64,000 bases of DNA from Tomocerus qinae. Taxonomy: Eukaryota; Arthropoda; Collembola; Entomobryomorpha; Tomoceridae. This document shows, piece by piece, positions 1 through 64,000 of the stretch. How positions within the stretch are numbered: the stretch's first letter is position 1; every line of letters begins with the position of its first letter. The notes under the pieces are model-generated. The model was not told where the DNA came from. It saw only the letters and a program-made list of their open reading frames with translations, and searched no databases. Position numbers and translations under genes: made by a program. The DNA lies in NCBI GenBank assembly GCA_020055645.1, contig CM034546.1, positions 140,079,875-140,143,874 of the forward strand, written 5' to 3'.

Positions 1-440
1 AAGAGTGATAGATGCATTCATTATTTTCTCCAAACCTGGAAGTTGAAAAATACTTTGTCAAAGTTCACAAAATAAGAAAATCCATTATAATCATGAATTT
101 TAATTTAAGAAATGTAGAATAGTCGACAGCTGGGGCAAATAGTAAAACCCTCTGTGACAACCTTCAAAAAAGGAGCAACTTTGAAGTAAAAAATTAAAAG
201 ATGAAAATATTATTCTTTTGTTCCCACTAAAATTATTTCGTCCACTATCCCCATGTTATTCGTACACTATGTTGCATTTACCAAATAAAATATTGTACTT
301 CAGATTGTGACCCAAAAAATTTTGAAAAATACGTAAACTACGCCTAACAATGTACACTTCAGATTCATATTATAAAATTAATCTATTTTTCATGCGATTT
401 TATAAAATTATCTAAACAAAAAGTCCGTACACTATCCCCA
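1..440. other. AT-rich sequence without a gene
   Basis: I see no coding pattern, RNA gene or repeat here. The sequence is AT-rich, with only short stop-broken frames. Confidence 0.6.
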
Positions 441-454
441 GTCTCCCCTGCATG

Positions 455-870
455 TGGAGTAGAATATGAAGTACGTGTGGAGTAGAATGTGGAGAAAGTA
501 TGGAGTAGAATATGGAGTACGTGTGGAGTAGAATATGGAGTACGTGTGGAGTAGAATATGGAGTACCGGTTGAGTAGAATATGGAGTACGTGTGGAGTAG
601 AATATGGAGTACCGGTTGAGTAGAATATGGAGTACGTGTGGAGTAGAATATGGAGTACGTGTGGAGTAGAATATGGAGTACGTGTGGAGTAGAATATGGA
701 GTACGTGTGGAATAGAATATGGAGTACGTGTGGAGTAGAATATGGAAGGTAAATGTGAATTAGTAAGTTTGGAGTAGAATATAGCGTAAGTGTGGAGTAA
801 TATATAGAGTAAGTGTGGAGTAATATATAGAGTAAGTAATACAATACTGAGTAGGACATAGAGTAGTGTA
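455..870. repeat. 23-bp minisatellite
   Basis: The unit is ggagtacgtg followed by tggagtagaatat, 23 bp in all; anchor triplets fall at 518, 541 and 564. Each unit is itself two similar halves (11+12 bp) built on tggagta. A variant with accggttg replaces acgtgtg in some units. The array decays after about 760 into looser copies. It stays open in two minus-strand frames because the unit lacks stops there; I do not consider it coding. Confidence 0.9.
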
Positions 871-879
871 AGTAGTACC

Positions 880-1470
880 AACCTCAAGGGAGCGTGAAGT
901 TATCCTTCACCCATCATGAAGTTACCCCCTGAAATTGTATGTCAAAATTTGATTGGGCATGCAATTACCCTTCAAAATTCTGCGTAGAATTGCCCCGTCA
1001 AAATCCCACCTCTTGGGCACTTGCGCATCAAAATCCCATCTACTGTGCACTTGCCCATCAAAAACCCACTTACTGTTCACTTGCCCATCAAAATCCCACC
1101 TGCCGTTATGTTATGTTACCCGTAAAAATATCACCTGCTGTGAAATTACCCTTTCCCTGTAAAGTTACCACTAAAAGTTCTACTTGTGAAATTACAGTTA
1201 AAACTTTTCTTCGAAATTAAACACAAAAAATCAACCTGTGGAATTACCCGTTGTAATTCCACCAGCGGACTTCCCCGTTATAATTCCACCAGTGGAATTA
1301 CCCGTTATAATTCCACCAGTGGAATTACCCGTTATAATTCCACCAGCGGAATTACCCGTTATAATTCCACCAGCGGAATTACCCGTTATAATTCCGCCTG
1401 TGAAATTACCCCTAAAATCATCTGCGAAATAAGCCGTAAAAATTCCACCTGGTTTTTGTTTATTTGGGAG
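880..1470. repeat. Compound 30-bp and 27-bp minisatellite
   Basis: Two related repeat blocks lie in one stretch. The 30-bp block has ttgcgcatca-type starts at 1021, 1051 and 1081. The 27-bp block (about 1235-1410) has gaattacccg starts at 1295 and 1322 and continues to about 1400. The 27-bp unit keeps two plus-strand frames open by being a multiple of three. No signal peptide, domain or non-repetitive core suggests a real protein. Confidence 0.85.
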
Positions 1471-1477
1471 CAGGCTC

Positions 1478-1511
1478 TCGTGTAGTCCGGATTTGCATCC
1501 CGACTACACGA
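1478..1511. repeat. Short hairpin
   Basis: TCGTGTAGTC at 1478-1487 faces its exact complement at 1502-1511 across a 14-nt loop. The stem can be lengthened by three bases with one mismatch. It sits between two minisatellite fields. No function can be assigned. Confidence 0.6.
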
Positions 1512-1584
1512 AAGAAATTATGTTATAGTTTATGTTATAGTTCATGGGAAGTTATCTAGATGTGTAATCGGGAGTCGGCTGTAA

Positions 1585-2010
1585 TGTAGTTAGATATTGT
1601 GTTGGTGGAAGTCGGGTATTGTGTTAGTGGGAGTCGGATATTGTGTTGGTTGGATTCGCGTATTGTGTTAGTCGAAGTCGGGTATTGTGTTGGTGGGAGT
1701 CGGGTATTGTATCGGTGGTAGTCGGGTATTGTGCTAGTGGGAGTCGGGTATTGTATCGGTAGGTGCCGAGTATTGGGTTGGTGGGAGTCGGATTTTGTGT
1801 TTGGTGGTAGTCGTGTATTGGCTAGTGGGAGTCGCGTATTGTGTTGGTTGGAGTCGGATATTGTGTTGGTGGGAGTCGGATATTGTGTTGGTTGGATTCG
1901 GGTATTGTGTTAGTAGGAGTCGGGTATTATGTTTGTGGGAGTCGGGTATTGTATCGGTGGGTTCGGGTATTATATTGGTGGGAGTCGGGTATTGTATCGG
2001 TGGGAGTTAG
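1585..2010. repeat. 22-bp minisatellite
   Basis: The unit gtcgggtattgtgttggtgg plus ga recurs every 22 bp (for example 1611, 1633, 1655), with common variants gtatcggtggg and ttggtt. About 18-19 copies are recognisable. Frames on the plus strand stay open but encode only the shifted repeat. Confidence 0.88.
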
Positions 2011-2324
2011 GTCATCTTTGCATTGGAGTGGAAGAAGAGAGCGAAGGCTTATAGTAAAGGGAGGCTTATGTTAAAGGGAGTCGTATGGTCGCAGCATTAG
2101 CATCCGCAGACGACAACACCACAACAGCTTACCATATACGATATGCGGAAGTGCGGTAGAAAGTCAGCGGAGAAACAGCATAAGTATTTAATGTAAGGAG
2201 AATGTAAGAGAAGACAAAGATAAAGTTTGAATAAATACTCTTGTAATAAAAACTATGTAGTAATTTACTATTTAACCTATGCTGTATGGATAAGTAACCG
2301 TCCAATTTGCCTCCGGTTAGTGAG
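2011..2324. other. No gene seen
   Basis: Unique-looking AT-rich sequence between the 22-bp array and the 1.1 kb transposon. I see no coding frame. Confidence 0.5.
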
Positions 2325-2333
2325 ATTATATTA

Positions 2334-3446
2334 GGGTGCTATTTAATGTGTCCCTGAAAAAATTTAAAAGTCCCTGAAAAATAATTGAAACGGTCAATTG
2401 CTGACTATGTCCCTTCGTTTTATTAATGGGTCCCTATGTAATTATTTAAAAAGTCCCTACAAATGCTTAAATGGTACATGGACCAATTAGTGTGGTGTTG
2501 TCAACGTCATTTCTAGTATAAGACTACACAAGGAAATGAATATTATGTTAAGATGAGAACTTGGAGGTACAACATAGTTTGTATTAATTTCTAATTACCC
2601 TTGCCATAGACTGTTAGACGGTTAGAGGTGCACAATCAGATAAGCTGAAATAAACGACCTAGTTCACTATGTCTAGAATCTCCCAATTGTCTCCAACTCA
2701 CTGCACAATTAAGATATTGACGCGTCTTCTGTTCTATTACTTCTCAACTAACATAATATAGCTTCGACACAGAGGAAACATAACCATTGATATTTCAATA
2801 TTCAGCTGAAAAAAGATTAGATTGGACTTTTTTGAAAAAATACGAGACCTAAGAAGAATCTAATAGATCCCTTCTTACTTTATGGACTCAAAGATCTGTG
2901 AATTTAAGCAGCAGTGTGGAAGTGTGCTACTGTTAGTGCAAACAGAGTAAAATGTCCGTGTAAGCCAAATATGGTATCCAATTAAGGCAGAGGTTGCATA
3001 TTTTAAAAATCGCGCCATTAAATACACAGGGCATACCTGACCCAGAGTTTGAGGGACCTAACCTAATTAAAACAATAACATTAAGATGTATTTGCGTAAC
3101 CTCTGCCTTACTTCAACCCAAAATTTGATTTTCGATGAAGGGGGTGTGTTTTTATTTTTCCAACAAGTGTTCACTTCCACCTTTAAAAAATTATTTGAAG
3201 CGAAAGAAGGAATTAAAAAACTTCTTAAAAACATTTCTAGTAATGACATTTCAGAGCTAATGGCTTTCATTATTTTAAGTAAGTAAGACAACTATTTGTC
3301 CATGTACCATTTCAACATTTGCAGGGACTTTTTAAATAATTCCATAGGGACCCATTAATAAAACGATAGGACAAAATCAGCAATTGACGTTTCAATTATT
3401 TTTCAGGGACTTTTAAATTTTTTCAGGGACCCATTAAATATATCCC
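2334..3446. mobile_element. 1.1 kb non-autonomous DNA transposon, long TIRs
   Basis: The 9-bp direct repeat ATTATATTA flanks the element at 2325-2333 and 3447-3455. Both ends begin GGG (left GGGTGCTATTTAATG, right complement GGGATATATTTAATG). The TIRs run about 150 bp and contain repeated tccctgaaaa motifs. A 9-bp duplication with G-rich ends suits Mutator-like or Merlin-like elements; no transposase is encoded, so the superfamily is inferred only. The 66-74 residue frames near 3067-3291 match nothing I recognise. A smaller MITE is nested inside at about 2983-3119. Confidence 0.85.
2983..3119 (-). mobile_element. Nested MITE, copy 1
   Basis: On the minus strand it reads GGTTGAAGTAAGGCA and then a body shared with 19777-19919, including ttaggttaggt-type and tatgccctgtgta segments. 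Its inner copy of the terminal sequence is altered (aaggcagaggttgca at the low-coordinate end). The second copy, with cleaner ends, defines the family as about 140 bp. It lies inside the 1.1 kb element, so it inserted later. Confidence 0.7.
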
Positions 3447-3461
3447 ATTATATTAAAGGAG

Positions 3462-5650
3462 TCATACCATTACGATGAAATCATGATTACGGTTTTTGTT
3501 CTTTGTTTTTTGAGATAAACCGATACTTCTGGCTTTCTGCCACCATGCCCTGGGTTTTATGGCATCCTTTCGTAACTGTGTTTTGACATCATTAATTTGG
3601 ATTATATCCTTGTCCATGGTGTTATTTTCTGTTTGTAAAACCTGACTTTGTGCTTCAGCTTCTTCCAATTGGAACTTTGTATCGTGGTTGTCACCTCGAA
3701 GTGTTTGTAGATCTCGGTTCAGCTCCTCGTTGTAACTCGCTCTCGTGTGTTGTTGTACCGTTCTTCCAGATCATCGAATTGGTTTTGGAGAGTCCGATTG
3801 TCTTGTCTCAATTCTATATGTTCACTAAACAGCTCGAGTAGACGAGTGTGTTCGTTATCGTACAATGTTTCGACGGATTCTAATTTCTCTTTTGTCTTTT
3901 CATGGCTCATAGCCGTTTTGGTAAGTTTCAGGGCATGAAAAAGGCAAAAAGCTACCTTTTTGCCCTTTTGCTTGCCTTTTTGCCTAGCAAAATCAGCAAA
4001 AAGGTGCCTTTTTGCTGTTAAATGGGGTAATAAGCAATTTCGACATGTTAACCAAGGATGTGAACAAGAAATACAATTTTAAAAAACAGCAATTCTTAAG
4101 TATCATGAAAAATTCGGTCATTCGTTAGACAATAAGACAATCGAAAACAGCAAACTAACATTGTATACAATTTTAAAAAACATATAAGATTGTTTTCTGC
4201 TACGATAAAAGCTAATGGAAAAACGGGAAGGCAAGAACCTAACAGTAACAGTCAAATACTGGATATTTTGGTGGAGTAGATTTTCGACCTTGCTCATGTT
4301 TTATTATACGGTTTGTCAAAAATACATTATAGTTCACTTTAAATTGTTTAGTATTAGTAATAAATACCATAATAATCAAAAAACTAATTAGTATCTGCAT
4401 ATTATCTGAATATTTGAATGTGTAGGACGGTCTACAAAAGTTAGCTTCAATGAAGTTTCATAGGTGGCGGCGGCTACTCCAAAAAGGCAAAAAGCACAAA
4501 AAGGTGGCTTTTTCATGACTTGGTAAGTTTAGTGGATGTGAGGACAAGTTTGTTATTTATGTCTAAACCACATAATTATGTAGTGGTGGTTTAAAATTCT
4601 TTTTGTAATTCTACAGCTCGATTATATTTCGAGTAAATGTTCAGATAACTGGACCGACACACTTTGTTCCACTGTTTTAAGTTGGTACATTCTAGCTTGA
4701 GCTGGAGGTATTGTTCGTGGGAACTTTTGTGTTCAGTAATGTGAACAGACTGGCTGTCTTCACAATTGTTTAGGAAATTTAAAGAGTCCATTTTTGGTTG
4801 AAGAAAAGACTTTAACAGTATCAATGCGAGAGGAATTGTAGATTGGTTGAATATCACAACACTGATTCTTTAACAGTGAAGACAAAGACTAATATATCGA
4901 AAGAAAAAATATAACATACATATATTCTTTTTCCTTGTTTAATAATAGTTATGGTGTGTATATGTAAATATTAGTTTGTGGGACATGCTTTCGCTTCTTC
5001 AACGGTATTTCCCTTTTTGGGATAGAATTGTCTTCCTGGAACCGATGGTGCGGTTAATTGGTAATACACGTAAACGCATACTGTTTATTTGCTTCTTCAA
5101 TTTTTCAATCGTAGATAACCTTTCAGTGTGGCTTTGGTTTTCTCTGCCCCAGTCTTACTCCACCTTTTCTTTTTCGTTCTGTTTTCGTTATAGTTTTAGT
5201 TCTTGAGTTTTGTTGAACCAGTATTTCATATCATCGTACAACATCTTTTCGCGGGCCGTCAATGTAGGACTGTGATCATGCAATGGGTGGAGGGTTGCCA
5301 AATTAGTGCTCTGGAGGGTATCTAGTTGATTCTGGAGCTCATTTCTTCTCTTTCAACTCCGTTGAAAAACGTTCTAAAAATTGTAATGGTTGAACTCGTA
5401 GGCTTGCGTACTGATTATTTTGGCAAATGGTAGCTTCTAATTTCACGATTGTAAGTTGGAGTTCTATATTATCCTCAGTTTTGGTATTATAGAGCTGTTG
5501 ATAATCATATCCTTGGTCAAAATAGTTGTCGGTTATATTATTTAGTTCTGGTATAGGTTCTGTAGCTAACAAGGAGGTCCTTAGCATGGGACTTAGCATG
5601 GGACTTAGTATGAGACTTAGCATGGGGCTTAGCATGGGACTTAGCATGGG
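3462..5650 (-). pseudogene. Decayed coiled-coil protein-coding region
   Basis: Three minus-strand blocks (5650-5340, 4857-4591, 3910-3462) encode heptad-rich, Glu/Gln/Asn/Leu-rich peptides typical of coiled coils, such as LRQDNRTLQNQFDDLEER. Coding continues across frame breaks. Near 3735-3760 the reading passes from one frame into another, and near 5340 and 5200 it does so again, which points to indels rather than introns. The first block starts with Met-Leu-Ser-Pro repeats from a 12-bp tandem repeat. A hAT-type MITE interrupts it at 3929-4522. I do not recognise the family. It could be a host gene relic or a transposon accessory gene. Confidence 0.5.
3929..4522. mobile_element. hAT-type MITE, 594 bp
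   Basis: The 8-bp direct repeat GTAAGTTT lies at 3921-3928 and 4523-4530. The ends are CAGGGCATGAAAAAGGC and, on the other strand, CAAGTCATGAAAAAGCC, which fit the CA(G/A)-type hAT terminus with 8-bp duplication. Subterminal runs of aaaggcaaaaag recur in both orientations. No coding capacity. A related end reappears at 58476, next to the large satellite. Confidence 0.85.
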
Positions 5651-5700
5651 ATGGGCCTTAGCATGGGACTTAGCATGGGGCTTAGCATGGGGACTGACCA
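5575..5700. repeat. 12-bp tandem repeat
   Basis: The unit cttagcatggga is repeated about nine times with small insertions (one atgggc). On the minus strand it encodes Met-Leu-Ser-Pro repeats at the start of the coiled-coil relic. Confidence 0.85.
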
Positions 5701-6045
5701 GAGGGTGCGTAGAATTTGAATTCTAATGATAACTGGTTGCTCTTCAATGCTACCATACATGCAATAAACAGATTTAGTATAAGTTATTCCATTGCAAAGA
5801 TATATGTGCTAATACTAATAGTGAACGATCAGACGACCGCAGAGTGACAGCGACAAATTTATAAGGATACTACGTAAACTTCGATCGTAATAAATATAGA
5901 GCAGAAGATTAGTGTTATCCAAAATAATAAAGGCAAATAAACATTTTAAAAAACTGGTACATTTTTTTGTAAAAATGGAGTAACCTTTTTTGTTTTCCGC
6001 CCAATATACATTGGATATAGAAGCATATATTAATCATGGAAATAC

Positions 6046-6432
6046 CTTTTGATGTAGGCTTGTTTGTTCTTAAAGGAGTCCACTTTGCATATGGTAATGG
6101 CACATCAGAATTCCCCCAATAATTAACAAATAATTTATTATTCAATGCCAAGTCCACATCAGGATAATATGGGGACATAGGAGACTCCATGTTAACATAA
6201 ATATATGGTAGTACTTTGGATACATTAACCCACATTATATTTTCCAAATTTTCAATACAATTTTCGGGTGATACAACGGCATCGTACTTTGTAATGTTTG
6301 TAATTTTCTTACATTCTGCTTCTTCAAATACGCACAAATTGTTAGTGTGGTAACTAGCTGGACACCTCCAGTCAAAAGAATTTATTGGGTATCCGTGTCC
6401 ATTCCATTCGCTTTTTTTAATAAACACCAATA
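6046..6432 (-). CDS. Alpha-1,3-fucosyltransferase, exon with N-terminal domain
   Basis: The exon encodes the N-terminal (Glyco_tran_10_N-like) domain of a GDP-fucose-dependent alpha-1,3-fucosyltransferase, a Golgi type II membrane enzyme that fucosylates glycans. Visible hallmarks are a CP....NN..C segment, a DAVV strand, and YVNMESP followed by SDVPLPYAKWTP. Acceptor AG at 6434-6433 and donor GT at 6045-6044 give a phase 1-1 exon. It joins in frame to the exon ending at 12229 (G + TA makes Val, then LVFIKKSEW). Reading past the donor gives unrelated residues and a stop, so translation of the unspliced frame is misleading. The catalytic C-terminal exon with the donor-binding motif is not seen here and should lie further downstream on the minus strand, or be lost. 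Confidence 0.75.
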
Positions 6433-6442
6433 CTAATTTTGG

Positions 6443-7400
6443 CTAAAATAAAAAAGTGTAACAAAATTAAATTACAGTTTAAAAAATTTAAAAAAAACCG
6501 ATACGTATATAGAAGACAATACGTACACTTTACGTTCGTTAATTCAGAATATATTTTTAAAATACATATACCAAAAGTTGGTCGCTTAAAACATAAATTT
6601 TTTTTCAGTAGAGGTTTCCCACAATTGGTGACCGGTCACTAAGTTAACATGAATAGGTATTGAAATGACTACAGTACCTGCCTGTGTTATCCTGGAATTG
6701 TGGGAAACGTCTATTGTTGATCTAAATTCAACGATTCGTTTCGGATATTCCCATTTCCTACATATTTTTCTTGGACACCTGGGAAATAGTGGGAAAATGG
6801 GAAATTTCTGGGAAATGAAAAACCTAGGTGCGAAATAATAATGATTGGCCCACGAGATCTAAGCGGCAATCATCCTTTCAAGTCCCACAAATCAAATTAG
6901 TTTAAAGGCTAAAGTTAAAGAGAGAAAAGGCGTAAACTAAGGGACATTTAAAATTTCCATCAGCCTTCTTACTCTCTCATAGTGTCACTATCCAGTCCAA
7001 TAAAATCAACCTCCTAATTAACTTAAGTAGTATTATTAGTCTTCTAGTGAATTTAGGGCTTACTAAAGCAACTCTTAGTACCTCTTAAAATTTCTACGCT
7101 CCCTAGATGCTGCACCACTGTACTGAAAACTGATTCTTTCTTTACACTCATACATTCTATTCACATGCTTCCCACATTCCCCACTGGGAAATGGGAAATG
7201 TCCCACTTCTTTCATTTCCCACTCGAAACTATGGATTTAGATTCACAGTTGATGTGACATCACCTAGCAATCAGCAACAAGACAAAAATCAAAACATTAA
7301 AGATTTTACTTTGTTTCGTGTGCCCGTTATTGACCTTGTTGATTTGCGAATGATATGTCTCTGTCTGCGGTATTGATGATATAAATAATAAAGACGATCA
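6443..7400 (-). other. Presumed fucosyltransferase intron, proximal part
   Basis: Noncoding. It contains a short inverted pair (gtttcccacaatt near 6614 and aattgtgggaaac near 6694) and several ttcccac/gtgggaaa motifs up to 7210. I see no gene. Confidence 0.5.
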
Positions 7401-7414
7401 AAGAGTGAGAAATA

Positions 7415-7600
7415 TATTTTCACAATACGTATACAGTGTATATTTTGACAATACGTATACAGTATATGTTTTGACAATACGTATGCAGTATATATTTTGA
7501 CAATGCGTTTACAGTATATATTTTGACAATACATATACAATATATATTTTTACAATGCGTACACAGTATTTATTTTGACAATGCATATACAGTAAATATT
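7415..7600. repeat. 26-bp tandem repeat
   Basis: The unit ttttgacaatacgtatacag plus tatata recurs every 26 bp (gaca at 7447 and 7473), about seven copies with drift. It lies just beyond the 3' end of the adjacent non-LTR element. Confidence 0.85.
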
Positions 7601-7605
7601 TGTAA

Positions 7606-10600
7606 TGTAATGTAATGTGGTTTTATTCTTGGAAAGGTTACAGGCAGCTTTGCAGCTGGAAGAGTAGCCTAGAAATACAATGAGTTTAAAAGATTACAGA
7701 TAATTATAGATAAAACTTAAATTCTATAGACTATATCATTATTTAACTTAATTTCACCGTGGTCATACATAGTATTTAGTGTACTTACAATTCGGGGGAT
7801 ACATGAATTTTCGTATCTCTTTTTGATTTTAGGCCCAAATGGTTTGAGTAAATATATTCTAGGTTTTCTGGTTTGTCTATTTTCATTAACGTAGTAAGGG
7901 GGTAACATGCTTCTAAATCTTTCAGAATTTATAATTTGGAAGCCTAATTTTAACAACAAAGTTTTTCTGCGATCTTCTAGCGTTTGTATATTTAATTGTG
8001 CGCTATATTGATTGTACTGAGCCCATGAGATTTTAAGATTCTTAATTATAGAAATAGCTCTTTTCTGTACATGTTCAATATCTTCGTTGAGGTTATTTGG
8101 TATTGCTGGGCCCCATAGCGTGCATGCATATTCAAGGGTAGGTCTAATGTAGCATATATAAGCGTGCAAAAGCTCATCTTCGCTAAATCCATATCTTTTG
8201 AGATTTTGTAACATATATAGTTTTGATGAGGCAATTTTAATTATGTTTTCAACATGCAGATCGTACTTCAACTTATCAGTAATGGTTACCCCTAATAACT
8301 TTACATTTGACATTCTTTGTATTTCCACATTATCGATTTGAAAATTCCATGTATCACTTACTGACTTGTCCTTCGAAAAATCAAGCACCATATAAGCACA
8401 CTTTTTTGGGTTAAAACTCATATTTCTTTCTCTAACCCATGTATTCATATCGTTAAGCATGGCTTGGCCCTGAGGATTTTTATTTTTCACTATTTCGGCT
8501 ACTGTTGTATCGTCAACGAAACCATATATAGAAAATTTGTCTTTCTTATACTTTTCCTCAAATTTTTGAAAAACTGGGTTGATTTGGGCCACAAAACATA
8601 AACCTGATGACTTCGTTCCCTGAGGCGTCCCACAAGTGCATGATGAACTGCTAGAAACTGTTTTACCACACTTAACCTTTTGGGTTCTATTGGCTAAAAA
8701 ACTTATAAACCACATTATAGTGAAAAGATCGGTCTTACATTCGTTGTATAGGTAATTTATTAGAAGTGAGTGGTCAACTAACTCATAGGCCTTAGAAATA
8801 TCGAATATATATAATATAATGATTGTACCAGTTGTTTCCAGTGCGGATAAAACATATTGCATTAAATTTACTAGGTAGTGACTAGTGCTACAACCTTTCT
8901 GCGACCCGTACTGGTTCTTGCTTACGTGTTTATTAAGTGTTTTATTTAATCTAGAGCACATAACATTTTCTAATAAGTGAGCAAAAGGGCTCGTGATCGA
9001 TAAAGGTCGTAAATCGTTTAATGTTTTAATGCTTTTAACTTTGGGCAAAGATGTAATTGTAGCTTCCTTCCAAATATTTGGTACTATGCAAGTTTCAAAA
9101 CTCGCGTTCATTATGTGTGCCACAATTTCACATAATTCTAAAGCAAACTCTTTTATGATATCTATTTTCAAAGATTCAGGTGGTACTGACTTTTTAGTGT
9201 CTAATTTCAGTATATACTTATATACCTCATAGTCGGAGACTACAGATGGTGGAAAAGATTCTATTCTTAATTTTGGCAAATAGTTTGGAGGTAATCCTGG
9301 AAACGTGTTGGCTGTTTTTGTGTGGTGCTCATTAACTATATTTAATGTTTTTTGAAGGTTGGGGGGATTTTCTTGGTCTACAATTAGCGCAATTGTGCTA
9401 AATAGTGTACTTGGATCATTTTTGACATTACATAAATTTTTAACGAGTTTGTACCATGAGCCAGTAAAATTAAGTATAGTCTCTGATTTCTGAGTCCTAA
9501 CCTTTTGCTTCGCTGTTCTAATTTCTATTTTAATTTGATTTCGTACAATTTTCCATCTACTGTCTTTACTTCTGTGTAGCTTATTTTTATGTGATAGTAG
9601 TTTTTTAATTCTGCTTGTCATCTATGGCTTATCGTTGTTCTTAATAATTTTGCTTTTAGTAGGAAAGCTCTGCTCAAAATATTGATTTAACCTATTCGAA
9701 AAAATTATTGCTTTATCATTAACATTTTCATTGTTAAGCACGTCTTCCCATGTTTCATTGATTAATAATTCTAAGAACACATTTTTTCCGGCTACTGTCA
9801 TTGGCCTATAGTTAATCCTTGTCTTAGTTTGGGTTGAGTAACAGTTTAGTAAGTTAGGTTTACATAATATTGATATGTGCTTTGAATTTCCTAATGGTGG
9901 CAAGGATTCTACTTTACTATAAATGTGCGGTATATTTGTTAAAATTTTATCTAAGGCAGACATGGACCCATCGTTCTTATAAAAAGTTGGAAAACTAATT
10001 ATTTGCGTGAAACCGCAGTTATTACATAAGCTTTTAGTCTCAAAGTCATTAAAATCACCCGCGATTATAATTGCTGTGTTAGGGTTTTTTGCACGTACCT
10101 TGTCTACAGAATAGTAAATAAAATCTCTTAGCTCCGAATATGTACAACGTTCTTCGAGTTGTGTTGAGTTTGTAGTAGTTTTCTTTACAGTTGGTGTTGG
10201 ATAGTAGATTCCGCATATGGCTATTCCAGATATTTCTTTAGGTAACTTTTTAGGTCTTACGTACACCCACACCGCCTCAATATTATGTGGAACTAAAATA
10301 TCACTTAATTGTTTGTTAGAGAGATAATCATGTATATAAATAGATACTCCTCCTCCCGCTTTAAATTGTCTTTTATTTTCGTAACGGATGTAATTACCTA
10401 CATTTAGATCCGACGTTTCATGTTCCCAAGTTTCTGTGATGACTGCTATTTGTATGTTTTTCTCACTCATTTGGAGTTCCAGTTCATCCTTCTTGTTATT
10501 TAGTGATGTTGCGTTTGTCAGGAAAACATTTGGGAAAGTGTAGTTTGTTTCAGTTGTTTCAATTTCGGAATAAGTTGGGGATCTTTGAGACTGTTTGTAT

Positions 10601-10900
10601 GTCCTGTGTGCCCATCTGTATACTTTCTTCCATTGGTGGATCTTCCCCGCTCTATTCCCTCTGTGTTTGTGGATTCTCTTTTCATACGATGTAGGTCTCG
10701 GATTGCCTCTTAAGCGCCAAAGTTGATCTCTCGAATATTTTAAAATCATTTGGTCAAATTTTGATAAATTTTGGTGTTAGCTCTTCGGGTATGTGATTTT
10801 GTATTTTAAAAAATAAATAAATCAGCATGTCAGAATTGTGTTTGTACTTGCCTTTAGCAGTTGAGATAGGTTCAGGGTTGACGGGCTTGTTTGGTGAATT
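7606..10900 (-). mobile_element. Non-LTR retrotransposon, family 1 (copy 1)
   Basis: A nearly full APE-type non-LTR element on the minus strand. It has an endonuclease-RT open frame (10749-7717), a 3' UTR and a 3' tail of three ATTAC-like units (7606-7622), as in CR1/L2-type elements that end in short tandem repeats. The 5' limit is uncertain. Sequence similar to the upstream region also precedes copy 2 near 40.4 kb, so the 5' UTR extends to at least about 10.9 kb. It lies in the presumed fucosyltransferase intron in the gene's own orientation. Confidence 0.85.
7717..10749 (-). pseudogene. EN-RT polyprotein of non-LTR element, one nonsense codon
   Basis: The first 375 codons are an APE endonuclease: VITETWE, GGGVSIYI, GDFND near 10050 and a closing SALDKI...GNSKHISI block. 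After an in-frame TAG at 9622-9624 the same frame continues 634 codons as a reverse transcriptase, with LRPLSITSP, FDISKAYELVDH, GTPQGTKSS and the catalytic box YGFVDDTT (Val in place of the usual Ala), then a thumb and C-terminal region. The stop sits directly after KP, where related elements commonly have Trp, so TGG to TAG is likely. Apart from this codon the frame is open for about 1,010 codons, making this a young, recently disabled copy. Its product would nick target DNA and prime cDNA synthesis on the element RNA. Confidence 0.9.
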
Positions 10901-11570
10901 TCCCCATCACCAAATCCTATTACACTTTTAGGTGTACGCCCCTCAACCAACATATTTTTATTTTCGGTAATTTTGTGTGTCCAAGTGTTGACAAGTTTGG
11001 TTTCTCTGTTGGATTTAGTGTGACACTATTTATACTGTCTTTTTACTTTGTTTTACTACTAAAATACTTTAATTTTCGTCAATTTTTAACTAAAATAACA
11101 AGGAGGTATAAGATAGGTATAGGCAGCACAAACAACGCGCGCCAAGGATATGTAGCATCATATCATTTGTCACCTCACACACATACACATGAAATATCAG
11201 GATGTTACGGTGCCCACATCTTATAGAACAAACATTACAGGCGATGGCCGGATGTGTTTGGAGCAGAACAGCCAATGATAAAAAGGTACAAGCACCCAAA
11301 AAAGTCGTTGGCCACGGGTATATAAGGAACCCTTGAAGACGGAGACGGGAGGAGCACAGAGAGAGATTACCCGATAGAGAAGAGGAATACAGAAAAAAAA
11401 TAAAATGGGGCGATGGCAGTAAGAATTAGGGTAGACAGACACATTGGAGGACCAGCAGAGAGCCACGGGACACAGCGGAGAACCATCCGAGACAGCGGAG
11501 AGCTATCTGAGCAAAAGAGACTCAAGAGCCGAACCTGACAGTAAGGAGAATGAAACCGACAAAATGAATA
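10901..11570. other. No recognisable gene
   Basis: Short frames exist on both strands but none shows a domain, signal peptide or splice context I can support. Part of it may be the 5' region of the adjacent retrotransposon. Confidence 0.4.
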
Positions 11571-11572
11571 AG

Positions 11573-12214
11573 CAAAGCATACCAACATTGTTATATTTCT
11601 ATTTGAAATCGTAAACAAATGTATATTCAGGTAGAAACAAAATAATTAGCTTTTATACTTTAATACGTAATATAATATCGTGAATCACGTAAATAAATAT
11701 GTAGACATCCCTATTGTGAAGTCTATATATCATTTGTTTTATGTATGTAAACACAGTGAAGATATTCGTTTCTATAAATACTTTTTTTACAAATCGCCAA
11801 TGAATGCTTTGGGGTTCACTAATAAGTAAGTAAAAACATTAATTATACTGAATTTTGATTAATGACTTACTTATTTATTACTGTACTGCTTTATCCTCCT
11901 AATTAATTAATGAAATTTGTGTAAAATGTAATCAGTAAATATATAAATGCATAGTTTTTCACTAGTTGTTATTAAACAGTATAATAATTAATTTAGGTGC
12001 TCACAAAACATCCTGCGTGTTATCTGTTTAAAAACATGTTAAAAATTTTTATACTTTAATTTTAGATTTAATGGTAATTTTAGGATTACATGGTTGTTGT
12101 TATTGTCAGTTTTCTTGTACGTTATAATGTAGACTGACATTTATGCCTATAATTATATAAAAAAACCATTAAACCCAAAAACCACTGGGTAGAAGGTTTT
12201 TTCCTAAAAACCCC
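11573..12214. repeat. Dispersed repeat, copy 1 (ggttttttcctaaaaa family)
   Basis: About 640 bp match 34430-35205 in the same order: the tagaaacaaaataat segment, the atcgtgaatcacgt segment, gcatagtttttcac, aggattacatggttgttgtt, atgcctataattatataaaa and the terminal ggttttttcctaaaaa. The left end present in copy 2 is missing here. The right end stops within about 15 bp of the splice donor of the upstream fucosyltransferase exon. Confidence 0.75.
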
Positions 12215-12228
12215 GAGTTTTTCAATAC

Positions 12229-12634
12229 CTTGGTGGCTTTTATTTATTACCTTGACATTAAAGGTTACATTTTCAGTAATGTGATTTAACCACATTCTTT
12301 GAAGTTTGATTCTATCGTCTCTTTCGCTGATGTTGTACTCTAATGTACGCCACAAATTAAACTGTTCACTTGAAGGAAAAGTGCTGAAATGATTGAAAAA
12401 GTTAATACTATTTTGATACTTGACGCTAGTTTTTTTAGGTGTGAGTTGTAAAATGGAAATACTATCGAAAATATATTGATCCATGTAACAACACCATGCA
12501 GTTAACAACAGGACACATATCACTAGCCCTTTTTTCCACAATAGGGATGGTATTAGAAATTTCAGCAAATATTGAAAATTAGAAGCCATTTTAATACTGT
12601 TCCTACGGGTTGCGCAATATGTTAAACCGGACAA
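12229..12634 (-). CDS. Alpha-1,3-fucosyltransferase, first coding exon
   Basis: This encodes a short cytoplasmic N-terminus, a membrane anchor (KGLVICVLLLTAWCCYM) and a lumenal stem with N-glycosylation sequons NIS, NVT and NKS, the normal layout of a Golgi type II glycosyltransferase. The donor after G12229 (CAAG/GTATTG) ends in phase 1 and fits the phase of the exon starting at 6432. The Met at 12589 (MASNFQYLL) gives a compact tail before the anchor and may be the true start; the upstream in-frame Met at 12634 adds 15 residues. Assignment to the same gene as 6046-6432 rests on orientation, phase and topology, not on domain homology within this exon. Confidence 0.6.
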
Positions 12635-12639
12635 ATCTG

Positions 12640-13530
12640 AATAAATTTAAGTATTAAGGTCAATGCTCGTATATAATCACACGGAAGTAAACTGCTAATA
12701 TTATGAAACATGTGTGGAGTGTTCCATTTTGCGTCAATATATGGATCACAGTAATTACGCTACACAAGTGAAGTACGCTATTGTGAAGACCTAAAATTAT
12801 ACTGATAGACATAATGATATTACAATTGACAACGATTTTCTAGATGCGCTTCGAACTATTTGGAATCGATACCATTAGTATGGATTCAAAATGGTATAAT
12901 ATACCATATCCTAATTTTTGATTAGCAGTTATGTTGATGCCTTATCAAGAGCTTTACTTAAATCAAGAAATAATAGTGAGCATACTGTTACGCCTCCCCC
13001 GTCAGAGCGTGACGTTTCGATTTTCCATCAGAAAAACCAGGAGATATCTTAGTGATATCCCCTCTCGGGTTCGGTCTTTTGCCGTTGGCCCTTCAGGGCA
13101 TCTTTTTCTATCTGTCCATTAGGACTTGTTCGGGATTACCTATCAGGGTTTTGAGGAGGGCGGGAGGAAGTGGCAGCGAAGACGGTCAACCTTCTTGTCC
13201 ATCAGGACATGGATCATCATGACTTCTTATGAGATGGCCATCAGGCCTTAGAAAAAAAGTAGAGTTTTTAGGTAAAGATTGAGTCTGAGTATGTGTAGTA
13301 CTTACCGTATTAGAGGTATCCTGTAGGTAGTGGAGTGGTATGGGTAGGTGGTCCAGTAGGGCGAGATAGAGTAAACGACAAGAACGGAAAAATTTTTGAA
13401 TAAATTGAAAGTCGACTTAATTTGGTGAGGAAAACAGTTAAAGTAAAATTTTTATTTTAAACAGAAATTAGAAAGAGACAGCAACGGTCTCTGAAGACTG
13501 ATTTTCTAAGACCCTTGGTCTAGTATTTTC
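12640..13530. other. No gene seen
   Basis: Contains the presumed 5' flank of the fucosyltransferase gene. At 12985-13260 there is GC-richer sequence with repeated catcagg/atcagg motifs that looks like degraded transposon or LTR sequence; I cannot assign it. Confidence 0.4.
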
Positions 13531-13535
13531 ATTTA

Positions 13536-14352
13536 TTTATTTGTTCTAATTTAGCTCCTAGACCTGTGTAACTAGCGTCAGTACAAATTCTCTTTGGTGC
13601 ATCGTCCTGTGGTTGTGCTATTATTGATGGTGAAACCAATGCCGGCTTTAAATCTAAGAATGCTTTCTCTTGCTCTTCACCCCAAACAAAAAGAGCATTC
13701 TAACTCGTAAGTGCTGTTAATGGTTTTGCGATCTTAGAAAATCCCTTAATAAAACGACGGTAGTACCCACAAAAATTGACGAATGATAAAATATCCTTCA
13801 CACAAGTTGGTCTAGGAAAGTCGTTGAAAGCACGACATTTGGCTGGGTCCAGTGAAATCACTTCAGCTGATATAATATGCCCTAGAAATTGAAGTGAGAT
13901 TCGAAGTCACGACTGTGTCCAAAAGGCATGACATTCCATTCAAATAGTCCATCCGGACATACAAAAGCAGTTTTATCCTTCGATTCAGGGTCCATTGGAA
14001 CCTGATAATATGCTGATTCACAATCCATTGTTCCCAAATGCTTACTATACGCAAAGCGATCTAATGCATCATCTAACCTCGGTAATGGATAGCTGTTCTT
14101 TTTAGTAAGTGCATTTACTGCTCTGAAATCAACACAAAATCTCAATGAACCATCTGACTTCTTAACCAAAACTACTGGAGATGACCAAGTTGAATCAAAA
14201 GGTGTTATGATTCCTTTTGCTAATAAGTCTGCTACCTGTTTAGAGATTTTCTTTCGTTCTGCAAAAGAACACCGGTATGGTTTCTGTGCTACTGGCTGTG
14301 CGCCTTGTACATCGATGTGATGCTGAACGAAAGTGCTTAGACCAAAGTCCAT
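13536..14352 (-). pseudogene. Gypsy reverse transcriptase and RNase H remnant
   Basis: From 14352 the frame encodes the RT fingers and palm: KGIITPFDSTWSSPVVLVKK, RFCVDFRAVN, TMDCESAYYQVPM and NVMPFG. The reading then breaks, losing the part that should carry the YxDD box. Further on (about 13890-13536) another frame encodes GHIIS, SFVNFCGYYRRFI, PLTALT, a TAG stop, WGEEQEKAFLDLK and CTDAS, the connection domain and start of RNase H. So there is a deletion in the palm and at least one nonsense codon. Confidence 0.85.
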
Positions 14353-14432
14353 AGCATTTTTGTGACCACGTCCCTGTATTTATAGAGTAAGTTGTAAACC
14401 TCATCTCGCTGATCATTAGTCAAGTCATGTCC

Positions 14433-15249
14433 CTATGTGATCTTTTCTAGAAATTCTCTAGCCTCAGGTTCCACTGACTCTAACTTTTCTATGCGAATTT
14501 TCTGTCCTTTGGCATTAGTCTTACCCTCTTTAACAGATGCTGCTTTCTCATATTTTATGGTTTGCTCCACTTCGCCAGCATCACACTCAATCATTTTTGG
14601 TTCAAGAATGTCATAAGTTTCAATTAATGTACTCTTTTTAAGTAGTATAGACTTGATAGTAGGATTAATAATAAAATTACATCCCCTTCCCTCTTTTACA
14701 TCAACAATTGTATTCCCAATAGAAACACGCTTTGTATTTTGTAACTGATGCCTAGGTGTTATGACTATGCTATTGTCAATCTCAGCCTTCATTGCAAAAT
14801 GTATCCTCTTAGCATAGTTAGGAGGAATTATCACATTCTTAGTCAATCTTATCTCATTGTTAGGTGTGTCGTTAGATTTTAATTCATGACTGCTTTCAGT
14901 ATTAGTACTAGTTGGAGAATCTAAGATGTTAGTAAACATGGTAAATCAATACCCGTGTTCTGACCATTTGCTTACTACGTGCTTTGCCCGTGGAATTACT
15001 TCACGCAACTTTACACAAAGTAACCGTAGGGTTTGGCGAATCAACACCGATTTTTACCCCAGGGTTCTCTATCTCTGCTGGTACTAGATTTTTGTACGCT
15101 TTAACATTAGGTAGTAAGGTCGTTGCCCAGTCAGTGAATTGAGAAAAGTTTGGTATACCCTTAATATATCTTATTGACTCTTCAGCGATATTCACACCAT
15201 ACGTGAAAAGATTAGGTTCTTTACCGTAGTTGAGATTAACACCATCCAA
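14433..15249 (-). pseudogene. Gypsy protease-RT linker region
   Basis: Open blocks at 15249-15001 and 14939-14433, in different frames, encode an Asn/Lys/Glu-rich region between the protease and RT, ending VEPEAREFLEKIT before a stop. The first block starts just after a KDWMDGVNLNYG-like segment, typical of the end of a retropepsin fold. No independent function. Confidence 0.6.
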
Positions 15250-15349
15250 TCTTTACCCAATACAACATTATTAGACAAGCATGGTACTATAAAGAAACGC
15301 CATAGGATCTTATAACCGTCTATCTCCAAAACATCTCTACTTCTTTGCT

Positions 15350-15795
15350 AACGTAGTAGTCACCCGCATCTTCAATAGAAAGTCCAACCGTGAAAGGTTC
15401 AACATCGTTACATTTATGCACATACTGTTTATGACAAGAATTTTCAATAGTATTTTTAAAATACCATTCGAGATGATAGATGAGATGTTAGCTCATGTAT
15501 CTACCATAACCTCAGTGAATTTCCCATTTATGCGTTTAAAATTCCGTATAAACCGAAAATTCATCATGCGATATCTAGTAGGAAACATGCCAAACGGAGT
15601 TTTAGTATAGATAGTGTCCTCAGACGTGTCCTCAGAACTACATACCATTGCACTCGTCTGATAATCATGAGCTACCTTCCGACAATTTCGTTTCCTCCGT
15701 AAACTCCTGTCAATGTCGCTTAATGTAACTTTCCTGTAACCTTCCTTCCAATGAACTCTCATTTTCACTCTTAGCATCCCAGCTAGTATCATCAT
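15350..15795 (-). pseudogene. Gypsy aspartic protease with broken active site
   Basis: The block reads NGKFTEVMVDT and then an in-frame TGA at 15493-15495, followed by ANI. The retropepsin active-site triplet Asp-Thr-Gly is therefore cut by a stop at the glycine position. The rest of the fold continues past the stop in decayed form. Confidence 0.75.
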
Positions 15796-15999
15796 CCAAC
15801 ATACAATACCTATTGTTTAACTCAACTTCGCTTTTACTTTTTATGGCCATTTTATCATTTTTACTTTTAAACTCTTTTTTATGCATTTTCATTCTTTTCC
15901 CATTTCTTACTTTTCTTTCCGATCGCAACACCCTTAACATTACTTCCACATGTAAGGACGTCATGACTTCCTAACTCATAATTCACAATGTTCATGAAA

Positions 16000-17334
16000 A
16001 TAATGAATCCCCACAATCAACATTACTATAATTTTTAGGCTCCTTACTTTCAATTCCAATTATCCTATTTAATGCCTTTCCACTTATAGTATTCATTCCT
16101 TTTATTTTGAATTTGCCAATTTTTAAATAAATTCCGACGAATCCTGTTATGCATATCTGTACTAGGCAGATATGGATTTCCTTTAATGCCACTTTTAATA
16201 ACCGAAGAATACAACTTCCTTTCCTCCTGCACATTGTCCTTTCCCATATTGGAATTAGTGAACATTAAAGTTCTTTTCCTTAGATCATGACTCTCATTCA
16301 TTGTCCCATTATTATCACACATTTTATTATCCTCAACACACACATCATTTCCCATATTATTATCAATATGAGGAACCGAACCGAACCGAATAATCGGACT
16401 AGGATTCGATTGTCCCCCTGATTGGCATTTTGTGGCGCATTTGCAGCTAGTTGCCGCCGCATTATTTGCTGGTTCATTACAGAATCTAATAATATGCCCA
16501 GATTTTCCACAACCATAGCAAGTAACTCTATTATTTCCCCCGCTATTTTCAGTATTTCGAGGTTAATAATGGTTCCCTCTATTATTACCCCGATTGGAAT
16601 TACTTGGCCCCGGATTTCACGAATTTCAATTAGTAACAATCCCGCTCTCCGTGATTAGTCCTTCCGCATACTCCACAAGGTAGAAATGCATTTCGAGAAT
16701 CCCTCAAGCTGTTAAATCTTTGGGAGCGACCACCAGAATAACGTGAATTGGAATTCACTGCCCCAGATACAAACGTACTACTTGAATTCGCATCCCTAAT
16801 CTTCTCAGAATTGCTAGTAGGAATAAATCTCAGACATTTTTCTCAGCTTGTCAAGAAATTCCCCAGTGGAACTAAAGTCTTGACCAACTAGCGCTTTCAT
16901 AAAATCGAATGGTAAGGCCTTCGTTAATTGCTCAATTTTACGCTTAACAGACATTTTAGAATCAATGTTCTAATTTACTAGCAACAAATTTTTGTGGATC
17001 TTTGCGGCCAATTTTATAAACAAGAGCCTTATTTTGCATGCGAAAGATTGTCTTTTGAGACGAATGATCAAAAAATTTCTAAAATCTATCAATGATCCCT
17101 TTCCAGATTTCAGCAAAGTCTGAATTGTCCTCTTTCAACTCTCGACTGACTATTGGATACTCTGCAGTCCACCAATTCTTTGCATCGCCATCCAATACTC
17201 TGTCGAAGTCCGTCGCGACGCCCGTCGTCGCCGACATTAGCATTCCCAATTATTTCTTGCTGTTGTCTTTCATTGCCGTCGCGACGCTCGTCTCCCACGA
17301 CACTAGCATTCCCAAACATTTTCTCGTCACTCAT
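16000..17334 (-). pseudogene. Gypsy gag remnant with two CCHC zinc knuckles
   Basis: From Met at 17334 a hydrophilic N-terminus is followed, after a frame break, by a capsid-like GDAKNWW segment. Two knuckles are visible in the translated minus strand: CGVCGRTNHGERDC (near 16670-16630) and CYGCGKSGHIIRFC (near 16530-16480), both C-x2-C-x4-H-x4-C. The frame then stays open to about 16065 with a charged tail. Several stops lie between the capsid and the knuckles. Confidence 0.75.
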
Positions 17335-17560
17335 CTTGTCTCAGAACAAAGATTATCTCAACGAAACAACATTAAATTAACATCCAACCGAAATGTATTT
17401 GCTTAACTTCTAGAAAACTCCCCCTTAAATTTTAATATACTAATTACTTTCTATCCCTAATGCATAAATTACAACCAAAAAATTTAAACATTCAACTCAA
17501 TTGGCTGATTAAGTTGGAAAGAATTAACATGTGGCCTCATACACGTGGCCTCACCTCAAA

Positions 17561-17949
17561 CAGAGTATAAAGTCGGCATGCCGTAAATTATTTTCAGATG
17601 TCGCATGCCGTAAATGCCGTATATGCCGTAAATGCCGTAAAAGCCGTAAAATACATAATACACGTAATAGACAGTTAAATGGTAATTTTTAACTAATGGA
17701 AGAACAAAAAATTTAATTTTGATCATTTTATAATAAATGATAACTGTCATAAGTTATAAAATGAATTTTCCCTTTTCAAAGCTTTACAGCCACTATTAGT
17801 GGCCTAAAATGATGTTAATACATCAATATTGATGTGTAAAAGCACTTTTAGCGTGTTATTTCTCACTTCCCACATCAATTTATGTAATGCCGTAAATTCA
17901 ATTTACGGCATTTACGGCATGCGGCATTTACGGCACACTCGACACCTTG
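17561..17949. mobile_element. hAT-type MITE, 389 bp
   Basis: The 8-bp direct repeat ACCTCAAA lies at 17553-17560 and 17950-17957. The ends carry inverted arrays of the 9-mer tgccgtaaa (left 17574-17650, right 17888-17936), so the element can fold into a long imperfect hairpin. The outermost bases are CAGAGTAT and, complemented, CAAGGTGT. No coding capacity. Confidence 0.8.
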
Positions 17950-17957
17950 ACCTCAAA

Positions 17958-19270
17958 TAGCGTCCTTTTACGTAATTAAGGATTCATCCTCCTTGTTATC
18001 TGACTTTCAACAAAGTTAAAAGAAAGATAATGTTGGAGTTGGACGTGCTAGACTGTCGCCACTTATCAACATAAATTCCCAGAATTATCGCTTAGCAATG
18101 AGAGATTTTAGCATCGCTCAGTACCTACCACCCAATAAAGAAAGATTTACTACAAATTGTTACACGTAGGAATAATTAAATCAAATCTTCATTGACATGT
18201 TGCATGTCAACTAAGAAAAATCTGTAGTTACGTTGCATAGCGACTTGCATAAAGAATTAATGACGAAATAGCCATTAAAGACGCAATAACTATGCACATA
18301 TTATTATCATATTCAGTCATAGGTAATTGTTCAGCATAAACTTGAATTAATGCGTAAGTCACCATAGGCGCTTGAAATAACTGCTGAATCGTAACTGGTA
18401 TTAACAATAATGACAACTTAACGTTCAAAGAAAATATTAAAATTTAATTTTAAATATTCCAGGCTTTATCAAAAATAGCTGACATAATTATGTAGTAGTC
18501 TCTCTATAATGTTAAATACCAGGGTTCATACGGTGGAACAATGCTGACCGACTGCTTATAAAAATTAATTTTCACAAAATTCACCCTAATTTTAATTTTA
18601 GATCTTTTGTAATAGACATTCCCATGAAATCCTGGCCCAAAATAATTTTTCCCTATTTATAAAATGAATTTTAACCCAATAATCCAACCCATTAAAAACG
18701 TCAGCCAAGGAAACCCTGGAACTGTATACGTACCCATAAATACCAAAAATTTGAAAAAATCAATTTAAACCTGAATTTTATATTCCCAGAAATTCAGAAA
18801 TGTTATTACAAATAAGAAATATGGTATTATGTCGAAATAATTCCCTAACGCCCAAAAAATGTCAACTGAACCGTACCTACTGAATGGCGACACATAAAAA
18901 TACCTTTTTCTTCATATTTTATGCCCTAAATAATTATGACAGTATTTTTATGTCATTTCCCAATTACTGCAGTGCTCAAATAAAATTATTGTGACCCTGT
19001 GTCACTACACAGTTCCCCAAAAAGTCAATACTCAGTAATGACTTTCCCTTTCACGTAAATGTACTTTATTTCCCATCAAAATTTACGGTTTAAATATATT
19101 TAGGAAGCCCAAAATAAAACAAACTAATCCCGCATTGTTATATTCAATTCAAACTCAACCCAAAAATTTACAATGGTGATGACTGACTGCTGATCACGCC
19201 CCCCAAATAATTCAACAATTTCCCAACATTCAATTCACGGTATGCCCCAAAAAATTTGCCCCATTTTTAT
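17958..19270. other. No gene seen
   Basis: Low-complexity AT-rich sequence. It may hold the 5' LTR of the gypsy remnant but I could not find its partner. Confidence 0.4.
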
Positions 19271-19344
19271 AAAATGTTATGGATGACTTACGCTCAAATC
19301 GTTCCCAACAAATATCCCAAAGTGTTGTCCTTCCTCTGACGAGA

Positions 19345-19440
19345 TTTTACCCCGAATCTTGGGATGCCCGATTTGTCCTGAAATGCCCGTCCTGGAATGC
19401 CCGTCCTGATATGCTTGTCCTGAAATGCCCGAATGCTGGA
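19345..19440. repeat. Short gcccgtcctgaaat repeat
   Basis: Four to five imperfect copies of an approximately 15-bp unit atgcccgtcctgaa. Frames across it are open on both strands but show no domain. Confidence 0.6.
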
Positions 19441-19776
19441 TGCCACAAAGGAACGCAATCCGAAGTCCAGATCCAAATCTCCTCTTTATTAGCCCGTCAG
19501 CCAAAACGCACACGACTCAAGCCCAGGACAGAATGAATAGTTTTCCGCTCTGCTCTTTAGTCTAACCATCCCCACATTAGAATTTGCGTCCCTTTCTACT
19601 CTCGCTGATTGGCTGACACACATTTAAATATCCCATTTCCCCGCTACAGCATAACTTACTCTATGACTCTCTACAACTACTCTCTCTACAACTACTACAG
19701 TACCTAATAGTAACGACTTTACAAATGACCTTTTCCCATCTTAAAGCCTTATACCTCTATGCTTATAACTGACGTT

Positions 19777-19919
19777 GGTTGAAGTAAGGCATGTTTGCCC
19801 AAATACCCAAATATCAATGTTATTGTTTTATTTAGGTTAGGTTATGTTACTCAAAACCGAGTACTGGCATGCCCTGTGTACTTCATGGAACGTTATTAAA
19901 ACACTGTCTTACTTCAACC
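19777..19919 (+). mobile_element. MITE, copy 2 (GGTTGAAGTAAG ends)
   Basis: The left end GGTTGAAGTAAG is matched by the right end CTTACTTCAACC, giving a 12-bp perfect TIR on an element of about 143 bp. The interior matches the minus strand of 2983-3119. Confidence 0.75.
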
Positions 19920-19969
19920 CTCACCTCTACAAAATCACAAGCATCTGTTCCAGCACACGACCTCTTCTT

Positions 19970-20990
19970 CTGCTGAAAACAAAAGTAGGTAACTAATCAC
20001 AAATCCAATTAAATTTAACTGTACTCAATAAATCCAAATAATTGAAAAAATCAGTACAAATCATAGAATTACATCTTAAACCCAAACAATAATAATGATC
20101 ATCATATCTTACAACATACAATAGCATCTTCCAAATATCCACATATTATATCATGGCATCCATAATTTACAGCCAATAATTCATAATAATTCCACAAAAT
20201 TAATTATTCAAAATCATAAGCTTTATTTTCATCAAATTAAATCAAATCACAAATCATTTCACTTGATGCAATGTATTCTTTTTTGTGTCGAGCTCAGAAC
20301 GTTCATTACGTCTACATGAGAAATGCGGTTATCGCCATTTGTCAACATGGACTATTGTTGCCCTAATGGTTGTTATGTTGCCCCTTTACAACCTCTGTAG
20401 CTCTCAATTTTAAGTCTCTCGAAATATAGGACGAGCATAAACATATGCTTAATAATACACTGAAATTCTTCACAAAATTAGGATTAGTACATTTTCAAAA
20501 CATTTCAAGTTACCTTTTTCTTTTTCTACCATTTCAACTTTCAATTATTTTTATTAGTTTCTACTATTGAGATCATTATACATACTGTATCTTACTTTCA
20601 GGGGGGCACAGTTTATATCACCAAAAATCAAAATCAACAGAGTACTGTTTTACTTATTATTTTAACAAAATTAAATCATACATTATTTCAAAATTTCAAA
20701 AAATATTCTAAACAAATTATCGACTTTAAACACATTATTTTCTTAGTGCCGCGCACTTTTTTAACACATTTTCTAACTAATGCTATATATTTACCTGGTA
20801 TTTCTTAACTAATTCTAACTGTTTACCTGGTATTTCTTAACTAATGCTAACTATTTACCTGGTATTTCCTTACGAATGCTAACTATTTACCTAGTATTTC
20901 CTAACTAATGCTAACTATTTATCTGGTATTTCATAACTAACGCTGACTTTTATCTGGTATTTCCTAACTAATGCTGACTAAAAACATGCA
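19970..20990 (-). repeat. Dispersed repeat, inverted relative to 32740-33790
   Basis: Read on the minus strand it follows 32740-33790 along its length. Matching landmarks include the segment with gtcgagctc near 20287 and gctcgagac near 33440, the block around atgcggttatcgccatttg (20329-20347) and agtaggtaactaatcacaaa (19983). It includes a 32-bp tandem repeat at 20790-20975 with ttacctggta starts at 20791, 20823, 20855 and 20887. It may be LTR or UTR sequence of an unidentified retroelement. Confidence 0.65.
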
Positions 20991-21409
20991 AATACATAGA
21001 GAGTACGTGTTTGCATGTTTTTATAAGCATTTAATTATGAAATTTAAATAATTGTAACGATGATGTCACAACTGGAGAAAATAACTTTACTGTTCTTTTT
21101 ACGTTCATCTTTTCAAGCGACGATGGGAAAAGCATTTTTCTGTTGAGACGACGAACTGGCTATACTGACTTGTTCTACTGCAAGTCACTTAGCTTCACCA
21201 AACAGTCTTAAAAATAATGGCCGTTCAGGATCACAGAAATTCGGATTACAATGCTGTACAGTACTACTCTGCCACCTCAAGACGAACAAGTTTTAATCCT
21301 TTTTCTTCTTCTTTTCGGACATGTGCTTACAATTTTGCAAGATTTTCACTTGTCAGGCATTTCACAAAAAAGTAAGCAACAGAAATAATGTAGTCAGTAG
21401 ACAATCCTT
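20991..21409. other. No gene seen
   Basis: AT-rich unique-looking sequence between two repeats. Confidence 0.4.
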
Positions 21410-21417
21410 TCGTTGGC

Positions 21418-22163
21418 CATTGTTGTACAGTTGACCACTTTTTTGCATTTTGACCAGGCCACTAGTCAAAATGGTCAAAACGGTCATAATGGTCAAAATG
21501 GTCGAAATGCGCGTCATCACTTGCACGTGCGTACTAGGCCTGCGCATGTTTTAAATACTTAAACTGTTATCATATGTTTTGAATAACAAATCGTACATAA
21601 CTATATAAAATATCAAATATTTTCAATAGAAATACGATCTTTAGCATAATTCAGTCAAACAAATACTCCACTATGCATATTTAGGATAATAATAATGAAT
21701 ATTATAACTGGATGGTTATATCTACATTGCATGTCCTCTTAAATTGGCTACCAAATATTAACTTATGTACCCTCCTACTACAGAAATCCGACGTCGGAGT
21801 CAGAAATAGGTATTTTAAATTTCTCTAGATACATCACAGGTACGATGCAAGAATTATGTTGCCTTACAATCGAGAATATACTTCTGAGAATGAATTTTTA
21901 TTATATAATGTGCCTGTCATGAATTTAAATTGAAATTTGAAATACCGAATGCTACAAGATGAAATTATTGTCATACTGGTCTTAAAAAAACAGCAATTCG
22001 TACATCAGCGGAACTACGTAACCACGTTGCCTCCTTGACTTTAATGTAGTTTCACAGTGCCCCAAATTACATTTTGACCACTTTTCAATTTCATTTTGAC
22101 CAGGCCATTTTGACCATTATGGCCATAATGACCACTAGTGGTTTTAACCACTGCACAACACTG
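21418..22163. mobile_element. hAT-type MITE, 746 bp
   Basis: The 8-bp direct repeat TCGTTGGC lies at 21410-21417 and 22164-22171. The ends are CATTGTTGTACAGT and, complemented, CAGTGTTGTGCAGT (12 of 14 identical). Subterminal runs of the motif tggtcaaaa/ttttgacca are arranged in opposite directions at the two ends. No coding capacity. Confidence 0.88.
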
Positions 22164-22171
22164 TCGTTGGC

Positions 22172-22580
22172 TGCCTTTCCGTGCTGGGTAGCACCCGACG
22201 GTAATCTGTAATGAATGTAACTACTAGTTATTGTAATAAATTAATGAATTTTACATAGTGAAGAGCCCCTGTTATTTGACTCTATTGATTGCAAAATATT
22301 GCCTTCACTCTGCTTGTTCAGAAAGCTAAAATTAGCTCTATTATGTACACTACATTTAGTGATAAGGTGATATAAAAAATTGTTATCATTCGGATTACAG
22401 AAATTACACTTAAGTTGTCGATTGAATATAAAATTCTTTACAAAAATGAAGTGAATCTATTTTCATTTCTACTAGTTAATTAATCTAAAGTCTCTTGTTG
22501 GTAGTTTCCATTTTAACTATGCCGCCAAAATATTTTATTTCGCAGCTCAAAATTTTTCATAATAAAGGTACTTGCCATGC
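22172..22580. other. No gene seen
   Basis: AT-rich sequence before the gypsy integrase fragment. Confidence 0.4.
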
Positions 22581-22583
22581 CCT

Positions 22584-23430
22584 TTAATATGGTTTAGATC
22601 TTCTTGTCGGCTTATATATATAATCTACGACATATTTTGGGGAAATGTTTGGCCAACAAGAGGGTAGACCGTACCGACAGAAAACATGCCATAATTTATT
22701 TGTTATTTGTTCCGCTTTAGCAGATCTTGGAGGAATAAATTCAACATATTTAGTAAATGAATCAACCAAGACTAATAAATAGGTAGTTTGGAAAATTTCT
22801 TTAGGATAAGTTCCCATTAAATCGATACAAATTAAATCCCAAGGTATCGAAGGTGTACATGCTGTAGCCTCCACGGGTGGAAGACGTGAAGGTGTATATT
22901 TTTGACAGGGTTCGCATGATTTTACATATGAAACAACATCCTTTTTCATTCCAATCCAGTATAGTCTACTTTCAATTTTTAAATACGTTTTACTAATTCC
23001 TAAATGACCACCTATTGGACTGTCATGAAACATTTGGAGAACTTTAGTAACTAGAGGTTTAGGTACCTAGAATCGCCAATGAAAGGATTCCTCTACCCAA
23101 GGTTTATTCTTAGGTCCTATATATCGTATCAATAATTCATCTTCAGTTTGTGATCTCAGAAAGAACGGGGTCTGCCTTTTGCTCTCTCACAAAATCTACA
23201 TGTTCAATCATGAGAGAATCGAACTGAATTACATGAACTTCATCAATTCTACTTAAAACCAAACTGGATATTTTAAACCTTGAATGTTCCTGTAATTGAA
23301 TTGCACCAACCCCGCAGTTGGAGGCATCACATTGTATTATAAAATGTCCATTAAAGTCAGGGAGTCGGAGACTTGTACATGCACACAGGGATGCTTGAGT
23401 TAAATATATTGCACAATTATCTAGGCACAC
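22584..23430 (-). pseudogene. Gypsy RNase H-integrase fragment
   Basis: A minus-strand fragment separate from the gypsy remnant at 13.5-17.3 kb. From 23430: RNase H strand RLPDFNGHFIIQCDAS with NCGVGAIQLQEH. After a short gap a region (RYIGPKNKPWVEE, one stop) leads into the integrase HHCC zinc finger (HDSPIGGHLG ... CEPCQ) and the start of the integrase core (WDLICIDLMG, LVLVDSFTKYVEF). It breaks off in the core after FCRYGLPS. It holds the 3' part of a pol gene while the 13.5 kb remnant holds the 5' part, but their order rules out one simple copy. Confidence 0.85.
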
Positions 23431-23434
23431 AACT

Positions 23435-23820
23435 CGGAAATTATTGTTCTGGGTGATTTTAACTTTGACTTGCTAAAACCTAAAAATACACTCTTACCGA
23501 ATGCAATGTCACCCCTTGGATATAAACAATTCATAACAGTTTATAAAAGTGGTGATAGAAGGGTTTATAAACCCTTATACTTTGTTGTGACTTTGTTGTA
23601 CAATCAGGTATTTTATATAACAGTATTACCAACCACGACTTTGTATTTCTTGTGAGAAAGAAACCAAAGATTCCTTCTTCACGTAAGATAAAATTTTTCA
23701 GAAATTATAAATTGTTAGAATCTGAAGAAGCATCAAATGAAATTGACAATGCACCGTGGTCAATAATCGACTCATGTGGTGATGATGAGGAGATGTTAGT
23801 CACTTTATAAAATATGAAAT
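23435..23820 (+). pseudogene. Non-LTR endonuclease fragment
   Basis: The plus strand encodes IIVLGDFNFDLL, the GDFN catalytic motif of APE endonucleases. After a frame break it continues with an FLVRKKPKIPSS-like and NYKLLESEEASNE segment that resembles the end of the endonuclease domain and the linker. It lies between the gypsy fragment and the left TIR of the 7.2 kb transposon. Confidence 0.6.
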
Positions 23821-23979
23821 TATAATAATAATGACTTAATTGAGACGATATGGCCTTTGGCCTTTACATTTTTTTACAAAGAATTATTTAAATGTGTTTA
23901 AATTGTAAAGTCGCGGAAACTAATCTGTGTTATATTTGTTATAGATAGAGTTATATTGTACTTACCCCTTTTTACTAAT

Positions 23980-25001
23980 AGACCTTATTCATATTAGCAT
24001 CAGCGCCACTGCTGTTAGGTATAACGAGAACGGTGAAAGTTACTCAAACGGGTAAATGAATGAATAGTAGTCGTTCGCACACCGGTGGTATACCGTCACA
24101 CAACGTGACACACCCAAACAAATACATACAATACAGATTCATTCTAAGTGAAGTTGAAATAGAAGAAACCGTATAGCTAGGCCTCCTTTTTGTTGGGTTT
24201 TTTATAAAGTATACTTGGAAATTCTAAGACGTTAATTAAAATGAGTTGCAGAAATAATAAAATAAATAATAAAATTGTAATACGGCTCTGCTTCGTTTTT
24301 AATAAAATTTTCAGGTTTTCAAGGATTTAAAACGAATTGCTAATTTTTGCAAAATTATATTTCAAAATTTAATACATGGATAAGCCTATTTTCAAGTATA
24401 TTTTATAAAATATCAACATCAAAAAATAATTAGTTATCTATCAATAATAATATCATTTAAGCTAATCAAGATTTCCTGTATTCTATTCCTATTATTTCAT
24501 TATATGAGAATCTAGAGTCAGAGTCAATTAGTTTGAAAACAACCTTAGCTACTTGCTAATTACGAGATATTTTAATTTAAAATTCCTCGCTATCCCCTTT
24601 GAAAAAATTGGCACAGCACTCTATATTGCAAAGAATTTAAATAGGATAGTCCTGTCAAAAATTTGACATCTTCATCTCTAGTTTAAGATATATGAGTCTG
24701 AAATTTTGAAAAAGCGAATAAATAAACATTTATGAAAAATAAAATACAAAAATCGGAACCTAGTCTACAATGTCATACACATTAAGGAAAAAATAATAAA
24801 ATGAATCAAAAAACACTATACCTCGCTTCATTAACCTCTTTGTCCAATTCTTTCAAAATTCAATCAAGAATACTATTTAAGGGCCTGTTATATGTAGCAA
24901 ATGTTTACTGTAAAAATTTTCTGAAATAAAACAAATTAAAATCTAATGATTTTGCTCTTCGTAATTTTGGTGGCCCTTAAAAGGGCCTTTGGGTTACGAA
25001 G
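23980..25001 (+). repeat. Left TIR (1,022 bp)
   Basis: Reverse complement of 30151-31172, the same length, with rare differences (for example ggaaaaaataat near 24786 against ggaagaaataat in the partner). The inner end is a near-palindrome, CTTCGTAA...TTACGAAG with GGCCCTTTTAAGGGCC between. Confidence 0.93.
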
Positions 25002-25056
25002 TTTAGTAAGAAATAATATTATGCCATAATTTCAATTTTTGGTGGTGTCATCGTCA

Positions 25057-27014
25057 TTATAGTGATGCAAAGGATGGAAGTAAATCTTGAAACCATATAT
25101 CTGTCAACTTTTGCAGCTCCTGTGTTATGTCTTCTCTCGTTACATGAACGTATTCTATTTCCGCGGGTGGCACAAACACCACTAGATAGCTGTCATCGAT
25201 GTTGCAAATGTTCATTTGCCCTTGCATCTGTAAGTAGACATTATTGTTCTTGTTGATGAGTAATTCCCCATTTTCATATGTAACAAAGAAATCTGGTCCC
25301 CTTGCTCTTTCCTTTATTGAGATCTTCTGATTATATATTGCATATGGACATTTGACTTCTAATAGATACAATTTGTCTTGATCCAGAATGCAGTAGTCGG
25401 GGGACACTCCCAAAAACGGTATCGATGGATTAATGCACAGGCCCAAATTGGATGTTTTACAATCAGAGGAAAAGACATTCTGTATCTCCAAGAATTTTTT
25501 AATGGCTACTGCTTCAAACATTAATCCGTGTCGCATAGCTATGGTACTATAACTAGACATTAACTGCTTCGCCACTGTGTATGGATTTGTGGTTTTCCTT
25601 AAGTGACAATACCTTCTAAAATTAGATGCGGTAATCCGAAATTGGCGGAGCCGTGTCCATTCAGTTGATTTGCTCTGTAATCTGGTTTTTTCCTCTATTT
25701 TTTTAGCGTCTTTAGTAGTCACAGCAATTGCATTTCCCCAAAACTCTTCATAGGTAGTAATTTTATCTTCATATTTTTGTTTGTAATCCAAAGTAGCACT
25801 GAAGTCCTTCATGTTCAAAAAAATTTGTTCCGCCACAGAGATGTACAATGATTCTGAAAGAATAGAATAGTAATTTAAATCTTAAATACAAATAATGGAA
25901 AATGTTAAAAACGGTCTGAGAAACCACGGTGTTTTAGGTTTTACACTTATATTATATTACCTTTAGGACAAACTGGAGTATAGCCTGAAGTTTTCCAAGT
26001 TTCTAGTATGGGCAAGCTTATATTCTTCAAGGATTCTGAAACTGCTCTTAATTTATCAGCTGTTACATACTTGGTGAGATTTAGCCCACTAGAAAACGCT
26101 TTGACATATTTTCCCAATTCTTCTTTGTTTTTGTCTTTGCTCCATTTAACAATTTTTGTGTCTTGAAATAAAATTGCATTGTCGGAATCAGGCTTGCGTA
26201 CATGCCATACTTGAGGTTGAGAAGTACAAGACACAGTTCCAGGAAACGTAGATTCATTCAAGAGAACTGCATCACGAATATAGTATAGACCTGCTACTGC
26301 ATGCTTACATTCTCCATTTACACCAGCAGGGCATTGACACTTCATCCAGTAAACGTCTTCGGACTCCAAGCAAATGGAAACATTAACACGGTACACCTTA
26401 TTTTTCATTGCAGCTTTGACATCAAGAGCATAATATAAGTATGTGGGTAAAGCAGATCGGTTAGATTGGCATTGAAGAATACTTCCACTCTTCCATAACT
26501 TGTACCCGTCAGTTGCTATTTTTGCTGACAATTGTGACACATTTTTCAGAAGTGACTCAGGAAATTCTGACAAGCTTACTTCATTGGTCCACCCCTCCTT
26601 CGGAGTTACTTTTCCCTGCCATCCTGACACTCCTAAGGAGTAAATCAAAAGACGTCTTACATTTATCTTCAAATTGTCATTATACTACATTGCTTGTAAT
26701 GCTTTAGTTTAACCTACACATTTTATAACGACTTTGTTATACGTAACCATTAAAATATATCTCATCAACATCAACATTTTAAATTTTATTATCATACCTA
26801 ACTGAAAGTTTGCAGGATTTAATTTGCAAAGTTCTGTGCATCCACTACATATCCACGGTATTTCATCTGTTAATTCTTCTTCCACCAATCCTGCACAGGT
26901 AAAATGGAACCATTCTTCACAACTGTCACACTGAACCATTGGTTTTGAAGGGTCATTAGGTTGCCCACACTTGCAAAATAGTCGGTCCTCCGACGTCAGT
27001 TTTTTCTTAGGCAT
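25057..27014 (-). CDS. PHD-SWIM-YqaJ nuclease protein (transposon-encoded)
   Basis: Three exons: 27014-26798, 26632-25961 and 25853-25057, joined at GT/AG sites in phase 1 and open throughout, about 561 residues. Exon 1 holds a PHD finger (C-x-C-x12-C-x2-C-x4-H-x2-C-x15-C-x2-C, residues 14-59), a chromatin-reader type zinc module. Exon 2 holds a SWIM finger, CQCPAGVNGECKH. Exon 3 holds a YqaJ-like exonuclease: FRITAS, then GLMFE, SPDY, the catalytic LLEVKCP (E-x-K) and LQMQGQM, so all PD-(D/E)xK residues are present. In ISL2EU elements a YqaJ protein accompanies the transposase; its likely role is end processing or strand resection during transposition (inference). It shares a 458-bp divergent promoter region with the transposase gene. 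The exon 2 donor position is certain to about 1 bp. Confidence 0.9.
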
Positions 27015-27472
27015 TATTGCTGTAAGTCGGTCAAAAGCTCAAAATGCGAATGAGGAGGTAAAAAGTCAAGTTAACGAGTGAATATTAGCAATAGAAAATG
27101 TGATGAATGATATTACTGAGATATTAGTATGGCTAACGAAATTCAAAATCCTGAATACACACATTTACTTTGTAGCATGGAAAAAATAGAGAGCTTCAAG
27201 TGTTACCTTCAAGTAACGTAATTGCTTTTTGACTGCACTGTGCACTGTGCTTTGTGCACTGTACACTGTGTTCTGTCATGCTGCGCACAATATGCGGTGT
27301 TGCTACAAATAACGCTACTGCGCATCTAAATCAGCTTTAGCAGAGTAACAAACTCCATTGCATTTGGTCGACTCCTAATTCGTATTGTGCATTTCAGCTT
27401 GCTGTGTTTCAATTTATCTTGATCTTTTATCTTTGGCAAAATATCTAAAGATATTTCTGATAACATTTTGTT
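27015..27472. promoter_or_regulatory. Divergent promoter region of the transposon
   Basis: 458 bp between the two start codons. It contains a cluster of tgcactg/gcactgt motifs at 27234-27270 (five imperfect repeats), and a small hairpin gttaccttcaagtaac just upstream. A THAP-domain transposase could bind such repeats to regulate both genes; this is inference. Confidence 0.45.
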
Positions 27473-27957
27473 ATGACCCGTTCAAAGCATTGTTGTGTGG
27501 ATGATTGCCACAACTGTATTCCAACGTCAGCATTGTATCCCTTACCGTCAAAAAAAACACAAGGTATACGTCTTAATAAATGGATTGAAGTTCTGACAAA
27601 AGATAAAGACAAGCCGTTTGTTCCTACGGATCATAAGAAAATATGTGGCGACCATTTTGATGACTCTTCCTTCAAATTCGTTAAAACGAAAAAAGTTCTA
27701 ACATCTGGTAAGCTTTTGATTTACAATATCCATAAATTTGTATTTATACTTCCTTTTGTATGCTGAAATTCGTATTGAATGTTGATATAGTTTAGACGAA
27801 AGTGACTATATTGTATCTCCACTTGTAAATCTTAAATGCAACATATTTACACATCTTAGATGCAATTCCAAAATATGTTCCTTGGATCACCCAAGACGAT
27901 GACAGCGCTGCATATTCTGTTGATAGTGAAACTGTGGAAATTGGCATGCCAGCAAAT

Positions 27958-28107
27958 GAAATCTCAGATGGTGAAATACCAGAAGATGAAATACTAGATG
28001 ATGAAATACCAGATGATGAAATACCAGATGATGAAATACCAGAAGATGAAATACCAGAAGATGAAATACCAGAAGATGAAATACCAAATGATGAAATACC
28101 AGATGTG
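27958..28107 (+). repeat. 15-bp coding repeat (Glu-Ile-Pro-Asp/Glu-Asp)
   Basis: About nine copies of gaaataccagatgat or gaaataccagaagat keep the frame of the transposase gene and encode an acidic pentapeptide linker between the THAP and DDE domains. Copy number of such a repeat probably varies between element copies. Confidence 0.9.
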
Positions 28108-29273
28108 ATCCATACTTCTTATGAAGCTAATTGTTCTCCTCGAAGTGCTAACCCTATTGTGGAGTCTCCAATTTCTACTAGAAGATTGGTGAAAGCACCA
28201 GAAGCACCTATAATATCAAATGTTGGCAAAATCTTGGCATCAGAAAAAACAGTTAGGCGTTATACGGGATTAGCTAACAAGCAAATATTTATTTCACTTT
28301 TCGATCTACTTTCCCCTCCAATGAAGAAGGTTGGACTTGTTGGCGTAACTAAAAAAACCATCATTATGCCAAACCCGGACACTCCGACAATTAAAAGAGG
28401 TAGACGCAGAAACTATCACTGGAGCAAGAATTTATGATGACACTTATTCGGCTTCGAAGAAAAGTGGCAGAAGATATTTTAGCAGACATCTTTTGTATTA
28501 GTCAACCTACTTGCAGTCGAATATTGAATACATGGATTATATGCATGAGCAATATTTTAAGACTTACACCTATATGGCCCACAAGAGAAGAAATTGCATC
28601 CAGATTGCCTGAAAAATTTAAATCATTTCCTAATTTACGTGCAATTATCGACTGCACTGAATTGGAAATAGAAACACCTTCAGATATAGCTAGCCAGAAA
28701 GCAACTTTTAGCAACTATAAACAACGTAACACTGTTAAGGGTTTAGTTGTAATCAGTCCAGATGAACAAGTCACTTTTGTCTCTCAGTTGTATGGTGGCT
28801 CGTCTTCTGACAAAAAGGTTGTCCTTCATAGTGATATGTTAAACCTACTGCAACCTGGTGATGAAATAATGGCTGATCGAGGTTTTACTCTTGTTCAAGA
28901 GTGTAGTCAAAAAGGCCTTAATCTAATCATTCCTGACTTTTTGAACAAGGCTATACAGCTAACAGACGAAGAAGTTAAAAGGACTAGAGCAATAGCTAAA
29001 CTTCGAATTTTAGTAGAAAATAAAATTGGAGCCATTAAATATTTCCGTATATTGCATCAAAAAATACCACTGACCATGCACCCCATGTTGGATCATATTT
29101 GGACAGTTTGCAACTACTTAAGTAATTTTATGGTTCCTTGTCCAATTAACGAAGATGAAGACCTAGATAGCGCTGCAACAGTCTCAGAAGTTTCAGAAGT
29201 CTCCGGTATGTACAGAAAAGTCTATCTGGATGAAAGTGTAATTGAAAAATTTCTTGAACTTTCGTAAGCATAT

Positions 29274-30073
29274 TCCTCAATGGACATTGAAACTATAGGA
29301 TACTTGAGTGGATTTTCGGTAAAAAAATTTTATCTTTTATACCAATGTAAAACTATTGCTTATTATTTTTATTTCATGATTTATACTTGTAGAACGAGGA
29401 TGGTGAATTTGAAATTACTACGGTAATAGTGCCGAAGCAGGATGGGACGTCAAATAGTTGTTCAATTTCAGATTATGCTGAACTTGTAAATGAGATTAAC
29501 AAGGTAAAGATTATTTTCTGAATTTAAGTAAAATACTTAACTGTTTCTTGAATTAAATTAAATACAACGTTTTTAAAAATGGTAGGATGAAAATATGATC
29601 GTACTTGGATGGATTCATACACACCCATCTCAAACAGCGTTTCTTTCCTCGCCAGATTTGCACACACAATGGGGATTGCAACATGTGCTAAAGGAGGCAG
29701 TGGCTGTTGTATGTTCAATAAAATATAACCAGTAAGTGCAAGAATCATTTCTCCCGCATTTTACATCCATTATAGATACACTTAAAAAAGTTTGTTTTTA
29801 TCAGGAATAAGATATACACTATTACTAGTCCTCAAGGAATGCAAGCCATATTGGAATGTGAAGAAGAAGAGACATTTCACAATCACCCTGAACTGGATGT
29901 AAGTCATTTTTGAACTAAGTGACATAATAATCAATAATCAAAACTAATGGATAATCGTATGTTCGCTGTTATTAAAAGATTTTAATTTTGACTAGGTTCC
30001 ACTTTTTCAAGAGGCTGCACATGTTATAATGATATCAGGAATGCATACTAATGCCATTGATCTGCGCGAGTAA
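29274..30073 (+). CDS. AMSH-like JAMM metalloprotease part (five exons)
   Basis: Listed separately because the in-frame stop at 29265-29267 leaves a Met at 29280 in the same frame that could start a separate product. Exons from 29280: to 29318, then 29393-29503, 29586-29731, 29805-29898 and 29996-30073, about 155 residues. It resembles the catalytic half of AMSH, a zinc-dependent Lys63-specific deubiquitinase of endosomes. The JAMM motif [17 protein letters not shown] matches AMSH very closely, and the insertion carrying the second zinc (Cys...FHNH) typical of AMSH is kept. A product starting at Met29280 would lack the first helix of the fold, encoded before the stop, so full activity from it is doubtful. 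Confidence 0.85.
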
Positions 30074-30150
30074 TCAAAATGAGTGTTTTACATCGGTGCC
30101 CGTTTATCTTATCTCGATGTATTCCTGGCATAACCTTTACAACGTCTGAC

Positions 30151-31172
30151 CTTCGTAACCCAAAGGCCCTTTTAAGGGCCACCAAAATTACGAAGAGCAA
30201 AATCATTAGATTTTAATTTGTTTTATTTCAGAAAATTTTTACAGTAAACATTTGCTACATATAACAGGCCCTTAAATAGTATTCTTGATTGAATTTTGAA
30301 AGAATTGGACAAAGAGGTTAATGAAGCGAGGTATAGTGTTTTTTGATTCATTTTATTATTTCTTCCTTAATGTGTATGACATTGTAGACTAGGTTCCGAT
30401 TTTTGTATTTTATTTTTTATAAATGTTTATTTATTCGCTTTTTCAAAATTTCAGACTCATATATCTTAAACTAGAGATGAAGATGTCAAATTTTTGACAG
30501 GACTATCCTATTTAAATTCTTTGCAATATAGAGTGCTGTGCCAATTTTTTCAAAGGGGATAGCGAGGAATTTTAAATTAAAATATCTCGTAATTAGCAAG
30601 TAGCTAAGGTTGTTTTCAAACTAATTGACTCTGACTCTAGATTCTCATATAATGAAATAATAGGAATAGAATACAGGAAATCTTGATTAGCTTAAATGAT
30701 ATTATTATTGATAGATAACTAATTATTTTTTGATGTTGATATTTTATAAAATATACTTGAAAATAGGCTTATCCATGTATTAAATTTTGAAATATAATTT
30801 TGCAAAAATTAGCAATTCGTTTTAAATCCTTGAAAACCTGAAAATTTTATTAAAAACGAAGCAGAGCCGTATTACAATTTTATTATTTATTTTATTATTT
30901 CTGCAACTCATTTTAATTAACGTCTTAGAATTTCCAAGTATACTTTATAAAAAACCCAACAAAAAGGAGGCCTAGCTATACGGTTTCTTCTATTTCAACT
31001 TCACTTAGAATGAATCTGTATTGTATGTATTTGTTTGGGTGTGTCACGTTGTGTGACGGTATACCACCGGTGTGCGAACGACTACTATTCATTCATTTAC
31101 CCGTTTGAGTAACTTTCACCGTTCTCGTTATACCTAACAGCAGTGGCGCTGATGCTAATATGAATAAGGTCT
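30151..31172 (-). repeat. Right TIR (1,022 bp)
   Basis: Inverted partner of 23980-25001. The end reads GCTAATATGAATAAGGTCT followed by the duplicated AT. Confidence 0.93.
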
Positions 31173-32270
31173 ATTACACTTACTTCTTACTAAGTTATAT
31201 TAAAGATATTTTCTATAGGTATAATATATTATAACATTACAACAGTACCTCTTATCTCATCTAACTACTTTGTTTACACTCACTATAGACAAAAGTCTAA
31301 GTCAGCAAGATACGTTGATCTTACTGAATTCACACCTTTCCAGAACAAATACAACGATTTAGCATCCTAGATGGTATATGTTAATGTAATGATCAGTAGT
31401 ATGTGGAGTATGGGGTAGATGCCTAACATGTTTGTAATGTTGGCAATGATGCATACCGGAAAGTACATTCTCTATTTTATTAAGGTTACATAATTTGCAT
31501 AATCCTTCGTTTTCCAGGTGATACATATATTGAATGGCCCCTATTTATATGTTTTTGCCTGTGGGAGTGACATGATTGATATCTATTTTCAGTTGAAACA
31601 CGATTCTAGTCATAGCCCATGGGTTCAAGTCAAGGTAATTTTGTTTTAAAATGCGTGCCTTTGACAATGTGTTTGAGCTTGTTACTGCCTTTCATGCAGC
31701 TTATATCGAAGACCATCAATTTTTCTTTAATTAGTTTTGCTGTGTCTTGTATCTCAGAATTAGCAAACAGAGAAAAGTAGAGCTGGCGTTGATGACAGTA
31801 TGAGAAGGGACGTGTGGGGAGAGAATTCTTCCATGTCGTGGAAATACTAGGTGTTAATTGCTGAGTTCGAATTGTCTCGAATTAATTTTTAGTTTGCAAA
31901 TAACTGACACCACACTGTGAGAGTAAATGAATTGGTTAACCGAGTAGCCCGTAAGAACTTAATCGCCGTAGGCTACAATACAGATTGTGAAAGTATGAGA
32001 AGTCTGCCTTATTATTATTAATTTTGTTTAAGTTTTGACTGAATTTGGGGTGAATCGATAATTTGTTTGCTGGATAGTTGACTTGATTATTTTGGGAATT
32101 TAGAGAGTTAAAGTTAAAATGGGGAAATATGAGAATGCCAATGAAAAATAATGTTGTGAATTGAAAGTATGTAATTGCTATGGTTAATGAGAAATCCTAA
32201 TTTGCATTGTTGAAAATGGATTAATTATATGGTGTTAGGAGGAAGTGCATATAGTTTGTAAGGAAAGTAC
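31173..32270. other. No gene seen
   Basis: Right flank of the transposon. AT-rich with no coding pattern. Confidence 0.4.
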
Positions 32271-32273
32271 TAT

Positions 32274-32465
32274 CTGTCGGGATTACTGAAATGGCAAAGG
32301 AAATGTTCATGATACGGTGAATTATTCGTGCTAAGGAAACCGGGAGGTAGTAAGTCATTTTTAGGTTAATTTAAATTGTTCTCTGTCGGGTTCCGAAATA
32401 AGCCAAGGTAATATTCACGATACTGTAAATTATTCACGCTAGTAGGAAACCGAGAGGGAAAAAGT
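32274..32465. repeat. Two-copy 109-bp direct repeat
   Basis: Units begin ctgtcggg at 32274 and 32383 and share the gaattattc.. / aaattattcacgct and ggaaaccg.gaggg segments. The sequence is part of a GA-rich block that may belong to an LTR. Confidence 0.55.
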
Positions 32466-32739
32466 ATTATAAATATTTTGTGTTAAGAAAGGAAAACTTG
32501 ATTTCGAGTCAGAAATCAATAAGAATGAAATGATAGTGTAAGTGTTTGAGGGCCTAGGAAATGAAGGTTGATGTTTGGAATTTATGTGTATTTTTGGAAA
32601 AAACAGTGAGGGTTGCCATAAAGTATTATACGGAAGGATTAAACTGATGTACAAGGGTTTCCCGGGTTTTGCTTTGGTTACTGTTTCTGAATTTTTTGAG
32701 AATATCTGTAATTACTTACCACAGTTAGTATAGAGTTTA

Positions 32740-33790
32740 AGGGAATTAAATAAATAAATGTTATAAAACCTGAATAATGATACCAGGTAAAAATAGTGTT
32801 AAAGTTATAAAACCTGAATAATGATACCAGGTAAATAAAGTTAAGTAAATGAGAAAACCTGAAGATGGATGCCAGGTAAATAGAGTTAAGTAAATGATAA
32901 AACCTGAAGGTTAATACTAGGTAAATAGTTAGTATTATTTAGGAAAAATGTGCACTAAGGAAATTTTGTGTTTAATGTTTGGAGATTTTGAAATGAAAAT
33001 TAAAGTTTAAAAGATGATTTTTTGAGTTTGATAATATTTTGTATGTAATAATGAAATAATGTTTGAGTTAATTTTGATTTAATGAAAAGTAATATAATAT
33101 TGATTTTTGTGAGATAAAGTATGCCCCTTGAAAGTAAGAAACAGTGTGTATTATGATCTCAATGGTTAAAAGTAATTTTGGTTAAAGTTAAAATGGTAAA
33201 AAGGAAACGGTTAATTTAAAATGTTGAAAAATGTACTAATTGTTGTGTGAATGTTTGTGTTTGTGGTGAATTTCAGTGTATTATTGAGCTGACGTGTGTG
33301 TATGCTTGTCTATTATCGAGTTGTAAAATTGAGAACTACAGCGATGTCACGTGCGATATAATAACCATTACGGCAAAGATCGTGCTTGTTGGCAAATGAC
33401 GATAGCCGCATTGCTCATGTGGACGTAATCAACGTTCAGAGCTCGAGACAAAAGAGAATACATCGCATCGAATGAAATAATTTGTGGTTTGATTTAATTT
33501 GATGAAATTGAACTTAAGATTTTGAGAATTATGGTTAATGAAATTATTATGATTAATTGGCTGTAATTATTATTATGGATACTATGATACTATGATATAA
33601 TGTGTGAATGATGTTATTGTATTAATTTAGTTTGTTGTGAGATATAATGATCATTTATTATTGTTTGTGTCTAAGTTCTAAGAAGTAATTCTAAGATTTA
33701 TGTTGATTGATTAATTTATTTGGAATTTTGGAGTACATGTTAAATTTAATTCATTTGTAATTAGCTACCTACTTTGTTTCTCCGGGAAGG
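32740..33790 (+). repeat. Dispersed repeat, inverted partner of 19970-20990
   Basis: The block includes four degenerate units around aaaacctgaataatgatacc plus aggtaaa at 32760-32920, corresponding to the ttacctggta tandem units of the partner. After it come the gccgcattgctcatgtggac segment and the tagctacctactttg end. Confidence 0.65.
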
Positions 33791-33866
33791 AGAAAGGTGT
33801 CGTCTGAGAGAGACTCTTGTGGACCCGGGAGATGTCAGATATAGGCTTATATAGGCTTATAAGCAT

Positions 33867-34131
33867 CAGTGTACGCCTTCCCACTGTGAGGATGGGAGAA
33901 ATGCACTGTTAGAAATGGGAGGTGGGTGTGAATTAAGGAAGGTGGGAGTGGGAGATATTGGAGAAACGGGAGAAAGGGTTATTTGGGGTAATGTGGGCAC
34001 CTAAAATCGCCCGCTAAATTCAAATAAGTGGGAGCTTCTCCCATTTCTTCCATTATTCACTACCTCCCGTTTCTCCCATTTCTCACGGGTGGGTGTGAAT
34101 TGGCACGAAATGTGGGAAAAGGCGTACACTG
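33867..34131. mobile_element. hAT-type MITE, 265 bp
   Basis: The 8-bp direct repeat ATAAGCAT lies at 33859-33866 and 34132-34139. The ends CAGTGTACGCC and GGCGTACACTG are perfect inverted repeats, with subterminal gtgggag/ctcccac motifs. The other LTR copy at 56775 has no insertion at this place, an empty-site confirmation. Confidence 0.93.
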
Positions 34132-34284
34132 ATAAGCATAAGATTATAAAGTTTACGAGGGAAAATGTTAGTTTGTAGTGCGCGCGTCCGAAAGTTTGAG
34201 CAATCGTGCGGCTGAGGAAGCGAAGCCAAACCTGAAGATTGAGGGAACTTTCGAGACACGCATTAGTTTTAGGAATTGGCATTT

Positions 34285-35205
34285 GGGTCTTGACCAGGGT
34301 TGTGGGTCAGGTTTTTTATGGGTTGAGGTTTTTTGATTTTTTTGGCAAAAAACCCACCCCGCTTCACTTAAAAAACCCGGGGTTTATTGGGTTTTTTACA
34401 AAGTATACTATAATGTACACTAAAGCTCCATTTATATAAGCAAAACATACTAACTTTGTCATATTTCTATTCGAAAATGTAAACAAATGCATAGTTTGCA
34501 TAATCAGGTAGAAACAAAATAATATAGCTGTTTTCTACTTTAATACTTGCAGTAATTCTGTATCGTGAATCACGTGAATATATAAGAAATCACGATCATG
34601 ATGTCTGTATTATTTGTTTCAAGCACGTATGTATGCAGAACTGAGTTTCGGAGGGGGCTAGATTTCCAATAGATATTTTAAGTATATAAATTTTTGCCAT
34701 TTTTTGAAGGAAATGAGTCAAAAACGGCCTTAAAATGATTGTTATTTGGAGAAGAAAATCACATTTTCTTGGATTTGGGGGGGGGGCTTCAGCCCGTAAA
34801 GCCTATCCCTAAATATGTCCTTGATTTGTTTTATGTATATTTTAGTCGCTGTGAAGATATTGGTTTATATAATTAACTTTTACTTACGAATCAATCAGTA
34901 ATATGTAATAATGCATAGTTTTTCACAAGTAGTTATCAAACGGTAATATAGGTGCTCATGAAAAATACTGCGTGTTAACTGTGCTAAAACATGTTAAAAA
35001 TTTTTATGCCTTAATTTTTTGATTTTATAGACGTAAATAATGGTAGTTTTAGGATTACATGGTTGTTGTTATTGTCAGCTGTAGTTTTCCTATATATACT
35101 ATAGTATACTTAGTATAGGTTTGTATTTATGCCTATAATTATATAAAAAACCCTTAAACCCAAAAAAACCCGGGGTCGAGGGTTTTTTCCTAAAAAACCC
35201 GGGAG
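34285..35205. mobile_element. Dispersed element, copy 2 (GGGTTTTTT ends)
   Basis: The left end is rich in ggttttttatgggttg and aaaaaacccgg motifs and the right end in the complementary cctaaaaaacccgg, so the ends are inverted repeats. The interior matches 11573-12214. A CAGGG start at about 34297 would suit a hAT element, but I could not establish an exact duplication. No coding capacity. Confidence 0.65.
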
Positions 35206-35255
35206 AAATGACTCTACGTACTGACGACACCCCCGGTCAAAACCCTAATACGATA

Positions 35256-35379
35256 AGGGGTGACGTCAATGATGAAAATTACGAAGTAAAAAGTTCTTTC
35301 ATAACAGTCACTATAAACATCCGTTTTAATACTGTCCATTACAAATTTTTTTACAATTTACTACTTTTATAATATTATT
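35256..35379. other. No gene seen
   Basis: Short spacer between the LTR end and the endonuclease relic. Confidence 0.3.
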
Positions 35380-35705
35380 CGTAACATAGATTTCATATAG
35401 AATTGGCACATGATTACTTTGTAGAGATGGTATCTCTTTGAAGTCATAAGATGACGCATTGAAATTTTCTGTAGTGATGCATATGTCGATAGGCTCTCTC
35501 CGCTTTTATTAATTCAAGCATATTCTCCATTTTTATCTGAGGTTGTTGTACCATTTATAATGGTTGGGTTGTGCTGACACATGAGTTGTAGTAGTTCTTT
35601 TTCTTTGGCATTTACTTACAGTCCTTTGAATTTCGTTGTCGTAAGTGTGTAAAATAGGTGTAATTGGTTTCACATCCTATTCTAAAGTTGAAGTCCCCCA
35701 CAAAA
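35380..35705 (-). pseudogene. Non-LTR endonuclease fragment (other family)
   Basis: The minus strand encodes IFVGDFNFRIG (GDFN motif) near 35705 and, after breaks, a KRREPIDICITT-like and SNHVPI segment, as in the second half of an APE endonuclease. It abuts the 3' end of the second family 1 retrotransposon copy. Confidence 0.5.
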
Positions 35706-36294
35706 ATATTGGTATTGGTTTTATTTCTTGAAAGGTTATAGGCAGTTTTACATTATAGTACATTAATACACGTCATAATATATCACTGAATTTAAAGCCT
35801 GGAAGTACAATAAATAGTAAACACAATAGACCTATTATAATAAAAATTAATCCACTTTAGTTAGTCATAATTAAATCAATTAGAGAGCCTTATCATAAAT
35901 TAACTTTATTGACTTTATTGTCTAGTAATGGCCCTACTGGTACTCTCGTAGTACGGTGGTAGCATTGCTCTAAAGCGATGGAGATTTTAGCATGTCAGTT
36001 CCAAATTTATTTAGGAGGATTCTCCTACGGTAATCTAACCTTTCTAGATCAATGCTCACACATATGTCATTGTACCCACTTTCCGAAATTTTTCGTCCTT
36101 TAATGACGGATAAGGCCCTTTTTGGCACATTTTCAATCGTCAAGCTCAGTTCTTGTGTCAGACCTGGACCTCAAATTACACGCGTATTCTAACACCGGCC
36201 TTCCATAAGTTTTATAAGCATGTAATAATTCTGACTCCCCAAATCCAAATCTTTTTAAATTCAGTAAGATGACATTTTTGATGACGCCTTTTTA

Positions 36295-37313
36295 GCTCGC
36301 CTGAATAAGGCAGCTTATAGAACCGCACAGTCCGTCCGTTAGTGAACACGATAACTTTCGAACGCATTAATAGATTTTTACCAAACTTGGCGAAAACAAT
36401 GCCTATGGACCACTGAAAACCCCTATTGAAAATAGGCCACATTGGTCCACTGGGTACCAAGATACCGCGCGCTCACTTTGTCTTCATTTTGATAGACAAA
36501 GTAGAAAATGAACATTAAAAATTTCAATTGCGTTTCCCATTAACTGTTAGCATATAGTATAAAATATTTCATACCGCTTCTAACGGACTTTAGATTTCAT
36601 AGTAAAGCAACTACAACCGGAATGTACCGCTTATAGGATATTTTATGTCTTTTGCTTTTTAGAGTCAGTATTAACCGATTTTGATTTCCTTTTAATTATG
36701 ATAGATAATATTAATCCATTAATTTTCTTTTAACTTTGATAGTCAAAATAAATCTATTTTGACTTTCTGTTGATTTTAATAATCAACATTAACCTATTAT
36801 AATTTTCTGTTAATGTTGATAGCCAACATTAATATAATTTGATTTTCTGTTGATTTTCATTGTCAATAATAATCAAATTTGATTTTCTATAGATTTTCAT
36901 GGTCAACATTAATCTATATTGCATTTCTGTTGATTTTGATAGCCAACATTAATCTGTTTTGATTTTCTATTGATTTTGATAGCCATATTAATCTATTTTG
37001 ATTTTCTGTTGATTTTGATAGCCAACATTAATATAATTTGACTTTCTGTTGATTGTCATTGTCAACAATAATCAAATTTGATTTTCTAAAGATTTTCATG
37101 GTCAACGTTAATCTATTTTGATTTTCTATTGATTTTGATAGCCAACATTAATCTATTTTGATTTTCTATTGATTTTGATAGCCAACATTAATCTATTTTG
37201 ATTTTCTGTTGATTTTGATAGCCAACAACATTAGTTTGTTAATGTATCTTTTCCACCATTATTATACCAAAGATGTGCACACGATCCCCTTTACTCAGGC
37301 GAGATTCTGTAGG
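36295..37313. mobile_element. TTTTA-flanked repeat A (1,019 bp)
   Basis: Flanked by TTTTA at 36290-36294 and 37314-37318. It starts GCTCGCCTGAATAAGG, then atagaaccgcacagtccgtccg, contains an array of 40-bp units (attttgattttctgttgatt plus ttgatagccaacattaatct) and ends ctttactcaggcgag then CTGTAGG. GCTCGCCTGA and TCAGGCGAG form an inverted pair near the ends. It interrupts the RT region. Class unknown. Confidence 0.7.
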
Positions 37314-38967
37314 TTTTAACAATTATATCAGTGTGATGGTCCTATTTTAATTTTCAGAAATAGTTACTCCCAGCAACTTGTTTGTTTGCAATCTACGAAT
37401 TTCAATACCAGCTATACATATTTCCACATATCGCTTACAGATTTAATTTTAGTGAAGTCTATTACCACATACCCACATTTAAGTGCATTAAACTCCATTT
37501 TTTGCTCTTTCACCCACTGGTTCATGTCGTCTAACATCTCTTGACCTTGTGGTCGTTTATGCAAAACTATCTCAACAACGGTAGTGTCGTCTACAAAACC
37601 CGAAATTTAAAAATTGTTTTTGTATTTTTCTTCAAACTTTTGTAAGAAAGGGTTAATATGAGCTAAAAGGCACATGGGACCAATCTTCGTACCCTGGGGC
37701 GTCCCGCAACTGCACCTTAAACTGTCAGAAACGATAGTTCCACAGTTAACCCTTTGAGTGCGATTAAAATCTAATTAGCCACAAGGTGGTAAATAAATCT
37801 ACTTTATAATGCTTATACAAATAGTTTATCAGTATACAGTGATCAACAAGCTGAAAAGCTTTGGAAATATTGAAAACATATAATATAGCTGTTGTTCCAG
37901 TCTTTTCTAATGCTCGGTTTAGGTAACTTTAGGTAACACAGTTATTGTAGCTTCCTTACAAAAACTCGGGACTTTACAACTTTCAAAACTGAAATTCATT
38001 ATGTGAGCTACAATATAACACAATTCCATTGCAAACTCATTTAATATTGATATAGGTACAGTATTTGGTAGAATCGGCTTATTTGGTTTAAGAGAGACTA
38101 TTAGGTTGTATACATCATGATCCGTTAAAGTAGTTGGATGACTAGACTCAATTCTTACTTTAGGTATATAATCTTAAGGCACGCCTTTAACACTAGTTGC
38201 AGTTTTGATTTTCTCGTAGTTTGCAATATTCAACATTTCTAGCAAACTTGGGGGATTGCTATCGTCAACAATCAGTGATAATGTACTGAATAGAACTTTC
38301 GGATCGGTTTTGGAGCCATTGAGATCACTTACTAAATTGTACCAAGATTTACTATAATTGGGTATTTTATCTGCATTTTTTTCTCTAGTGGCTAATTTAG
38401 CCTCTCTAATCTCCCTTTGTAACACGTCTCTCATCTCTCTCCACTTACTATTTTGTATTTATAAAATTTATTTCTTTTCACCAAAAGTCGTCTAATTAGA
38501 GGAGTAATCCAAGGTTTGTCATTAAATTTCCTCAGTTTTGATTTTAGAGGAAAATAACATTACAATGTTGTTGTAAATTGATTGGCCTTTTCATCAATGG
38601 TGTTTGCATTGAGAACACATTCCCATGTTTCGGAATGTAATTATTTTTGAAATAAGGATTTACTTAGTTCACTGAGAGGCCTGTGAGTGACTTGACACTT
38701 TGAACGCGAGGATTTGTTCTTATTAGACGGCTTAGGTTTACACAAGACAGAGAGATGCTTTGAATTCCCTAACGGCGGTATTGGTTCTGGGTCATGATAA
38801 AAACTTTTTATATTAGTGATTATTTTATCTAATGCAGACATTGTACCATCATTTTGTAATATGTTGGAAAATTAATGATTTGCTTTAACTTACAATTGTT
38901 ACACAGTGTGTTTACGTTGAAATCGTTGAAGTTACCAGCTATTACTATTCCTGTACTAGGAGTTTTA

Positions 38968-39743
38968 GCTCGCCTGAGGAAGCGAGCTTATAGAACCGCA
39001 CAGTCCGTCCGTCCGTCCGTTTGCCAACACTGTAACTTTTGAACGCAACGACGGAAGTTGGCATTAAATGGACATTAAAAGTTTAATTGTGTTTCCTAAG
39101 AATTGTTAGGCGATAGTATATAATATTTAACTCCGCTTCGACCAAATTTAAGATTTTATAATAAAGTAAATATGACAGGAAAATAACTATTATAGGACGG
39201 AAATAAATCTATTTCGCATTTGTATGTAATTGATAGTCAAATTTATTTTTCGAGTAACTTTTCATTATGATAGTTAATACCTACCAATTTTTATTTTCTT
39301 TTGATTTTTATACTCAATATTAATCAATTTTTATTTTCTGTTGATTTTGATACTCATTGTTAATCAATTTGGGATTTCTGTTTATTTTGATACCCAATGT
39401 TAATCAATTTGGGATTTTTGTATATTTTGGTACTCAATATTGATCTATTTTTGATTTTCTGCTGATTTTGATATTCAATATTGATCTATTTTCTGTTGAA
39501 TTTGACAGCCAATATTAATCAATTTTGATTTTGTTAATTGTAATGTTCAATAATTATTAATTTTGATTTTCTGTTGATTTTGATAATCAATATAAATCTA
39601 AATCGATTTTGATTTTCTGTTGATTTTAATACTCAATATGAATCAATTATTAATTTTTATTGTGAATTATGAATTATATTAATCTAATTTGGATTAGTTA
39701 ATCCCCTTTACTCAGGCGAGCTTTTGTTACGGCTTGCTGTAGG
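38968..39743. mobile_element. TTTTA-flanked repeat B (776 bp)
   Basis: Same family as 36295-37313. Flanked by TTTTA at 38963-38967 and 39744-39748, it starts GCTCGCCTGAGGAAGC, shares the cagtccgtccgtccgtccg block, has a shorter degenerate array of 40-bp units, and ends atcccctttactcaggcgag...gctgtagg. It interrupts the endonuclease region just after the GDFN-equivalent part. Confidence 0.72.
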
Positions 39744-40330
39744 TTTTAATCTTACTTGGTCACATGAGTACTGCAGGAATTCTAATAATTCAATGCAGGT
39801 AGCTCTGTCTTTTTTCAAATGTGTTCCCGTTTTTTGGTGGGTAATATATTCCGCAAACCGCGATTCCTTCCATTTCACTAGGTAAAAGCTTGGGTCTTAC
39901 ATAAATCCAAACTGCCTCAATATTTTTTGGTATATTTATATCTGAATAAACTTTACTGGACAGGACATCACTTACAAATATGAACACACCACCCCCAATT
40001 TTATCAGTTCTTTTGACCTCATACCAGACATAATCACTGATTTCCAGATTTGATCCTTCCTTCTCCAAGGTTTCGGTTATAATTGCGATGTCCACCTCCT
40101 TCTCAAGTATCTGTAACTGGAATTCTGATTTCTTGTTATTGAGGGACGTTGCATTGGAATTTTGATTTCTTTTGGTATGTATTTTAAGGTTGTTTTCCGA
40201 TTTGCCTGAGCGATGGTTTGATGGGCCATTTAGATATTTTCCTTATCTTTTTCATTTTTCCCGCTCTGGTTCCTCTGAATTTGAAAAATCTCATCGAAAA
40301 ATTGATTACCATTTATAATTTGATCTTCGT

Positions 40331-40720
40331 ATAGTTTCCCATCACCATAATTGGGTTTTTAGTTGTACGTAATTTGATTTGATTATATATATTTATTACT
40401 TGCCTAATTGTTTCATGGCGATCCAGGGTTGACGACAATGTCTGGCAAAGAAACCCATCTACCAGATCCATTGCCTAATGTGTAATATTAGGCACTGCCG
40501 GTCAACCATATGTTTGTTATGTTTACAATGTTTACATATATATTCCAATAGCCACCACCTCGTTGTTAACAATTTTTGGTATTTTCGTTTATTTGTGAAG
40601 ACTATTAACTTATTCCTGTACTATCAAGTCTACTGTATAAGCTGCATATTACGTTAGAGGTATTTTACAGATAATTGCTCGTCAATTTAATTAATAATTA
40701 AAATTACTTAGAACTTAACC
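40331..40720. other. 5' flank of the decayed retrotransposon
   Basis: Contains ttcccatcaccataattgg and agggttgacg.., which resemble the sequence upstream of copy 1 near 10.86-10.92 kb. No gene. Confidence 0.45.
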
Positions 40721-40724
40721 CTAG

Positions 40725-41000
40725 ACTACATGACATGTCCCAAATGGGATTTTTCTGACTTTGCTGTGCTCTAACTTTGAGCAGGTATGCCGCATAACCT
40801 CGTGGATTTTTGCATTTGTCACAAATACGTTTCTCTGCTTATATTTTTTAATTCAAGTAATTTTGACCATAAATTAGATTTTAAAAAAATTAAGAAATAA
40901 AAATGGGACCTAATTACTATGTTAATACATGACATGTCCCAAATGGGATTGTACACAGTTTTATAATCGGACAAATCCCATTTGGGACAAGTCATGTAAT
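40725..41000. repeat. piggyBac-like end and inverted catgacatgtccc repeats
   Basis: TTAA at 40725-40728 is followed by CCCTAGACTACATGACATG, close to the canonical piggyBac terminus. The motif catgacatgtcccaaatggg occurs at about 40738 and 40929 and inverted at about 40975-40998. No second TTAA-bounded end was found, so this may be a truncated or internal-repeat remnant. Confidence 0.4.
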
Positions 41001-41054
41001 CGGTGATCTACAGACAAAATCGAGATGGAAATATGCTAAATTACATTTATATTT

Positions 41055-41190
41055 GGGTCAGTTATCTTTGGGTCAGTATTTTAATTTATGTTTGGGTCAG
41101 TATCTTAATTTATGTTTGGGTCAGTATTTTAATTTATGTTTGGGTCAGTATTTTAATTTATGTTTGGGTCAGTATTTAAATTTATGTTAT
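41055..41190. repeat. 24-bp tandem repeat
   Basis: About six copies of tttgggtcagtattttaatt plus tatg. Being a multiple of three it keeps a plus frame open (Gly-Gln-Tyr-Phe-Asn-Leu-Cys-Leu repeats); not considered coding. Confidence 0.85.
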
Positions 41191-41820
41191 GGTCAGGGTT
41201 GCGGTGGACAAAATGAGGGGGGTGGTCGAAATTGGACAAAATGTATTTCATCCACCTGAATTTCATCCACGTGGATGGATGAAATAATAGAATTTTACGA
41301 AAAATAAAAATGCAACAAGTCCGCAGTAGTAAATAGGAAATAAAGAGAAATGCTAAATAAATAAAATATGAAAATTTGTGCAATTTCCATATTTTCACTA
41401 CTAACTGCTTTCTAATGGCCTATAAAAGTATAGAATCTATCCCAAAGTTATAAATGACAAAATTATTTATATGTAAAGTGCATTTCTAATGGAAGATCAT
41501 TGTTAATTTTATTATCTTAAAATTCACATTTAATTCGAGATTTAACAATGTATTGTATAAAACTCATGGATAATTTATCAATAATATTGCCATAATTGTA
41601 TAATAAATTATACAATTATTTTCTATTTAAAACTTTAAAGTCACAAAATGTAGAACACTGCCAGGGACAGAGATAAAGATCAAAAATCTAAAGTAAGCTG
41701 CAATTGATTTAACTTGTTTAGTAAAATAGCAGCTGCACATACTATGGTAAATGCAGCGTTATTAAATGTATGGTGCAATAAAACTATAATTAATCAATTA
41801 ATTCCTTAACTTTTGGTATC
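41191..41820. other. No gene seen
   Basis: AT-rich. A near-palindrome atttcatccacgtggatgg lies at about 41262. It could include the 3' end of the hAT element. Confidence 0.4.
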
Positions 41821-43816
41821 CTAAAAACATTTATCTCCTTGAATTGTACGATAAATCACACAAAGCTGTTGTGACCTCTCCAAGGATATATTGTTTCTAG
41901 TTTTAGTAATAATGTTGCCTAGAGTAGAAAAGCATCGTTCTTGACCTGCAGTACTTGCAGGCAAGGACAACAATTGCTGTGCGAGGTGGCTGATATTTTC
42001 CAAATTTGCCCAAGAAGACACTTCCTCCCACCATATAACCAGATCCATTTTCTCCAGAACGGTGTTCATCATCATGGAAGGCGGATATTTTTCATTATCT
42101 AAGCGATTTAAAGCCGACGCACAGATAATAAAGTTTGCATTTCTTTTCCCAAGCCACATCCTTCCCTCCTCCAAATATTTAACGGGCAAGTCTTTTCCTG
42201 TTGAGTTAAAAGTGCCATTAAATGTATTAAAGGAATACGTAACTTAATATTTCAGAACAATTAAAGTAAATAATAAATACCTCGATAGTGACAATATATA
42301 GCTATAGCGTGACAATTCATTCCAAGTTTGCAGTACTTCTGAAAATGAAGATTATTAGCCAGTGTTGATATTCTTTCTAGTTTTATCCATTGGTTCACAG
42401 CATCAGCAACGGAGCTGCTGTCTGACTGGAGCTGAATAATTGTAGAAGTGGTAAAAATATGAATAAAAAATGCATGGAAATTTTAAAGTTAATATACTTA
42501 TGTTCTATGAATATCAAATAACCTCGTCTAACGCGACACAAATAGGTTTCATTGTTTCAATGGCCTCTTCAACATCTTTGTATATCCCATTGTCATTGAT
42601 AATTAGAAAGATTTCAGCATCCAAGTTACAATTTGCCATTCTTGAGATCTCTAAATACTTCGGATGATACTCCCTATAATTCAGTAGCGTATCAACTTGA
42701 GAATTCCATCTTACATCCGATGGAATTACAGGACGTTTCCCTTTGATCGCTTTTAAAGCTGCACTTGGAAAATCTCTATTTTTAAAGTATTTTTGGACTT
42801 GGCAATTAATTGTTCAGACGTCATGTGCTGGCCCACTAAATTGAGAAGATGCGAGTTGCAACCGTATAGGTACAAATTTGGATTTTCTTTAGAAATTTGA
42901 TACCGCATACATTTCATGGTGTTACAGTTGTCGGTTGCTAATCCAATAATTTTGCATTCAAACGTTTCCTCAGCTTTCTGTACAGCTTGATAAAATAGCT
43001 CTTTGCAAAATTTTGCCGTTTTTGAATTTGTTTCAGCATTTACAGCATCCAAAAAATAGTTTTTGTGGCCAAAACAAGTGCTATGTGATATAATAGCCTC
43101 ACGTTGATTGCTAGTCCAGCCATCTTGCAAAATTACGACATCTTTTCCATAGAGTTTGCTCTTGATGTCCTGAAGTGTCTCTTCGTATGTTTCATTCAAA
43201 AGAGAATTTGAAATAGTATCTCTACATGGAAGATTATACGATGGTCTCAGTTTGCTGACGAAATTCTTGAATTTGGGGTTTTCGACAAGGCTGAAAGGAA
43301 AATTGCATCCATATATAAATTTAGCTAAAATTTTGTCCAGTTCAACCTTTTCTTTATTATTTATTCTGTCGACAAACTTTTTCATTTCCATCTTTATCGG
43401 ATTTGTTTTCAACGTTGGAAATTGGAGGCCTTTTGCTTTTGCACTGGAGACATTTTCTGTACAGCCTTAATCGTAAAATAATGATTCCAGATAGAATCAG
43501 CCTTTCTTCCACTGGAATTTTTACTCAACTCATTGGATTTATTAGTGCTTCCAAATTTTCTTCTTGGTTTCTTCCTTTTTCGAACCCTAGTTGCGCTAGC
43601 AAATTCTTGGCTACTCTCTGAGGATACTGAAGAAATATTTGAATTTTCGTAATTCGAATGATTTGCTTCGTCTTCAGAATGGCTGTCCGGTTGGAAGTCA
43701 TCATTGGATGTCTGAATATTTTGTTGTGGTATTACCTCCATGTTTACACTGTCCATGTCCAAAATTCTTGACACAGTTACTTTCGAATGGCAAAATGGAC
43801 TCCTGTTCATCGTCAT
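41821..43816 (-). pseudogene. hAT superfamily transposase
   Basis: The minus strand, 5' to 3', starts with an N-terminal Ser/Asn-rich region and basic stretch (VRKRKKPRRKFG) followed by an IWNHYF segment like the end of a BED finger (43816-43409). The core at 43412-42753 has the NPKFKNFVSKLRPSY and IISHSTCFGH region and GLATDNCNTMK. A continued core (42752-42525) includes RPVIPSDVRWNSQ. Two further exons, 42431-42281 and 42197-41821, are joined by GT/AG sites in matching phase; the last carries the hAT dimerisation motif (LLSLPASTAGQERCFSTLGN). There are frame breaks near 43410 and near 42795, where one base appears lost, so this copy is inactive. DNA cut-and-paste transposase; TIRs were not located. 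Confidence 0.85.
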
Positions 43817-43849
43817 CGTGTTCCAAATTTGCTTTCACTTCGTTTTCAA

Positions 43850-44370
43850 CACTTCAACAAAAAATTAAACATTTTTCGATCGGAACTATCAAAATGTCTG
43901 AAATTTTTATTAAAATTCTCCCAATCAGTGGTTTATCAGAATCAGTTATCATTACAATTGAATGGCAAGGTTATCGGTCCTTTATACATTTTTCATCTTT
44001 AGGGTATAATAAATATTCGGAACACTTCAACAAAAAATTAAATATTTTTCGATCGGAACAATCAAAGTGTCCGAAATTTTTATTGAAACCCTCCTAATCA
44101 GTTATCTATCAGAATCAATTATCATTACAATTGAATGGCAAGGCTATCGGTTTTAAAATCTTTTTTCATCTTAAGGGTATAATAAATATTCGGAACACTT
44201 GAACAAAAAATTAAACATTTTTCGATCGGAACTATCAAATTGTCTGAAAATTTTACTAAAAATCTCCCACTCAGTGGTTTATCAGAATCTATTATCATTA
44301 CAATTGAATGGCAAGATTATCAGCCCCTTATACTTTTTTCATCTTAAAGGTATATAGAATATTCGGATCA
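43850..44370. repeat. 173-bp satellite, three units
   Basis: acttcaacaaaaaattaaac starts recur at 43851, 44024 and 44197 (173 bp apart), with a broken fourth start at about 44366. Units share tttttcgatcggaac, gtttatcagaatc and gaatggcaag. The length is close to a nucleosome repeat. The array begins about 35 bp beyond the first Met of the hAT transposase. Confidence 0.9.
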
Positions 44371-44394
44371 ATTGAATCGTTTTTGAATAAGAGT

Positions 44395-44830
44395 TGAAGG
44401 TCTCCCACTTATGCTACACCGTTTCGGAATGAGTGTTGAAGGTCTCCCACTTATGCTACACCGTTTTGGAATGAGTGTTGAAGGTCACCCACTTATGCCA
44501 TACCGTTTTAGAATAAGTTTTGGAAGTCTCCCACTTATGCCACACCGTTTTGGAATAAGTGTTGAAGGCTTCCCACTTATGCTACACCGTTTCGTATAAA
44601 GTGTTGGAGGTCTCCCACTTATGCTACACCGTTTTGGAATACGTGTTGAAGGTCTGCCAGTTATGGTGCAGCATTTTGGAATTTAATTTGGAAATCGCCC
44701 ACTTATTCTACACCTTTTTGGAATTGTTGTTGGAAGTCTCCCACTCTTGCTACATGGTTTTGGAATTAGTGTTGATAGTCTTCCTGTCGTTATACACTGG
44801 TTTGGAATTAGTGCAGGATTCCCCCTCATG
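44395..44830. repeat. 42-bp tandem repeat
   Basis: tctcccacttatgctacacc recurs at 44401 and 44443 and then about every 42 bp, roughly ten copies with drift. Because 42 is a multiple of three, 14-residue repeats are open in both orientations. On the minus strand the array is preceded by a non-repetitive start (MEVSQSKLAELVALGLARR, from 44937), so a small repeat protein is conceivable, but the frame breaks at 44683. Confidence 0.85.
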
Positions 44831-44839
44831 CTGCTGTTT

Positions 44840-45160
44840 GAAAAGCCCATCTTTGGCAGGTTTCTAGGTTTGGGTTTAACGCGCCTGGCCAAACCAAGTG
44901 CGACCAGCTCTGCCAATTTGCTCTGGGAGACTTCCATGTTAACTCGAAAAAAAAGTCAAGGATGTTCGCGGCGAGTCTACTCGTCTCACGCGTTAACATT
45001 GCAGATTTTTAACAGTGCGCGCAATGAATGTACACTGCAATGCTAACCAAAAACAAGGAATTGGAATCCTTGATGAGAGCGAAAACTTACCGTGGGACTA
45101 TGCATAGTTTGTGTGCTATGCTATGCTATAGTACCCCATCCTATTCAGTCCACACCTCTG
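44840..45160. other. No firm gene
   Basis: Contains the possible minus-strand start at 44937 noted for the 42-bp array; otherwise unique sequence. Confidence 0.35.
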
Positions 45161-45174
45161 CCTGCACGTCCATA

Positions 45175-45785
45175 ATATGGCCATACATTCAGTATATATG
45201 CCTATATATATTCAGTAAATATGTCTATATATTCAGTATATATGCCTATATACTCAGTATATATGCCTATATATACAGTATTTATGTCTATATATTCAGT
45301 ATATATGTCTATATTCCAGTATATATGCCTATATTCCAGAATATATGCCTATATTCCAGAATATATGCCTATATTCCAGAATATATGCCTATATTCCAGA
45401 ATATATGCCTATATTCCAGTATATATGCCTATATATACAGTATTTACGTCTATATATTCAGTATATATGCCTATATATTCAGTATATACGCCTATATATA
45501 CAGTATTTACGTCTATATATTCAGTATATATGCCTATATATTCAGTATATATGCCTATATATTCAGTATATATGCCTATATATTCAGTATATATGCCTAT
45601 ATATTCAGTATATATGCCTATATATTCAGTATATATGCCTATATATTCAGTATATATGCCTATATATTCAGTATATATGCCTATATATTCAGTATATATG
45701 CCTATATATTCAGTATATATGCCTATATATTCAGTATATATGCCTATATATTCAGTATATATGCCTATGTATTCCGTATATATTT
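45175..45785. repeat. 21-bp AT-rich tandem repeat
   Basis: The unit ttcagtatatatgcctatat plus a, 21 bp (ttcag at 45541 and 45562), about 29 copies, with a run of attccagaatatatgcc variants (45310-45420). All three plus frames remain open because the unit has no stops and is a multiple of three; the resulting Tyr/Ile repeat frames are artefacts. Confidence 0.92.
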
Positions 45786-45789
45786 ATTA

Positions 45790-46185
45790 ATATTATTATT
45801 TTTATGGCAAATGTCGCTCCTATCGGGCTATTGCCCATGGAGCCATAAGTGTGAATGAATTGTTTACATTATAATATATTAGTTATTTTAGCTTGCCGTG
45901 TTAAGTTAACATGTTAACATGGACTTGACTCTATAACAAGTTTGTTGTTATTAACCTATATCTTAATCCTCATACCAGCCCAAGTCTACACAAGGGCTGG
46001 GGCGAGTTTCTAGTGTTAGTCTTTGAGTTATATTTGTATACTTATTTACCCTAATCTACCGTGTCTATTTCTGTCTCTTTTATGTATTGCCTGTCTCTCA
46101 AATTTCCTTGTTCGTATTTAAACACCGCTTTGTATGCGCACTTTTTTTGTAATTTTTTAATTCGGACTTGATGGTTATGCAACAT
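45790..46185. other. No gene seen
   Basis: Unique sequence without recognisable coding. Confidence 0.4.
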
Positions 46186-46189
46186 ATGA

Positions 46190-46573
46190 TTATTTAGCAA
46201 CCTGTTGTAATTCCCATAAGTGTAATAATAATATGTGAATGGTGTGATCTACTAACATTCTCTGTTTTAGCTTCTTCTCTGGCTTGGATTTGTACCTCTG
46301 TTTGATGTTCCTCATGTTGTTGTAAGCATTTATGGCTTGGAACATGAGTTGGTTATTGTATATATCGCTGTATCCGAGATTAAATTTGTTTGAGAAGTCC
46401 GTTCCCGAGCCGAAGGTTGATTTTATGGCTGAGACGAAATTTGATATAGCACCAGGATTAAGCAGTGTAGTGATAGCTCCTGTCATGGATGGCATTGGGG
46501 TAGAAGCTGTCTGGCTTAAGTGGCATAGCAGGCTGATGACGAACAGAGTTTTGGTGTTGTGTGTGCTGTGCAT
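46190..46573 (-). CDS. Small putative secreted protein
   Basis: A 127-codon frame starting with a plausible signal peptide (hydrophobic LFVISLLCHL, small residues TAS before TPMPS). The mature part is neutral and Asn/Ser-rich and then basic (IKQRYKSKPEKKLKQR). I do not recognise a family. It lies directly 3' of the family 2 non-LTR element on the same strand. Its end may read into an intron or UTR. No upstream exon or promoter is evident, so it could be a chance frame. Confidence 0.35.
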   Translation of the reverse strand: MHSTHNTKTLFVISLLCHLSQTASTPMPSMTGAITTLLNPGAISNFVSAIKSTFGSGTDFSNKFNLGYSDIYNNQLMFQAINAYNNMRNIKQRYKSKPEKKLKQRMLVDHTIHILLLHLWELQQVAK

Positions 46574-46874
46574 GTTTTATGGCTAGTTAAGGCTGCAAAT
46601 ATAATAAGACTATTAGTGGTTGTTTTACTTTTATATGCATATATCTTATAACTTAATATCTTATGGCTTATAGCTTAACGTTAATAGTAATATTTGGTGT
46701 TGTATAAATTAGTAACTGTGTTATGCTTACTTGGCTCTTGTTATTTTGATGTGTCTTACCGTCGAGGTTTACTAGCTTTGATTTGTTCGTCTGTGTTATC
46801 CTGGATATACTGTGTCTCTATACTATATATCGCGTTTATATTATTCTATCTCTTGCGTAAGGTCATCTAGAAAT

Positions 46875-48436
46875 TTACGTTTTGAGTGCTTGGTTTATAG
46901 TGTTAGCTAAGTTTTTGCTATCTATGCAGTTCGATGTGATAAGTATGCTATTAAAATTGTTTATGTTAATTTCTTTGCCAATGGATGTGTGGTAGAATGC
47001 ATTTCTTTCTGAGTTGCGAAGATTTGTGAGGTCTTGTTTGCGTAATTTGTCCTTTATTGTGTTGATGGCTTGGTTTGTTTGTCGGCGTATGTATGTAGGG
47101 TTTTGTGAGTCGAATAGGTTTTGTAAGTCGAATTCTTGTAGTCCATGTTTTAATTGGGAAATCCAGTTGAATTTGTGTGGTTGTATGGAATCTATTTCCG
47201 TAAGCTTGTTATAGCATATTTTGGGGTATCTGTAATCAGGCATTTTGAGTATCTGGTACCAATAAGTTAGTACGTGTTTCCAAATTCTGGAGGTGATCTT
47301 TGGTAATCCGCATTCTAGCCTGACAAGATAACCTGCTGTTATCGAGTCAAGGCTCAGGAAGCGTTTGAAGAAGTTAGTTTGTGTTTTTTCAATGATGTTT
47401 ATGTGTCGAAGGCTCCAGATTTCGCAATTATAGAGTGCAATTGATGCAATTGTTGCTTCATAAAGTTTTTGTGCCGCGCTGAAAGAGTTAAGTTTGCCTT
47501 TCGTTTGCCAAGTTTGCCCGCGTATCTTTAGTACATTCCATATACTGTTTATGGCGCAAGAAGCTTTAGCTTTCCGATCTAGTGCTGCTTTTTTGAATGT
47601 TAGGATTGGTGTAAAAATTATTCCCAGGTACGTATATTCGTGGACTATTTCTAGAGGTTGTTCGTTATATGTAAATCTGGTGTTCTGTTTTAGTTTTCCC
47701 CCTTTACGGAATATCATAACTTTGGTTTTGTCGTTATTGACTTCTAGTTGTAGGGCTTTGAAGTATTTTGTTAGCAGGTTTATTTTCACTTGTAGGGCTT
47801 TCTGTGAGTCAGCAAGGACTATTGTATCGTCGGCATAAAGTAGGATGTGTAATAGTTTCTTCAATCCTATCCTGATGCCGCCAACGTTTTCTTTTTCTAA
47901 AAGGTTTTCTATATCTGAAATATAGAGGCTAAATAGGAGGGGGCTCAGCGGGTCTCCTTGGGCGAGGCCTTCCGTTATTTCGATTTTTTCTGTGTGTGCA
48001 TTGTTATTGTCTAGTCTGATTGTAGTGTATGCTTTACTGTCGATTGATTGTAGAATTCTGATAATGTTACTACTGACTCCTAGCTGAAATAGTTTATCCC
48101 ATAGTAGGTGATGTTTTATTGAGGGGAATGCTCGTTTAATGTCAATAAATAGGGCATACACTTTACCGTTCTTAGGTCTATGTGTATATATGTATATGTA
48201 TATGTATATGTATAGCACTTTGTAAAGTGAAAATATGATCGGTGCAGCTTCAGTATCTTAAGTTTTTTGATGGCTGTTTTGACTTCTGTAAGTGTGATGT
48301 TGGCGTCTACTTTTTCTTGTCTTACATCTGTATATTGTTTTATGTCATTTGACCTTTTTGGTAGTGTTTTGTTGTAGAACTCTATCCATTCTTTTCTGCT
48401 AACTTGAATTTGGGTTGGTGCTCTTTTCTTAAACAT
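46875..48436 (-). pseudogene. Family 2 reverse transcriptase, fingers deleted
   Basis: The frame from about 48185 encodes GKVYALFIDIKRAFPSIKHH, EGLAQGDPLSPLLFSLYI, the catalytic LLYADDTIVLADS and a long C-terminal region. Upstream, 48436-48240 encodes VKTAIKKLKILKLHRSYFHF, the start of the fingers, then runs into Tyr-Thr repeats from a tatatg/tatacata microsatellite. Residues normally between (about 100, including the first RT motifs) are absent, so an internal deletion is joined by the microsatellite. Inactive. Confidence 0.85.
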
Positions 48437-48535
48437 TTTATATGCATGCCAGAAATCAGTCGGGTTTCTGATATTGTTTAAGCAGCCTTGATTCTTTTCT
48501 ATATGCTCTCTTTTTTTACGTTTTGTTAAGTTGCT

Positions 48536-49720
48536 TTATTCTCGTTTCGCCTGATCATATAGTACACGTTCGTCATCCCTCCAGTCAACTGATTTAGCTT
48601 TCTGGAGTGTCTTTTCTACTTGTTTTCCGCTTGCTTTGCATTCTTTGTCGTACCAAGGTTTATTGTTATTAAATGGGTTTAATCGGCGTTGCATTTTTAG
48701 TTGTTCTGCTGTATATATTATGCATCTATTGAGTTCGGTGATAGTAGTTATATGTTCCTTTTGTATGTTATCGTTTATTTTATTTTCATACTGTTGTTTT
48801 TTGTCGTCTTGCCATTTGATTTTTGTGGTGGTTGACAGTGGTGGTGGGTTTGGGTGAGTGTCTCCTAATTTTATGTGTCCCAACAGGTGCTGGGTTTTAT
48901 GAAATGGTGTGAAGCTTAGTGTATGTATATATATAACTGCTGTTTGGTTGGCGTATGCATGGTCTATTACTGATTTTCCGTTTTTGTTTATGAATGTATA
49001 TTCTCCTGGTATGTCGCCTGTTGTTCTGCCATTCAACAAAATAAGGTTTGCTTCTTCCATTATTGGGTTAAGTGTGTTTGCTCTAGAATTTGTCAGATAG
49101 TCTTTTGAGCTTCTGTTTTTGTTTATGTTGTGTAGAATAGTAATCATATCAGTGATCAGTTCTTGGTTAGTGCCTACTCTTGTGTTAAAGTCCCCTGTTA
49201 TTATCAGTATTGCTTGTGGGTAGTCCTCTTGTATCCTTAGGATAATGTCATTTAGGTCTAATAGCACTTCGGTGTATGCTTGATGTGGCTGTATGTATGC
49301 TGCTCCTATGACAAATTTTATGATTGTTGTTTCAATGAGTATGAATATCCAGTGCTGGTGATTTTCAATGCATGTAGTGTTTGTATGTAATGTATTTGTG
49401 ATGAGGAAGGCTAATCCTCCCTTTGCTCTGCCTTTGTTTTCGGATTTTATGGCCGGTGAGTGAATGATGGTTCTATTCCCTATATTGTGTGGGATTTGGA
49501 AGTCTTTCGTGTGCCATGTTTCGACTAAGCATATTATCTGATTATTCTTCAGCAGATTTTCTATGTTATCAAGGTCATATAGTGTCTCTATACCATTTAT
49601 GTTCCAAAATAAGATCTCCTTAATATCTAGTAATTTCTTATCTCTATGGTGATTGTGTGTTTTTATATAATGATTATAAGTATTCTTATCTGTTAGTTGC
49701 AGTAGGTATGTAGGCTCCAT
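48536..49720 (-). CDS. Family 2 APE endonuclease (open frame)
   Basis: 394 codons open. Motifs: ILFWNINGIETL, CLVETWH, KGGLAFLI, IITGDFNTRVG, GKSVIDHAYAN and LLGHIKL, matching the EEP endonuclease fold that nicks target DNA. The frame ends at a stop near 48536 inside the region that should lead into RT, so this part is separated from the RT by a stop and a gap. The Met at 49720 follows closely after the stop of the upstream ORF. Confidence 0.85.
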   Translation of the reverse strand: MEPTYLLQLTDKNTYNHYIKTHNHHRDKKLLDIKEILFWNINGIETLYDLDNIENLLKNNQIICLVETWHTKDFQIPHNIGNRTIIHSPAIKSENKGRAKGGLAFLITNTLHTNTTCIENHQHWIFILIETTIIKFVIGAAYIQPHQAYTEVLLDLNDIILRIQEDYPQAILIITGDFNTRVGTNQELITDMITILHNINKNRSSKDYLTNSRANTLNPIMEEANLILLNGRTTGDIPGEYTFINKNGKSVIDHAYANQTAVIYIHTLSFTPFHKTQHLLGHIKLGDTHPNPPPLSTTTKIKWQDDKKQQYENKINDNIQKEHITTITELNRCIIYTAEQLKMQRRLNPFNNNKPWYDKECKASGKQVEKTLQKAKSVDWRDDERVLYDQAKRE

Positions 49721-49732
49721 GGGCTCGTTGTC

Positions 49733-49985
49733 TCAGATAGATTCAACCAGGCCGTCTCCGTTCACTCGGTAGAACTCTGTGTTTCCGTCCTTCGTTGCTG
49801 CAAGGGCTCCGTTTCGTATGGTGGTGACCACGTCTGGGCTGCTAATTTTCCACTGTTTAGCCGTGTCTCTGAGTATCTTGTCCTGCAGTTGTTGTTGCCT
49901 TGTCTTGTCGGTGTTTATATATATTTTTTTAAATTCCTCCTGAGTTCTGAGTTGCTTTGAAGCAGCTAGTAGTGTATTCCGTATA
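49733..49985 (-). pseudogene. C-terminal end of family 2 upstream ORF
   Basis: The minus strand reads LLAASKQLRTQEEFKKIYIN, then a QQQLQDK and SSPDVVTTIRNG segment, ending GDGLVESI before TGA at 49735-49733, just 13 bp before the endonuclease Met. It looks like the tail of an ORF1 protein; its N-terminus is missing because the element is truncated. Confidence 0.55.
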
Positions 49986-50560
49986 TAAGTTTCCTTATAT
50001 TTTTAATATCCCCAATACATACATTGACTTATAGTTTTAGTCATCTTCTCCCTCCCCCTTAATTGTACAACATTGTCAATGTACAGTCCCTTATTTTGCT
50101 AAATTTTTACACTTTTTTAAAATTCGTTTACTGAAAAGTGCTCGGATTACCGACTAGGTTGATTGGCCATTTTCCGTAGTATTTAATTCATTTAATTCGA
50201 TTCTTGGCAATCCGAGCACTTTTTTAAAAAATCGGTTTAAAAAATTTCCGTTTTTTCCAAAAAAATTAAGATATTCCGAAAAACTAAATTTTAAAATAAT
50301 ATTTTAAGTGTTTATTGTAATGCAATTATCCTAATACAACTAAAGCTGTATTAATTTTTGCAATTACTTTGCTGTAAAACGTTTTTTTGAAAAATTTTCG
50401 AAATTTTGGTACGAATTTAAAATGGCCATATCTATTTTATTTTTTGTCCCAGAGGGTCCTAGTTTTTTTTAAACGGTCGAGGATTTAATAGACTATGATT
50501 TAAGAAATATTATATTAACATTAGAGACAGTTGCAAAATCAACTGTTTGAATATTTCGAC
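49986..50560. repeat. AT-rich flank with short inverted-repeat element
   Basis: ctgaaaagtgctcggatta at about 50130 and aatccgagcactttttt at about 50209 form an inverted repeat bounding about 95 bp, a possible tiny MITE. The rest is AT-rich. Confidence 0.5.
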
Positions 50561-50578
50561 TTGACAATCAGGGTTACC

Positions 50579-51250
50579 AGATTTTCTTCAACGAATTTAA
50601 GTATCCTGGCCAAAAATAGCCATTTTACAAACCCGCGCCTTTCGGGCGCATCTTGGTACATGCTTTCAAATGTCATACAGCCCTATTTGGCGCTCTAACT
50701 TGACGGTTTTTTGATGACAATGAAGCAAAAATAAGTAAATTCGTATCTAGGAAAAAATATTCTCGCATATTACTTCATATATGAAGGAGAAAGTGAACAG
50801 AAAATACCTATTCGCGCGAAGCGCGAGAAAATTTTGAAATTCAATTTCAAAACTGATCATTAAACACTTAACGAATTTTGAATAATTTAGCTTTAAGGGC
50901 TTATTGACATAGTTGAGGAAGAGAAATTTGTTATTTATGCCCTACTGATAAGTTATTAATGGATTTCCTTCGAAATTGGAAGACAATATTGACTATTAAA
51001 CTGAATTTAAAGACAAAAATATTTAAATACGCGCGAAGCGCGAGAAAATTTCAATTAGTTAACATATCTGAAAGATAAGAAAGCTTGTTCTAATATTATA
51101 TAATTTCAAGTTATTTCACTGTTTCCGATTTTAGCAAATTTAAGTATATTTAAGTATAATTTAAGAATTTTAAAATACTTGCAAGTATTTTAAGTATAGG
51201 GCCCAATTTAAGTATTATACTTGCCATTTAAGTATACCTGGTAACCCTGC
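50579..51250. mobile_element. hAT-type MITE, 672 bp (CAGGGTTACCAG ends)
   Basis: Perfect 12-bp ends CAGGGTTACCAG and CTGGTAACCCTG. The flanks are CTTGACAA (50570-50577, plus one T) and CTTGACAT (51251-51258), an imperfect 8-bp duplication. Inside, cgcgcgaagcgcgagaaaat occurs twice (about 50812 and 51031), and taagtat-type motifs crowd the right end. No coding capacity. Confidence 0.8.
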
Positions 51251-51276
51251 TTGACATGGAAGTCTCCTCTGGCAAA

Positions 51277-51312
51277 TGTCACTTTCGCACCGCACGATGT
51301 GCGAAAGTGATA
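51277..51312. repeat. Perfect hairpin CACTTTCGCAC/GTGCGAAAGTG
   Basis: 11-bp arms around an 8-nt loop (CGCACGAT), just right of the MITE. No role assigned. Confidence 0.65.
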
Positions 51313-52120
51313 TTCCGCTCAATTGCGAGGAATTTGGGTCAAGCTAGTATGTATTTGCCTGTTATATGAAGATAGACAACATATTCAGTTTTAGAGTGTA
51401 ATAATAATAAAACACTTTGTTGCTGTGAATCATACTCTTCCGAAGCTGGGTTCTCTGTCACTCTGTCTACGAATATGTTTTTCAGCGATATGAAGCGTTC
51501 CCGATAATGAAAAACTCCTAGTTCACATTTTCTTACCATAAGTGCACAGGCTATATGCCATTTATTGAGTATTGACAGCATTGTTTCATGAAATGTTACC
51601 CCTTGGGGTAGTAACTAGGGTGCATATAGAATTTGATTATGAATCTCTGCAATTTCGTTGGCTAATCGAAAAACATTTCCACCAATCAGAATCGTTTTTG
51701 AGTGTGGTCAGAATTTGAAAAAGTTCACGAAAACTGTTAGGCAACAGTACAAGTTGAATGTAATATCAATACAACGATTCATATGAGAATAATGAACATG
51801 GCCAGTCGTACAACAATTTTATAAGATCTATTGTAGAACTTTTCTGACAGTTCTGAATGAAGTAAAATACTGAAGTAAAAGATGAACAGTCCTATCCCTC
51901 TCCAATAAGTTTTTTTCTTTAGTCAACCCGAGTTCCAATATGTAGTCAATCGCAGTCTTTTTTGTAGTCAACCGCATTCGCATATTTAGTCAATCACGGT
52001 AGTCGGGTTTCGGTTATGAGTTGTTCCCCAATAGACTCGTGGTCATATGATTCATTGTCTTTCGAGTACAAAGAGCGAACTGTGGCAGCGAAATAATAAT
52101 ACTGTTACCAAAGTTTTACT
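51313..52120. other. No gene supported
   Basis: An 80-codon minus frame at 51339-51581 has no recognisable domain. The remainder is noncoding. Confidence 0.35.
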
Positions 52121-52122
52121 AC

Positions 52123-52470
52123 GTGACCCTTCGGAGGCCCGCAAGCCGAATGCCGCAGACCCAAATCCAATATATGTTAATAGGTGAACCACATGTTGTC
52201 AAATCCTTAGGTAAAGTTTGCTTTAAAGTTAACGACTCCATTATACATAGTGTTAGTAGTACTAAGTGTTTGGGTCTTATAATTGACTCTCTTTTAAATT
52301 GTACTGAACACACTTGTAAGGTTATATCAAGATGTAAAAGTATTTTATGGTCACTTTACCCACTACCACCTTACATTAATGTTATTAATCGTAAAGCTTT
52401 GTCAATACACATATTAAGCCTGCAATTAGATATATGTCTGCTATATGGGGTACACCGACCACTAAGTCCT
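52123..52470 (+). pseudogene. Non-LTR reverse transcriptase C-terminal fragment
   Basis: The plus frame carries QYMLIGEP, KCLGLIIDSLLNCTEHTCKV and ISRCKSILWSLYPL, the thumb and post-palm pattern of non-LTR RTs (LGL.ID..L....H...). The similarity fades after about 52465. It belongs to neither of the two larger families in an obvious way. Confidence 0.6.
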
Positions 52471-52799
52471 AAGAGAGCAGGAAAGAAAGATGCTAAAACA
52501 ATTGGTATACGCCTGAAAGTACAAGGATCCGATCAAACCAACATTTGCCATCTATCCTATTATAATCCAATTAACATGTAAACAAATTTTACAAACAATT
52601 TCTGATAAAATTTAAATAAATACTAATTATTTTAAATAAATGCAATATATGAGACATTTGACTTTTGAGACAAATATTGGCATCTTGACGATTATTATTT
52701 TATTGACATTTGGTATAAATAGCATGTGAACTTACCATTATAGTAATCTATAACTGCAATTTACAAAAAACTGACAGCAACCACTTTCCCCCTCTTCTA

Positions 52800-53085
52800 T
52801 ATTCTAACTATAAACTGCTGACAATGATTATTTATCTTAATCGTATTTAAGGAAGTCAGGTTAGTTAAACATAATTTACAGTTTGTGAGAACGTGTTACA
52901 ATACGCCTCTTAAACATGGAAAATCTTAAACCTCGATTAAACCTGTTTTATACTCTAATTATAAACTGTTGACAATGATTACTTATCTTTACTTAATCGT
53001 ATTTTGGGAAGTCGGGTTAGGTAAACAGATCATTTACAGAATGTGAGAACGTATTACAACACGCCTCTTAAACATGCAAAATCAT
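52800..53085. repeat. Two-copy repeat of about 150 bp
   Basis: Segments around ctataaactgctgacaatga (52808) and ataaactgttgacaatgatt (52963) share tcgtattt..ggaagtc.ggtta, gtgagaacgt and acgcctcttaaacatg in order. A local duplication with drift. Confidence 0.7.
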
Positions 53086-54677
53086 TGACAGAATCCTCAC
53101 TTGAACCTAATTGACGAATTAAATGTTCTAATGTGTGTTGCTGCACTTTTCTGGTATGAACGAAGTTGTAGCCTTCAGATTGTAAGTTGTAACCAACTGA
53201 TACATTCCTCGTAGTGTGATTTCCAACCCTGTAATTGAAGGTAATTTCCATCCTCGGATGCGGCTGGATTACAAGAGAAGAAATACGAAATTGGAAGGAA
53301 CCAGTTGCTATTTATTCCCCGCCGAAAGGCTATTAAAGCATGATTAACTAGATTGATACTTCCCTTTTCGTGGTCTACAATCCCTTTAAGTTTGTCTTTT
53401 TGCTTGTTATACATTAGTAATTTTTTGATTGTCATTTCGTTAATCATTAGTACACAGTCCTTATGATAGCTATTCATCTTCATTTCTTTGTCTTTGATAC
53501 AGTCAAACAGCACTTGATTGATACCGGGTTGGAAATCCAATTTCGTCATCCATAAAGTAATAGTTCAGTAACATGGAAGCTTAAACCCAAACGCTTTAAT
53601 AAGGCTTTTGTGATAAAAACGATCAATCAACGATATAAAATTTCAGATATTTAAGTTATTATGGTTACTTATAACCTCTTCTCCCGCAACAGTTGTAAAT
53701 AGTTAAAGCTATAACGCTTTCAATGTTGTTATACTGCTTCGTTGTGTTTTTAAGGAGTAAATAACGGTTTATTTGCATTTTGAAGAATTCAGTTAGGGAC
53801 GAACATTCAAAAATATCTTCTAAAAATTTTGTAGGATTTTTTTTGTTTTGTCTGATTAAGTTTCTTTGTAATTTCCTCGACCGGCCTCTAAGCGCATTAA
53901 CACGTTTTGTCAAATACTTAATGTGGAGTTGTAGTTTCGCAGGACTTGGTGGGCGTGTTTGTCGTATTTTTCTCGAAGATGAAGAGCGTGAGAAATCATT
54001 GCAACGACCCTCTTGCTCATTCGGAGTAAATGCGGCCGTCTCCAACAGGCTTAACTGCTGACTTTGTTGCATATTTTCGCTGAAAATATAATAATTACGA
54101 CTTGACATTCTGCATGTTTAAAAAGCACAACGAAGAGTGTTTTCTCAAACTGTAGAAAAATATTTGAATTCATACGTGATATATCTCGGAAGTAGTTCGA
54201 AAAACATTTACAACGTTTTCAATGCTTATATTAGGCATCACTGCCGGTCTGACAACTGATGTCTCCATTTGAGTTGATTGTAGTTGCAGACAGATTTGTC
54301 TGGATGTCAATCTTATTGTTTAACAGCGATGGATTTCTAAATGAAAAAATCAATTGACTTTAATGACTGTCGTTTAGCTTCCAAAATTTGCTTAATTTGC
54401 TTAAATTAAAAGGGACTATTACGTTTGTACCTTACCTTTCGATTTGCGTTGGACTTGGTAAAGCAGTCGGCTTAAGATATATTTTATGACCACTTGAAAA
54501 TTTAGAATCTTGGAAATTTTGATCACAAATAAATGTGCCATTGTAAATGTCACTCTCTAAAACCTAAAATGCTTCGCCATCTTTAACGTCTACTGTTATC
54601 TTTAGGAAAAGTGAGAAACGTGCAAATGTGTTTTCACTATTGTTTATGCAATTTTTAACGGAACATTTTGGTTTCAT
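53054..54677 (-). pseudogene. P-element/THAP9-like transposase
   Basis: Exon 1 (54677-54436) is a THAP-like domain (CSVKNC near the start, LKPTALPSP at the end; the second zinc pair is altered, CDQN in place of C-x2-H) with an in-frame TAG at 54564-54566 and a GTAAGG donor. A middle piece at about 54345-54235 is followed by an acceptor at about 54080. The next block encodes a basic coiled coil (HIKYLTKRVNALRGR) and IALTIYN. After a break, TITLWMTKLDFQPG, KDCVLMINEM, KLKGIVDH, NHALIAFRRGINSNWFLPISYFF match the RNase H-like core of P-element transposases. At least two stops; inactive. The remaining C-terminal half is missing or too decayed. Confidence 0.7.
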
Positions 54678-54699
54678 TTTAAAAATTTGAGAGCAAGAC

Positions 54700-56375
54700 G
54701 AAGTGGTCCGTGAAACGAGATAGGCAAAGTAAACAAACGAATATCAACAAAAATATTGCTTTCTGATGTCGCTCACTATTGGTTCTTACCCATCTTCTTT
54801 GCTATTGGTTGAGAAGATAATGCGGACAGTAACATTATAACTTATTATTAAGGTAGATGGGCTGTCGCTTTCCTATACTTCTAGCGAAGCGACAGAGCGC
54901 GAAGATTCAATTTTCTTTGTATAAGGTACAGCTCCTCAATTTAATCTTACCTTAATTGAAAAATTAGTGCGTAGGTTGGGTTAGGTTAGTCTATTTGTCT
55001 TAGGTTATAATCATACGTCGGAATTTTATTTATTTAAAAACCCAAAAAACTTACACGAAAATTTACTAAAAAAGGCCAAAAATTAGCTGAAAATCGCAAC
55101 AGCAGCTATAAATAATCGACTCAAAATTTTTGTTAGGTTGGGTGAACTAAAACTTGAGATATCATTGTGACAGGTAATGCCAGGATGAGGCAATGAAATG
55201 ATCGTAGATAAGCATCTAAAATTCATCTGGTTTATTTGAAGTAATGACACTCATATTTATACAAAAATGAGTAGCAAAAAATTGTATAATAAGTCTTGGA
55301 CAAATGCGGTCAGTAGGCAAAGGTTAACATAAGCTAATAATGTGCTTAGTCTAATAAAATAGAAAAGCCGACGACATAACAGGATTAGTGAAACAAGGCT
55401 CGCATACCGCTGAGCCGACAAATAGTCTATTAAAGGAAACGTAGGTAGGTACATGTAAACAAAAGTACCTAAAGCTATTTTATAGAAATAGACATCTCAA
55501 TTACAACAATTAAAAGGTATTAGTCATAAGGTCTTTTAATAATCATAGTATAATAAATGTACGCAGGGTATTAAAGAATCAGAAAACTTTGGCCAATGTT
55601 CAGCACGTATTCAGAGGGGGGATTGGATGAGCCCGAGCCTCCCACTAAATTTCCATAAAAAGGCGATTTTTTTGTCAAAAATAATTAAAAATCCAAAATA
55701 TTTTCGGCCAACAATATATTTTGGTGTGCCCCAAATAGTGGGACTTTTTAACAATTGTATTACTTGTTATGGCTGTTTGCTACTGAAAATATGAATTTGT
55801 ATGGCAGGGTTAGAAGTTAGGGTTAATTTGTGGTTTATGTTTATGGTTTATTTTATTCTTGTACAACATTCTCTTCGGGTTCATCAACGAAAATACTATC
55901 AGGTCAAAAAAATACCCAACAAATGCACACATTCTGTATTGAAACATAAAACATATTTTCAGACCTATTGGCATGTATTTTTAATTAAATTAACACCAAC
56001 AACCTTGCCATACAAATTCATATTTTCAGTCGCAACCAGCCATACAAAGTAACACATTTATTAAAAGGTCCCATCATACAAAATTCCAATCTGTCCTATG
56101 AATACGTGTTAATATAAAAACCATTTTCCAGTATTTTTTGTCAATTTTTGGGTCCTTTAACCTGTAGACGATACAAAAAATTACAAATCTTCATTAATTT
56201 GTAAAAAAACATCCTGAAAATGCTCAAAACATTTTCTTAAGATTTTTTTATTCCGAAAAATGTTAGTAAGTTTCTTTCATTTGAAAAAATATTTACTAAA
56301 ACTTTAATTTTTTTAAAACCAGAAAATGTAAAAAAGTTTTCTAACACTTTTATATTTTTGAAATCCTTAGGGCAT
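54700..56375. other. No gene seen
   Basis: AT-rich, with scattered short frames on both strands (for example 55257-55454 minus, 55801-56052 plus) that show no family signature. Confidence 0.4.
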
Positions 56376-56381
56376 GAAACG

Positions 56382-56421
56382 TAACCTAACCTCACCTAAC
56401 CTTACCTAACCTAACCTAACC
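56382..56421. repeat. Short CCTAA-type array
   Basis: taacctaacctcacctaacc and three more cctaa units. It resembles the TTAGG insect telomere repeat but is short, degenerate and interstitial. Confidence 0.7.
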
Positions 56422-56469
56422 GCATACAAAATCTCCCGACTCTCAGATCAGTCTGAAAAAAGTTTATAT

Positions 56470-57330
56470 AAATAAAATTCCGACGTCTGGTTATAATAGA
56501 TATGACACTGTGAAATTTGATATCTCTACCACCTTAAATTGGCTATTCCCTAACCAAATATATATGTTTGAAGTTCTAAAGCTGGTCTATAGTATATATA
56601 ATGATACATGTCCTGATTATTTTAATAATTACCAAATTGATTTCAATGCTTTTAATACTACTGTTACTAGAAGTAAAGAACATATTGTCCCTTCTTTTAC
56701 TGGGAAGACTGAACTGTTAAAAAAACATTTAGCTATACGGGACTTAACTTGTGATAGACAATTCCATTAGCTATTGTCCGATATAGGCTTATAAGGATAA
56801 GGTTATAAGGGATAAGGTTATTTTGTAGTGCGCGCGTCCGAAAGTTCGAGCAATCGTGCGGCTGAGGAAGCGAAGCCAAAGCTGAAGATTGAGAGAACTT
56901 TCGAGACACGCATTAGTTTTAGGAAAGAAAGCGTTTGGGTCTTGACTGGACTGGTCAGAAAATAAAGTGTGCTCCTAAAAGTAAAGCTGACTCGTCGTTG
57001 GTTGACTTAATTGGGCATTCGCATAACTCATCTCTTTGGGCATTGACATCCGGTTATTGCAACTACTTGCGTTCGAGACAGAATGACGAGACCAAGTGAC
57101 GATTGGACAACCGTACCTTTAGCTCTACGTACTGACAACATCCCAGCCAAAACCCTAATACGACACTATTAGATATTCCAAGAATATCAATACTTTTAAG
57201 TTTAATGTTAAAAAGTATCTTATAGAATCACAAGTTGAAGAAAGCACAGATATCACAGAAGTACACAATGCATGTATTGACGATGTAGCCAGTGGGGCTT
57301 TAAAACTGGTTATACTAAACTGGCTATTAT
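56470..57330 (+). pseudogene. Non-LTR ORF2 C-terminal fragment split by a solo LTR
   Basis: The plus strand 56480-56770 encodes STTLNWLFPNQIYMFEVLKL, KLVYSIYNDTCPDYF and KHLAIRDL, a pattern seen at the C-terminus of jockey/CR1-like ORF2 proteins. The matching tail continues beyond the LTR at about 57170-57320 (TIRYSKNINTFKFNVKKYL). Confidence 0.6.
56775..57165. mobile_element. Solo LTR (copy 2), 391 bp
   Basis: It starts TGTCCGATATAGG and ends CTAATACGACA, with the TG...CA borders of LTRs and a 4-bp duplication CTAT (56771-56774 and 57166-57169). It splits an RT gene fragment cleanly. Same family as 33833-35255, here without nested insertions. Confidence 0.88.
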
Positions 57331-58470
57331 ATTATTATTATAATATAGTATATGTGTGTACTACTCTAAACCAGACCCTCTAAACCGACCATTAAACTAC
57401 ATGAGCATATAGAAAATAATTAGGACGAGTCATACGAATGTTAATGCAGGTATTCACATTATCTTTCTTACAAAAAAATTGCCTCAGAAGACGATTTAGT
57501 TTGTTTTATCTATCAGAGCAGACTCTTTACTCAGGGGAGGTTCATTGTTGACGGCTTGACCATTTGGTATTCAGTCTAGAGTCAAGCTAAATAACTTTGT
57601 TTTCGTAAAATATCGACTAACTCTGCCTGCCTGGCTTTCTCGAAAACAAATTTTGCTTAATTTAATTGCATAGCTAGTATGGATGCAGAGTTTTAGGGGA
57701 CTACTCTCTTTGCTTGGCGATACACTTTTAACACTAATCCCGCAAGCTCATCCGCCTCTCACCGGACGCCAGTGTCATCTATTATAAATAACGGCGTGTC
57801 ATAAAAATAAATATTTAATTGAAATAAATCAATCGTGGTCACAAACTTTATTCACCCATTCACTAGGACCACTAATGACTAAGACCCGTTTTTGTTTTTT
57901 GACTAAGAACAATTTGGCCAGTAAAGTATGCCAAAAAGCGAATTAAAAAAAACGTTCTCTGCCAAAAGGTGTATTTACCTATTTAGGGTTGATTCCTTGA
58001 AATTGTTTCTAGAATATTATTATTCGAAAAATATTATTTTTCGTATCATTCAGATTCGGTAAAGAAAATATATAATGTTTGGTCTTCAGTACTTTCCTTA
58101 TTTTATCAATTTCAAATAATTCCTAGTAGAAACAAATTTAATTTGAAAACGATCATTTTCTTAATTCACTATTTTATTAGTTTATTTTGGTATTACATTT
58201 TTTCGGTTAACCATCATTTCTCCTTAATTCTATCCTGAAGAAAGAAAATTCAGGATTTTTGAAAGGTTGACATCAAATTAAAAACGACATATAATTAGTT
58301 TAATCAGAGTTCTTTTTTAGCCGGCTTTATTACATTTTGCCCACCCACCCTGGCAAAAGGGGCAAAAATACCTAAAATTCAAAAATTTGCGCCAATTTTT
58401 ACACCAATTACTGTTATTTAGCCCCATTTTTACTTTGCAAGCCTTAGCAAGCCTAAATAAGCACACCCCA
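57331..58470. other. No gene; partial match to TTTTA-flanked repeat
   Basis: ctttactcaggggaggttca and tgacggcttg at about 57525-57565 resemble the 3' end of the repeats at 36295 and 38968. The remainder is AT-rich, with no coding seen. Confidence 0.4.
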
Positions 58471-58475
58471 GAGTG

Positions 58476-58585
58476 CAAGGCATGAAAAAGGTTGCCTTTT
58501 TGCTAGCAAAAAGGCAAAAAGCCACCTTTTTGCCTTTTTGCTACCTTTTTGCATTTTTGTGCTTTTTGCCTTTTTGGAGTAGTAA
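58476..58585 (-). mobile_element. hAT-type MITE end adjoining the satellite
   Basis: CAAGGCATGAAAAAGG here matches the complement of the right end of the MITE at 3929-4522 (CAAGTCATGAAAAAG). The match continues through tttttgtgctttttgccttt to ttggagtag. The 19-bp satellite starts immediately after. The far end of the element is not in the window. Confidence 0.75.
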
Positions 58586-58589
58586 CCTT

Positions 58590-61500
58590 TTGAATCATTC
58601 GAAACTTTTCGAATCGTTCGAAACCTTTCGAAACGTTCGAAACCTTTCGAATCGTTCGAAACCTTTCGAATCGTTCGAAACCTTTCGAATCGTTCGTAAC
58701 CTTTCAATTCGTTCGTAACCTTACGAATCAATCGAAACCTTTTGAATCGATAGAAACCTTTCGAATCGATAGAAACCTTTCGAATCGATAGAAACCCTTC
58801 GAATCGATAGAAACCTTTCGAATCGTTCGAAACCATTTGAATCGTTCGAAACCTTTCGAATCGTTCGAAACCTTTCCAATCGTTCGAACCTTTCGAATCG
58901 TTCGAAACCTTTCGAATCGTTCGAAACCTTTCGAATCGTTCGAAACCTTTCGAATCGTTCGAAACCTTTCGAATCGTTCGAAACCTTTCGAATCGTTCGA
59001 AACCTTTCGAATCGTTCGAAATTTTTCGAATCGTTCGAAATTTTTCGAATCGTTCGAAAATTTTCGAATCGTTAGAAACCTTTCGAATCGTTCGAAACCT
59101 TTCGAATCGTTCGAAACCTTTCGAATCGTTCGAAACCATTTGAATCGTTCGAAACCTTTCGAATCGTTCGAGACCTTTCGGATCGTTTTGATCCTTTCGA
59201 ATCGTTAGAAACCTTTCGAATCGTTCGGAACCTTTCGAATCGTTCGAAACCTTTCGAATCGTTCAAAACCTTTCGAATCGTTCGAAACCTTTCGAATCGT
59301 TCGAAACCTTTCGAATCGTTCGAAACCTTTCGAATCGTTCGAAACCTTTCGAATCGTTCGAAACCTTTCGAATCGTTCGAAACCTTTCGAATCGTTCAAA
59401 ACCTTTCGAATCGTTCGAAACCTTTCGAATCGTTCGAAACCTTTCGAATCGTTCGAAACCTTTCGAATCGTTCGAAACCTTTCGAATCGTTCGAAACCTT
59501 TTGAATCGATAGAAACCTTTCGAATCGATAGAAACCTTTCGAATCGTTCGAAACCATTTGAATTGTTCGAAAGCTTTCGAATCGTTCGAAACCTTTCGAA
59601 TCGTTCGAAACCTTTCGAATCGTTCGAAACCTTTTGAATCGATAGAAACCTTTCGAATCGATATAAACCTTTCGAATCGTTCGAAACCTTTCGAATCGTT
59701 CGAAACCTTTCGAATCGTTCGAAACCTTTCGAATCGTTCGAAACCTTTTGAATCGATAGAAACCTTTCGAATCGATAGAAACCTTTCGAATCGTTCGAAA
59801 CCTTTCGAATCGTTCGAAACCTTTCGAATCGTTCGAAACCTTTCGAATCGTTCGAAACCTTTCGAATCGTTCGAAACCTTTTGAATCGATAGAAACCTTT
59901 CGAATCGTTCGAAACCTTTCGAATCGTTCGAAACCCTTTGATTTGTTCGAAACCTTTCGAATCGTTCGAAACCTTTTGATTTGTTCGAAACCTTTCGAAT
60001 CGATAGAAACCTTTCGAATCGATAGAAACCTTTCGAATCGTTCGAAACCTTTCGAATCGTTCGAAACCTTTCGAATTGTTCGAAACCTTTCGAATCGTTC
60101 GAAACCTTTCGAATCGTTCGAAACCTTTCGAATCGTTCGAAACCTTTCGAATGGTTCGAAACCTTTCGAATCTTTTGAGACCTGTCGAATCGTTTGAAAC
60201 TTTTTTAATCATTCAAAACCTTTCGAATCATTCGAAACCTTTCGAATCATTCGAAACCTTTCGAATAATTCGAAACCTTTCGAATCGTTCGAAACCTTTC
60301 GAATCGTTCGAAACCTTTTGAATCGATAGAAACCTTTCGAATCGTTCGAAACCATTTGAATTGTTCGAAAGCTTTCGAATCGTTCGAAACCTTTCGAATC
60401 GTTCGAAACCTTTTGAATCGATAGAAACCTTTCGAATCGATATAAACCTTTCGAATCGTTCGAAACCTTTCGAATCGTTCGAAACCTTTCGAATCGTTCG
60501 AAACCTTTCGAATCGTTCGAAACCTTTTGAATCGATAAAAACCTTTCGAATCGATAGAAACCTTTCGAATCGTTCGAAACCTTTCGAATCGTTCGAAACC
60601 TTTCGAATCGTTCGAAACCTTTCGAATCGTTCGAAACCTTTCGAATCGTTCGAAACCTTTTGAATCGATAGAAACCTTTCGAATCGATATAAACCTTTCG
60701 AATCGTTCGAAACCCTTTGATTTGTTCGAAACCTTTCGAATCGTTCGAAACCTTTTGATTTGTTGGAAACCTTTCGAATCGATAGAAACCTTTCGAATCG
60801 ATAGAAACCTTTCGAATCGTTCGAAACCTTTCGAATTGTTCGAAACCTTTCGAATCGTTCGAAACCTTTCGAATCGTTCGAAACCTTTCGAATCGATAGA
60901 AACCTTTCGAATCGATAGAAACCTTTCGAATCGTTCGAAACCTTTCGAATTGTTCGAAACCTTTCGAATCGTTCGAAACCTTTCGAATCGTTCGAAACCT
61001 TTCGAATCGTTCGAAACCTTTCGAATCGTTCGAAACCTTTCGAATCGTTCGAAACCTTTCGAATCGTTCGAAACCTTTCGAATCGTTCGAAACCTTTTGA
61101 ATCGATAGAAACCTTTCGAATCGTTCGAAACCTTTCGAATCGTTCGAAACCTTTCGAATCGTTCGAAACCTTTCGAATCGTTCGAAACCTTTTGAATCGA
61201 TAGAAACCTTTCGAATCGATATAAACCTTTCGAATCGTTCGAAACCTTTCGAATCGTTCGAAACCTTTCGAATCGTTCGAAACCTTTCGAATCGTTCGAA
61301 ACCTTTTGAATCGATAGAAACCTTTCGAATCGATAGAAACCTTTCGAATCGTTCGAAACCTTTCGAATCGTTCGAAACCATTTGAATCGTTCGAAACCTT
61401 TCGAATCGTTCGAGACCTTTCGGATCGTTTTGATCCTTTCGAATCGTTAGAAACCTTTCGAATCGTTCGGAACCTTTCGAATCGTTCGAAACCTTTCGAA

Positions 61501-64000
61501 TCGTTCAAAACATTTCGAATCGTTCGAAACCTTTTGAATCGTTCAAAACCTTTTGATTTGTTCGAAACCTTTTGAATCGTTCGGTACCTTTTGATTTGTT
61601 CGAAACCTTTCGAATCGTTTGAAACCTTTCGAATCGTTCAAAACCTTTCGAATCGTTCGAAACCTTTCGAATCGTTCGAAACCTTTCGAATCGTTCGAAA
61701 CCTTTCGAATCGTTCGAAACCTTTCGAATCGTTCGAAACCTTTTGAATCGATAGAAACCTTTCGAATCGATAGAAACCTTTCGAATCGTTCGAAACCATT
61801 TGAATTGTTCGAAAGCTTTCGAATCGTTCGAAACCTTTCGAATCGTTCGAAACCTTTCGAATCGTTCGAAACCTTTTGAATCGATAGAAACCTTTCGAAT
61901 CGATATAAACCTTTCGAATCGTTCGAAACCTTTCGAATCGTTCGAAACCTTTCGAATCGTTCGAAACCTTTCGAATCGTTCGAAACCTTTTGAATCGATA
62001 GAAACCTTTCGAATCGATAGAAACCTTTCGAATCGTTCGAAACCTTTCGAATCGTTCGAAACCTTTCGAATCGTTCGAAACCTTTCGAATCGTTCGAAAC
62101 CTTTTGAATCGATAGAAACCTTTCGAATCGTTCGAAACCTTTCGAATCGTTCGAAACCCTTTGATTTGTTCGAAACCTTTCGAATCGTTCGAAACCTTTT
62201 GATTTGTTCGAAACCTTTCGAATCGATAGAAACCTTTCGAATCGATAGAAACCTTTCGAATCGTTCGAAACCTTTCGAATCGTTCGAAACCTTTCGAATC
62301 GTTCGAAACCTTTCGAATCGTTCGAAACCTTTCGAATCGTTCGAAACCTTTCGAATCGTTCGAAACCTTTCGAATCGTTCGAAACCTTTCGAATCGTTCG
62401 AAACCTTTCGAATCGTTCGAAACCTTTCGAATCGTTCGAAACCTTTCGAATCGTTCGAAACCTTTCGAATCGTTCGAAACCTTTCGAATCGTTCGAAACC
62501 TTTCGAATCGTTCGAAACCTTTCGAATCGTTCGAAACCTTTTGAATCGATAGAAACCTTTCGAATCGATAGAAACCTTTCGAATCGTTCGAAACCATTTG
62601 AATTGTTCGAAAGCTTTCGAATCGTTCGAAACCTTTCGAATCGTTCGAAACCTTTCGAATCGTTCGAAACCTTTCGAATCGTTCGAAACCTTTCGAATCG
62701 TTCGAAACCTTTCGAATCGTTCGAAACCTTTCGAATCGTTCGAAACCTTTCGAATCGTTCGAAACCTTTTGAATCGATAGAAACCTTTCGAATCGATAGA
62801 AACCTTTCGAATCGTTCGAAACCTTTCGAATCGTTCGAAACCTTTCGAATCGTTCGAAACCTTTCGAATCGTTCGAAACCTTTCGAATCGTTCGAAACCT
62901 TTTGAATCGATAGAAACCTTTCGAATCGATATAAACCTTTCGAATCGTTCGAAACCTTTCGAATCGTTCGAAACCTTTCGAATCGTTCGAAACCTTTCGA
63001 ATCGTTCGAAACCTTTCGAATCGATAGAAACCTTTCGAATCGTTCGAAACCTTTCGAATCGTTCGAAACCTTTCGAATCGTTCGAAACCTTTCGAATCGT
63101 TCGAAACCTTTCGAATCGTTCGAAACCTTTCGAATCGTTCGAAACCTTTCGAATCGTTCGAAACCTTTCGAATCGTTCGAAACCTTTCGAATCGTTCGAA
63201 ACCTTTTGAATCGATAGAAACCTTTCGAATCGATAGAAACCTTTCGAATCGTTCGAAACCTTTCGAATCGTTCGAAACCTTTCGAATCGTTCGAAACCTT
63301 TCGAATCGTTCGAAACCTTTCGAATCGTTCGAAACCTTTCGAATCGTTCGAAACCTTTCGAATCGTTCGAAACCTTTCGAATCGTTCGAAACCTTTCGAA
63401 TCGTTCGAAACCTTTTGAATCGATAGAAACCATTTGAATTGTTCGAAAGCTTTCGAATCGTTCGAAACCTTTCGAATCGTTCGAAACCTTTCGAATCGTT
63501 TGAAACCTTTTGAATCGATAGAAACCTTTCGAATCGATATAAACCTTTCGAATCGTTCGAAACCTTTCGAATCGTTCGAAACCTTTCGAATCGTTCGAAA
63601 CCTTTCGAATCGTTCGAAACCTTTTGAATCGATAGAAACCTTTCGAATCGATAGAAACCTTTCGAATCGTTCGAAACCTTTCGAATCGTTCGAAACCTTT
63701 CGAATCGTTCGAAACCTTTCGAATCGTTCGAAACCTTTCGAATCGTTCGAAACCTTTTGAATCGATAGAAACCTTTCGAATCGTTCGAAACCTTTCGAAT
63801 CGTTCGAAACCATTTGAATCGGTCGAAACCTTTCGAATCGTTCGAGACCTTTCGATTCATTCGAAACCTTTCGAATCGTTAGAAATCTTTCAAATCGTTC
63901 AAAACCTTTCGAATCGTTCGAAACCTTTCGAATCGTTCGAAACCTTTCGAATCGTTCGAAACCTTTCGAATCGTTCGAAACCTTTCGAATCGTTCGAAAC
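58590..64000. repeat. 19-bp satellite array (at least 5.4 kb)
   Basis: The unit gaatcgttcgaaacctttc, 19 bp, about 285 copies, continues past the window end. The main variant gaatcgatagaaacctttc occurs in recurrent pairs, with rarer marked variants (catttgaattgttcgaaagc, gatttgttcg, cggatcgttttgatcc). Marked variants recur at exact multiples of 19 bp, so the array has few or no indels and higher-order structure. The unit holds TTCGAA twice and may itself be a 9+10 bp duplication. It has no stop in any minus frame and 19 is 1 mod 3, so each frame cycles through the same 19-residue repeat for hundreds of codons. This is not a protein gene. Confidence 0.95.

Follow-up and report, generated by a model that had tools for sequence, protein, structure and literature searches.

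An ISL2EU-type transposon in Tomocerus qinae with an AMSH-type domain behind its transposase and histone-type stem-loops behind both of its genes

Introduction

As set out in the available part of PMC4482050, the ISL2EU group of PHIS (Harbinger-like) transposons is recognized by a THAP-HTH-DDE transposase, a YqaJ exonuclease and an AT target-site duplication in A/AT/T. Galileo and other long-TIR THAP transposons likewise combine a THAP transposase with long terminal inverted repeats (TIRs), but Galileo belongs to the P-element superfamily, and the portion of PMC3688188 accessible to us mentions neither JAMM nor YqaJ. Transposons carrying a deubiquitinase domain have been described among Helitrons, in which VTD or OTU domains occur, and the accessible text of that study proposes that the Helitron-borne VTD deubiquitinases protect transposition proteins from degradation (PMC9741609). 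Helitrons differ from the element described here in their rolling-circle RepHel protein and in using cysteine proteases of other folds, whereas our locus pairs a DDE transposase with an AMSH-type zinc metalloprotease. Lys63 specificity is described for another JAMM enzyme, BRCC36, which belongs to the BRCA1-A complex that edits ubiquitin at DNA repair foci (PMC7692841, excerpted text).

A second relevant system is the 3′ end of replication-dependent histone messages. According to the part of PMC2781718 available to us, SLBP and the U7 snRNP act on a stem-loop and a downstream element, with cleavage between the two, and the stem-loop gives histone mRNAs coordinate, replication-coupled regulation. 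The same text states that SLBP had not been implicated in non-histone genes.

Here we analyse a 64,000-nucleotide stretch of Tomocerus qinae DNA (contig CM034546.1), hereafter the window, in which nucleotides 23980-31172 constitute one ISL2EU-type transposon. It resembles ISL2EU in its transposase, its YqaJ exonuclease and its target site, and departs from that group in that its transposase is fused to a JAMM domain, its YqaJ protein also has PHD and SWIM regions, and its genes stand head to head and have 3′ ends of histone type. Our preferred reading, to which we give a probability of roughly 0.6, is that a cut-and-paste transposon of ISL2EU lineage captured, as DNA and with introns included, the catalytic portion of an AMSH gene of its host behind its DDE domain and kept it under selection, and that histone-type 3′ ends confine expression to S phase while the JAMM domain acts at the transposon ends.

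Results

An ISL2EU-type element with long terminal repeats

The transposon is bounded by a left TIR at 23980-25001 (plus strand) and a right TIR at 30151-31172 (minus strand). The original prediction that 1,022-bp TIRs enclose the fusion gene was borne out, with 2 mismatches between the arms. AT duplications lie immediately outside at 23978-23979 (context CTA/AT/AGACC) and 31173-31174 (context GGTCT/AT/T), and the flanks read CTAAT/AGACC...GGTCT/ATTAC, which gives an A/AT/T target. The same duplication was found in a related element, L024, and in 15 of 16 short copies with paired ends (see below); it was not seen for a third element, L025. Pfam recognizes a DDE_Tnp_4-type transposase with THAP and HTH domains and, in the second gene, a YqaJ exonuclease domain, as in ISL2EU. 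The TIRs of the window element (1,022 bp) and of L024 (about 810 bp) fall outside the 6-259 bp given for ISL2EU in the available part of PMC4482050, a range that describes the group and does not define it.

The two genes are divergent, each with its 3′ end at a TIR, and are separated by a 458-bp head-to-head region at 27015-27472. A scan of these regions for E2F-, CHR- and TATA-like motifs found a single CHR-like match in the window and another in L024; no E2F- or TATA-like motif was found in the window, L024 or L025, and no CHR-like motif in L025. Gene 2, on the minus strand, is open in the window and encodes 561 aa in three predicted exons: a PHD finger at 26798-27014 with the start codon at 27014, a C-x-C..C-x-H region at 25961-26632 that we take to be SWIM-type and that has no Pfam match, and the YqaJ exonuclease domain at 25057-25853 with the stop codon at 25057-25059. 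The corresponding YqaJ gene of L025 holds stops.

The transposase-JAMM gene is broken in the window and open at another locus

Gene 1, on the plus strand, encodes in order THAP (35.8 bits), HTH_Tnp_4 (47.8), DDE_Tnp_4 (147.4) and JAB/JAMM (65.7) domains, all above Pfam cut-offs, with an X put at the stop of the JAMM part for scoring. Exon 1 (27473-27707, its end set by reading of the sequence) holds the THAP domain apart from its end, and exon 2 (27860-29318) the end of THAP, the HTH, the DDE core, a linker and the first JAMM segment with the catalytic Glu. The remaining JAMM exons lie at 29393-29503, 29586-29731 (zinc site), 29805-29898 (C..FHNH second-zinc residues) and 29996-30073, the last ending in the stop codon. 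The four introns named beforehand have GT..AG ends exactly where proposed, at 29318/29393, 29503/29586, 29731/29805 and 29898/29996. Between the THAP and DDE parts, at 27956-28105, a 15-bp repeat occurs ten times and encodes acidic EIPDD/EIPED units.

The original prediction also had THAP-DDE running into JAMM as one open block, and this does not hold for the window copy. Between 28404 and 28437 the transposase passes from one frame (27829-28437) to another (28404-29267), and an in-frame TAA at 29265-29267 falls between the first JAMM helix (VIEKFLELS upstream) and the catalytic Glu. Both defects, like the histone-type 3′ ends, had been overlooked; the fusion gene of the window copy is broken. 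An intron (GTAACT..CGCAG) spanning the frame change is possible but unlikely, because it would delete the stretch KRGRRR, whose counterparts KRGRQR and KRGRKR lie inside one open exon in L024 and L025 and are thus coding in these relatives. Splicing around the TAA was rejected on reading the sequence, as the GT at 29264 joins the next exon only out of frame.

A protein search of the 334-Mb genome with the DDE domain returned at least 116 rows (150 of 160 candidates scored), of which 14 form one clade in nine loci, all others being at most 42% identical. Besides the window, the clade comprises L024 (C1:71.81M), L025 (C7:1.193M), L026 (C7:1.207M), L027 (C1:86.10M), L029 (C10:326k) and the decayed loci L032 (C1:134.0M), L028 (C1:28.47M) and L030 (C1:16.30M). 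A search for full-length copies with both parts in one frame, as had been suggested, succeeded in its coding aspect at L025, where gene 1 is open over 693 residues in six predicted exons with five GT-AG introns and one terminal stop, and where Pfam finds THAP, HTH_Tnp_4, DDE_Tnp_4 and JAB in the product; the ends of this copy carry only a 94-bp inverted repeat, outside which its two sides differ. In L024 the reading frame stays open from THAP to the end of the second JAMM exon; an insertion in its JAMM intron 2 leaves the ancestral donor without an in-frame acceptor, and the frame is maintained if the junction is shifted. The DDE domain of L026 contains one stop, and L028 is decayed across the JAMM catalytic site. 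Among the copies examined, none was found whole in both genes.

L025 and L026, with the associated locus L071, lie at C7:1.19-1.21M on a small contig as two near-identical transposon copies in opposite orientation within about 20 kb. They are 99.8% identical over 3,058 nt, and because this identity runs past the stem-loop described next and into the flank, they look like one duplicated insertion.

Histone-type stem-loops behind both genes

The only Rfam matches in the window are two histone 3′ UTR stem-loops (RF00032), one following each gene in the sense direction at the inner end of the TIR there. One lies with its downstream element at 24948-24992 (minus strand), 69 nt after the stop codon of gene 2, and the other at 30160-30204 (plus strand) with a purine-rich U7-type element (GAAGAGC), 91 nt after that of gene 1; both score 39.5 bits (E 4.3e-8). 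L024 and L025 also have RF00032 stem-loops at both ends, and L026 has one behind gene 1 and one behind its PHD-SWIM-YqaJ gene (L071). A complete stem-loop with downstream element was seen at the inner TIR ends of L024, L025, L026, L066 and L071, besides the window.

When the best 75 of 57,408 first-look candidates in the genome were scored, at least 72 exceeded the RF00032 cut-off, eight of them in the window, L024, L025 and L026/L071. As a control, 1 of 14 control genomes gave a match, below the cut-off. The other listed hits fall mostly into a few clusters by position, and 13 of them were inspected; upstream of the stem-loops, L065 reads as what we take to be H2B and L062 as what is presumably H2A. 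The transposon stem-loops match the host histone genes in their core, GGCCCTTTTAAGGGCC, in the ACC flank and in the purine-rich downstream element, which contains AAGAGC or GAGAGC in the transposon as in those genes; the downstream element of L025, ccaaagagcaaaa, is likewise of this kind. The stem-loops start 62-163 nt after the stop codons at the six places measured, and AATAAA occurs in one of these six intervals. Between the TIRs of the window and L024, a 49-nt block covering the stem-loop (90%, E 3e-12) is the only clearly significant match, the next being 13 nt long (E 0.01). SLBP-domain genes are present at two places in the genome. The Rfam model for U7 snRNA had no match anywhere and is uninformative about a host U7.

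No stem-loop was found in the stretches covered for L027-L030 and L032, of which that for L030 reaches past the YqaJ domain and that for L027 lacks YqaJ. From this distribution we conclude that the stem-loop is not universal in the clade, having been gained in, or lost outside, the group formed by the window, L024 and the C7 copies. Because L025 and L026 appear to be one duplicated insertion, the signal rests on three independent lineages, not four.

Histone genes with a stem-loop 3′ end are normally intronless. In the transposon, by contrast, the signal stands behind two intron-containing genes, and their introns may hinder histone-type processing; the open-access literature on introns and histone 3′ ends yielded nothing.

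It is also conceivable, and in our estimate a distinctly minority possibility, that the stem-loop is only a compact 3′-end signal or a DNA hairpin near the transposon ends, uncoupled from S phase. Its place inside the TIRs, where transposases bind, would suit such a role, and in Galileo the long TIRs contain THAP binding sites (PMC3688188, available portion). Conservation, however, extends to the full RNA signal, which lies in sense behind both genes and includes the ACC flank and a purine-rich downstream element spaced as in histone genes. Moreover, the short copies of the family match TIR positions 1-484 at most in the rows scored, short of the stem-loop at about 969-1013, which argues that movement does not need it.

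An AMSH domain captured with its introns and kept under constraint

Among solved structures, the best matches of the JAMM part are human STAMBP, AMSH-LP and Sst2 (E 1e-31 to 8e-29), which are Lys63-specific JAMM deubiquitinases, followed by RPN11-type proteins as the next kind (E 4e-9). The Glu of DIETIG and the H-x-H-x10-D named in the original prediction were recovered, as were the DLHT histidine and C..FHxH, and alignment shows all of these retained in the window, L024, L025 and L026; the catalytic and second-zinc residues are also retained in the aligned part of L027. We take the DLHT His, the Cys and F-H-x-H to be the second-zinc residues of AMSH. By these comparisons the JAMM part is AMSH.

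An ordinary AMSH gene, L031, lies separately in the genome (C1:100.66M). In the window, L025 and L026, the four JAMM introns equal those of L031 in position and phase (0, 0, 2, 0). L024 has three of the four positions in common with it, the second being disturbed, and no acceptor was seen before the fourth JAMM exon of L027. Because the introns match in all four positions and phases, we infer that an AMSH gene was captured as DNA; shared introns are to be expected from capture of a genomic copy and are hard to explain otherwise. Together with JAMM sequence at all nine loci found (see below), they support the proposal that an ISL2EU transposon took up the catalytic domain of a host AMSH. In the host gene, the exon preceding the JAMM domain carries PQFDRNTKP, which resembles the STAM-binding motif. 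In the transposon, this N-terminal part of the host protein is replaced by linkers with THAP and DDE domains. A JAMM tree of seven rows, from which L026 was left out, groups the window with L024 and L025 (100/97) and separates all transposon JAMMs from AMSH with moderate support (77/79).

In comparisons of divergent copies, the transposon JAMMs have pN of 0.28-0.38 against pS of 0.64-0.81, the latter near saturation, and the excess of third-position changes ranges from p = 9e-9 (window/L024) to 5e-3 (window/L027). The duplicates L025 and L026 differ by three JAMM changes, one per codon position, and are uninformative on selection. The DDE, YqaJ and SWIM regions show similar constraint, stricter in the DDE. 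Judged by the third-position excess and by pN below pS, the JAMM domain is under purifying selection and was kept as a protein while the families diverged.

Whether such constraint reflects catalysis bears on a further reading, in which the JAMM part is retained only for binding ubiquitin or other proteins, or is a passenger that the transposon tolerates. Its faster evolution relative to the DDE (50-58% against 64-74% identity among the window, L024 and L025) would fit that account. We nevertheless consider it unlikely, as the third-position excess speaks for constraint on the protein, and the catalytic Glu, the zinc-binding H-x-H-x10-D and the second-zinc residues persist in four copies and in the aligned part of a fifth.

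A recently mobile family in which JAMM recurs

Searching the genome with the outer TIR sequence gave at least 75 rows, including the two arms of the window element (40 of 528 candidates scored), so that a copy with both ends contributes two rows. Among the 73 further rows, 68 are 95-99% identical to the query. Of 20 TIR loci that were cut out, two being the window's own arms, 16 have paired ends, and it is these MITE-type copies that show the AT duplication in 15 cases. By their ends, the short copies are non-autonomous members of the window transposon's family.

An origin of these genes as host genes domesticated from a transposon, in place of a mobile family, would accommodate the open fusion gene of L025 despite its 94-bp inverted repeat, as well as the flank that L025 shares with its duplicate L026. 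The TIRs, the target-site duplications, the many short copies with near-identical ends and the several decayed copies all point the other way and leave domestication improbable.

Copies lacking the MPN exons, which had been named beforehand as evidence against capture, did not turn up among the clade loci found. A JAMM search of the genome returned 15 rows, 14 in eight clade loci and one at the host AMSH gene L031, and at the remaining locus, L029, a profile built without its sequence detected a decayed JAMM exon (E 9e-5). JAMM sequence consequently follows the DDE in the same orientation at nine of the nine loci found. This recurrence, with the placement of both domains between TIRs in the window and L024 and their union in one open gene at L025, rules out an AMSH pseudogene or unrelated host gene that merely neighbours the transposase and was misread as part of it, a reading that the frameshift and stop codon in the window's joined frame might have favoured and that we regard as extremely improbable.

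Four more distant relatives (L067-L070, 30-36% DDE identity) gave no credible JAMM, with one chance-level row at L070 (E 0.67) and none by profile. A YqaJ match is present in three of them, L067, L069 and L070; in these ISL2EU-like elements the DDE and YqaJ genes converge, the opposite of the divergent arrangement in the JAMM family. In IMG/VR, the DDE query found one weak match (L001, 28% over 58 residues), and nothing was found for JAMM or YqaJ; GTDB contigs gave no relatives for the DDE query.

Discussion

Returning to the preferred reading, that of an ISL2EU-lineage transposon with a captured AMSH domain and histone-like expression, we can outline how its parts might work together. SLBP and the U7 snRNP would process both transposon transcripts to non-polyadenylated, histone-like ends, and the transposase and YqaJ exonuclease would then be produced chiefly during S phase, or translated from messages stored in germ cells and early embryos. 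The THAP domain would take the fused deubiquitinase to the transposon ends, where the JAMM domain could trim Lys63-linked ubiquitin, its substrate being either the transposase complex or break-signalling proteins at the site of excision. With sister chromatids at hand for repair during this trimming, copy number would rise. We consider it likely that transposition is confined to S phase and that a Lys63 deubiquitinase is directed to the transposon ends. Only tentatively, and with rather less confidence than in the reading as a whole, would we extend this to a self-contained S-phase transposon, in which one element brings together a transposase fused to a deubiquitinase, a PHD-SWIM-YqaJ exonuclease and, duplicated in its TIRs, a captured histone 3′ signal through which both genes are expressed like replication-dependent histones. 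This would time transposition to DNA replication, with the fused AMSH domain erasing Lys63 ubiquitin at the element's own breaks.

In the open-access literature, the matches listed included no JAMM or AMSH domain in ISL2EU or any other DDE transposon, in line with the earlier statement that no described ISL2EU with an MPN+ domain was known, and no histone stem-loop in a transposon. If the self-contained S-phase reading is true, the element would have, to our knowledge, the first DDE transposase that contains its own deubiquitinase, and we know of no other non-histone genes for which SLBP/U7 3′ ends have been demonstrated; the histone-type 3′ signal, should it prove functional, would represent a new kind.

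The element is a naturally occurring, genetically linked example of a transposon with possible control over ubiquitin where it acts, and it also appears to have co-opted the histone 3′-end pathway. Should this be correct, the coupling of cut-and-paste elements to replication and their handling of the DNA-break response would become directly testable, a DNA-targeted Lys63 deubiquitinase would be at hand, and the view that SLBP serves histone messages only would be contradicted.

Within the window, nucleotides 58456-63999 consist of several kb of tandem repeats of the FERFERFRTIRKVSNDSKG type, open in many frames on both strands; these are low-complexity sequence and not genes. Elsewhere in the genome, L054 (C1:32.51M), L056 (C2:335k) and L057 (C4:1.15M) have stem-loops that score above the Rfam cut-off, and reading several hundred bases upstream of them revealed no histone frame. 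Related repeated sequence flanks the stem-loops of L054 and L056, which suggests that another repeat may carry the histone signal.
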